Shown in pieces: positions 1-33,765 of a stretch of DNA of 33,765 nt (within the stretch, counting starts at the first letter, position 1; every line of letters starts with the position of its first letter). Position numbers and translations under genes: made by a program. The notes beneath the pieces were generated by a model that made no database searches, was not told the origin of the DNA, and worked only from the letters and a program-made list of their open reading frames with translations. The stretch is from a virus, in IMG/VR virus record IMGVR_UViG_3300043449_000761, positions 1-33,765 of that record. One strand, 5' to 3'.

Positions 1-1846
1 CCCCCCAGTTTGTTCCAGCGTTTCCTCGGCTCTTGCAAATCACCATACTCGGCGCTACACCAAGACCGTGGCCAACAGTTGCATTAGCGCCAGTACCCGT
101 ATACGTCACCACACTAAACCCAGCAGTCGTATTCGCACTAACAGTGCTAGAAATACTTCCAGCAGTATTGCTTACGCCAGTGCCGTTTGCTTTCCATTGC
201 CAGCCGACATAAGTAGCCGCGTTAGTGTTGACCTGTGCAAGCGTGTTGACTGTAAACCCGTTGCTGTTGAATGAGGTTAGACCAGCATCAGAAGCAACCG
301 CCGCATCAGTCGTATTGGATTCAAGTCTATTCTGCGTACCGCGAATAACGTCATAAAGCGCATGATCCGTAGCCGCTGATCTAGACTTAATCCAAACCAA
401 ATCAGGCTGAAATGCCGCACCAGAGACGCTTAGACTTGATCCTGTGCCAGTGTATGTTGTAGCCGCCATGAAGCTCGCGCCATTGACAATGCTTGCCGCT
501 GGTAGATTCTGCGTGTTGAGTGCTTTGTAGCCAGTAGGAGGCGTGTAGGCGAAGGGGCGTTGGCCGAAGTTGGCGTTAAATGAAACGGCTTGAGCGTTAC
601 CATTTGACACAACAAAACAGTAGCTAATTGTTGAAGATGGCAAGCTAATTGCGCCTTGACTTGTATTGTTTTTATAGAACGTGACCGTTCCAGAATCAAT
701 GTCTAAAGCAATTCCGATAGTGTCAGTTGTATATGAAGCGCCATAAGATGATGCAGTGCCGTTTACGTTTTTGTCACCGTTGGCTCGATAAAGAACTGAA
801 TACTGTCCTGAGTTACCAACATCCGTTGCCCACCCATTTATGTTTGTTACTCCAACATAAGACCAAGTATCAGATGAAACAGGAGTAATTTCGCAATACC
901 ATTTACCTGATAAAGGCGCAGCAATCGTTGAACGAACACCATAACCAGCTAGATAAGGAGGGCCGCCAGCGGTAAGCGTTGCTGTTAAGTTTGCATTAGA
1001 TGCTGAATTTCCTTGAAGTTTTATTGCATTCCAAACCGCATAATTCCCCACCCCATAACTGCTTCCTGCAAACGGAGTCGGGCTATCAATCATCCAGTCA
1101 TACGTCGAACCAGACGTTAAGCTGATGTTGTTCGTGGTCCAGTTATTGCTGTTACCAGAGGAATCGTAGCCTAGCGTGGTTGTGCTAGTGCCGTTGCTGA
1201 AGTTCAGCTTGAAGCCGTTGGTTCCGTAAGTGCCAGAATATGCCTTTGGTTGCCATACGCCAGTGACAGGGTTGGTCTGTCCGAATGATGATGGGGTTAG
1301 GGCCTGACCGTCGATGAAGTTGATGTCGGCTAGGTAGCCGTCAAACGGATTGTTCCCGTTATAACTACCTATGTAATGGCCTACATTGTTATTGACAGAC
1401 GTATTTGTGTTTTGGGTAATCGTAAAAGTGCTTGATGAATAAGATGTAACTATCGCGTTGTTGATATACAGATTAAATTGCGGTGTTGATTGCGTGGTGT
1501 CAACAGACAATACAACGTGATACCAAGAAGCAGGATCACGCAGAAGGTTTGATGCTCTCTTGTCTACGACCACACTACTGCTAATCACCTGTGTATATTC
1601 AATAGCTCCAGTTGTACCTTTAATAGCAAACGTAAATCGTTCTGTGCTTGTTGGATTTGCCGAGAACAAAACAACATCACTCGACTGATTGCCAATTTTG
1701 ATCCAAGCACTATAAGTCCAAGTCTTTTTGTTAGACGCACTCCCCGGAGTCCTATTCAAATACGCACTTGCGCTAGAACGGAAGCGGAGAGAGTTGGCTA
1801 TCTGATAGCTACCGGATGCACCTTTTGATTTGCTTGCACTAAACAT
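1..1846 (-). CDS. Tail fibre/receptor-binding-like protein with LamG and SPRY-like domains (3' end beyond window)
   Basis: Reading the minus strand from the ATG at 1846, I translated 615 codons with no stop to the window edge, so the C-terminus is missing. The first ~190 residues look like a LamG (concanavalin-like) domain, with WTYSAWIKIG, WYHVVLSV and the typical ending HYIGSYNGNNPFDGYLADI. Residues ~310-430 look SPRY-like (WYCEITPVSSDTWSYVGV, then DIDSGTVTFYKNN). After that comes a module with FQPDLVWIKSRSAATDH and YVGWQWKANG, which I recall from phage tail proteins (perhaps DUF7483), then a possible repeat unit starting TYTGTGANATVGHGLGVAPSM. Such lectin-fold arrays usually bind cell-surface glycans. 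The start overlaps the previous stop by one base (TAATG), so translation is probably coupled. The receptor-binding role is inferred from fold and position. Confidence 0.8.
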   Translation of the reverse strand, partial: MFSASKSKGASGSYQIANSLRFRSSASAYLNRTPGSASNKKTWTYSAWIKIGNQSSDVVLFSANPTSTERFTFAIKGTTGAIEYTQVISSSVVVDKRASNLLRDPASWYHVVLSVDTTQSTPQFNLYINNAIVTSYSSSTFTITQNTNTSVNNNVGHYIGSYNGNNPFDGYLADINFIDGQALTPSSFGQTNPVTGVWQPKAYSGTYGTNGFKLNFSNGTSTTTLGYDSSGNSNNWTTNNISLTSGSTYDWMIDSPTPFAGSSYGVGNYAVWNAIKLQGNSASNANLTATLTAGGPPYLAGYGVRSTIAAPLSGKWYCEITPVSSDTWSYVGVTNINGWATDVGNSGQYSVLYRANGDKNVNGTASSYGASYTTDTIGIALDIDSGTVTFYKNNTSQGAISLPSSTISYCFVVSNGNAQAVSFNANFGQRPFAYTPPTGYKALNTQNLPAASIVNGASFMAATTYTGTGSSLSVSGAAFQPDLVWIKSRSAATDHALYDVIRGTQNRLESNTTDAAVASDAGLTSFNSNGFTVNTLAQVNTNAATYVGWQWKANGTGVSNTAGSISSTVSANTTAGFSVVTYTGTGANATVGHGLGVAPSMVICKSRGNAGTNWG

Positions 1847-2292
1847 TAAAATCCAGCTCCAAAAACGGCACCGTACCAGTTCGTACCGTCTGAGTAGAAG
1901 TTGAAAATGTCCTTCTTACTTGCAGTCGTAGTTACCGTTGGCGTTGTTCCTCCAGCCCAAGCGACTGTTGACCAAGATACAGTGTAACTACCTGATCCTG
2001 TGTAGAGGATCAATGTAAATGATTTTCCTGCCGCTGCTGTTGGCATGGTAATCGTCGGTGAGCCCGTCAGGGTGATGAGCTGCATGGTACCGTTAGTCAG
2101 GCTCAATGTGATGGCCGTGGACGAGTTGGCTGAATAGCTGGTTTCAGTGTAGTTGGTGATCGTCGGGTTCGGGTTCATCAGCACCGTTCCCGTAGTCGCC
2201 GGGAATGTGGCCGTATTGTTCGACGCGGAGTCCGTCGCCGCCATAGTGAGGCTGCCACCTGAAGGCAGGAGAAGTTTAGTTTGTCCACTCAC
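1846..2292 (-). CDS. Tail-fibre-associated beta-rich protein
   Basis: 148 residues, rich in Thr, Ser and Gly, with the pattern of phage fibre tips. An N-terminal segment (LLLPSGGSLTMAATDSASN, FPATTGTVL) resembles the repeated fibre motif seen in many tail proteins. It is followed by a beta-sandwich-like region (TAITLSLTNGTMQLITLTGS) and a C-terminus ending in DGTNWYGAVFGAGF, a common ending of fibre-tip domains. The start overlaps the upstream stop by four bases (ATGA) and the stop overlaps the next start by one. It lies in the tail-fibre cluster, so a structural role at the virion tip is likely. The exact function is not known. Confidence 0.7.
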   Translation of the reverse strand: MSGQTKLLLPSGGSLTMAATDSASNNTATFPATTGTVLMNPNPTITNYTETSYSANSSTAITLSLTNGTMQLITLTGSPTITMPTAAAGKSFTLILYTGSGSYTVSWSTVAWAGGTTPTVTTTASKKDIFNFYSDGTNWYGAVFGAGF

Positions 2293-2489
2293 GGTATTGT
2301 CCTCAAGAATTCGTCAACCTGTTCCTGCGTCATCACGTTGCCTTCGGGGTCTTCCAAGGGGGTTCCGTCAGCGACTTGGATTTTGAACTGTTGGTAGTCG
2401 GTGTTGGCGGGGTCGAAAGGAATGAAGGCGCTATCAGGCAAGCGAATAATCTGTTTTGCGCCATCGAAAGATTCGTATAGTTTGTACAT
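2289..2489 (-). CDS. Small fibre-cluster protein
   Basis: 66 residues starting MYKLYESFDGAKQIIRL. The segment RLPDSAFIPFDPANTDYQQF matches a small protein type commonly found beside phage tail-fibre genes, sometimes as the N-terminus of fibre-assembly proteins. The ATG at 2489 was chosen because it falls just after the stop of the upstream fibre gene (TAATATG) with GGAA upstream; a GTG five codons earlier would overlap that gene. It may help fibre folding or attachment; that is inferred from position only. Confidence 0.65.
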   Translation of the reverse strand: MYKLYESFDGAKQIIRLPDSAFIPFDPANTDYQQFKIQVADGTPLEDPEGNVMTQEQVDEFLRTIP

Positions 2490-2490
2490 A

Positions 2491-3651
2491 TTAGAGTTCC
2501 GCACTTGCCGTTATTCCGCTTGTTATATACGCAGAAGAATATGCTCCTGATGCAGATGAAGTTATAAAATACCTGCATCCTTGTGGACTTGCACCATCGG
2601 CAGTATCGGTACAATTTGATAGCACCGCAGTTCCTTTAGATAATGTAGGAATTGCTCGTTTTTGCACTTGAAATGCGATAGTCATCTGAGTGACTTGCGA
2701 AGCTCCAGATGCTTGATTGGCTACACATGGATAGCGACTATTTGCATCGCCAAACCCAATCTGTTCATAGTAACGCTGGCAAAGAGCCAGCTCAGTGCCA
2801 TACAGCCTGTTCTCAAACGGTGTTGCCGTAGCGCCTTTTTCGAGTTGGACGCCGGTGATGTAGAAGGTTGCGCCGGTTGTAGCTACCAAATTCACGTTGC
2901 TAGAAAGCCTACGATAATCTCCACTAAGCCAAGTATTTGCTGTTGTTGTTTGGCCAAACCCAAAACCTAAATCCCAAGTTGCAGTAAAGCCGATACCGTT
3001 AGTTGTTAGCCATGTACCTGTTGTATCACCGGGGATAGTGATCGTTTTTTGTTCCCAAGTATTCGCTGCGTTTACTGTGTACTGGGCAACATAGCTTCTT
3101 GAAGAATCTGAGTTTTGTATGTTAAGAGCATACGTACCGGTTACGCTTGAGCGCACCCAAAAAGATAAAGTTACAGAAGTCGCACTCGAATTGCCCCAGT
3201 TTAAATCTGAAGCGTTTAAGCCTTCTATTTTTTGAAGGATGCACGGGTAATCACCAGCGGCGGGGGTTGCCCCCGATGTAACAGTAAACAAAAGACTGTT
3301 TATAAACCCTGCTGGTGCTGTGGTAGATCGTTGCCCTGTGGCTCCGCCAGCAACTCGCCCGTACATTTGAAAACGATCAACAGCATAAGCGGCGCTGCCG
3401 CCAAGACTAATACTCGCCCCAGCATTCCGCTGGTCAATCATCATCGCGCCATTGATGATCTTGTTTCGCATCCCGGCAAGCTGAGTGCTTGTAGGACCGG
3501 AGGTTGCTTCGACTGTGTTGCTTCCTGCGGCGGTTAGCGTTTTGTTTGTCAGGGTCTGGGTATCCGTGGTGCCCACGCCTGAGCCAGCGACGTTGTCCGT
3601 ACCGCCAGCAGGGTAGGTAACTCCAGTTGTCCCATTGATCGTAACCGTCAT
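2491..3651 (-). CDS. Tail fibre protein with carbohydrate-binding-like fold
   Basis: 386 residues. The N-terminus has a beta-helical fibre repeat look (TDTQTLTNKTLTAAG, a motif seen in many phage fibres). Residues ~65-80 contain RNKIINGAMMIDQRNAGAS, a hallmark of a large group of phage tail proteins whose following domain looks like a jelly-roll carbohydrate-binding module. TFYITGVQLEKGATATPFENR supports that fold and ends it. A further C-terminal domain of ~110 residues begins CQRYYEQIGFG. The ATG at 3651 overlaps the upstream stop by four bases (ATGA); a GTG four codons earlier is possible. Probable role: host-surface binding. Confidence 0.8.
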   Translation of the reverse strand: MTVTINGTTGVTYPAGGTDNVAGSGVGTTDTQTLTNKTLTAAGSNTVEATSGPTSTQLAGMRNKIINGAMMIDQRNAGASISLGGSAAYAVDRFQMYGRVAGGATGQRSTTAPAGFINSLLFTVTSGATPAAGDYPCILQKIEGLNASDLNWGNSSATSVTLSFWVRSSVTGTYALNIQNSDSSRSYVAQYTVNAANTWEQKTITIPGDTTGTWLTTNGIGFTATWDLGFGFGQTTTANTWLSGDYRRLSSNVNLVATTGATFYITGVQLEKGATATPFENRLYGTELALCQRYYEQIGFGDANSRYPCVANQASGASQVTQMTIAFQVQKRAIPTLSKGTAVLSNCTDTADGASPQGCRYFITSSASGAYSSAYITSGITASAEL

Positions 3652-4154
3652 AACACCACCCACAAAGAGCCATCGGCAATCGTTACCGTCACGCCGCTAT
3701 TTACACTGACAGGACCTGCTGAGAAGCCGTTGTTACCCGTGGCAATCGTATAGTTCTGAGAGACTGCCTGTGCGTTGACCGTGATCCCGTTACTAGAGAC
3801 CATTGCCGGAGCGGTGGCTTCACCCAGAGGGTTCTTATAGACCGACTGCGTAGCAGGATAATCACACCAGACGTAGGCTGAGTTGCCCGCGAGATTAATA
3901 GGGACCGTGGTCCCTGAAGAGTTGGTATAGACCGTATCGCGAGAGAGCGTATTCGGAGTGCCTGCGAGAACTGTGCCCAGACCAATTTCCCAGACCTGTG
4001 CGGTCTGGTCGTAGATGACATAGTAGGTCGTATTTCCCGTGCCGATACCGGACACAAAGGTCCGGTTACCAGCTACAGCACCTGCAAGATTAAGGGTGCC
4101 CGTCCCCGCTGTTGTCGAGGTCTCTTGGACCCGATCCGCTACTACGAAGGCCAT
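3648..4154 (-). CDS. Virion protein of the fibre cluster
   Basis: 168 residues. It begins MAFVVADRVQETSTTAGTGT, has YYVIYDQTAQVWEIGLGTV in the middle, and ends with SVNSGVTVTIADGSLWVVL. This arrangement is common in phages from marine and freshwater sets, where it sits just before the tail fibres. The C-terminal part resembles the short beta strands that cap fibre proteins. The start has AAGGAG upstream with suitable spacing. It is probably a structural linker or fibre base, but I cannot name a specific function. Confidence 0.7.
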   Translation of the reverse strand: MAFVVADRVQETSTTAGTGTLNLAGAVAGNRTFVSGIGTGNTTYYVIYDQTAQVWEIGLGTVLAGTPNTLSRDTVYTNSSGTTVPINLAGNSAYVWCDYPATQSVYKNPLGEATAPAMVSSNGITVNAQAVSQNYTIATGNNGFSAGPVSVNSGVTVTIADGSLWVVL

Positions 4155-4164
4155 TCATGGCTCC

Positions 4165-4770
4165 TTAGCTGGTGGCTGAGGTAGAGTAGGTTACGCTAAC
4201 CGTATCACCTGCCGTTGTAGTCTTGGCCGTGGTGAAAGCACCTGCGCTATAAAGCGTACCTGCCGTTGAACCTTGAGTATTCACAGCACCCGTACCCGTA
4301 ACGAGGAAACATCCGCCGACCGTGCCGCCCGCGCCCGTGATGGTATAGGTGATCGCAGAAGCTGCCTTGGAGGTGACGTTGGCCGGAGATGCGCCCGTAG
4401 AGGTCGCAGAAGCAAAAGAAGCCGTGCCCCGCACCGCTGAGCCACCAACCGTGTAGTTAGAGAACTCAGTCCAACCGCTGTGTGAAGACATGGTGTCGGT
4501 CGCGTCAAACGTCGGACCAGAACCTGAGATCAAACCCAGAAACGGACCTACCGTGGTATAGCTAGTACCTGAGAGAAGGGTGTCCAGCATGAGCTGCTTA
4601 CCGACCGCAACGACCAGATTGGGGAACTCTTCGTACCATTTAAGGACACCGTGGCGATCCCGGCATTCGACATGATAGGAACCCACAACGCCGATGTTTT
4701 CTACAGAACCCGCCTTAGCCTGAAACACGACTTCAGCGTGGTCGCCAAAAGATGAAAATTCATTACTCAT
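4165..4770 (-). CDS. Virion-associated protein, Thr/Ser/Gly-rich
   Basis: 201 residues starting MSNEFSSFGDHAEVVFQAK. The first ~85 residues are well mixed and contain YHVECRDRHGVLKWYEEFPN followed by NLVVAVGKQLMLDTLLSG, a motif common to phage virion proteins near the tail. The rest is a low-complexity Ala/Thr/Ser/Gly beta-type sequence. The start at 4770 has GAGG seven bases upstream; a longer reading to 4869 would overlap the neighbouring gene by ~90 bases. Probably a tail or fibre-base component. Confidence 0.7.
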   Translation of the reverse strand: MSNEFSSFGDHAEVVFQAKAGSVENIGVVGSYHVECRDRHGVLKWYEEFPNLVVAVGKQLMLDTLLSGTSYTTVGPFLGLISGSGPTFDATDTMSSHSGWTEFSNYTVGGSAVRGTASFASATSTGASPANVTSKAASAITYTITGAGGTVGGCFLVTGTGAVNTQGSTAGTLYSAGAFTTAKTTTAGDTVSVTYSTSATS

Positions 4771-4780
4771 TTGAGCCTCA

Positions 4781-5206
4781 TCAGTAAATAATGACCGGCG
4801 CTGTCGTGCTGGTGTTTGCCGGAAAAGTGACCGTGAATGGGGCCGCACTCGTTGAGTAGGAACCGCCAAAATTTAGCACCGCCACGGAGCGGTTGCCCTT
4901 AGACGCATTGTATATCAATGCTCCTGCCGTCGTCAGCGTGGAATTAGCCCACGTAATTGGTTCCCAGCTTGTATACGCCGTAGTACCAGAGAGCGCCACG
5001 CCCAACCCCGTCAGGGTTTCTCCGCCCGCGGTGTAGCCTGTGCCTACCACTTCACCGGAAGTCGTGTAGACCGTCGTAGATGCGCTGATATTGGACGCAC
5101 TTGTATAAAGCGCGATTTTGAACGTATCGCCACCGACGAGCGAGAAGTTGTGGATGCCTTCGAGAAGCTCTTGTTTGAAACTGGCGGTCAGCGCTTGGGT
5201 GATCAT
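4781..5206 (-). CDS. Virion structural protein
   Basis: 141 residues. Its opening, MITQALTASFKQELLEGIHNF, with the following DTFKIALYTSASNISASTT, is a conserved signature of a phage structural family found next to tail genes in many environmental phages. It also has TGYTAGGETLTG and a C-terminus rich in Thr and Ser. The start overlaps the stop of the upstream adaptor gene by four bases (ATGA). The role is probably in the tail or tail-fibre base. Confidence 0.7.
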   Translation of the reverse strand: MITQALTASFKQELLEGIHNFSLVGGDTFKIALYTSASNISASTTVYTTSGEVVGTGYTAGGETLTGLGVALSGTTAYTSWEPITWANSTLTTAGALIYNASKGNRSVAVLNFGGSYSTSAAPFTVTFPANTSTTAPVIIY

Positions 5207-5868
5207 ACGACTTTGTCCCTAACCTGCATGGTGCGGTACATATCAGCGCGATCTTTCCCATCAGAAAGTTGTTTGAGAAGTTGTATCGCTTGGTCGTATT
5301 TAGCCTGATAAGACTGAATTAAATCGGCCTCACCCTTTAAAAAAACATAAGCTTCAACCAAAGCGCCGTACAACAGCACGTTCGGGTAGTTCGTACTCAG
5401 CCAAGTCGTTCCAGCAGTCACAATCGACTCAGGATAGGCAAAGTAATGCAGCTCGATGTTGTAGTTCACATCGGGCGTCGGACCCAAGATGAAGGTGTTG
5501 TTGTCGAACAGACCATAGTACTGCGGCGTGCCCGTCACGCCGGGAAACGGAAAGAACTCGCGAATGTAGTTCACATCCTTATTCAGCATGTACCGATAGC
5601 CATCGGCCTGTGTCGCCCCAGAGTTCATCACAGCAACGGAGAACGTCGCCAGAAAATCTGAGGGGAGCGTCAGATATGGAAAACTGGCTGTAGCCGAGCC
5701 CGTGACATTCTTGCGGAATGCCGGAAGCTGGACCGTGTTATTGACCAGTCTCTCCGTATCCTGAATGAACGTCGGGATATTTCCGACAAACGTGTCTTCG
5801 TTCGACTCAGTAAAAGCCTGAATCGCGTTGGTAAGACCTGTGTAAGTCGTAATATCGTAGGAAGTCAT
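5203..5868 (-). CDS. Head-tail adaptor-like protein (SU10-adaptor type)
   Basis: 221 residues. The N-terminal half has a helical start (YTGLTNAIQAFTESNEDTFV) and FIQDTERLVNNTVQLPAFRKN. The middle has beta segments, including PYLTLPSDFLATFSV. The C-terminus is helical (YGALVEAYVFLKGEADLIQSY). This layout matches adaptor proteins that sit between portal and tail in P22-like and SU10-like phages. A second adaptor-like gene lies two kilobases upstream, which suggests a two-layer connector. The assignment is by pattern; no structure was compared. Confidence 0.65.
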   Translation of the reverse strand: MTSYDITTYTGLTNAIQAFTESNEDTFVGNIPTFIQDTERLVNNTVQLPAFRKNVTGSATASFPYLTLPSDFLATFSVAVMNSGATQADGYRYMLNKDVNYIREFFPFPGVTGTPQYYGLFDNNTFILGPTPDVNYNIELHYFAYPESIVTAGTTWLSTNYPNVLLYGALVEAYVFLKGEADLIQSYQAKYDQAIQLLKQLSDGKDRADMYRTMQVRDKVV

Positions 5869-5870
5869 TC

Positions 5871-6032
5871 TTAGCCCATCTTGGTGCTGTGCTTAGTGCC
5901 CTTCGTAGCCGCGCCTGTACCGCGCGTCTTGACAGTCTGCGTCGATGCGATATTGTTTGGGTACCCAGAGGTATTAGGAATGAGCCCTTGCTTGCTGTAT
6001 GCCGAAGCTGGCTTGTTCTCGATCTTAGCCAT
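5871..6032 (-). CDS. Small basic protein, 53 aa
   Basis: A complete 53-residue frame starting MAKIENKPASAYSKQGLIPN and ending TKGTKHSTKMG. The start overlaps the upstream stop by one base (TAATG) and it ends two bases before the next gene. It contains many Lys, Ser and Thr and no hydrophobic core, so it is probably disordered. It is one of several small basic proteins in this part of the late operon. Virion or DNA-associated roles are possible, but nothing in the sequence proves it. Confidence 0.6.
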   Translation of the reverse strand: MAKIENKPASAYSKQGLIPNTSGYPNNIASTQTVKTRGTGAATKGTKHSTKMG

Positions 6033-6226
6033 TAACGCCCCCGACCAGACTTCTGGTTCATAGCACGGCTCAAATTCTTGCCGTATTTCTTACGATCAAG
6101 GGAGGTAGGTCCACCCTTCTTCAGACCTTTCAGATCAGTCTTCTTGCCGCCGTGAAGCTGTTTGTCGTGCATACCCACAGCCTTTTTCACAAGTTTCTTA
6201 TCTTGGACTACATCATCATGCTTCAT
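6032..6226 (-). CDS. Small Lys-rich protein, 64 aa
   Basis: 64 residues starting MKHDDVVQDKKLVKKAVGMH, very rich in Lys, Gly and Arg (GGKKTDLKGLKKGGPTSLDR, ending NQKSGRGR). The ATG at 6226 has GAGG six bases upstream. An ATG four codons earlier overlaps the previous stop but has no ribosome-binding site. It is strongly basic, so it may bind nucleic acid or pack in the virion; its function is unknown. Confidence 0.65.
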   Translation of the reverse strand: MKHDDVVQDKKLVKKAVGMHDKQLHGGKKTDLKGLKKGGPTSLDRKKYGKNLSRAMNQKSGRGR

Positions 6227-6234
6227 AGTGTGCC

Positions 6235-6618
6235 TCATAAAATGGCATTGCCCGGAAGCGGAGGAACGATCACGACACCGGGGGTTACAGAGGTGAACGC
6301 CGTAATTCTAACATTGTTCAGATAAGTGGTTACCTGCTGCGTGGCGACAGGCGCAAATGCGAAGTCAGAGCAGCTATCATTTCTATTCGTGTCAGGACGA
6401 GGCTCACGGAGAGCCTGCGGGTCATTAGAGACCTTTTGTGAACCAATGATACCGACCCAATTTTGGGGGTGGTCAGGGTCCCAGCATTCAGGGCAGACCT
6501 TCTCATTGATCAGCTTGCCCATGATGTAAAACTTCTTGAGCTTCTTGAGATCGTATCTCTGCGCACAACGGTCACAGAAACCGAAGGCTCGCTTATAACT
6601 AGCGAACCGTGTAGCCAT
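6235..6618 (-). CDS. Zinc-ribbon virion-region protein
   Basis: 127 residues. Cys15, Cys18, Cys42 and Cys45 (FCDRC and VCPEC) form a likely zinc ribbon in the first 50 residues, followed by DPDHPQNW. This small-zinc-ribbon type, with CDRC, RYDLKKL and CPEC, is widespread in environmental phages beside head-tail connector genes. The C-terminal half is Thr/Val/Pro-rich (VTPGVVIVPPLPGNAIL) and may be strand-like. It starts one base before the stop of the 234-aa adaptor-like gene. Probably a structural or assembly factor. Confidence 0.65.
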   Translation of the reverse strand: MATRFASYKRAFGFCDRCAQRYDLKKLKKFYIMGKLINEKVCPECWDPDHPQNWVGIIGSQKVSNDPQALREPRPDTNRNDSCSDFAFAPVATQQVTTYLNNVRITAFTSVTPGVVIVPPLPGNAIL

Positions 6619-7322
6619 TACCAGCCGCCGCCCAAGTAACCCGCCATCGGAACGAATCGTACTGGGGCCTTTTCGCGATCTTCATCCTTGGCAAGCTGGA
6701 AGACTTCGTCGTAGTTGGCCTTCAGCATCTGAATGCGGTTCGGATCAAGTTCCGGCTGTTTCATGGCAAGTTGATAGGCAAGCCCAGCGGTCAACGCATC
6801 ATAGAAGCGGAACGGTACGTCCTGAGTGGTCGCACCTGACTGTCCTGCATCATCCATACGGCGAAGGTACCAATAGTGGAAAATGTATCCACTGACGTTC
6901 GGAGTCGGCCAAATGTTGATCTGAGGAATCGGAGTCTGACGATTGACCCACACCTGCACCGGGCGCCCTGTAGCCAGCTTATTAGGGATGGCTGCATACG
7001 TAGAGAGCGAGATACGCGGAATGATGATATCAGTCTGATTGTACTGACTGCCCTGATTCTGACGAATCACCTGCTCGAAAATATCGATGCAGTCTTCAGG
7101 AAGATTGTACGTACCTTGGCCTGCTGTCAGAGTGATATCCGCCGGAGTGATCGTCCACAGATTGATCCCCTGATTGGCCCATGAGGTCAGCAGGTAGTTG
7201 AGACTCCGCCGCGCTGTACGCGCCTGATAACCCGTGCGAATCTCAAGACCAACGCGCTCGTAGGCTTCCTCGATGATTTCATCGAGTTGGGGATTCCAAT
7301 CTGTTACGCCAGAAGTGGTCAT
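6618..7322 (-). CDS. Head-tail connector (P22 gp4-like tail accessory protein)
   Basis: 234 residues. It starts with a helical segment (NPQLDEIIEEAYERVGLEIRTG) followed by ARRSLNYLLTSWANQGINLW, then a beta segment (ITLTAGQGTYNLPEDCIDI). The middle has VNRQTPIPQINIWPTPN, and it ends with a helix containing AYQLAMKQPELDPNRIQML. This order is the usual layout of P22 gp4-like tail accessory proteins that dock on the portal. It lies downstream of portal and capsid and overlaps its neighbours by one base on each side. High confidence for a connector role, moderate for the exact family. Confidence 0.75.
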   Translation of the reverse strand: MTTSGVTDWNPQLDEIIEEAYERVGLEIRTGYQARTARRSLNYLLTSWANQGINLWTITPADITLTAGQGTYNLPEDCIDIFEQVIRQNQGSQYNQTDIIIPRISLSTYAAIPNKLATGRPVQVWVNRQTPIPQINIWPTPNVSGYIFHYWYLRRMDDAGQSGATTQDVPFRFYDALTAGLAYQLAMKQPELDPNRIQMLKANYDEVFQLAKDEDREKAPVRFVPMAGYLGGGW

Positions 7323-8110
7323 TACGGCTGTCCGTCATTCTTGATCAGGATGATGTTGAAGTATGAACTTACCGCGTTGTTGGCTGCAGTCCCTATGGCC
7401 GTGGCTCCGACGCAGTTTTTCTCGTGGATTACGTAGGGGTATATGAAAGAAAAATCAGCAGTGGAGTTATTCACCGTTGTTACGGCTCCCACCCGAACAA
7501 TCCCGTCCGTACCATGCTGCTTCAAAAAACCTGTGACCGCGGTTGTACCCGACGCTTGGCCTGAAGAAAACGAACCATGTGTCATGTAGCCGGTGTAGCC
7601 CGCCGGAACGCAATAGTGCCCCGTAGTGCGGTTGTTGTAGCCAACTGCAATCATGTCATACAGAACTGCCGGGACACCCGCGGTTACTACACCCGTACCC
7701 GCATTAATATCACCCGCGTTAGCGCCGCCAGAACCGACAGTAGCCACATAAAATTGGTTTACGTAGAGATAACTATTGGTCGTGTTTACCGCGGTCTGTC
7801 CAGCAAGGATGACCGTTTCACTAACTTGGTTATAACTACCATCAAGACCAACAATCGTTACCGTCCGTGCCCCAGTCCCTAGCGCCGTATCACTCGCGCT
7901 TGACGAGCTGATTTTAAGCACAGAAGCCGTAGTAGGGTGTGGAACCGTCCCACCATCCGGCCAAACAGACTCTTCAGATGTGTCTACGTCTGGGTTGTAC
8001 CCAAAAACAATAATCGAGGAGTGCATCGTGATCTGGCCACGTGCAACCTGAAGCTCGAAGGGTTCAAACTTGCCCATCCGAGTGATGGAGGAGACAACGC
8101 TTCCAGTCAT
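7322..8110 (-). CDS. Virion structural protein
   Basis: 262 residues starting MTGSVVSSITRMGKFEPFEL. It contains VFGYNPDVDTSEESVWPDGG, SDTALGTGARTVTIVGLDG and then NQVSETVILAGQTAV. I recognise this set from structural proteins of environmental phages, where the central part forms a beta-sandwich. GAGG lies upstream of the ATG at 8110. The gene sits between small basic proteins and the connector gene. It could be a capsid decoration or minor head protein; the sequence alone does not decide. Confidence 0.7.
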   Translation of the reverse strand: MTGSVVSSITRMGKFEPFELQVARGQITMHSSIIVFGYNPDVDTSEESVWPDGGTVPHPTTASVLKISSSSASDTALGTGARTVTIVGLDGSYNQVSETVILAGQTAVNTTNSYLYVNQFYVATVGSGGANAGDINAGTGVVTAGVPAVLYDMIAVGYNNRTTGHYCVPAGYTGYMTHGSFSSGQASGTTAVTGFLKQHGTDGIVRVGAVTTVNNSTADFSFIYPYVIHEKNCVGATAIGTAANNAVSSYFNIILIKNDGQP

Positions 8111-8120
8111 GATTTATTCC

Positions 8121-8381
8121 TCAACAATTCCAAGCCCGCAGGCTTTTGTTAATACGACTATTCGGGTCATTAGCAGTTTTGCTGCTGGTTAATTTCTTCT
8201 TCATACCCTGCATACGCGAGCAAAATGACTTGCGTCGACCTGCGTCTTCCTTCGTCTTAGGCTTCGGGGCCGGAGGTTTCAAGTTCATCCCTTGCGCCTT
8301 TGCGCTGGCTCGACCTTTGGCATTCAAACCGCCTTTAGGGTCTTTCCCCTCCTTACGAGTCCATGCTGCTGACTTAGCCAT
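8121..8381 (-). CDS. Basic DUF6321-like protein
   Basis: 86 residues rich in Lys, Arg, Gly and Ala. The opening AAWTRKEGKDPKGGLNAKGR and the later RRKSFCSRMQGMKKKLTSSK match a small basic protein I recall as DUF6321, present in several marine and freshwater phages. The C-terminus ends RINKSLRAWNC. It overlaps the upstream 51-aa gene by one base (TAATG). The sequence suggests a DNA- or virion-binding role; the actual function of the family is not established to my knowledge. Confidence 0.7.
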   Translation of the reverse strand: MAKSAAWTRKEGKDPKGGLNAKGRASAKAQGMNLKPPAPKPKTKEDAGRRKSFCSRMQGMKKKLTSSKTANDPNSRINKSLRAWNC

Positions 8382-8536
8382 TACTTCTTCCTCGCTGCTC
8401 GCATATTATCGACGAGATTCGGGTAAGGACGCCCTGCCTTCTTGGCCGCTGCCTTGGCCGCGGACTTCTTGGCTGAACTCAGCTTCTTAGGCTTTCCTAG
8501 ACTTTTCGGTCTTTCCTTTTCCCAGACTTCTTTCAT
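8381..8536 (-). CDS. Small Lys/Ala-rich protein, 51 aa
   Basis: A complete 51-residue frame starting MKEVWEKERPKSLGKPKKL and ending VDNMRAARKK. The centre is Lys/Ala-rich (KKSAAKAAAKKAGRP), which looks like the tails of histone H1-type proteins. The start overlaps the upstream stop by four bases (ATGA) and the stop overlaps the next start by one base, which strongly supports a real coupled gene. It may condense or bind DNA; that is inference from composition. Confidence 0.7.
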   Translation of the reverse strand: MKEVWEKERPKSLGKPKKLSSAKKSAAKAAAKKAGRPYPNLVDNMRAARKK

Positions 8537-8985
8537 CGCTGCTGCGGCCTCTGTACGACTTGAGATGTAGGATTGCCCTCAATCTGGAGACCTTGCGGCT
8601 GCTGAAACTGGGCCATGCCTAACGGTTTATTGCCCTGTGCCTGCGGCAGTCCTGAAGTCATTCCAGAAGGCGGGGAACCCAATGGAGTCATCATAGGGGC
8701 AGGTTGACCACCCACACCACCATCGCTTCCACTACCGTCGAACCCCATGTTAGCTGGAGCATAGTCTGCGCCAGCATCGGGGCCGCCGTTATACTGCGTT
8801 TGAGCAAGTTGCTGCTGCGGTTGATTCGGTTGCCCCTGACCTTGATAGGACATGAAGCCTTGGTTAGGGGAGGCAAAGTTGTTATACGCGGATTGCGTAT
8901 TCATCGTCCCCGTAGGATTCTGCTGTTGAAGCAGTTGTCCTAGGTTTTGCCCTGCTTGCGCAGCGCCTTGTCCTCCCCCAGCCAT
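8533..8985 (-). CDS. Gln/Gly/Pro-rich protein
   Basis: 150 residues of low complexity: runs of Gln, Gly, Pro, Asn and Met (AAQAGQNLGQLLQQQNPTG, SYQGQGQPNQPQQQLAQTQ). There is no obvious folded domain or membrane segment, and it is likely to be disordered. The ATG at 8985 overlaps the stop of the GIY-YIG endonuclease gene by one base. Its place among small structural genes suggests a virion role, but no function can be assigned. Confidence 0.6.
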   Translation of the reverse strand: MAGGGQGAAQAGQNLGQLLQQQNPTGTMNTQSAYNNFASPNQGFMSYQGQGQPNQPQQQLAQTQYNGGPDAGADYAPANMGFDGSGSDGGVGGQPAPMMTPLGSPPSGMTSGLPQAQGNKPLGMAQFQQPQGLQIEGNPTSQVVQRPQQR

Positions 8986-9647
8986 TATTTGCTTACCTCA
9001 TACATAAACGTCCACCCTTTGTGCTTATGACCTAGTTTAATAGAACGGCACACTTTTGTATTGTGTCCGCCAATGTGTTTCGCTGCTTCCGTAAGTGTGT
9101 TAAACCTACGCACCCCATACTCTGGGTGTGAACCTATTACGGCTCGCGCCCTTCCATTAGCCGCTCCGCAGCGTTTTCCTAACTGTGCCTTAAATGCTTC
9201 CGAAAGTGGGCGTTCTTTGAATATCCTGCTCAATTTGGTTTTGGTGCCTTCGTTGACAACTCTGTTTGTCATACGTGTCGCTTGAGCTTTTTTAAACTCT
9301 TCCGATCTCTTCTGCCCTCTGTTCTTAGCCGCTGTACGCGCATAGGCTTCAGGAGAGTTGGGACAACCCGCCTTACCTTCTCCCCCGTCAGTCATATTGA
9401 CTAACTTTGCGTTCATAGCTCTAAAGCATTTGATTAAGCCTTTTTCAAGCTCAAACGCTACGTCTTCAGAAGAACACGGTAGGATTCCAACGCCGATGTT
9501 TTCGACTCCGTATTTTTCTACCGTGCGTTGGTGCGCGATGTTTCGTCGCCCTTTCCTGAGTTTTGTAGCCCGATCAAGAGTGCCTTTCCCAACGTAAAAT
9601 ACGCTCAGATCAGGCTTAACATGAACATACGCGCACTGCTCAATCAC
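8985..9647 (-). CDS. GIY-YIG homing endonuclease with NUMOD-type DNA-binding repeats
   Basis: 220 residues. The GIY-YIG domain is in residues 1-90: AYVHV stands for GIY, FYVGKG (17-22) for YIG, Arg26 is the probable catalytic Arg, the likely metal-binding Glu is in FELEKGLIKCF (66-75), and the domain ends with NMTDGGEG. NUMOD3-like repeats follow (RSEEFKKAQATRM, LSEAFKAQLGKRCGAANGRA), then a NUMOD1-like helix (FNTLTEAAKHIGG). The start is GTG, overlapping the upstream stop as GTGA. The stop overlaps the next start as TAATG. Such enzymes cut intron-less alleles and spread by repair; this copy is free-standing inside the late operon. The family call is firm; activity is untested. Confidence 0.85.
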   Translation of the reverse strand: MIEQCAYVHVKPDLSVFYVGKGTLDRATKLRKGRRNIAHQRTVEKYGVENIGVGILPCSSEDVAFELEKGLIKCFRAMNAKLVNMTDGGEGKAGCPNSPEAYARTAAKNRGQKRSEEFKKAQATRMTNRVVNEGTKTKLSRIFKERPLSEAFKAQLGKRCGAANGRARAVIGSHPEYGVRRFNTLTEAAKHIGGHNTKVCRSIKLGHKHKGWTFMYEVSK

Positions 9648-9967
9648 ACCAGCTTCCCTTTGGTGCGACCCTTAGAGACGCAGCCATCGACAGAACCGCC
9701 CTTGTAGTAGCCCTTCATGGCGCCACAAGAACCGCCCTTCTTCATACCCGGGCCCGCCTTACGAAGGCCAGCTGCGGGGTCCATCGGAGCGTTAGCAGCG
9801 CCAACAGACATAGCGTTGAGCGGAGATGCTTTCTTCTTGGTGATTTTCATAGAAGTCTTCTCAGTGTTGGCCGGTGCGCGAACACCAGCAGAACCAATCT
9901 TTGCTTTCATTTTGTTACCTCTAGCCTTTTTCTGAATGTCAGAAATACCACGCGATGGTCTGGTCAT
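9644..9967 (-). CDS. Small basic Gly/Lys-rich protein
   Basis: 107 residues if it starts at 9967, where ATGA overlaps the upstream stop and AGAAGG stands seven bases upstream. An alternative start at 9910 (88 residues, MKAKIGSAGVRAPANTEKTS) also has a good GAGGT site. The C-terminus is Gly/Lys-rich with Cys (MKKGGSCGAMKGYYKGGSV, then DGCVSKGRTKGKLV). No known domain. It resembles small late proteins found next to capsid genes in environmental phages. Function unknown. Confidence 0.6.
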   Translation of the reverse strand: MTRPSRGISDIQKKARGNKMKAKIGSAGVRAPANTEKTSMKITKKKASPLNAMSVGAANAPMDPAAGLRKAGPGMKKGGSCGAMKGYYKGGSVDGCVSKGRTKGKLV

Positions 9968-10239
9968 TTGTCGACCTTCTGTTCCAGCTTGTCCATGATC
10001 CGATTGAACATGCCTTTAATCTCAGCCATGTCGATACGGTAATCATCCTTTCGTACATAGTTTTCGTGGATCATTCGGTTGGTTTCCTTCATGTCCTCTT
10101 TGAGCTCGCGAATTGCGTCCCAGACAATCTTGAAAAGCCAACCGAATAGCGCTCCTACGAGAGCTATGACGCCGTCAACAATGTACTGCACATCCATTGC
10201 TCTACTTGGATCAAGCAGAAGCTGGAGCTGAAGCGCCAT
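9964..10239 (-). CDS. Single-TM protein with C-terminal helix (holin- or spanin-like candidate)
   Basis: 91 residues if translation starts at 10239, where AGAAGG lies six bases upstream; a later ATG at 10197 (77 residues, MDVQYIVDGV) avoids overlap with the upstream gene but lacks a clear ribosome-binding site. A hydrophobic segment (DGVIALVGALFGWLFKIVW) is followed by a long charged helix (AIRELKEDMKETNRMIHENY, later MFNRIMDKLEQKVDK). One membrane span followed by a coiled-coil-like tail is seen in holins, spanins and small phage membrane proteins. No endolysin gene is near, so a lysis role is only a guess. Confidence 0.6.
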   Translation of the reverse strand: MALQLQLLLDPSRAMDVQYIVDGVIALVGALFGWLFKIVWDAIRELKEDMKETNRMIHENYVRKDDYRIDMAEIKGMFNRIMDKLEQKVDK

Positions 10240-10672
10240 TTGATGCCTTCTGTACGTAAACAACCGTTACAGTCGCTGCGCCAGTCACTGCGGACCCAGA
10301 GGTCGTTGCGGTGACCAGAACATCAGAAGCACCAATGTTGTTGATCTCGGTGTTAACCAAGTTACCGCCTGCGGTAGAGATAAGCCCTGCGCTGGTGATC
10401 GTGGTAGAGGTCAGATACTTGTTTGCCGTTGTTCCGTCCCCAATCGTCAGCGTAGTAGCTGAGTTGAAAAGGGTCGTGGTGTTGACGTAGATGTTGATAA
10501 TCTGTGAGCCAGCCGGAAGAACCGCTACAACCGTAGCACCTGCTGCTGCAGGAAGATCCGCTGCCTGAGAAAGAGTCATGAGGCCCATGTTTGCCACGGT
10601 GCCCGGAGTGGTTCCAGTGGTGTCCTTAACGGTTCCGGTGCGCCATACACCGAGATGAGATGCGAAGCCCAT
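10211..10672 (-). CDS. Beta-rich virion protein (decoration-like)
   Basis: 153 residues of Thr, Ala, Ser and Gly with short strand-like blocks. It starts MGFASHLGVWRTGTVKDTTG and contains VVAVLPAGSQIINIYVNT, TLTIGDGTTANKYL and TVTVVYVQKASNGA. It resembles capsid decoration or minor head proteins that follow the capsid gene in other phages. AAGG lies upstream of the ATG. Its start is ~100 bases downstream of the holin-like gene, with no clear promoter seen in the gap. Moderate confidence for a structural role. Confidence 0.65.
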   Translation of the reverse strand: MGFASHLGVWRTGTVKDTTGTTPGTVANMGLMTLSQAADLPAAAGATVVAVLPAGSQIINIYVNTTTLFNSATTLTIGDGTTANKYLTSTTITSAGLISTAGGNLVNTEINNIGASDVLVTATTSGSAVTGAATVTVVYVQKASNGASAPASA

Positions 10673-10773
10673 AATTGTTACCTTGCACTTGCGCCTGTCG
10701 TCGTGTGCGAGTCTGCTAGGGCAGTCGAGCAGGCAATTAAGAAATCCCTAGGTTTAAGTTCCTTATAGGCTAC

Positions 10774-10986
10774 TTACTTTGCTGTGTCAACGCCTTCATT
10801 TTTGAGGCGGATTCCGCCCCCAATGGCTGTGAGAATGGCTGCAACTCCGGCTCCGACTTCAAAGGGAGCAGCGCCCACCACAATAGCTGCGCCAACAAGA
10901 GCCACACCAGCAAACCCAATAATCCGAATAGCGCAGTAAGTTTCATTGTCGCGTTCCGTAAGGGCATTTTTGAGCATTCTGTTCAT
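10774..10986 (-). CDS. Small membrane protein, holin-like
   Basis: 70 residues starting MNRMLKNALTERDNETYCA at the ATG at 10986, chosen because GGAGAAAAT lies directly upstream; a longer frame would run back into the capsid gene. Residues ~21-40 (IRIIGFAGVALVGAAIVVGA) and ~42-61 (FEVGAGVAAILTAIGGGIRL) are two hydrophobic segments, typical of small class II-like holins, followed by a short charged tail. It lies just after the capsid terminator, so part of its translation signal overlaps that element. A holin function is possible but unproven. Confidence 0.6.
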   Translation of the reverse strand: MNRMLKNALTERDNETYCAIRIIGFAGVALVGAAIVVGAAPFEVGAGVAAILTAIGGGIRLKNEGVDTAK

Positions 10987-10993
10987 ATTTTCT

Positions 10994-11021
10994 CCAAAAG
11001 AAAAGGGGCCCGAAGGCCCCT
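10994..11021 (-). terminator. Intrinsic terminator after the capsid gene
   Basis: On the minus strand, AGGGGCC, a TTCG tetraloop and GGCCCCT form a seven-pair GC stem, followed at once by a T-rich stretch (TTTCTTTT). It sits 27 bases after the major capsid stop and just before the holin-like gene, so it probably separates a strongly expressed head segment from the genes after it. The downstream RBS (GGAG) begins inside the T-rich tail. Confidence 0.85.
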
Positions 11022-11047
11022 CGTCTCGGCTAGGAAACTCCCAACCC

Positions 11048-11959
11048 TTAGGTTCCCTGAGAACCGAAGATTCCCAGAGGATCGGACCAGCCGAAGCTGT
11101 AACGCTCACGAGCCTTGTAGCGAGCATTGCCGGTATCGAAGTCAGCGTCCATAGAGGTGCTGAGCGGGGTACGGACAAAGTGCTTGAGGCCATTCGGAAC
11201 GTCGGTGCTAAGGAACCAAGCGTTGGTATCGGTCAACCAGTGGTTGATCGTGTAGCCGCCGGGGATAGAACCGTTGTTCTTCAGAGCGTTGATGTCGTTG
11301 TCGGTCGTGCCAACACGCAGTTCAGTTTCGAGGATACGGGTAGCCACGAACTGGAGGGCCGGAGGAATGATGAGTTTCTTCGGCTTTGCCGCGATCAGAA
11401 GCCCACGTTCGTCAGTCCACAGAGAGATCTGAATAACCGCGTTTTCAAGCGAGGTTTCGTTCAGGTCCGCCGGGGTAGACGGTACATTGGAAATGGTTGA
11501 ACCATAAACCAACGGGTGAGCGCTGTTGCACAGAGACTTGCCGTCGCCACCAACGTAGTTGGTATTGAAAGCGTTGTTGAGGATGGCCGCACCTTTAACT
11601 TCCTTGGTGTAGGCCATAGCACGAGCCAGCGCTTTGGTGTAACGAGCAGACAGTGAGTCGTACAGGTTATCTTCGATAGCTTCTTCGGTCAGAGAGAAGC
11701 CCAGAGCGACGGTTTCGTGGGTGTATCGGGTAGACCATGCTTCCTGCGCATTGTCATAAGCAATGGCACTACCTTCGTTCTTGACAGGAGCTGCACCGAA
11801 ACCGGAGAGCTTCTGTTCTTCTTCAAAGGAACGCTCAGAGCTTTCGGTCTCGAAGAGCTCCTTGTATTCCTCACCATACCGCTCATATTCCAGACCGAAC
11901 AGAGCGTTCAGGCCGGGGAGCAGCTCCTTGAGTAATTGCGCGCGTGAAATAGCAGCCAT
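11048..11959 (-). CDS. Major capsid protein (Mu gpT-like)
   Basis: 303 residues. The N-terminus (MAAISRAQLLKELLPGLNAL) and the signature segments TVALGFSLTEEAIEDNLYD, GAAILNNAFNTNYVGGDGK and CNSAHPLVYGSTISNVPS match the Mu gpT-like major head subunit family. The C-terminal part has ETELRVGTTDNDINALKN and a conserved ending (RERYSFGWSDPLGIFGSQGT). AAGGAG precedes the ATG. It follows the scaffold, the 152-aa protein and the decoration-like gene, the normal order of a phage head module. It assembles the icosahedral shell around the scaffold. Confidence 0.9.
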   Translation of the reverse strand: MAAISRAQLLKELLPGLNALFGLEYERYGEEYKELFETESSERSFEEEQKLSGFGAAPVKNEGSAIAYDNAQEAWSTRYTHETVALGFSLTEEAIEDNLYDSLSARYTKALARAMAYTKEVKGAAILNNAFNTNYVGGDGKSLCNSAHPLVYGSTISNVPSTPADLNETSLENAVIQISLWTDERGLLIAAKPKKLIIPPALQFVATRILETELRVGTTDNDINALKNNGSIPGGYTINHWLTDTNAWFLSTDVPNGLKHFVRTPLSTSMDADFDTGNARYKARERYSFGWSDPLGIFGSQGT

Positions 11960-11972
11960 GTGTCTTTACTCC

Positions 11973-12683
11973 TTAAACACCAACAGGGTTACGGTAGGCG
12001 TGGCCACCAGTAACAGTTACAGCAGAGACGGTGTACGGAGAAGTCGTAGCCTGCGTTACAGCCATTGAAGGCGGAGTGTAAGCAACGATGATTTCTTGGA
12101 ACGTACCGTCAGACAGAGCGGTGTCTGGAATAACGTCGACAACGCGGAAGGGCAGGGTAGCCGTAGCCGCCTTGGAAGCGAGGTTAGCAGAGACAACACT
12201 GTCGCCAGTTGCGGTGTTGATCAGAGCGGTGCCACTGGTGCCACCAGCCTGATAGTAGCCAAGGTTAGCGCCAACATCAGCAGCCGTTGCACCAGAAGCG
12301 GTGTAAGCGGTACCAGCATTGGTAACCAGAACTTGGAACAGGACATTCGGGTCGTCAGCGATGACTGCGTACGCATTCGTCGCGGTGGTACCACCAGTCC
12401 AAGACTGTGACCACAGTGAGTACTTCAGGCCAGTGTCCTGAGAGTAGCTGCAACCGAGGAAAACACCGATAACCGGGGTAGCAAAGGCAGCCTTTGCGCC
12501 AGTTGAAGTGTCGAGACGAGCGATGGTGCCATCAGCCTGAAGGATCACGAGATCCCCGTAGCCGATGTTAGATGCGTAGCCAGATGCAATCGGAAGCTTC
12601 CGAGTAGCACCAGAGTACACACGACCACCCTCTAGGTTAATCGGCTTAAAGCCGTAGGGGCCGAGGCCAGCAGGATATGCCAT
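11973..12683 (-). CDS. Capsid decoration or stabilising protein
   Basis: 236 residues. It starts MAYPAGLGPYGFKPINLEGG and contains ATRKLPIASGYASNIGYGDL and VIGVFLGCSYSQDTGLKYS. The remaining sequence is strand-rich and Ala/Thr/Gly-heavy, ending GGHAYRNPVGV. It lies between the 152-aa protein and the major capsid gene, a common place for decoration proteins that coat the shell. AGGAG lies upstream. The structural role is likely; the exact fold is not resolved from sequence alone. Confidence 0.75.
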   Translation of the reverse strand: MAYPAGLGPYGFKPINLEGGRVYSGATRKLPIASGYASNIGYGDLVILQADGTIARLDTSTGAKAAFATPVIGVFLGCSYSQDTGLKYSLWSQSWTGGTTATNAYAVIADDPNVLFQVLVTNAGTAYTASGATAADVGANLGYYQAGGTSGTALINTATGDSVVSANLASKAATATLPFRVVDVIPDTALSDGTFQEIIVAYTPPSMAVTQATTSPYTVSAVTVTGGHAYRNPVGV

Positions 12684-12720
12684 ATAGAACTCCTAAAAGT
12701 TTACAACGGCCCCTGAATTA

Positions 12721-13179
12721 TCAGGAACCGCGACCAAAAGACACTTTGGATGCTTTCTCGGTGAAGAGAGGCATCCGAGGATCATTTTCGCGCAAGAAGT
12801 TGTTATCCACAGACTCCATAGACGCGCGTGACATGTTCTCGTAGTACTCGTCTCGTGCTGTCGCATTCTCAACGGTCGTCTTACAGAGAACCAAGCCACC
12901 GATTTCAACCAATCCTTCAGGTTTTAGTCCGAAAGATGCGAAATCAGCCATGAGTTCAGGATGTTCCTCTGCTTTGCAGGGGACCCATCCTTCGCGGCGG
13001 GCCTTAGCCATGTTCGCCGGGTCCGGGTTACCCATCATGGACACACGAATGTACCGAAATTTGTATCCGTCCTGAGGTTCAGGAGTCGGAAGATCATGCG
13101 CAGGCTTCCAAGAGACCTTGCGGGTTTCGGTATCACGAGTCTCCGTTGTGCGGAGAGTCCTATTCTGTATGTTAGCCAT
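12721..13179 (-). CDS. Unknown head-module protein, 152 aa
   Basis: 152 residues from MANIQNRTLRTTETRDTETR at 13179 (AGGAG about eleven bases upstream, overlapping the end of the scaffold gene by eight bases); a longer start at 13221 would overlap more. It has FRYIRVSMMGNPDPANMAKA, REGWVPCKAEEHPELMADF and the segment EIGGLVLCKTTVENATARD. There are no membrane spans. It sits between scaffold and decoration protein, so it may help head assembly. I do not recognise the family. Confidence 0.65.
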   Translation of the reverse strand: MANIQNRTLRTTETRDTETRKVSWKPAHDLPTPEPQDGYKFRYIRVSMMGNPDPANMAKARREGWVPCKAEEHPELMADFASFGLKPEGLVEIGGLVLCKTTVENATARDEYYENMSRASMESVDNNFLRENDPRMPLFTEKASKVSFGRGS

Positions 13180-14107
13180 TGATAGTAGCTCCTTTAGCTT
13201 TAGAACGCGCATATTGCTCAAGAGTTAACCCAAGCCGTTTTGCGATGTTAGCTTCCGATTTGTTCAGCTGCATGCTTTTAGGTGCGGTGGTTCTACCAAC
13301 CGGAGCTACAGGTGATGTCTTTTTCGGTCGCTCAAATTTTTCAGGAAACCGTCTGCGAATCTCGGCATCCATTTCCTGATAGTACTCATCAGAAGTTGGA
13401 TCGTACCCCAGATTAGTGACTAGGTCTTCATGCACGCCGTACGCATAAGAGGTCATCTTCGCGTCTTTGCCGAACCAAGAGTTGCGTGACGCCCAGTCTT
13501 CTGCCCGGTAATCACGAGGAGCGGCTTGCTCCGGCGTTGCATTTTGGTTGTTATATACAGGTTGTGTCGGGGTTTGTAAAGTATTCTGCGGTACTTCAGC
13601 AGGTGCAGAAACAGGCGGTGCGTAGTTCTCGTAGCGCGCCTTCTGATTGTTCAGGTCCATCAGCTCATTCTGAGCCTCGATAACCCCGTCAGTGTCCCCA
13701 GTTTCAAAGGCACGGCGGTACTTGTCCTGCGCAAGCTTCTGCGCATATTCAATACGCCCCATGGCCTCTTTCGACCATTCCTGATGGCCCCAGTTGAGGG
13801 TCTGCTCCAGCTCATCGACACGCGCCTTGAAGGTCTGCGCGATGCGAATAGCTTCAGCGTTCTCCCGGGCCAGACGCTCTTTCTCACGTCTCTCATCGTG
13901 ATACCGATGAGTCAGCTGGTTCATCCGTTTCTGGACACCTGCAGTGACGTTGTCGAGCTCTTGCTCCTGATCAGCATTCTCCTCTGTGGCCAGCGGCTTG
14001 CGACCGCGGTCTTCTTCGGGGGTGTCATCTACAACTTCAATCTCGATCTCGTTCTCCGAGCCATCGAGATTTACTTCAATCTTTTCGTCTTCAAATTCTT
14101 CGGCCAT
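13172..14107 (-). CDS. Scaffold-like protein
   Basis: 311 residues with a highly acidic N-terminus (EEFEDEKIEVNLDGSENEIE) and a coiled-coil-like centre rich in Glu, Arg and Lys (YHDERREKERLARENAEAIR, then VDELEQTLNWGHQEWSKE). The C-terminus has a positively charged end (SEANIAKRLGLTLEQYARSK). Acid, then coil, then basic tail is the usual shape of phage scaffolding proteins. It is four genes downstream of the large terminase and three upstream of the capsid gene. AAGGAGG lies before the ATG. It would direct shell assembly and then leave or be degraded. Confidence 0.75.
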   Translation of the reverse strand: MAEEFEDEKIEVNLDGSENEIEIEVVDDTPEEDRGRKPLATEENADQEQELDNVTAGVQKRMNQLTHRYHDERREKERLARENAEAIRIAQTFKARVDELEQTLNWGHQEWSKEAMGRIEYAQKLAQDKYRRAFETGDTDGVIEAQNELMDLNNQKARYENYAPPVSAPAEVPQNTLQTPTQPVYNNQNATPEQAAPRDYRAEDWASRNSWFGKDAKMTSYAYGVHEDLVTNLGYDPTSDEYYQEMDAEIRRRFPEKFERPKKTSPVAPVGRTTAPKSMQLNKSEANIAKRLGLTLEQYARSKAKGATING

Positions 14108-14116
14108 GGTGCCTCC

Positions 14117-14506
14117 TTAGTAAGCGCGGTTAATACCACGAGGATCAGCGACAACACCTTCGATCATGTCGTCGTTCACGATGATGAATTCCTTCCCATC
14201 GATCATAAAACGTGAGCCTGAATACGCCTTGAGGAGTACGAAATCGCCCTCCTTACACCACGGTCCGGTGGGGAACTTGACCTCATCCTTGTAGCACATG
14301 GGGCCCTGCTTCAGCACGAGGCCGACAACGGCGCCCTGTTCTTCCTTTCTACGAGTCTCATTGGCGTAGACGATCCCACCTTCAGACTTTTCCTCAATCT
14401 CCGGCTTGATCACCAGCATCTTGTACCCGGCAGGTTCCGGTACACGAGAAGCCAAGTTTTCAGCGGTTTCCTGAGTTTTATCTGCGTCGATAGCTGTACC
14501 AGCCAT
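14117..14506 (-). CDS. GroES-like co-chaperonin
   Basis: 129 residues. After a 28-residue leader, the fold core is clear: YKMLVIKPEIEEKSEGGIVY (the region of the GroES mobile loop, with EKSEGGIVYANETRRKEEQG), GAVVGLVLKQGP, then WCKEGDFVLLKAYSGSRFMI and DGKEFIIVNDDMIEGVV. This order matches bacterial Cpn10, where the usual sequence is GGIVLPD, VGDRVLF and EDDILAVV. No GroEL gene is in the window, so it would work with the host GroEL ring, as T4 gp31 does for its capsid protein. It sits between portal and scaffold, which suits help with capsid folding. The family is clear; the role is inferred. Confidence 0.85.
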   Translation of the reverse strand: MAGTAIDADKTQETAENLASRVPEPAGYKMLVIKPEIEEKSEGGIVYANETRRKEEQGAVVGLVLKQGPMCYKDEVKFPTGPWCKEGDFVLLKAYSGSRFMIDGKEFIIVNDDMIEGVVADPRGINRAY

Positions 14507-14691
14507 TACATTTCCTCTTCATATTTTTGCAGGTCTTTCAGTCGATCCAGAGCAGAGGTCAGACCCGTGATAACCCCTACCAGCTGCCGATAATCGGCAT
14601 AGTCGTTGACAGCCCCCAGAGTGAGGGCGTCCTTGCGGGACGCGATGGCCCCTTCTAAATCTTCGCGCAGTACATCAAGTACAGTTTTCAT
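14506..14691 (-). CDS. Small helical protein, 61 aa
   Basis: 61 residues: MKTVLDVLREDLEGAIASRK, then a helical stretch (DYRQLVGVITGLTSALDRLK) ending DLQKYEEEM. It overlaps the co-chaperonin start by one base and follows the portal by three bases, so it is tightly coupled with both. It is likely to be an all-helical dimerising protein. Function unknown; similar short helical genes occur after portal genes in other phages. Confidence 0.7.
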   Translation of the reverse strand: MKTVLDVLREDLEGAIASRKDALTLGAVNDYADYRQLVGVITGLTSALDRLKDLQKYEEEM

Positions 14692-14694
14692 CGT

Positions 14695-17157
14695 TTATTG
14701 CATCGGCGGTTGTGGAGGAACAGGTGGTACAGGAGGCTGAGGAGCCCCAGCCGGACCCTGCGGAGCAGCCCCGGGCGCTCCCGGTATCTGCATGTCTTGC
14801 TGCGCATTGGCAGCATCGTATCCCTTGAATAGAGCCTCAACTTTCTGGTCCTCATTCTGCAGAAGCAGCTTTGCCTCGTTGTTGAGCATAGCGATCTCTT
14901 TCTGAGCTCTGATCTTCTCAAGCTCGATCTCCTTCTTGTCCATGATCTCCTGTGCCTTGAGCTGCAGCTCCTTCTGCTGCATCTGGAGGACAGGGTCTTG
15001 CATCTGCTGTTGCGCCTGCTCCTGAGAAGCTTGGCTCTGGTTAGCCTGCACCAGCCTCTTGGCGGCTTCAGCCGTAAGTTTGGCCAGCTGTGCCTCAATC
15101 TGCGGCGGGAGCTTCTGCTCAGGGGGCGGGAGGGCCGCGCCCAACTGCTCCTCGACACCACGGCGGTACTGGAAGCCGACATGCTCCATCACATGAGCCA
15201 TCAGCGCGCTCTTGATTCCGTTAGCGTTCGGATTCTGCCCGACGATCTGCGCCACCTTGGGGTCGTTGATCATGCTCATGTGCACAGCAATATGTGCGTC
15301 GTGGTCCTGATCGATAAACGCCTTGGCGGGCTGCATGTTGAGAATGTTCATATTCTCAGTCACCGGGTCGGTCGGCAGCTGATCTTCTTCGGAGGAGATG
15401 ATCTTGTCCGCATCCTTGATCCCCATGACCTCCAGCATCTGACGGTGCAGCACGCTGAGGTTGTACAACCCGGGCGGAGACTGTTGAGCCAGCTGAATGG
15501 CTGCCTGATACTGAATGATCCGCTGCGCCATGGTCGATGCGTTCGGATCAGCTACCGGGATGATGACAACCCGGTCGTAGTCTTCCTGCTTTACCGACGG
15601 CTTCGCGTTGTAGTCCGGCGTGTAGTCGTACTCCGGCGCCGTATAGTCACGGACCAGCTTGGCAATGAGCTTGAACTCCTGCTCCATGGAGGCGTACACA
15701 CGCGCCTGCACTGCACTCATCACCTTGAGCGTACGCTCGAGAATTGCCAGCGTGGTGCCTACTGGCGCCTCGCCGTTCATCTCGTTCAGCTTCACATCGG
15801 TTACCGCTGCCAGCCTGCGGCCTTCTTCCACTACATTCTGCAGTAGCTGGAACAGGGTCTGGCTCGGCTCCTTGTAAGGGAGGGGGAGGATGTTATCCTT
15901 GATGTTGGAGGAGGGAACGTCAACATCTCTCCATTCGCCGGGCATGATGGGGGTGTCATCGCCCTTGATTCGGAGCCCCCTTGACTTGAGACCACCCGGC
16001 AGATTGCTCAGGGTGCCTGCGTCAACCAGCTGTCGCACGATTGACGTTGCTGATTTGGCGAACCCACCGATCAGGTGGATTAGACCGTAGCCGTACGCCC
16101 CGAACCCGGGGATGTACGTGTATTGTACGAAATGCTGGCGCGGCTGCTTCATCGGGTCGTCCTCGTCCCAATTTCGTCGAATGGCCAGAATCTCCTGCGT
16201 ACCCTTCTCGATGGTGACAATGTAAGGCACCGCGATCCCGGTGGGCTCTCCGTCATCATCCACGTCTTCAAAACCCTCGATATCCAGCTCAACCTGCATC
16301 TCAAGAATGCGGTAGCGGTCATCGTGAATGGCCTCGTACCCTTCAGCCTCATCCTTGCGCTTCTGGACATCATCGAGCTCTTTGCTCGGCTCCCCAAGGT
16401 CAATATCCCGGTAGAACCCACTGTACTGCAGCTTCCGCACGTCGTTCTTAGTCTTACGCATAATGTGCGTGACACGCGGTGCGCTACGCGCATCCGAGGC
16501 CCCATACGGAATGATTAAATCTTCCGCGGGTACGAACATACTCACCTGACGATTTAGCGTCGGGTCGAAGTAGACCTTCTTGAACGCTGCCCCGGCCAGT
16601 GACAGGGACCACAGCATCTTCTCGTGCTCCGGCCTGAACTCCACCATCTTCTCAGTGAGCTGGTAGTTCATATCCTCGACCACACGCGCCGCAGCCTGCT
16701 CGGTCTCCTTGTCCTCCTTACCGACGATCTTGGCCTTCACCGGACCCATGGCCGGGAAAGTCTCCGCGATCATCTCCGACTGGAACCTTATCGCCGCCTC
16801 CGTCAGTATGGGGTGGAACACCCCACAGGCTCCGCTCCACGGCTCACTGCGCTCCTCAATCTTGAGGCCCAGCAGGTCCAACCCATCGATGTAGGTTTTC
16901 TCCCAGTCCTTGCGCGACATCCTGTCGTTATCAAAGTCCTCCAGCAGGTCAGCAGCCAGCGACTGCATGACGCTTTCATCAACATAATCAGCGAGGTTGG
17001 CATCGAAAGATGGCTCTTTCTCCATCTCCACATCGACGCTCATCTCCTCCTCACCGTCGTCCGGGCCTATGGTTACTTCAATAGGCTCATCTTGATCTTC
17101 AGAGAAAAACGGTGACTGCGGAAGCAGTGCCTTGTCGATATTGGAGGGTGCGGTCAT
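14695..17157 (-). CDS. Portal protein (P22-like)
   Basis: 820 residues. The N-terminus is acidic, followed by the portal core: SRKDWEKTYIDGLDLLGLK, SGACGVFHPILTEAAIRFQ and MIAETFPAMGPVKAKIVGKE, with EHEKMLWSLSLAGAAFKKVY and then RVTHIMRKTKNDVRKLQYSG. The tail region has QARVYASMEQEFKLIAKLVRDY. The last ~200 residues are a Gln/Glu/Lys coiled coil and then a Pro/Gly/Ala-rich tail (PQGPAGAPQPPVPP), which may be disordered. Portals form the dodecameric ring through which DNA enters and leaves, binding terminase during packaging. The core order resembles P22 portal types. It is at the right place in the late operon. Confidence 0.9.
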   Translation of the reverse strand: MTAPSNIDKALLPQSPFFSEDQDEPIEVTIGPDDGEEEMSVDVEMEKEPSFDANLADYVDESVMQSLAADLLEDFDNDRMSRKDWEKTYIDGLDLLGLKIEERSEPWSGACGVFHPILTEAAIRFQSEMIAETFPAMGPVKAKIVGKEDKETEQAAARVVEDMNYQLTEKMVEFRPEHEKMLWSLSLAGAAFKKVYFDPTLNRQVSMFVPAEDLIIPYGASDARSAPRVTHIMRKTKNDVRKLQYSGFYRDIDLGEPSKELDDVQKRKDEAEGYEAIHDDRYRILEMQVELDIEGFEDVDDDGEPTGIAVPYIVTIEKGTQEILAIRRNWDEDDPMKQPRQHFVQYTYIPGFGAYGYGLIHLIGGFAKSATSIVRQLVDAGTLSNLPGGLKSRGLRIKGDDTPIMPGEWRDVDVPSSNIKDNILPLPYKEPSQTLFQLLQNVVEEGRRLAAVTDVKLNEMNGEAPVGTTLAILERTLKVMSAVQARVYASMEQEFKLIAKLVRDYTAPEYDYTPDYNAKPSVKQEDYDRVVIIPVADPNASTMAQRIIQYQAAIQLAQQSPPGLYNLSVLHRQMLEVMGIKDADKIISSEEDQLPTDPVTENMNILNMQPAKAFIDQDHDAHIAVHMSMINDPKVAQIVGQNPNANGIKSALMAHVMEHVGFQYRRGVEEQLGAALPPPEQKLPPQIEAQLAKLTAEAAKRLVQANQSQASQEQAQQQMQDPVLQMQQKELQLKAQEIMDKKEIELEKIRAQKEIAMLNNEAKLLLQNEDQKVEALFKGYDAANAQQDMQIPGAPGAAPQGPAGAPQPPVPPVPPQPPMQ

Positions 17158-17165
17158 GTGGGTAC

Positions 17166-17771
17166 CTATCTTTTTCTAAGCTTCGGTGTTTGCATGGCTT
17201 CTTGTAAAGTCATGCCTAGTTTATTTAGTCGCCATGATATCACTTGGACGCTGTGCCCTGATATTTCTGCAGCCTGAGTAAGCGTAAGCCCATCCATAAC
17301 CACATTAGTCCGCCTATTGTTGGCGTTCTGTTTTCTTGATACCCACTTGCAATTTTCTGGTGAGTACCCTTTTTCGTTATCCGTCCTGTCTAGCTCTGCG
17401 CCTTCTGGTGGTTGGCCCATGTCTCGCAAGAATTTATTAAAATCCATCCATGACTCACACACGGTAATTCCTCTAGCGCCATAATTATGGTACGCCACGT
17501 GCTTAGGGTTAAAACAGCGCTGTTTCATTGCGCTCCACGCATAATACGCTCTAGTGTTTCTAGCTCCATGTGTAGCTCTTTTTTCGCCTTTTTCCTTCCT
17601 TAAGCACCCACAGCTTTGTGTAGACTTCATGCTATCAAAACGAACAAAACACTCATTTCCGCAAGAGCACTTGCATACCCAACCACCTACTCCGTTGCGT
17701 CCTTTTGCTGTCCTTATTAGCGTCAATCTTCCGTGTGTGTCTCCTGCTTCTCTTCTAATTCTATTAACCAT
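17166..17771 (-). CDS. HNH homing endonuclease with N-terminal zinc cluster
   Basis: 201 residues. Cys33, Cys35, Cys37, Cys54 and Cys56 (CKCSCGN and SCGC) form a probable zinc-binding module. The HNH-type core is residues ~95-155: YHNYGARGITVCESWMDF, then LDRTDNEKGYSPENCKW and RKQNANNRRTN. A C-terminal helix-turn-helix-like module (LTLTQAAEISGHSVQVISWR) resembles the DNA-binding repeats of such enzymes. The ATG at 17771 lies 49 bases inside the end of the DUF3310 gene, with AGGTG upstream. It ends eight bases before the portal start. It is a free-standing mobile element in the packaging module. The family call is firm; activity is untested. Confidence 0.85.
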   Translation of the reverse strand: MVNRIRREAGDTHGRLTLIRTAKGRNGVGGWVCKCSCGNECFVRFDSMKSTQSCGCLRKEKGEKRATHGARNTRAYYAWSAMKQRCFNPKHVAYHNYGARGITVCESWMDFNKFLRDMGQPPEGAELDRTDNEKGYSPENCKWVSRKQNANNRRTNVVMDGLTLTQAAEISGHSVQVISWRLNKLGMTLQEAMQTPKLRKR

Positions 17772-18100
17772 CGTAAATACACCTGCGCTTTTTTGTAGTC
17801 TTCTACACCACCTTTGTGGTCCGCCCTACTTAAATACTTAAGTAGGTTTCCTACATAGTACCCTTTAAGTTGCGCAGGTGTCAACTTAGCCCTGATGTAA
17901 TCTATTACTTCGATACCACCGGAAGTGTAGTGGTTCGGGTGGTCTACCGAGTTTGCTACCTTTATCTTCGGTTTTTCTGGAAATGTCTGCATCGCATCCA
18001 ATTCTCGCAACTGTTGACGAAGGCGACCATTCTCAACACCGAGCTCCTCGGGCCATCCGCTCAACATATCTTCGCTCTCACACAACTTTTCCTGCTTCAT
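17723..18100 (-). CDS. DUF3310 protein (T7 gp1.7-like nucleotide kinase family)
   Basis: 125 residues from MKQEKLCESEDMLSGWPEEL at 18100, chosen because a strong GAGGGGAG site stands right upstream; the longer frame up to 18130 overlaps the terminase gene. Residues ~52-115 hold the DUF3310 signature: DHPNHYTSGGIEVIDYIRAK, YYVGNLLKYLSRADHKGG and EDYKKAQVYLRWLIELE. In T7, gp1.7 phosphorylates thymidylate-type nucleotides; other members are less well studied. It would act on the nucleotide pool. Its place in the late packaging module is unusual. Family confidence is high, activity is inferred. Confidence 0.85.
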   Translation of the reverse strand: MKQEKLCESEDMLSGWPEELGVENGRLRQQLRELDAMQTFPEKPKIKVANSVDHPNHYTSGGIEVIDYIRAKLTPAQLKGYYVGNLLKYLSRADHKGGVEDYKKAQVYLRWLIELEEKQETHTED

Positions 18101-18126
18101 GTCTCCCCTCAGATGGATGTAGATGT

Positions 18127-19665
18127 TCAATAGTAGGACGCCTTTCGTGAGCGATAGAGGCCGTAGTCCTCTTCCAGCTTGTCACTGGCGGTGCCAATGA
18201 ACCCACCGGAGCGGAATCGCTGGAGGGCCAGCGTAGTTGCGTCCACAAAGTCGTCGTGTTTCCCGGCAGGGAATGAGGCCATTTCATCGATCAGCTCTTC
18301 AGCCCACCGTGTTTTCGGCGCCCAGACCTTGCCTGAGGCGAATATATCCGCTACCGCGTTCAATCTTGTGATCTTGTCGTTGCCTCGGGACGGCGTGTAC
18401 TCCTGCACGGGGATACCCATCCGCCGCATTTCATAAATCAGCGGGGCGCCGGATGCCTTCTTTTCGATAATTACCGAATCAGGCTCCCATTCCGCGTACA
18501 TATCGCGCAATCTGGCCTTCAAATCAGGAAATTCGAGCCTCGCCCGGTACGCTTCGAGCAACATCAGGTTCGGCTGGTCCCCATCTTCCGGGTTTTCCCA
18601 CACGCCGAACACGACAAAAGCACTGTAGTCGGCACTTGTCTTGGCTTCAAACGCGGTATCGAGCGCCATAATGATGAAATCGGGGTCTGGAGGGTTCTTG
18701 TGCTTCCATTCCTGCCACCACTCGCGCTTCACGATGGCGTTTGCCTCCGATGTCGGCTGTTGCTGGTACTGAGCCTGCCATTTCTGGGGCCCAATTTCGT
18801 TTTTAACCGCCTCCAGCTCCGGCAGGGCCCAGAATTCAGGCCAAAGCGGCTTGCCGCTCGGCAAAATCGCCGGAAATTCGATCACTTCCCACTTGTCACC
18901 GCCGATCTTGGCGCTATGCTCAAGAATTTGCCCCGTCAGATCCCGCAGGGACCACCGCGTCATAACGATAATGATGGCTCCGCCCGGCTGCAGACGCTGC
19001 CGAGGTCCTGAGGTGTACCAGCTGAACACCTTGTCGTAGATATCCGGGTTGAACTGAGCTAATACGGCTTCCCCTTCAGAATGGGGATCGTCAATGATAA
19101 GAAGGTCAGCACCGCGGCCAGTAACAGTACCACCGACACCAGAAGCAAAATACTCGCCGTTATGATTAGTGTTCCAGCGTCCCGCAGCCTTTGAGTCAGT
19201 GCGTAGCTCCAACTCTGGAAATATTCTCTTATAGTCAGCACTGTCTACTAAGTTACGTACTTTACGACCGAAGCCTTCAGCCAGCTCAGCCGTGTTGGAG
19301 ATCTGCATAATCTTCTTCTTGGGGTACTGCCCAAGGAACCACGCAGGGAGGAGGTAAGAGGCGAACTCGGACTTAGTGTGTCGAGGACCTAGGTTAATAA
19401 TTACACGCTTTTTCTCGCCTCGGGCGACAGCCTCGAAGAGCTTAGCGATTCTCCTGTGGTGAGCACCGGATATGAAATCCGGCCAAACCTGCTGAACGAA
19501 GTGAATGAAATCGGTCTTTGCCTTGACTCGGTCGCGCCTTGTGTTCAGCTCATCGAGCATGTCCAGCAGGCGCTTCTGCTCTTCCTTGGGCGCATTGGCC
19601 AGCATCTCCTCCAGAACTTCTGGGGGTACTACATCAAGGAAAGACCCGAAATCGGCGTCCATCAC
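18127..19665 (-). CDS. terL: Terminase large subunit (ATPase and nuclease)
   Basis: 512 residues. The ATPase half has an N-terminal adenine-type region (FIHFVQQVWPDFISG), a Walker A-like loop at 92-99 (LGPRHTKS), Walker B at 188-193 (LLIIDD followed by PHSE) and the coupling segment VMTRWSLRD (234-242). The nuclease half has Asp336 (IMALDTAFE), Glu401 (VIIEKKASG) and an Asp pair at 471-472 (GKHDDFVDATTLAL), the expected RNase H-like metal site. It powers DNA translocation into the prohead and cuts the concatemer. The start overlaps the small-subunit stop by four bases (ATGA). Confidence 0.95.
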   Translation of the reverse strand: MMDADFGSFLDVVPPEVLEEMLANAPKEEQKRLLDMLDELNTRRDRVKAKTDFIHFVQQVWPDFISGAHHRRIAKLFEAVARGEKKRVIINLGPRHTKSEFASYLLPAWFLGQYPKKKIMQISNTAELAEGFGRKVRNLVDSADYKRIFPELELRTDSKAAGRWNTNHNGEYFASGVGGTVTGRGADLLIIDDPHSEGEAVLAQFNPDIYDKVFSWYTSGPRQRLQPGGAIIIVMTRWSLRDLTGQILEHSAKIGGDKWEVIEFPAILPSGKPLWPEFWALPELEAVKNEIGPQKWQAQYQQQPTSEANAIVKREWWQEWKHKNPPDPDFIIMALDTAFEAKTSADYSAFVVFGVWENPEDGDQPNLMLLEAYRARLEFPDLKARLRDMYAEWEPDSVIIEKKASGAPLIYEMRRMGIPVQEYTPSRGNDKITRLNAVADIFASGKVWAPKTRWAEELIDEMASFPAGKHDDFVDATTLALQRFRSGGFIGTASDKLEEDYGLYRSRKASYY

Positions 19666-20159
19666 AGCACTCTCTCTGCTACGCCTTCGATGGTCTTCAT
19701 GCTGGTGTAACGCTCAAGCGCTTTGCGCAGGGCGCCTTCCAACTCCTCGGTAGATTTGTGCGTCACGCTGACATCCACCTTCTGATCCATCAGACCCACG
19801 GCACTTGTCTTGGCGAGAGTGTCCAACGCGGGTTTGCTGATCTTGGGGTCCAGATCATTGGCTTGCTCGAAGAGCTTGGTCAGAACGAAGTTCTGCCACT
19901 GCGTCTTGGTGACCGGCAGGTCGAAATTGTATTGGCCGAGATGCTTCTCGAGATACCGCTGCGCGGCATAGGACGGAGGGGGTGTGACTTTCTTGCCTTC
20001 GGTTTTGGTCTGCTCGATCCAGTCCTTATCCTGCTCGTTCAGGACAATGGCATCCTCTTCGCGAGTGTTGAGCTTTTGAAACTCAAGATCAGCGAACACA
20101 GCTGATACGTCAGCAGTTGGTAGACCTAACGGTACGTCGAATTGTGGATTCTTAGGCAT
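19662..20159 (-). CDS. Terminase small subunit candidate
   Basis: 165 residues starting MPKNPQFDVPLGLPTADVSA at 20159; a longer frame up to 20216 would run through the promoter. It is mostly helical, with YAAQRYLEKHLGQYNFDLPV and FVLTKLFEQANDLDPKISKP. The C-terminal part (ALDTLAKTSAVGLMDQKVDV, then a charged helix) resembles the end of several phage small terminases. It is the first gene of the late operon, directly before terL. Small terminases recognise the packaging site and regulate the motor. There is no strong Shine-Dalgarno site before it; a weak GGTTCTCCG lies upstream. Confidence 0.65.
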   Translation of the reverse strand: MPKNPQFDVPLGLPTADVSAVFADLEFQKLNTREEDAIVLNEQDKDWIEQTKTEGKKVTPPPSYAAQRYLEKHLGQYNFDLPVTKTQWQNFVLTKLFEQANDLDPKISKPALDTLAKTSAVGLMDQKVDVSVTHKSTEELEGALRKALERYTSMKTIEGVAERVL

Positions 20160-20188
20160 GTGCAGGCTACGGAGAACCAGAGGTTGCA

Positions 20189-20216
20189 AGAATATATAGG
20201 CTAAAAAAATTGTCAA
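20189..20216 (-). promoter_or_regulatory. Sigma70-type promoter for the late operon
   Basis: On the minus strand a perfect TTGACA (20216-20211) is followed, after 16 bases, by TATTCT (20194-20189). Transcription would start near 20182, ~22 bases before the small terminase ATG. This is the only strong promoter-like pair I found for the whole late block, which suggests that host RNA polymerase reads it, alone or with a phage factor. Confidence 0.75.
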
Positions 20217-20390
20217 GGGGGAGTGTCTTTTTGATGACGGGGGTGTTTTGGGGAAACGTACTTTAACTAAACATACAAATTAGTGAGATTTTAAAAATTT
20301 TTGGTAGTTGTTTGAGTGGAATAGTGTGCGGTGGAAGTTCGGGACTCCGAACTGGTATCGGGGGCTCCCCGGAGGGGTGGGGGTTTCAAA

Positions 20391-20406
20391 GTAACACCTG
20401 TGTGAC
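20391..20406. promoter_or_regulatory. Degenerate palindrome related to the GTAACAC family
   Basis: GTAACACCTGTGTGAC carries one exact half-site (GTAACAC) and one changed half-site (GTGTGAC), with a two-base centre instead of one. It is 100 bases upstream of the 247-aa gene. It could be a weak copy of the operator-like palindrome found five times elsewhere, or chance. Confidence 0.35.
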
Positions 20407-20464
20407 GCAAACGAAACGCGGAATAACGTACAAGAATGTAAAACATGGTAAAATGTACCCACGT

Positions 20465-20481
20465 TCCGAGATTGTCTCGGA
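20465..20481. promoter_or_regulatory. Perfect inverted repeat before the 247-aa gene
   Basis: TCCGAGA, a TTG spacer, then TCTCGGA: seven-base arms with no mismatch. It ends about ten bases before the RBS (GAGGT) of the gene at 20507. It could be an operator bound by a dimeric repressor or a stem in the 5' leader that affects translation. No similar repeat was noticed elsewhere in the window. Confidence 0.55.
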
Positions 20482-20506
20482 GCGATTAGCAAAGAGGTTA
20501 AACACT

Positions 20507-21250
20507 ATGTCTACTAATACTTCATTCGTTCCTTCAATGGCTGTTACTGGCGAAGACGTTCGAGTCTACGACCAACAAGCCGTCTGGACTAACATAGCAG
20601 AGCGATACGACCTAGGTGAGATGGCAAGCCAAGCCGTCAAGAAATCCCTAGTCGATATCAATTCATTCATGCGAGAGGCGAAGATTGCTAAGGCTGAATG
20701 GTCTGGGGACGCTCGAGTCAAGGGCTCGATTCCCTACTATCTGACAACCACGTGGAAGGCGCTGGCTCTGCCTCTTGAGAAGTCCGGTGAGAAACGCATC
20801 CCATGGGACAAGCTAGACAAGGCCACGCGGGACAGCATCTCATCTGTTATTCGGAATCGCGTGTCTCTGGTCAAGAAATGCTACGAGGCAGGGGAAGCGC
20901 TTCAATTCTTTAACCACGATAGCCAGAAAAAAACCACGCCTATCGACCTAATCACTGGTGAGGCCAAGCAAGTCGAGGGCAAGTCTGGCGGAACGCCACG
21001 CAAGCAAGCCGTCAAGCAAGCCGGGTATTGGATTAGCAAGGCCTTGCAAGCCGAGGGCGCTTTGGTTGTCCTTCAGAAGCTAGACCTGCTCATCTCTGGC
21101 ATGGATCAGGATGCGATTGACGCTTTGGACACCACGATAGTTCGAGACCTTTTGATTGACGCTTGCGTTATGGCTAAGCACCTATCGGCAGATGATGCTA
21201 CGAAGCTAAAAGAGGAGCTCACCTTGACCGAGGGCGCTAAGGATGAATAA
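20507..21250 (+). CDS. Unknown 247-aa protein, first rightward gene
   Basis: 247 residues starting MSTNTSFVPSMAVTGEDVRV at the ATG at 20507, with GAGGT eight bases upstream; the frame is open further upstream but without a good start. It is mostly helical, with YDLGEMASQAVKKSLVDINSF, SGEKRIPWDKLDKATRDSIS and ISSVIRNRVSLVKKCYEAGE, then a Lys/Gln-rich loop (GKSGGTPRKQAVKQAGYWIS). No membrane span and no catalytic motif stand out. It forms its own transcription unit, ending at a strong terminator at 21328. I do not recognise the family; the charged, helical nature suits a DNA- or protein-binding early factor. Confidence 0.75.
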   Translation: MSTNTSFVPSMAVTGEDVRVYDQQAVWTNIAERYDLGEMASQAVKKSLVDINSFMREAKIAKAEWSGDARVKGSIPYYLTTTWKALALPLEKSGEKRIPWDKLDKATRDSISSVIRNRVSLVKKCYEAGEALQFFNHDSQKKTTPIDLITGEAKQVEGKSGGTPRKQAVKQAGYWISKALQAEGALVVLQKLDLLISGMDQDAIDALDTTIVRDLLIDACVMAKHLSADDATKLKEELTLTEGAKDE

Positions 21251-21320
21251 GGACGTTCTGATTATGATCGCTCTGGCTATCGCCTACGCAATCGCTTGCA
21301 ACGATAGCTTCCCCTACTAA
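21243..21320 (+). CDS. Possible 25-aa hydrophobic peptide
   Basis: An in-frame ATG at 21243, overlapping the stop of the 247-aa gene, opens a 25-residue frame (MNKDVLIMIALAIAYAIAC, then NDSFPY) that ends eight bases before the terminator stem. It has one hydrophobic segment and a Cys that could be a lipobox-type residue (AIAC). The GAGG-like base run before the ATG is weak. It may be a small membrane peptide translated by coupling, or a chance frame. Confidence 0.35.
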   Translation: MNKDVLIMIALAIAYAIACNDSFPY

Positions 21321-21327
21321 CCTACAG

Positions 21328-21358
21328 GGAGTCGGCCTTCGGGTCGGCTCCCTTTTTT
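21328..21358 (+). terminator. Intrinsic terminator after the 247-aa gene
   Basis: GGGAGTCGGCC, a TTCG tetraloop and GGTCGGCTCCC pair over eleven positions (two G-T wobbles) and are followed by TTTTTT. It ends the 20507 transcription unit before the long non-coding region. Confidence 0.9.
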
Positions 21359-21483
21359 GCGCCTGAAATTTGGCAGTATGCGTAGGGCTTGCGCCCTATG
21401 AGACCAGTTCTTAATTGACCGCGTTTATGCGAGGCGCCAGCAAATGTATGGAGCGGGTGGGATGGTTCCGAATCGGGTGGAAT

Positions 21484-21498
21484 GTAACACCGTGTTAC
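21484..21498. promoter_or_regulatory. Palindrome GTAACACCGTGTTAC, copy 1
   Basis: Seven-base arms around one central base. It lies in the long non-coding region, 126 bases before the second copy. The same arms occur, with C or G as the centre, at four more places in intergenic DNA. A dimeric DNA-binding protein is the likely reader. Confidence 0.7.
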
Positions 21499-21613
21499 GT
21501 TGCGGGGCGCAACGTGGGAACGGGTTTCTGCAGGTAGCGCAGATGGTCGCGTCTAGGGAAAGATAACCTGCCTCGGGGCAGGTTGGGAGCAGGGTTTGGA
21601 GGGTCAGGATAGC

Positions 21614-21634
21614 AACGTAACACCGTGTTACGTT
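21614..21634. promoter_or_regulatory. Palindrome, copy 2, longest perfect arms
   Basis: The core GTAACACCGTGTTAC at 21617-21631 is extended here to ten-base arms (AACGTAACAC and GTGTTACGTT) around a central C. It is the most complete copy seen, in the same non-coding region as copy 1. Confidence 0.75.
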
Positions 21635-21932
21635 AGGCCCCTACAGGGCGCAGAGTGTGCTGTCGTAAGCTCAATAGTCATATATGCAGGGGAGGGGCTT
21701 CGGTCGCAGAGTCAGCAGTGGTGCGGGATGTGAGTCGATTATTATTATTATTGATAGTTCTTATAAATATATATAACCCCCTGAAATTTCATTTTTTTCG
21801 CTCTCCTCCCTCCAGAAAAAAAAGAGTATAAATAGCTTTATAGTTTTCATAAAGACCGCTAACTAATCCTACTTCACACGCTACGCACCGCGTCACGCCT
21901 CACTCTGCGACATTCACTTGACTCCTGCACAT

Positions 21933-22061
21933 ATGACTATTAGCATTACGACCGTACGCTCTGTTCTGGGTAAGGGGTCCATTCCGCGACCTTTTATATA
22001 TGTCGTACATCCAGTAACCACGGGCCTCAGGGCCTTTTACGACCAAACGGAAATTATATGA
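21933..22061 (+). CDS. Possible 42-aa leader protein
   Basis: An ATG at 21933 opens a 42-residue frame (MTISITTVRSVLGKGSIPRP, ending AFYDQTEII) whose stop overlaps the start of the 343-aa gene by four bases (ATGA). The overlap suggests translational coupling, but there is no clear Shine-Dalgarno site before it. Possible leader peptide. No family recognised. Confidence 0.35.
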   Translation: MTISITTVRSVLGKGSIPRPFIYVVHPVTTGLRAFYDQTEII

Positions 22062-23089
22062 ATCTCGAAGATATCGAAGACGCGCAAGACCTTCTTGCCT
22101 ATGATGACCTCGTTCTGACCATCGAAAGCACACGCGACCTCCGCAGTGGGGAAGTGCCTGACTCGATTAAGTTACAGAAAGCCTATATAAAAGGATCATT
22201 CCCTATGAGGCACGAACCCGACAGAGGCTACCTCTTTGTCTCCTCTGCTTGGGTGAAGGAACAAAATATAGAGGAGATGATAACTAAATTGAAAAAGACC
22301 ACGCGCTACGTCACGACCAAGCCAAAGAACATTTTCAAAGGAACAGGCCTCACTTCTACACCTGAGAACCCTGCAGTACGCTCCTGCCTTATATTTGATC
22401 TGCATAGAGCCAACGCAATAACCCATGTTCCTGCCCGAAAGAAACCCAGAGGATGGAGAGCGAAAGAACTGCACAATGAGGCCATAGAATTCGCCTTGAA
22501 AAAGATGCGTGAGACAGGCCACCTCCAACTGACGTACAACAAACGAGCAACGCCCGAACTCCAAGAGTATTTCGATTATGCCAACGACTGTATGCAGGAA
22601 GCCTATGAACTCTACGCCGACTGCTACCAAATGATGCTGAACAACAGGCTACCCCGCAAACCAAGACACCTGCCTAACACAGTGCCCGGCAACAGATCCA
22701 AATTCGCGGACCAATATAAAGCGGAATCCATCCGGTGTCAGGGCGTTGATGCGTTACTGTCCAAAGAGCTGAGACTGTTCTACGAGACCGATGTGGATAA
22801 GTACGTCATGCGTGATGGTGCTCCACACAAAGTGGTGGACTACTACAGACCCACAGAGCCTCCTGTGGCGTGGCTTGGTAAAGCCGTAATCCGTGATAAA
22901 TACACGCAGGTCTATATAAAGCTGGCTTGTCTGACGCATGAGTATGCTGACGCGCTCAAGGAGTCGACGGGTGTGGAGATCACCGACCTGAGGTACATGC
23001 AGGACGAGCGGTATAAGGGCAAGGTGAACACTACAATCGGTGGACACAAGTGCCGGTGTGCCAAGTTTGAATTCAGCAGGAGTAATTGA
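22058..23089 (+). CDS. Unknown 343-aa protein
   Basis: 343 residues starting MNLEDIEDAQDLLAYDDLVL, with GGA seven bases upstream. It is mixed helix and strand, rather basic, and has no membrane span. Segments that stand out: FDLHRANAITHVPARKKPRG, ELHNEAIEFALKKMRETGHL, a Cys-containing helical part (YANDCMQEAYELYADCYQMM) and a C-terminal KCRCAKF. It follows the candidate origin region and comes before a 75-aa gene. Its place suggests replication or regulation, but I see no known catalytic motif. Confidence 0.75.
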   Translation: MNLEDIEDAQDLLAYDDLVLTIESTRDLRSGEVPDSIKLQKAYIKGSFPMRHEPDRGYLFVSSAWVKEQNIEEMITKLKKTTRYVTTKPKNIFKGTGLTSTPENPAVRSCLIFDLHRANAITHVPARKKPRGWRAKELHNEAIEFALKKMRETGHLQLTYNKRATPELQEYFDYANDCMQEAYELYADCYQMMLNNRLPRKPRHLPNTVPGNRSKFADQYKAESIRCQGVDALLSKELRLFYETDVDKYVMRDGAPHKVVDYYRPTEPPVAWLGKAVIRDKYTQVYIKLACLTHEYADALKESTGVEITDLRYMQDERYKGKVNTTIGGHKCRCAKFEFSRSN

Positions 23090-23090
23090 G

Positions 23091-23318
23091 ATGGATGAGT
23101 ACACAGAACACACCATGCGGTTGATTAATACGATTCTTGCGAACGGCGGGGAAGGCTCGTCAATGCACGAATGGAGTGGGGACACATACATTCCGCTCTT
23201 GGTGTTGAAATACAAACCGTATAAAAAGCACCCGAGGTACTGGAAGAACACTCGGATCAACAACGGGTATGGGGTCTATATCTGGCACTGCGTGTTCAGA
23301 CCTGAACGGACAAAGTAA
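23091..23318 (+). CDS. Unknown 75-aa protein
   Basis: 75 residues starting MDEYTEHTMRLINTILANGG at the ATG two bases after the 343-aa stop. It has SMHEWSGDTYIPLLVLKYKP and WHCVFRPERTK at the end. There is no membrane span. The stop codon TAA lies inside palindrome copy 3 (23315-23329), so the end of this gene and the operator-like site share bases. Function unknown. Confidence 0.65.
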   Translation: MDEYTEHTMRLINTILANGGEGSSMHEWSGDTYIPLLVLKYKPYKKHPRYWKNTRINNGYGVYIWHCVFRPERTK

Positions 23319-23329
23319 CACGGTGTTAC
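23315..23329. promoter_or_regulatory. Palindrome GTAACACGGTGTTAC, copy 3
   Basis: Same arms as copies 1 and 2 with G as the centre. It overlaps the stop codon of the 75-aa gene and stands ~60 bases before the promoter at 23390. Confidence 0.7.
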
Positions 23330-23335
23330 AAAGCC

Positions 23336-23364
23336 GGGAACGGGTCTCACATGAGGCCCTTCCC
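23336..23364 (+). promoter_or_regulatory. Long hairpin between palindrome 3 and promoter 23390
   Basis: GGGAA, a bulged C, GGGTCTC, loop ACAT, GAGGCCC and TTCCC pair over about twelve positions (one wobble). It is followed by AAAACC and a pyrimidine-rich stretch rather than a clean T-run. It may act as a weak terminator that insulates the promoter that follows. Confidence 0.5.
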
Positions 23365-23389
23365 AAAACCATCTTTCCCTTTACAACCC

Positions 23390-23417
23390 TTGACATGGAT
23401 CGCCCCTCTAGTATAAT
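23390..23417 (+). promoter_or_regulatory. Consensus sigma70 promoter P1
   Basis: Perfect TTGACA (23390-23395), 16-base spacer, perfect TATAAT (23412-23417). It drives the ~100-base leader and the gene cluster starting at 23522. It is the strongest promoter-like sequence in the window. Palindrome copy 4 lies downstream at 23467. Confidence 0.9.
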
Positions 23418-23466
23418 AGACAGCGTGGGGGCAGTCCGGCCTGTGTGATTCCGGCCCCTGCATAAC

Positions 23467-23481
23467 GTAACACGGTGTTAC
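23467..23481. promoter_or_regulatory. Palindrome GTAACACGGTGTTAC, copy 4, in the P1 leader
   Basis: It stands 49 bases after the -10 box of P1 and 40 bases before the first gene. The surrounding AACGTA...TACGAAC is shared with copy 5. A bound protein here would block transcription elongation, or the sequence would act in the RNA leader as a stem. Confidence 0.8.
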
Positions 23482-23521
23482 GAACGGCACTTCAAGCCCG
23501 TTAGCTTGATAGGAGATTGTT

Positions 23522-23827
23522 ATGAAGTTCAATGCTGTTTGCATTCTTATGGATGGCGCTAGTGGCGTCTATATTCCGCGTGATTTTGCCGAGGGCTACA
23601 CCATGTCTCGATGGGGACTTGATCCTGAGTCATGGGAGGTCAAGACCTGCCTTGAGGGGCCAGAGGCCGAGGGCTATTGGGATGCGTGGGTTGAGATCCT
23701 CGAACGTGCTGAGTTCCACGATAACGGCAATGTGTGGCGGTTGCATCAAGACGGTGACTTGTGGGCTATCTGCGAGGAACTAATGACCGACTACGAGCGT
23801 GAAAACTTTTTTGGTTTGGAGGTGTGA
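23522..23827 (+). CDS. Unknown 101-aa protein, first gene of the P1 unit
   Basis: 101 residues starting MKFNAVCILMDGASGVYIPR with AGGAG upstream. It has acidic and aromatic stretches: DPESWEVKTCLEGPEAEGYW, DAWVEILERAEFHDNGNVWR and LHQDGDLWAICEELMTDYER. The ending pattern (GPEAxGYW, WRLHQDGDLWA) occurs in small phage and plasmid proteins of unknown role. It is followed after one base by the 55-aa gene. No known catalytic motif is visible. Confidence 0.7.
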   Translation: MKFNAVCILMDGASGVYIPRDFAEGYTMSRWGLDPESWEVKTCLEGPEAEGYWDAWVEILERAEFHDNGNVWRLHQDGDLWAICEELMTDYERENFFGLEV

Positions 23828-23828
23828 G

Positions 23829-23996
23829 ATGGAATTCGATAACGAAATTCAGATGTGGCTCGACGCGGGTGCTATCACTCGCGCTCAGGCTATCAAGTTC
23901 CAGTTAAACGCGGAGAAGATTGCGGAACTGAAAAAGCAGATTCGCGAGACTCGCCCGTGGCAGTGGATTGAACCGCCTTTAGGCTTGGAGGATTGA
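23829..23996 (+). CDS. Unknown 55-aa helical protein
   Basis: 55 residues: MEFDNEIQMWLDAGAITRAQ, AIKFQLNAEKIAELKKQIRE, ending in PWQWIEPPLGLED. It is acidic and helical. The ATG is one base after the upstream stop; the only ribosome-binding site is a GAGGTGTGAG stretch inside the end of the previous gene. Function unknown. Confidence 0.65.
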   Translation: MEFDNEIQMWLDAGAITRAQAIKFQLNAEKIAELKKQIRETRPWQWIEPPLGLED

Positions 23997-23999
23997 GAG

Positions 24000-24287
24000 A
24001 TGGAAATTATCAGCAATGGTGTAGCGCGTGAGTTGGTTCCCTTTGAGTATCTGCCTGAGAAGGCACAGCGTGAGGTTCGAGAGAACTACGAGAACGCACC
24101 TTATATGGATTGGGTTCGATATAAGGGGCAATGGTATTGCCCAGAGGATTTCATGGTTGCGCCCCAACCCTTGCGAGATGCAGGGTGGGATGGCTACGCC
24201 TCAGACACATTCTTTAGTGGGGTAGTCGTGCGCTATGTGGACGGTGACTACGATGGGCGTCTGGTGTTCGGTCGGTATTTTTCTTGA
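24000..24287 (+). CDS. Unknown 95-aa protein
   Basis: 95 residues starting MEIISNGVARELVPFEYLPE with GGAGG eight bases upstream. It has YENAPYMDWVRYKGQWYCPE and VRYVDGDYDGRLVFGRYFS. It looks like a small compact, strand-rich domain. Part of the P1 gene string; no recognised family. Confidence 0.65.
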   Translation: MEIISNGVARELVPFEYLPEKAQREVRENYENAPYMDWVRYKGQWYCPEDFMVAPQPLRDAGWDGYASDTFFSGVVVRYVDGDYDGRLVFGRYFS

Positions 24288-24295
24288 GGTGTGAG

Positions 24296-24583
24296 ATGAA
24301 CTACGAAATCAAACAAGTTAAGTCGCAGAGTGCGTACGAGTGGAACTATGAGAATGGTGCTGTGGTGTTGGTGTCCTACACCACGCCTGTCGCTGTCTAT
24401 GTTCCGGGTGATGGGTTCATCGAGACCAATCAGAAGTTCTCTCGAACCACGAGTAAGCATATTAACCAGTGGAAAAACAGGCACGGCGTGACTCAGGCTC
24501 GGACTGTGCCTCAAGAAGAAATTAAAGGTTGGGTTGTGTTGCTCTCCACTCAGGAGATGCAACGTACTACGGTAGTACGTTAG
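24296..24583 (+). CDS. Unknown 95-aa protein with a palindrome in its last codons
   Basis: 95 residues starting MNYEIKQVKSQSAYEWNYEN with GAGGTG upstream. The sequence is strand-rich (GAVVLVSYTTPVAVYVPGDG) and ends with a basic part and QRTTVVR. The last seven codons and the stop spell out a 21-base palindrome (24561-24581), which is why the C-terminal residues have little freedom. No family recognised. Confidence 0.65.
   Translation: MNYEIKQVKSQSAYEWNYENGAVVLVSYTTPVAVYVPGDGFIETNQKFSRTTSKHINQWKNRHGVTQARTVPQEEIKGWVVLLSTQEMQRTTVVR
24561..24581. promoter_or_regulatory. Variant palindrome at the end of the 24296 gene
   Basis: Arms AACGTACTAC and GTAGTACGTT around a central G: ten-base perfect arms. 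It shares the outer six bases (AACGTA) and inner two (AC) per arm with palindrome copy 2, differing only at the seventh and eighth positions. It may be a second operator class, bound by the same or a related protein, placed inside a gene. Confidence 0.6.
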
Positions 24584-24613
24584 GAGGTGGTCATGTACGA
24601 GGTGGTCATGTAC
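24584..24613 (+). repeat. Tandem duplication of an RBS and start codon
   Basis: The 15-base unit GAGGTGGTCATGTAC occurs twice in direct contact. Each copy contains a ribosome-binding site and an ATG, in the same frame, so the next gene has two possible starts five codons apart. Confidence 0.9.
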
Positions 24614-24967
24614 GAAGTTAATGGTTGGTGGAAGTATGCCGAGCAGGACCATTGGAAGACGGGGTGCGACCCGGACTCAGGCTACTCGTTCAGTGGGGAT
24701 GACCGCATCTATGCGCTGAGTATTTCTGAGATGTTGCAGAAGTTACGAGGTTTCGTAGGTGTAGACGATGACTATGAGATCGAACTCGATGCCTGTGATG
24801 AGGACGGGCGTGTGGATATTAGTGTGATGGAGACTAACGATAGCTATACACCTACGCCTAGGCAGATTGAGGAGTGGAAGCGGGGCGAGTTGGCACTGTG
24901 GTACTCAACGTATACGTTCGATGTTAAGGAAGTAACGCGTAAGCAAGTGAGGTTGCGTGATGAGTAA
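24593..24967 (+). CDS. Unknown 124-aa protein with duplicated start
   Basis: 124 residues from the first ATG at 24593 (SD GGAGG), or 119 from the second at 24608 (SD GAGG). The N-terminus reads MYEVVMYEVNGWWKYAEQDH as a result of the duplication. It is acidic, with GFVGVDDDYEIELDACDEDG and a C-terminus that is Arg/Lys-rich (VKEVTRKQVRLRDE). It overlaps the next 58-aa gene by eight bases. No family recognised. Confidence 0.65.
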   Translation: MYEVVMYEVNGWWKYAEQDHWKTGCDPDSGYSFSGDDRIYALSISEMLQKLRGFVGVDDDYEIELDACDEDGRVDISVMETNDSYTPTPRQIEEWKRGELALWYSTYTFDVKEVTRKQVRLRDE

Positions 24968-25136
24968 GGAAGATTTGATTAATTCTCTGCGGTGCGGGTT
25001 GTTCGCATCCCGTCCCTCTATTGAGGAAGCGTATGACTATGCGCTTGATGTGTTAGGGCGTGATGTGCAAGCGATGACCGCTATCCATGTCCTGATGAAT
25101 GCGATTGCTGACCAGATTGAGGAGGAAGAAGTATGA
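24960..25136 (+). CDS. Unknown 58-aa helical protein
   Basis: A complete 58-residue frame, MSKEDLINSLRCGLFASRPS and then EAYDYALDVLGRDVQAMTA, ending ADQIEEEEV. It overlaps both neighbours (eight bases upstream; ATGA with the gene after it). It is acidic and helical. This strong overlap pattern supports a real gene of the P1 unit. Function unknown. Confidence 0.65.
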   Translation: MSKEDLINSLRCGLFASRPSIEEAYDYALDVLGRDVQAMTAIHVLMNAIADQIEEEEV

Positions 25137-25357
25137 AAATGCAGAGTGATTCCAAACGTATGTATAAGTCAGGCCGTAGGCAGAAGCCTCCATCTGTGGG
25201 TAAGTCTCGATACCTTGTCTCTGTCTGGTTGGATGACCAGAACGCATGGCTTGAGGACATTCACTTCCGTTATATCGAGGATGCCGAAGTGCATGCGGCT
25301 CGGTGGGGGCGCTTATATGGCGCAACCGTAACGCAGATTACACAGGTAGAGGTGTGA
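25133..25357 (+). CDS. Unknown 74-aa protein
   Basis: 74 residues starting MKMQSDSKRMYKSGRRQKPP, basic at the N-terminus, then a compact part (YLVSVWLDDQNAWLEDIHFR, and DAEVHAARWGRLYGATVTQI). The ATGA overlap with the gene before suggests coupling. It might be a small RNA- or DNA-binding protein judging by the Lys/Arg-rich start; this is only a guess. Confidence 0.65.
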   Translation: MKMQSDSKRMYKSGRRQKPPSVGKSRYLVSVWLDDQNAWLEDIHFRYIEDAEVHAARWGRLYGATVTQITQVEV

Positions 25358-25358
25358 G

Positions 25359-25631
25359 ATGCCGAGTTATGAGGAGCGGATGACGACTAACCCTGACGGG
25401 CATTTGTTCGTTGACTTCATCTTCAAGCGTTCAGCGTATGCGTTTACTGTGGAGAAGGATGGGGAACACGCGTGGTATATGTGCCCAATCACTAAGAAGT
25501 ATCCGTATGAGGAGTATGGGGATATGTGGAGAGACTTAGGTGAGGACCGGCACGTACCCCGATGCCTTATCAAACGCGCTAAGGAGATGGTCCCTGTGCT
25601 TTTAATTGCCTTGAATAAGGAGGAGAAATGA
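25359..25631 (+). CDS. Unknown 90-aa protein
   Basis: 90 residues starting MPSYEERMTTNPDGHLFVDF. It has FKRSAYAFTVEKDGEHAWYM and a C-terminal amphipathic helix (IKRAKEMVPVLLIALNKEEK). It begins one base after the upstream stop, with GAGGTGTGAG before it, and overlaps the next start by four bases. Not recognised. Confidence 0.65.
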   Translation: MPSYEERMTTNPDGHLFVDFIFKRSAYAFTVEKDGEHAWYMCPITKKYPYEEYGDMWRDLGEDRHVPRCLIKRAKEMVPVLLIALNKEEK

Positions 25632-26074
25632 ACATATTCGTACTGGACGCTAGACCTGCGTGGGCCGCGAGTTACCACTGTGATAAGCACGTATCCAAGA
25701 TGATACTTGAGTCAGCGCAGATGTTATCCACTGTGCTAGGTGGATCTTACAAGCCCACTCATGCCAATCATCCTTGTACCCTGTGGGTAGGTGCGTCACA
25801 GTCCAACGCAATGTGGTTGGTTCAACTTGCCTACTACCTTAATGCCGAGTGGAAGACGCGGTATGGGCATGACAGGGACCACAAGTCTATCGCTGTAATT
25901 GATGAGGTCGCTGTTACGACCAAGCTGTTTGCTCTGCCCGATGCAGGTCTCACACCCTTCGCTCTGGCTATGCCAGATGAGTATAAGCAGGACGATCCAG
26001 TAGCGTCCTATCGTGCCTATTACAAGAGCAAGACGTTTGCTTCATGGCGCAATGGCGCGCCGAGTTGGTGGTAA
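25628..26074 (+). CDS. Conserved phage protein with HCDKHV motif
   Basis: 148 residues. It starts MNIFVLDARPAWAASYHCDK and continues HVSKMILESAQMLSTVLGG, then THANHPCTLWVGASQSNAMW, LTPFALAMPDEYKQDDPVAS and YYKSKTFASWRNGAPSWW. I recognise this as a protein type common in tailed phages, with a conserved YHCDKHVxKM block and Met/Pro/Asp-Glu motif (AMPDEYK). Its role is not known to me; the His/Cys/Asp block could bind a metal. It overlaps the upstream gene by four bases. Confidence 0.8.
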   Translation: MNIFVLDARPAWAASYHCDKHVSKMILESAQMLSTVLGGSYKPTHANHPCTLWVGASQSNAMWLVQLAYYLNAEWKTRYGHDRDHKSIAVIDEVAVTTKLFALPDAGLTPFALAMPDEYKQDDPVASYRAYYKSKTFASWRNGAPSWW

Positions 26075-26089
26075 TTTAAGGAGATAGAT

Positions 26090-26791
26090 ATGAACAGAGA
26101 AAGAGCTCGATACAAGATTTACCCGGCTGAGACATTGGCTAGGTTGTTACACCCAAGCTATCAGATGCACATTCCCAAGGCGCATAAGGGTTGTAGGCTG
26201 ACAGCTATGTCGGCGTACTCACACCCGGCACTGGTCGATACCTTGAGCAAGGTTAATCGAGAGAAGTTGTACCGCATGATGCGCGATGACTTCCCAGTGG
26301 GCAAGGTTATCGAGGGAACGGGTTTCAAGGTTCCTTATCGCCATCGTAGTCGATCAACTGATGCTTTGTTTGTGTGCGTCATTGCGGGTGAGTTCAAGCG
26401 TCTAGAGCAGAAGGTATCTTCTGACCGCGAGACTGTCCTCGTTCGTAGGTTCAACCCTGAGAAGTTCAGCCAGTGGATACAGAATAAGTGGAACCCATCT
26501 ACGCAAGAATGGGAACCCGCGCCTTTGGAGGAGCAGGTGCTTCACTACATGAAGAATGCGACCGACGAGGTAAAGCCTGTCTACAAAGATCGGCTGACCA
26601 AAGCTGAGATAACCAAGCTGTCGCTGTTGCATTTGGTTGAGCCCGGAACTTATGTCGAGGGTCTTGGTGGGGTGCAGATGAATGCGCGATACGAGACCTA
26701 CAGCGATCAGGAAGGTAGGTTGCGAGGCCAAAAAGTCCCGAACGAGCGGGTGTATTTCATTCAGGGAGGTAAAAGTGAAGGCGTATCATAG
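26090..26791 (+). CDS. Unknown 233-aa protein
   Basis: 233 residues starting MNRERARYKIYPAETLARLL with AAGGAG upstream. Basic throughout, with HKGCRLTAMSAYSHPALVDT, KVIEGTGFKVPYRHRSRSTD, VLVRRFNPEKFSQWIQNKWN and a C-terminal LRGQKVPNERVYFIQGGKSE. No known domain was recognised. It is the last large gene of the P1 string and overlaps the next gene by 17 bases. A nucleic-acid-related role is possible from charge only. Confidence 0.7.
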   Translation: MNRERARYKIYPAETLARLLHPSYQMHIPKAHKGCRLTAMSAYSHPALVDTLSKVNREKLYRMMRDDFPVGKVIEGTGFKVPYRHRSRSTDALFVCVIAGEFKRLEQKVSSDRETVLVRRFNPEKFSQWIQNKWNPSTQEWEPAPLEEQVLHYMKNATDEVKPVYKDRLTKAEITKLSLLHLVEPGTYVEGLGGVQMNARYETYSDQEGRLRGQKVPNERVYFIQGGKSEGVS

Positions 26792-26963
26792 GGAGATCCA
26801 CAAGCTCGCATCCGCGCATGGGTGCGAGGTGGAGAGAGGTGCGAAGCACTTCAAACTCACAAGAGTAGGTAAGGTGGTAGCTACTGCCTCGGTGTCCCCG
26901 AGTTGCTATCACGCGGTCAAGAATCTCAAGAGGGATCTGGGCCGTATACAAGGGTTGACATAA
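26775..26963 (+). CDS. HicA-like small protein, 62 aa
   Basis: 62 residues from a GTG at 26775, which has GGGAGG six bases before it (a longer frame starts inside the preceding gene). The sequence (KAYHREIHKLASAHGCEVER, GAKHFKLTRVGKVVATASV, YHAVKNLKRDLGRI) has the order of HicA toxins: an N-terminal helix, Gly-Cys/Trp, a basic-His-Phe block, a strand, and a final LKRDLG helix. HicA proteins are small RNA-binding RNases. No HicB-like antitoxin is seen. Call by pattern only; the -35 box of P2 lies inside its last codons. Confidence 0.45.
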   Translation: MKAYHREIHKLASAHGCEVERGAKHFKLTRVGKVVATASVSPSCYHAVKNLKRDLGRIQGLT

Positions 26964-26982
26964 ACCCCTAGTGTAGTAGAAT
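26955..26982 (+). promoter_or_regulatory. Sigma70-type promoter P2
   Basis: TTGACA (26955-26960), 16-base spacer, TAGAAT (26977-26982). Its -35 box overlaps the stop region of the preceding gene. It precedes the ATPase/VWA cassette. Spacing and following leader mirror P1 at 23390. Confidence 0.85.
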
Positions 26983-27036
26983 ATTGTCTGGGGGTTATCC
27001 CCGTCCCGGCAGGTTGTCCTGCTTGTAACTAATAAC

Positions 27037-27051
27037 GTAACACGGTGTTAC
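27037..27051. promoter_or_regulatory. Palindrome GTAACACGGTGTTAC, copy 5, in the P2 leader
   Basis: 54 bases downstream of the -10 box of P2 and 15 bases before the first gene start. It shares the extended context AACGTAACAC and GTGTTACGAAC with copy 4. The layout (promoter, structured leader, palindrome, RBS) matches P1. Confidence 0.8.
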
Positions 27052-27066
27052 GAACTGGAGATTAGC

Positions 27067-27954
27067 ATGAACGCTATCGTTTCTTTCCCGGCTACTAAAG
27101 TAGCTACGCTGTCATCGTCTGCCATTCTGGTTGAGCTCAACATCGGTTGCCCGACCTTCACCAAGCGAGATAAAAAAACGCAGGAGGAGGTGCTACTCGC
27201 TAAGGGTGCTCGCTCAAAAGCGGCTGACGTTAATAAGATCCTCTTGCCTGAGTGCAAGGAGTTGGATGCGGTGAGCAAGTTCGCGGCATTGGTTCGCACA
27301 TGGCATAACGGCAGGACTCTGCCTTGGAGCAACAAGGGCCCTCGCCTCTTGCCGGGTCCGATCATGTTCGATTACAAGACTCAGGTCAGTCAGTATCGGC
27401 AGGACTTCTTTACGCTTCGAGATCAATTCCTGCTTGCGTATCCACAAGCTATTCAGACTGCCGCGTTTGGTACGGGTGGGTTTTTCGACCGCAATGACTA
27501 CGCATCTGTCGATGAGGTCAGCGAGAAGTTCTCGTTCAATATCCACTTCTCTCCTCTGCCTGAGGCGGGTGACTTCCGTCTGGATATCGGGACGCAGGGC
27601 CTTGAGGAACTTCGTAAGGAGTACGAAGCGAATGCCAACCGCATGCTAGGCGGTGTGATGCAGGAGATGTGGGATCGGATGCACGACTCTCTTACTACGC
27701 TATCCAATCAATTCCGTATTGAGCAGGATGGTACGAAGGGTAAGCTGTATCAGGCGACCATCGACGCGGCGTTGGAGATGTGTGATCTGTTGGAGAAATT
27801 CAATCCGACTAACGACGAGGACTTGGACAAGGCTCGTCGGGATCTCAAGATGACCCTGCAGGGTATCGACCTTGCCGAGGTTAAGAAGTACCCCGAGGTG
27901 CGTAAAGGCGTTAAGACCGAACTCGACGCAATCCTCAGCAAGCTGAACTTTTAA
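27067..27954 (+). CDS. DUF3150-like protein
   Basis: 295 residues. It starts MNAIVSFPATKVATLSSSAI, then LVELNIGCPTFTKRDKKTQE, and contains NKILLPECKELDAVSKFAAL, RTWHNGRTLPWSNKGPRLLP and a long helical C-terminal half (GVMQEMWDRMHDSLTTLSNQ, then LYQATIDAALEMCDLLEKFN). Length and layout match DUF3150, a family I recall in phages beside MoxR and VWA genes, of unknown function. GGAG stands before the ATG. It is the first gene of the P2 unit, 21 bases before the AAA+ gene. Probable partner or substrate adaptor of the ATPase. Confidence 0.65.
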   Translation: MNAIVSFPATKVATLSSSAILVELNIGCPTFTKRDKKTQEEVLLAKGARSKAADVNKILLPECKELDAVSKFAALVRTWHNGRTLPWSNKGPRLLPGPIMFDYKTQVSQYRQDFFTLRDQFLLAYPQAIQTAAFGTGGFFDRNDYASVDEVSEKFSFNIHFSPLPEAGDFRLDIGTQGLEELRKEYEANANRMLGGVMQEMWDRMHDSLTTLSNQFRIEQDGTKGKLYQATIDAALEMCDLLEKFNPTNDEDLDKARRDLKMTLQGIDLAEVKKYPEVRKGVKTELDAILSKLNF

Positions 27955-27975
27955 TTACAACTAGGAGATTACACC

Positions 27976-29082
27976 ATGGCTACTATCACCAAACCTTATT
28001 CTTCTCTTTCAATGGCTCAGATCAGCGACTTGATCCTAGCCTCTGGCGATGCAGTTACCTTCATGGTTGAGGGTGAGATGGGCTCAGGCAAGTCATCCAT
28101 TCTTTGGGATCTTGCCAAGCGTCTGCCCGAGCATATCGCTTGCTATGTCGAGTGTGCCTGTATGGACGTAGGCGATGTGGCTGTGCCCAAGATCAAGACT
28201 CTCGATAACGTAGTAATCGGTGAGCTTGTGACCGAGGGCGAGGTGACTCGCTTCGTACCTAATGAGTCTTTCGGTCTGCATCTTGGCAAGAAGCTAATCA
28301 TCATGTGGGACGAGCTTGGTAAGTCTACCAACTCAGTTATCAACGCTGTCTCTCGCATCATCAACGAGGGTGTGTTGGGTATGTATAAGTTGCCCGAGGG
28401 TAGCTATCAGTTTGCTACGACCAACCTCGCTGTCGAGGGTGTAGGTGACAAGCTACAGGCTCACATCCGCAACCGTATGTGTATGGTCAAGATGCGTAAG
28501 CCGACTCACATGGAGTGGGTTGAGAACTACGCGCTCCCGGCAGGGCTTGATCCGGTTATCGTGGCGTTTGCTATGGAGTACCCGCAGGTGTTCGAGTCTT
28601 TCGAGTCTGTCGAAGATCCGAACAGCAACCCGTATATCTTCCATCCCAAGCAACCACGCCGTAGCTTTGTGTCTCCTCGCTCACTGGCCAAGGCATCCCA
28701 TCTGCTGTCCACGACTCAGCACATGGCCTATGACGTACGGGTTCATGCTCTCATGGGTATGGTTGGCGAAGCGGCGGCTATGGACATTATGGTGATCGAC
28801 AAGCTCAACGATGACATCCCGGCTTACGAGCGTGTGGTGGCTGACCCTGACGGTGCGTCTGTGCCCAAGTCTGGTGTGTCTAGCTGTCTCATGGTGGCTA
28901 AGATCTCCATGCGTGTGTCCAAGGAGGACTTCGATGCTTGCTTCACTTATGTCAAGCGTCTGCCCAAGGAGGTACAGGCATTGTTTGCTCGTACTGTCAT
29001 GCGTACCGACAAGCGTCAGTTCGCTGTAACCAACAAGCTGTTCGTAGATTGGGCGGCTACCAATATGTATCTGTTTAGCTAG
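27976..29082 (+). CDS. MoxR-type AAA+ ATPase
   Basis: 368 residues. Walker A is GEMGSGKS (33-40), Walker B is LIIMWDE (107-113), sensor 1 is Asn150 (FATTN), an Arg-finger candidate lies in HIRNRM (163-168), and a sensor 2-like Arg is in VSPRSLAKA (~232-240). This set and the insert order are those of MoxR/RavA-type AAA+ proteins, which use ATP to remodel partner proteins, often together with a VWA protein that binds via a MIDAS site. The VWA gene is two genes downstream. AGGAG precedes the ATG. ATPase function is likely; the target is unknown. Confidence 0.85.
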   Translation: MATITKPYSSLSMAQISDLILASGDAVTFMVEGEMGSGKSSILWDLAKRLPEHIACYVECACMDVGDVAVPKIKTLDNVVIGELVTEGEVTRFVPNESFGLHLGKKLIIMWDELGKSTNSVINAVSRIINEGVLGMYKLPEGSYQFATTNLAVEGVGDKLQAHIRNRMCMVKMRKPTHMEWVENYALPAGLDPVIVAFAMEYPQVFESFESVEDPNSNPYIFHPKQPRRSFVSPRSLAKASHLLSTTQHMAYDVRVHALMGMVGEAAAMDIMVIDKLNDDIPAYERVVADPDGASVPKSGVSSCLMVAKISMRVSKEDFDACFTYVKRLPKEVQALFARTVMRTDKRQFAVTNKLFVDWAATNMYLFS

Positions 29083-29095
29083 TGCATGGTGCTTT

Positions 29096-29119
29096 GGGCA
29101 CATGGATGTGCCTCTTTTT
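29096..29119 (+). terminator. Terminator or attenuator after the AAA+ gene
   Basis: GGGCACA, loop TGGA, TGTGCCT (seven pairs with one wobble) followed by CTTTTT. It stands 14 bases after the AAA+ stop and overlaps the approach to the next RBS (AAGGAG). It could reduce transcription of the 107-aa and VWA genes relative to the ATPase. Confidence 0.7.
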
Positions 29120-29131
29120 AAGGAGATTGAT

Positions 29132-29455
29132 ATGGATAAGAAACAAGTCTATGGCCGACTGAATCTCAGTTGGAGTGGCAATACCGTATTGCCTTTGGAG
29201 CAAGCGCATAAGGTGCAAGCTATCCTCGCACAGTACGCTGTGGGGTTCGGTGAGGCATACCGCCCCGATGTTCCGAATGTTCAATACCTCGTAGATTACA
29301 GCCCACCCGATGTGTCCATCACGGTTCTGCCAGTGGTAGATGCTCGAGGGCTGACACATAACCAACGCCAAGCGTGGGAGCAATCCGTACGCGACTCAGA
29401 GGGTGACACCTATCTGTCACCGCAAGAGTTTGTCGCTTTATCAGGAGAGAAGTAA
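29132..29455 (+). CDS. Unknown 107-aa protein of the ATPase/VWA cassette
   Basis: 107 residues from MDKKQVYGRLNLSWSGNTVL at 29132, where AAGGAG stands eight bases upstream. It has VLPLEQAHKVQAILAQYAVG, VQYLVDYSPPDVSITVLPVV and a C-terminus with DTYLSPQEFVALSGEK. The stop overlaps the VWA start by one base (TAATG). It sits between AAA+ and VWA, so it may be a small adaptor. Not recognised as a known family. Confidence 0.7.
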   Translation: MDKKQVYGRLNLSWSGNTVLPLEQAHKVQAILAQYAVGFGEAYRPDVPNVQYLVDYSPPDVSITVLPVVDARGLTHNQRQAWEQSVRDSEGDTYLSPQEFVALSGEK

Positions 29456-30621
29456 TGGAGAAGTTAAACGCTACTCAGCGAATTGAGAAAGCCCATGTGT
29501 CTATCATGGGTCACGATGCAACCCGAGCCTACTCGTCTATCCTCATGGTGGGTTCGGTGACTGTATGCCCCAAGACCAAGACCGCCTACACCAACGGGCG
29601 TGACTGTGTGTACGGCGAGCTGTTCGTAGGCAAGCAGACTGATGCCGAGCTTATCGGTTTGGTTCTACACGAGAATGGTCACAAGTATCTACAGCACGCT
29701 TTCCTCTGGAAGCATCTGTGGGCTATGAACTCCAAGCTCGCCAATATCGCCGCAGATTATGTGGTCAACCTTGAGATTCAGGATATCAGCAAGAAGCATC
29801 CGAGCTTTGTGCAGTTGCCCAAGGGCGCACTTGTCGACGAGAAGTACCGTGGCATGGACACGCAGGAAGTGTTCAACCTTCTTATGAATGAGGGTGGTGA
29901 CGGCGGTGAGCGTGGCGAGGGTGATGGCGAGGAGGGTGAGGGTTTCGACGAGCATGACTTCAGCTCTCTGTCTCAGGAGGAGATCGAGGAGCTTGCCGAG
30001 GAGATGGACCAAGCTATCCGTCAAGGTGCGCTGTTGGCAGGTAAGCAGGGTGGTGATGTGCCTCGTTCGTTCAAGGATCTCATGGCTCCCAAGGTTGACT
30101 GGCGTGAGCAGTTGCGTGAGTTCATCACCGCTATCTCTGCAGGTAAGGATGACTCGACTTGGCGTAGACCCAACCGCCGTTGGTTACAGCACGATATGTA
30201 TTTGCCTAGCACCATCTCGCAGACCATGGGCAAGATGTGTGTGGTTGTCGACACGTCCGGCTCTATCAGCACGGAACTGGTCTCGCGCTTCCTGTCCGAG
30301 ATTGTCAGCATTTGCGACACCGTGACGCCTGAGCAGTTGCATCTGATTTGTTGCGATGCACAGGTCGCGAGCCATGATGTGTTCGACCCGACTACCTACC
30401 CTGAGCTTGCTCAGATCCGCGAGTTCCGTGGCGGTGGCGGTACGGATATGCCCGAGGCATTGCGTTACATCGACAAGAACAACATCGACCCTGTACTTAC
30501 TCTGGTGCTTACTGATGGATACACCCCTTGGCCCTCCACCCTATCCCACCCCTGCCTTTGGGCGATTACAGAGAAAAACGTGGTCTCCCCCATCGGAACC
30601 TCGATTCACATTGAAGCCTGA
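29455..30621 (+). CDS. VWA protein with HEXXH metallopeptidase-like domain (DUF2201-type)
   Basis: 388 residues. The N-terminal part has LVLHENGHKYLQH: the HEXXH motif is H72-E73-N74-G75-H76, followed by NIAADYVVNLEIQD with a probable third ligand region. An acidic linker (residues ~146-186) leads to a VWA domain from residue 260: MIDAS residues Asp266-Thr-Ser-Gly-Ser270, Thr330 in GGGGTD and Asp354 in LTDGYTPW are all present. It ends with a typical CLWAITEKNVVSPIGTSIHI. This is the architecture of the DUF2201 family (metallopeptidase-like plus VWA). With the MoxR ATPase nearby, it probably works as the ATPase's substrate-binding partner. Peptidase activity is unproven. Confidence 0.85.
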   Translation: MEKLNATQRIEKAHVSIMGHDATRAYSSILMVGSVTVCPKTKTAYTNGRDCVYGELFVGKQTDAELIGLVLHENGHKYLQHAFLWKHLWAMNSKLANIAADYVVNLEIQDISKKHPSFVQLPKGALVDEKYRGMDTQEVFNLLMNEGGDGGERGEGDGEEGEGFDEHDFSSLSQEEIEELAEEMDQAIRQGALLAGKQGGDVPRSFKDLMAPKVDWREQLREFITAISAGKDDSTWRRPNRRWLQHDMYLPSTISQTMGKMCVVVDTSGSISTELVSRFLSEIVSICDTVTPEQLHLICCDAQVASHDVFDPTTYPELAQIREFRGGGGTDMPEALRYIDKNNIDPVLTLVLTDGYTPWPSTLSHPCLWAITEKNVVSPIGTSIHIEA

Positions 30622-30640
30622 TTCGGCTGAGTATTGGGCG

Positions 30641-30889
30641 ATGGTGGCTAAGGATTCACCTCGTACGATGAGCAGTATCTATTGCCTGAGGGTGCAGAAC
30701 AATGCACCCCTAGGTTGGTACGTACACGATATCAGGAGTAGCCAAGCCTACGAGTGTAAGGAGCTACCTGACAATATCAGGGAGCGTATAGCGTTGCTGA
30801 TGATGTTCAACGAGGATGACGCCATCGTGTCCGATGTGGGCTATCGCTTTAACAACAGTGTGTTTTATCTGAATCCTGACACGCTCTAG
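30641..30889 (+). CDS. Unknown 82-aa protein after the VWA gene
   Basis: 82 residues if it starts at the ATG at 30641 (MVAKDSPRTMSSIYCLRVQN); a TTG at 30611 could extend it and an ATG at 30668 could shorten it, and none has a strong ribosome-binding site. The part NAPLGWYVHDIRSSQAYECK and DNIRERIALLMMFNEDDAIV, then VGYRFNNSVFYLNPDTL, looks like a compact fold. It follows the VWA gene by 19 bases and probably belongs to the same unit. Not recognised. Confidence 0.6.
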   Translation: MVAKDSPRTMSSIYCLRVQNNAPLGWYVHDIRSSQAYECKELPDNIRERIALLMMFNEDDAIVSDVGYRFNNSVFYLNPDTL

Positions 30890-30913
30890 TAGACTATAAC
30901 TTTGGAGGTAAGA

Positions 30914-31000
30914 ATGCTGTTTTGGAAGTCGGTGTGTTGGGGCGTGTATCTGCTTTGTTGGTCTGTACTTTTTATGCTGATCGCTCTTTTATTAGCGTGA
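30914..31000 (+). CDS. Tiny membrane peptide, 28 aa
   Basis: 28 residues, MLFWKSVCWGVYLLCWSVLF and MLIALLLA, almost all hydrophobic, after a strong GGAGG site. One membrane span is certain from composition. Small single-span phage peptides often modulate host membranes or lysis timing, but nothing specific can be said. Confidence 0.6.
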   Translation: MLFWKSVCWGVYLLCWSVLFMLIALLLA

Positions 31001-31015
31001 TGTGTTTCGTATAAT

Positions 31016-31095
31016 CATTTTTCGGGCGGGGCCATATCTTTAACTGGCTGTGGGGAGTACCTCGCCCACTCATAGGACTACGCACCTTATGCGTA
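31016..31095 (+). ncRNA. Structured leader before the 71-aa membrane protein (candidate)
   Basis: A TATAAT at 31010-31015 lies just upstream, without a good -35 box. The RNA could form an outer helix of GGGCGGGG (31024) with CCTCGCCC (31060), an inner stem GCCA/TGGC, and a hairpin TACGCA, loop CCTTA, TGCGTA (31079-31095), which ends at the RBS GGAG. No known RNA family was recognised. It may be a translation-control element. Confidence 0.4.
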
Positions 31096-31106
31096 TGGAG
31101 AAAACG

Positions 31107-31322
31107 ATGAAAGCTATTGAATCTTTTGGCGGTTGGCTTCTGGACACCAACGCTGGAATGATCTTCGGAATCATCATCGCCCTGACCGGCGCAAGCATCA
31201 CCGGCTACAAGCTGATTACAGGCCCCAAGACAGTCACTATCACCGCTTCTGAGTTCACCTGTGTCCAAGCCGAGCCTTGGGGTATTTCGACTCGTTGCAC
31301 GGCTTACGCTCGGGTGCGCTGA
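31107..31322 (+). CDS. Small single-TM protein, 71 aa
   Basis: 71 residues starting MKAIESFGGWLLDTNAGMIF at 31107 (GGAG seven bases upstream; earlier in-frame ATGs at 31089 and 31095 have no clear site). A hydrophobic segment (AGMIFGIIIALTGASITGY) is followed by a Thr-rich C-terminal part with two Cys (TCVQ and TRCTAYARVR). One span with a C-terminal extracytoplasmic or cytoplasmic domain. The stop overlaps the next start by one base. Not recognised. Confidence 0.65.
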   Translation: MKAIESFGGWLLDTNAGMIFGIIIALTGASITGYKLITGPKTVTITASEFTCVQAEPWGISTRCTAYARVR

Positions 31323-31558
31323 TGACCACCCTACGCATCCCGCTCAACGGCAAGCACGTTGATGTCGAGTTCACTTTCGACAAAGGCTACGAGGCCACGT
31401 TTGATGACCCCGGCTGTCCTGATGACTGTGAGGTGCATAAAGTGTTCTACCCTGCTGACAGCAAGGATCAGGTCGATATCCTGCCGGTCATGCACGAGGA
31501 TGATATTCAGGCAATTTACGACTACATTTACGACTACAAGAGTGAAGATGATGACTAG
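31322..31558 (+). CDS. Unknown acidic 78-aa protein
   Basis: 78 residues: MTTLRIPLNGKHVDVEFTFD, KGYEATFDDPGCPDDCEVHK and a very acidic C-terminus (YDYIYDYKSEDDD). Two close Cys (GCPDDC) may bind metal or form a disulfide. It starts at the TGATG junction with the previous gene. No family recognised; acidity suggests a DNA mimic or protein inhibitor, a guess only. Confidence 0.65.
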   Translation: MTTLRIPLNGKHVDVEFTFDKGYEATFDDPGCPDDCEVHKVFYPADSKDQVDILPVMHEDDIQAIYDYIYDYKSEDDD

Positions 31559-31661
31559 AATTATCAAGGTACTTGCAGTTTTTGCTCTGATCGCTGGATA
31601 TGCCTATATCAGCAATCAGGATTACAACGATCAAATTATGGCTGAGGCCGCATACAAATGA
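31551..31661 (+). CDS. Tiny membrane peptide, 36 aa
   Basis: 36 residues starting MTRIIKVLAVFALIAGYAYI (or one residue more from the ATG at 31548). N-terminal basic residues then one hydrophobic segment, followed by a polar tail with Asn and Gln (SNQDYNDQIMAEAAYK). It looks like a signal-anchor peptide. It overlaps its neighbours on both sides by a few bases (eight upstream, four downstream). Confidence 0.5.
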   Translation: MTRIIKVLAVFALIAGYAYISNQDYNDQIMAEAAYK

Positions 31662-31753
31662 AATCACTCCGCGCTATCCGAATAGCTATCATATACTGGC
31701 AGATCGACTGGCTGATAGCGCGGGTTAATAGGGTACTCAAGTTAAAACCGTAA
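31658..31753 (+). CDS. Tiny peptide, 31 aa
   Basis: 31 residues, MKSLRAIRIAIIYWQIDWLI and ARVNRVLKLKP: a basic, amphipathic helix with a hydrophobic core. It starts with ATGA overlap with the preceding gene. No clear ribosome-binding site except coupling. It may be membrane-interacting. Confidence 0.45.
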   Translation: MKSLRAIRIAIIYWQIDWLIARVNRVLKLKP

Positions 31754-31858
31754 GCTAGCAGAGCGGCAACATCGCTAGAGCCATGTGAGTGCGGCGGGTC
31801 TCTCCTAAGAACTTTCTCCGCAATGTGAGGGCATGGCATTTTTACTGACAGGAAAACA
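31754..31858 (+). ncRNA. Structured non-coding segment (candidate)
   Basis: About 100 bases without a gene. CTAGC/GCTAG (31755 with 31774) form one stem. GCCATG (31780) pairs with CATGGC (31832), enclosing TGCGG (31790) that pairs with CCGCA (31818), and the outer helix is followed by ATTTTT. It could be a terminator of unusual form or a small RNA leader for the next peptide gene. It is not a known RNA family to me. Confidence 0.4.
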
Positions 31859-31960
31859 ATGGAACTTGAAAAGACAATAAGCGGCGTAATGATCTTGGTG
31901 TTTATCGCGGTCATTATTTTGGAATTTGCGCTAGGCCACATACCTGATGAAGACGACTAA
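31859..31960 (+). CDS. Tiny membrane peptide, 33 aa
   Basis: 33 residues: MELEKTISGVMILVFIAVII and LEFALGHIPDEDD. One hydrophobic span between an acidic-basic start and an acidic tail. AGGA stands six bases before the ATG. It overlaps the zinc-ribbon gene by 14 bases. Fifth in a row of very small membrane-related genes. Confidence 0.55.
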   Translation: MELEKTISGVMILVFIAVIILEFALGHIPDEDD

Positions 31961-32207
31961 AGTCTGTACGCAATGCGGTGAAACCAAGCCGGAAGAAGCA
32001 TTCCATAAGGAACGCAAAAAACGCAGCGCCTGGTGTGCCGATTGCAAGAACGAATGGATGCGTAAGCATCGAAGTAAGAAACTAGAAGCTGAGCTTCTAA
32101 GAAACGAAGAACCCGAGACGGTATGCCCCTGCGATAACTGCTGGAAGCAGTTGATATGTGAAGTTGAATGCGCCAGCTTTCGATGCTGGTCTGAGAATGG
32201 TGTTTAA
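31947..32207 (+). CDS. Zinc-ribbon protein
   Basis: 86 residues. Cys7 and Cys10 (CTQC), Cys30 and Cys33 (CADC) form a likely zinc ribbon, separated by a Lys/Glu-rich helix (EEAFHKERKKRSAW). A C-terminal Cys-rich block (VCPCDNCWKQLICEVECASF) may form a second metal site. The first ribbon resembles those on phage HNH and endonuclease VII-type proteins, but no catalytic part is present. It could bind DNA or RNA. Confidence 0.65.
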   Translation: MKTTKVCTQCGETKPEEAFHKERKKRSAWCADCKNEWMRKHRSKKLEAELLRNEEPETVCPCDNCWKQLICEVECASFRCWSENGV

Positions 32208-32221
32208 CAGGAGATGAATAT

Positions 32222-32449
32222 ATGAACGCACCGAAGAAGATTTGGTACAGCTTTGAGTACGAGAAAAGAATTATTGCAGGAGCAAACGAAGAAGATACCC
32301 CATACATCCGCGCCGATCTTGTTGAGAAGCTACGAAGCCTTATTCAAGAAGAAGTAGATTGGATTGATAAAGGGGAAGAACCGGGATATGGAAGTGATTG
32401 GCATTTGGAAGCCAGAGTTGCACTTGCCGCGCTGAAGGAGGAAGAATAA
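32222..32449 (+). CDS. Small protein with IRADL module, 75 aa
   Basis: 75 residues: MNAPKKIWYSFEYEKRIIAG, PYIRADLVEKLRSLIQEEVD, then HLEARVALAALKEEE. The module (K-K-I-W-Y near the start and YIRADLVE) recurs in the protein encoded at 33327 and is common in small phage proteins. AGGAG stands before the ATG. Function unknown; a recombination-shuffled small domain. Confidence 0.65.
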   Translation: MNAPKKIWYSFEYEKRIIAGANEEDTPYIRADLVEKLRSLIQEEVDWIDKGEEPGYGSDWHLEARVALAALKEEE

Positions 32450-32742
32450 TGGGAACACCACATAAACACCGTGACGTAATTATCGCTTGGGCGAATGGGG
32501 AAGAGATTGAGTATCTAAGCCCAAACAATGAAGGATGGTTAAGTATCGTCGTACAAAATACGCCGGGGTTTTACGAGCATTATGAATACCGCATCAAACC
32601 CAAGCGCGTGAAGAAAGAGGGGTGGGTGAATGTTTATGAGACTGGTTACGGCAATCTGTTTCCAACAAAAGAACAAGCAGATAACTGTGGATCAAGATGG
32701 AGAACGGCCTGCATCCGCATCGAATGGGAGGAGGAAGCATGA
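32449..32742 (+). CDS. Unknown 97-aa protein
   Basis: 97 residues starting MGTPHKHRDVIIAWANGEEI with TAATG overlap and GGAGGAAG upstream. It has LSPNNEGWLSIVVQNTPGFY, EHYEYRIKPKRVKKEGWVNV and a C-terminal SRWRTACIRIEWEEEA. The EYRIKPK block is common in small phage proteins of unknown role. A compact strand-rich fold is likely. Confidence 0.7.
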   Translation: MGTPHKHRDVIIAWANGEEIEYLSPNNEGWLSIVVQNTPGFYEHYEYRIKPKRVKKEGWVNVYETGYGNLFPTKEQADNCGSRWRTACIRIEWEEEA

Positions 32743-32770
32743 ACGCCGCTGAGATTGGCAGGGGGATGGA

Positions 32771-32935
32771 ATGAGCGAAAAACAATTAGAAGCCCTGATG
32801 AGTTGGATCAAGGCAACAATAGACGTAAAGATTGAAGAGGCGTTTGGTCGAGATAGTTTGCATGAAGACATAATCGAGATTGAATGCAAGAAGGATCTTT
32901 ATGTTGCGCTTGGTCTACGCGAGGAGGAAGAATGA
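32771..32935 (+). CDS. Unknown 54-aa helical protein
   Basis: A complete 54-residue frame: MSEKQLEALMSWIKATIDVK, IEEAFGRDSLHEDIIEIECK, ending YVALGLREEEE. It has GGGGGAT before the ATG and overlaps the next gene by four bases. Helical and acidic. An 11-codon ATG frame before it (32739-32774) could be a coupled start or a relic. Confidence 0.55.
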   Translation: MSEKQLEALMSWIKATIDVKIEEAFGRDSLHEDIIEIECKKDLYVALGLREEEE

Positions 32936-33330
32936 GTACCGCAAATATTCTGCTGAGACGGGTGCTTGAAGAGTGGGATGAAGATGAAGATGGGAGTTTG
33001 ACGCGGGCTTTGGTGGCAGACATCCGCACTTACCTCGCCGCCGAGCCAGAAGCGGAGTCGGTGTATCAAATATCGTCCGGGGTAAGTGATTGGCTCGACG
33101 TGTCTGAAGAGTATTTCCGTTTGTTCGGCAGGGGACATACCCGGTACCGGATTCTGTATTCCAGACCACCCAAACCCGCCGAGCCAGCCGCGAGGAAACC
33201 AAGCGCGTCAACAGCGTATTTGGCTGACATGGCTCCAGAATGGAGAAAGCGCCACCCAGAATATGTAACTGCGTTCCTTGCTGGCATCCGCTTCGCAGAA
33301 AAGCACCACGGGATAGGAGGTGAAGCATGA
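32932..33330 (+). CDS. Small modular protein, 132 aa
   Basis: 132 residues starting MSTANILLRRVLEEWDEDED, then LVADIRTYLAAEPEAESVYQ, a middle variable part with PPKPAEPAARKPSAS, and a C-terminal helix (MAPEWRKRHPEYVTAFLAGI). The opening and the IRTYLAAEPEA block recur in the next two genes. It looks built from exchangeable blocks, as is usual for such small phage genes. It overlaps its neighbours by four bases on each side. Confidence 0.65.
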   Translation: MSTANILLRRVLEEWDEDEDGSLTRALVADIRTYLAAEPEAESVYQISSGVSDWLDVSEEYFRLFGRGHTRYRILYSRPPKPAEPAARKPSASTAYLADMAPEWRKRHPEYVTAFLAGIRFAEKHHGIGGEA

Positions 33331-33578
33331 GTACCGCAACCGAACTGCTGAGACGGGCGCAAATCCAAGGTTGCCCTAAACGTATTTGGTTCGATCCAGA
33401 ACCAGAAACAAGGATTGCGGGGGAAGAGCATCAGTGCGCCGATGAGGTCGCATACATTCGGGCCGATCTTGTTGAAGATTTAATTGATGCACTAAGGGAA
33501 TGCCAACCGCATTCAGGCCACGCAGAAAACCTTATTGATATTGCCTTTGGGCATTTTGAAGATTTGGAGATGCTATGA
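33327..33578 (+). CDS. Small modular protein, 83 aa
   Basis: 83 residues: MSTATELLRRAQIQGCPKRI, then WFDPEPETRIAGEEHQCADE and VAYIRADLVEDLIDALRECQ. It joins the opening block of the 132-aa protein to the KRIW...YIRADLVE block of the 75-aa protein, so it looks like a fusion of two modules. ATGA overlaps at both ends. Function unknown. Confidence 0.65.
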   Translation: MSTATELLRRAQIQGCPKRIWFDPEPETRIAGEEHQCADEVAYIRADLVEDLIDALRECQPHSGHAENLIDIAFGHFEDLEML

Positions 33579-33765
33579 CCAACGCAACCGAACTGCTCAA
33601 ACGGGCGCTTGAGGCTTTGGAATGGTGTGATGAGGAATGCTGTGACGAGCCGCTTGAAGAAGAAATCCGCACTTTCCTCGCCGTCGAGCCAGAAGCGCCT
33701 GTCGAATGCGTTCATGTCCCGCTGACTATCTGGAAACATTTGAAAGACGGAACCATAACCGCTGA
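33575..33765 (+). CDS. Small modular protein, cut by the right window edge
   Basis: 63 codons visible from the ATG at 33575, open to the edge: MTNATELLKRALEALEWCDE, then ECCDEPLEEEIRTFLAVEPEA, and PVECVHVPLTIWKHLKDGTI. Same opening and IRTFLAVEPEA block as the two preceding genes. The 3' end lies beyond the window. Confidence 0.6.
   Translation, partial: MTNATELLKRALEALEWCDEECCDEPLEEEIRTFLAVEPEAPVECVHVPLTIWKHLKDGTITA

Follow-up and report, generated by a model that had tools for sequence, protein, structure and literature searches.

What do a MoxR-type AAA+ ATPase and a VWA protein with a metallopeptidase-like domain, encoded almost side by side, do for a virus? The question is raised by IMG/VR virus record IMGVR_UViG_3300043449_000761, analysed here over positions 1-33,765 (33,765 bases; hereafter the window), for which megablast returned no near relative among phages. 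A preliminary description had reported a five-protein cassette at 26955-30889, and the open reading frames are present there: D, A, a 107-aa gene, V and an 82-aa gene, preceded by a promoter close to consensus and by a perfect palindrome. In the left half of the window, the minus strand encodes tail, head and packaging proteins (terminase, portal, GroES-like co-chaperonin and major head protein), and the right half, in which the cassette sits, consists mainly of small plus-strand genes. The cassette genes stand apart from the structural block, on the opposite strand and with a promoter of their own. A 233-aa protein flanking the cassette (26090-26791, plus strand) appears, when compared by eye, to be related to the protein encoded next to V, on its downstream side, in locus L040.

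A (27976-29082, plus strand; 368 aa) belongs to PHROG 1297 (2e-44); among solved structures, profile comparison ranks midasin, a member of the same MoxR clade, as its closest relative. The Walker A, Walker B and sensor-1 motifs described as intact at the outset were found to be conserved in 33 homologues (Walker A GEMGSGKS with K39, Walker B D112-E113, sensor-1 N150), as was R167, which gives A the AAA+ motif set including an arginine finger. V (29455-30621, plus strand; 388 aa) combines a DUF2201_N metallopeptidase-like domain with a VWA domain and exceeds the curated Pfam cut-offs for both PF13203 (85.7 bits, 5e-24; cut-off 23.2) and PF09967 (67.9 bits, 1e-18; cut-off 26.4); its Pfam content is DUF2201_N, DUF2201 and a weak VWA_CoxE match. 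V also matches PHROG 1314 (1e-79), whose label, 'HNH endonuclease', was rejected for V and appears to be wrong, since Pfam shows no HNH domain. PHROGs 1297 and 1314 are the families of N4 gp24 and gp25, so the two proteins constitute an N4 gp24/gp25-like pair.

The HEXXH motif and the full MIDAS pointed out previously in V are both borne out by an alignment of 111 homologues, in which H72, E73, H76, N97, D101 and N105 are invariant, as are the MIDAS residues D266, S268 and S270. The putative metal site is encoded by the HENGH codons (H72-E73-x-x-H76) at 29668-29682 on the plus strand, and the MIDAS-bearing VWA domain by 30217-30618 on the same strand. The predicted structure (mean pLDDT 89) is confident at the metal-site residues; it places the HExxH within helix 63-78 and D101 within helix 93-114, the next helix, which makes D101 a candidate third metal ligand. 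Residues 255-388 of the model can be aligned with VWA domains at a VIA-align Z of about 12-13, and among the PDB matches listed for the fold it is the VWA part that is covered.

D (27067-27954, plus strand; 295 aa) is less readily classified. The preliminary description called it DUF3150-like, and this wording can be kept in a qualified sense: D itself scores 13.2 bits against DUF3150 (PF11348), below the curated cut-off of 24.9, so it falls outside the family by that measure, while 29 of its 29 relatives match the model at E-values up to 0.1 (best 4e-6). Beyond this weak similarity, Pfam returned chance-level helical models and none of the third components described for MoxR-vWA ternary conflict systems (VMAP, iSTAND, FtsH, beta-propeller or effector). 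The predicted structure is mostly helical and of modest confidence (pLDDT 72), and its fold matches in the PDB were rejected as helical-bundle background, leaving no PDB match. Homology to LUZ7 ORF36, encoded by the gene preceding the ATPase in that phage, was likewise rejected, as ORF36 is a different AAA protein. In the literature searched, DUF3150 is named in no paper, and a scan of 396 genomes from the phylum to which L201 belongs gave five matches, one of them above the cut-off, which are too few for counts of genomic context.

The genes for D, A and V are conserved as one unit. Among IMG/VR loci seeded with D and having full flanks (at least 5 kb upstream and 4 kb downstream), A and V were present on the same strand in 29 of 29; among loci seeded with V, A was present in 56 of 56 and D as well in 48, although both sets include near-duplicates and their counts are not independent events. 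The pairing of a MoxR ATPase with a VWA protein is seen at every one of these V loci. The ATPase without the VWA gene, the pattern that the preliminary description had named as evidence against a cassette, occurred in none of 23 fully searched records (A with V in 18, neither in five). The gene set is common to hundreds of environmental viruses, and the orders D-A-V, A-V-D and A-D-V are all seen. D is absent from N4, LUZ7, Presley, CRP-7 and two relatives. A D-like gene was also observed in phage Tunturi_3, in which nothing matched the A or V profile.

The two small genes are more loosely attached. The 107-aa gene (29132-29455, plus strand), taken initially for a general part of the cassette, is restricted to a subclade (L040, L041, L119, L120, L123, L126 and L152), where its homologues always lie directly before V. 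In the window its stop codon overlaps the start codon of V by one base, its ATG at 29132 is preceded by AAGGAG, and an earlier ATG at 29102 falls within a putative terminator-like hairpin with a T run (29096-29113, plus strand) between A and the 107-aa gene. The 82-aa gene (30641-30889, plus strand; start codon uncertain) is one of a small family whose members accompany the cassette in most relatives, frequently as two adjacent genes. With the 107-aa gene a clade-specific insert, further family members of the 82-aa gene close by, and no D in N4-like phages or in some relatives, the term 'self-contained' is too strong.

The consensus promoter of the cassette was found as described: a sigma-70-like TTGACA-16-TAGAAT at 26955-26982 on the plus strand, which agrees with the consensus at 11 of 12 positions and is the second best of the region, although promoter-like matches overall are no commoner than in shuffled sequence. 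It is followed in the leader by the operator-like palindrome, a perfect, strand-neutral dyad CGTAACACGGTGTTACG at 27036-27052 (CGTAACAC-G-GTGTTACG), a probable operator; the sequence that a candidate regulator would recognize can be written CGTAACACnGTGTTACG. The palindrome is real, but it is not peculiar to the cassette: the window holds five copies (27036, 21483, 21616, 23314 and 23466), against 0.12 expected by chance, and a variant near 24563, so the cassette operator belongs to a more extensive array. The best promoter of the region (23390-23417, 12 of 12) is followed at similar spacing by the same dyad at 23466. Relatives carry dyads of other sequence and the same build. As many as 16 copies occur, and their usual place is some tens of bases ahead of a start codon, the start codons of D, A and V among them. 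At least three copies of a palindrome occur in 74 of 103 distinct D-bearing loci, whereas shuffled sequences give at most two. No repeated palindrome was detected in the related phages G014 and G015, in N4-like loci, or in the first 49 kb of 023Pt_psg01 or DSL-LC04. A strict tie to D was nevertheless rejected, as a few loci without D have weaker repeats and many with D have none. A role as an RNA hairpin was not supported, and a DNA dyad is favoured, short of proof, because the RNA folds are no stronger than those of shuffled sequence. By analogy only, the dyads may be compared with mycobacteriophage stoperators, repressor sites that are likewise dispersed but asymmetric rather than palindromic (PMC9283540).

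Two observations bear directly on the purpose of the cassette. The best terminase relative of the window, G014 (67.8 kb), is collinear with it and closely related in its structural genes (identity 93% for the major head protein, 83% for terL, 80% for GroES and 77% for the portal); it is probably complete, as its final 81 bases are found again close to its start. Profile searches that matched their targets in other genomes found neither D nor V in G014, and tblastn found no homologue of D, A, V, the 107-aa or the 82-aa protein; a DUF932 gene follows the pyrimidine-dimer glycosylase gene that G014 shares with the window. A 38 kb fragment, G015, agrees on the absence, and the isolates 023Pt_psg01, DSL-LC04, HTVC023P and HTVC027P, whose terminases are 51-55% identical, are also without D, A and V. 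The cassette is accessory in the phage group of the window. The second observation is that the trio also occurs outside phages. Plasmids of Burkholderia ambifaria and Cupriavidus necator carry an operon that, like the window, matches all three profiles, in the order A-D-V instead of D-A-V; a Simplicispira plasmid has all three genes, with A some kilobases away, and on one Burkholderiales plasmid the set adjoins type IV secretion genes. The plasmid copies of V keep the HExxH and the MIDAS. Plasmids make no virions.

The A/V pair itself is already known, and the association of MoxR with vWA proteins is established biology (PMC7159879, PMC4124505). Genes 24 and 25 are core genes of all N4-like phages compared in 2014, without a function being given (PMC4193335). 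As in the window, the genes for N4 gp24/gp25 (Schitoviridae), a homologous ATPase and after it a DUF2201 VWA protein, are located outside the structural region, and their products share about 20-30% identity with A and V; the two genes lie close together in N4, LUZ7 and Presley, and the pair is core there, without D, whereas it is accessory in the group of the window. The CRISPRi-ART paper contains no mention of 'N4-like' or Schitoviridae. Jumbo phages have, by description, the same combination of a MoxR ATPase and a metallopeptidase-vWA protein, interpreted as a chaperone and metallopeptidase and proposed to act in virion assembly; the available excerpt of that report does not mention a D partner (PMC7824862). 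The archaeal virus ATV encodes a MoxR ATPase with a VWA partner (p618/p892), p618 being a virion component (PMC4124505); unlike V, this pair has no metallopeptidase domain (PMC7824862). The statement that the purpose of such genes in a phage is largely open was fair, except that it passed over these earlier sightings of the pair in N4-like (PMC4193335) and jumbo phages (PMC7824862). The D partner, the sharing between phages and plasmids, the absence from sister phages and the palindrome arrays appear to be new.

Taken together, all steps included, these data are tentatively best accommodated by an accessory AAA+ machine of three parts, carried by phages and plasmids alike, which would remodel a protein by ATP-driven holding, unfolding and perhaps cleavage. 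A would form a MoxR-type ATPase ring, as its family suggests. V would dock on A and hold a target peptide through its MIDAS, in keeping with the strict linkage and the precedent of other MoxR-VWA pairs, while its N-terminal domain, with the invariant HExxH and Asp101, would bind a metal and probably cut the pulled-out target. D, a helical protein that N4-like phages lack, could recruit or present a particular target. Position and promoter suggest expression in early or mid infection under a phage-specific operator-binding regulator; we infer the early timing from position alone. The machine would act on a host protein or a host-encoded barrier and not on virion proteins. This host-directed action is probable in view of the sister phages that lack the module and the plasmids that carry it.

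The cutting step is all that separates this machine from a pure remodeller, in which the HExxH would be structural or metal-sensing and V would link A to its target, as in RavA-ViaA or CbbQ-CbbO; the confidences in the two overlap. Studied MoxR-VWA pairs do act in the assembly or remodelling of complexes (PMC7159879), and proteolysis by a DUF2201 protein is not reported in the literature searched. Remodelling without proteolysis is still rather doubtful, because at a purely structural site one would expect the catalytic Glu to be dispensable, whereas the complete HExxH, Glu73 included, and the helix with the Asp and Asn residues do not vary even between distant phages, and the HExxH persists on plasmids. 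A bolder version of the favoured machine, a new type of weapon of phages and conjugative plasmids in which a MoxR ring feeds a VWA-tethered zincin and D picks the target, so that a host defence or regulatory complex is dismantled, is unlikely. If the module were turned instead against competing elements, as a defence or exclusion system, the layout of a MoxR ATPase, a vWA partner and a third gene would be that of the predicted bacterial ternary conflict systems (PMC7159879), and its accessory status and sharing with plasmids would fit. This is improbable, however: no effector domain was found in the cassette's neighbours, the PADLOC defence models gave nothing more than weak P-loop matches, and core status in lytic N4-like phages would be odd for an exclusion function.

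Virion assembly or maturation, one of the options raised in the preliminary description, has its own precedents in the jumbo-phage proposal (PMC7824862), in ATV p618/p892 (PMC4124505) and in the core status of A and V in N4-like phages (PMC4193335). This core status would suit a step that the N4-like group cannot do without, and it counts against an accessory, host-directed role. For the phages studied here it is the least probable of the readings. Plasmids without virions carry the trio, and the module is lacking in G014, whose structural genes are collinear with those of the window and whose major head protein is 93% identical, which argues against an obligate role in assembly; the position of the genes at a distance from the structural block, on the opposite strand and under their own promoter, points the same way. 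The near-identical sister viruses without D, A and V indicate that the module is probably an optional host-directed tool and not a device for particle building, and the N4 and jumbo-phage cases leave room for a different use of the pair in other groups.

The travel of a third gene with the pair in hundreds of environmental viruses, the recurrence of the pair on conjugative plasmids and its absence from sister phages shift the search for its function from virion assembly towards the host, and natural pairs of phages with and without the module, together with plasmid copies in culturable Burkholderiales, are available for testing it. If V is indeed a peptidase driven by A, the cassette would encode a phage-borne AAA+ protease that, to our knowledge, lies outside the known classes of phage-encoded AAA+ proteases.

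Only DUF2201 metallopeptidase-like and VWA domains were detected in the protein encoded at 29455-30621 of the window (V). The name 'HNH endonuclease' was given to its family by PHROG 1314 and by the records that copy that entry, including many RefSeq phage records. Because V shows no domains other than these two, the label is probably a propagated mislabel. On the Simplicispira plasmid (L304, 1262-8073), the genes of V and of the DUF3150-like protein (D) are adjacent, while that of the MoxR-type ATPase (A) lies approximately 3.6 kb upstream, separated from the pair by additional small genes. In contrast to this split arrangement, A, D, and V form compact operons, in this order, in plasmid loci L305 and L306. 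Tunturiibacter phage Tunturi_3 encodes a D-like protein (4872-5831) with a 531-aa AAA protein nearby; its search with the A and V profiles yielded no match to either.

Elsewhere in the window, recurring gene starts and segments at 32932, 33327, and 33575 suggest small genes that are tandem paralogues. The 343-aa protein encoded at 22058-23089 has a homologue in sister record G015 and returned no match in a Pfam scan. The preceding 700 bases or so (21360-22057) contain no clear gene. They harbor two palindromes and an imperfect 53-base inverted repeat (21638-21690/21924-21976), and may represent an origin or control region.

The perfect palindrome CGTAACACnGTGTTACG occurs at 21483, 21616, 23314, 23466, and 27036, with a variant near 24563. 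Other perfect palindromes, including TTCGTACnGTACGAA and TACTGTCnGACAGTA, were found in many related loci (for example, L020, L036, L097, L192, and L205), in up to 16 copies positioned mostly directly 5' of genes. All these palindromes, CGTAACACnGTGTTACG included, are lineage-specific, with a constant build and a sequence that differs from phage to phage, and are possibly dispersed operators of a regulator.
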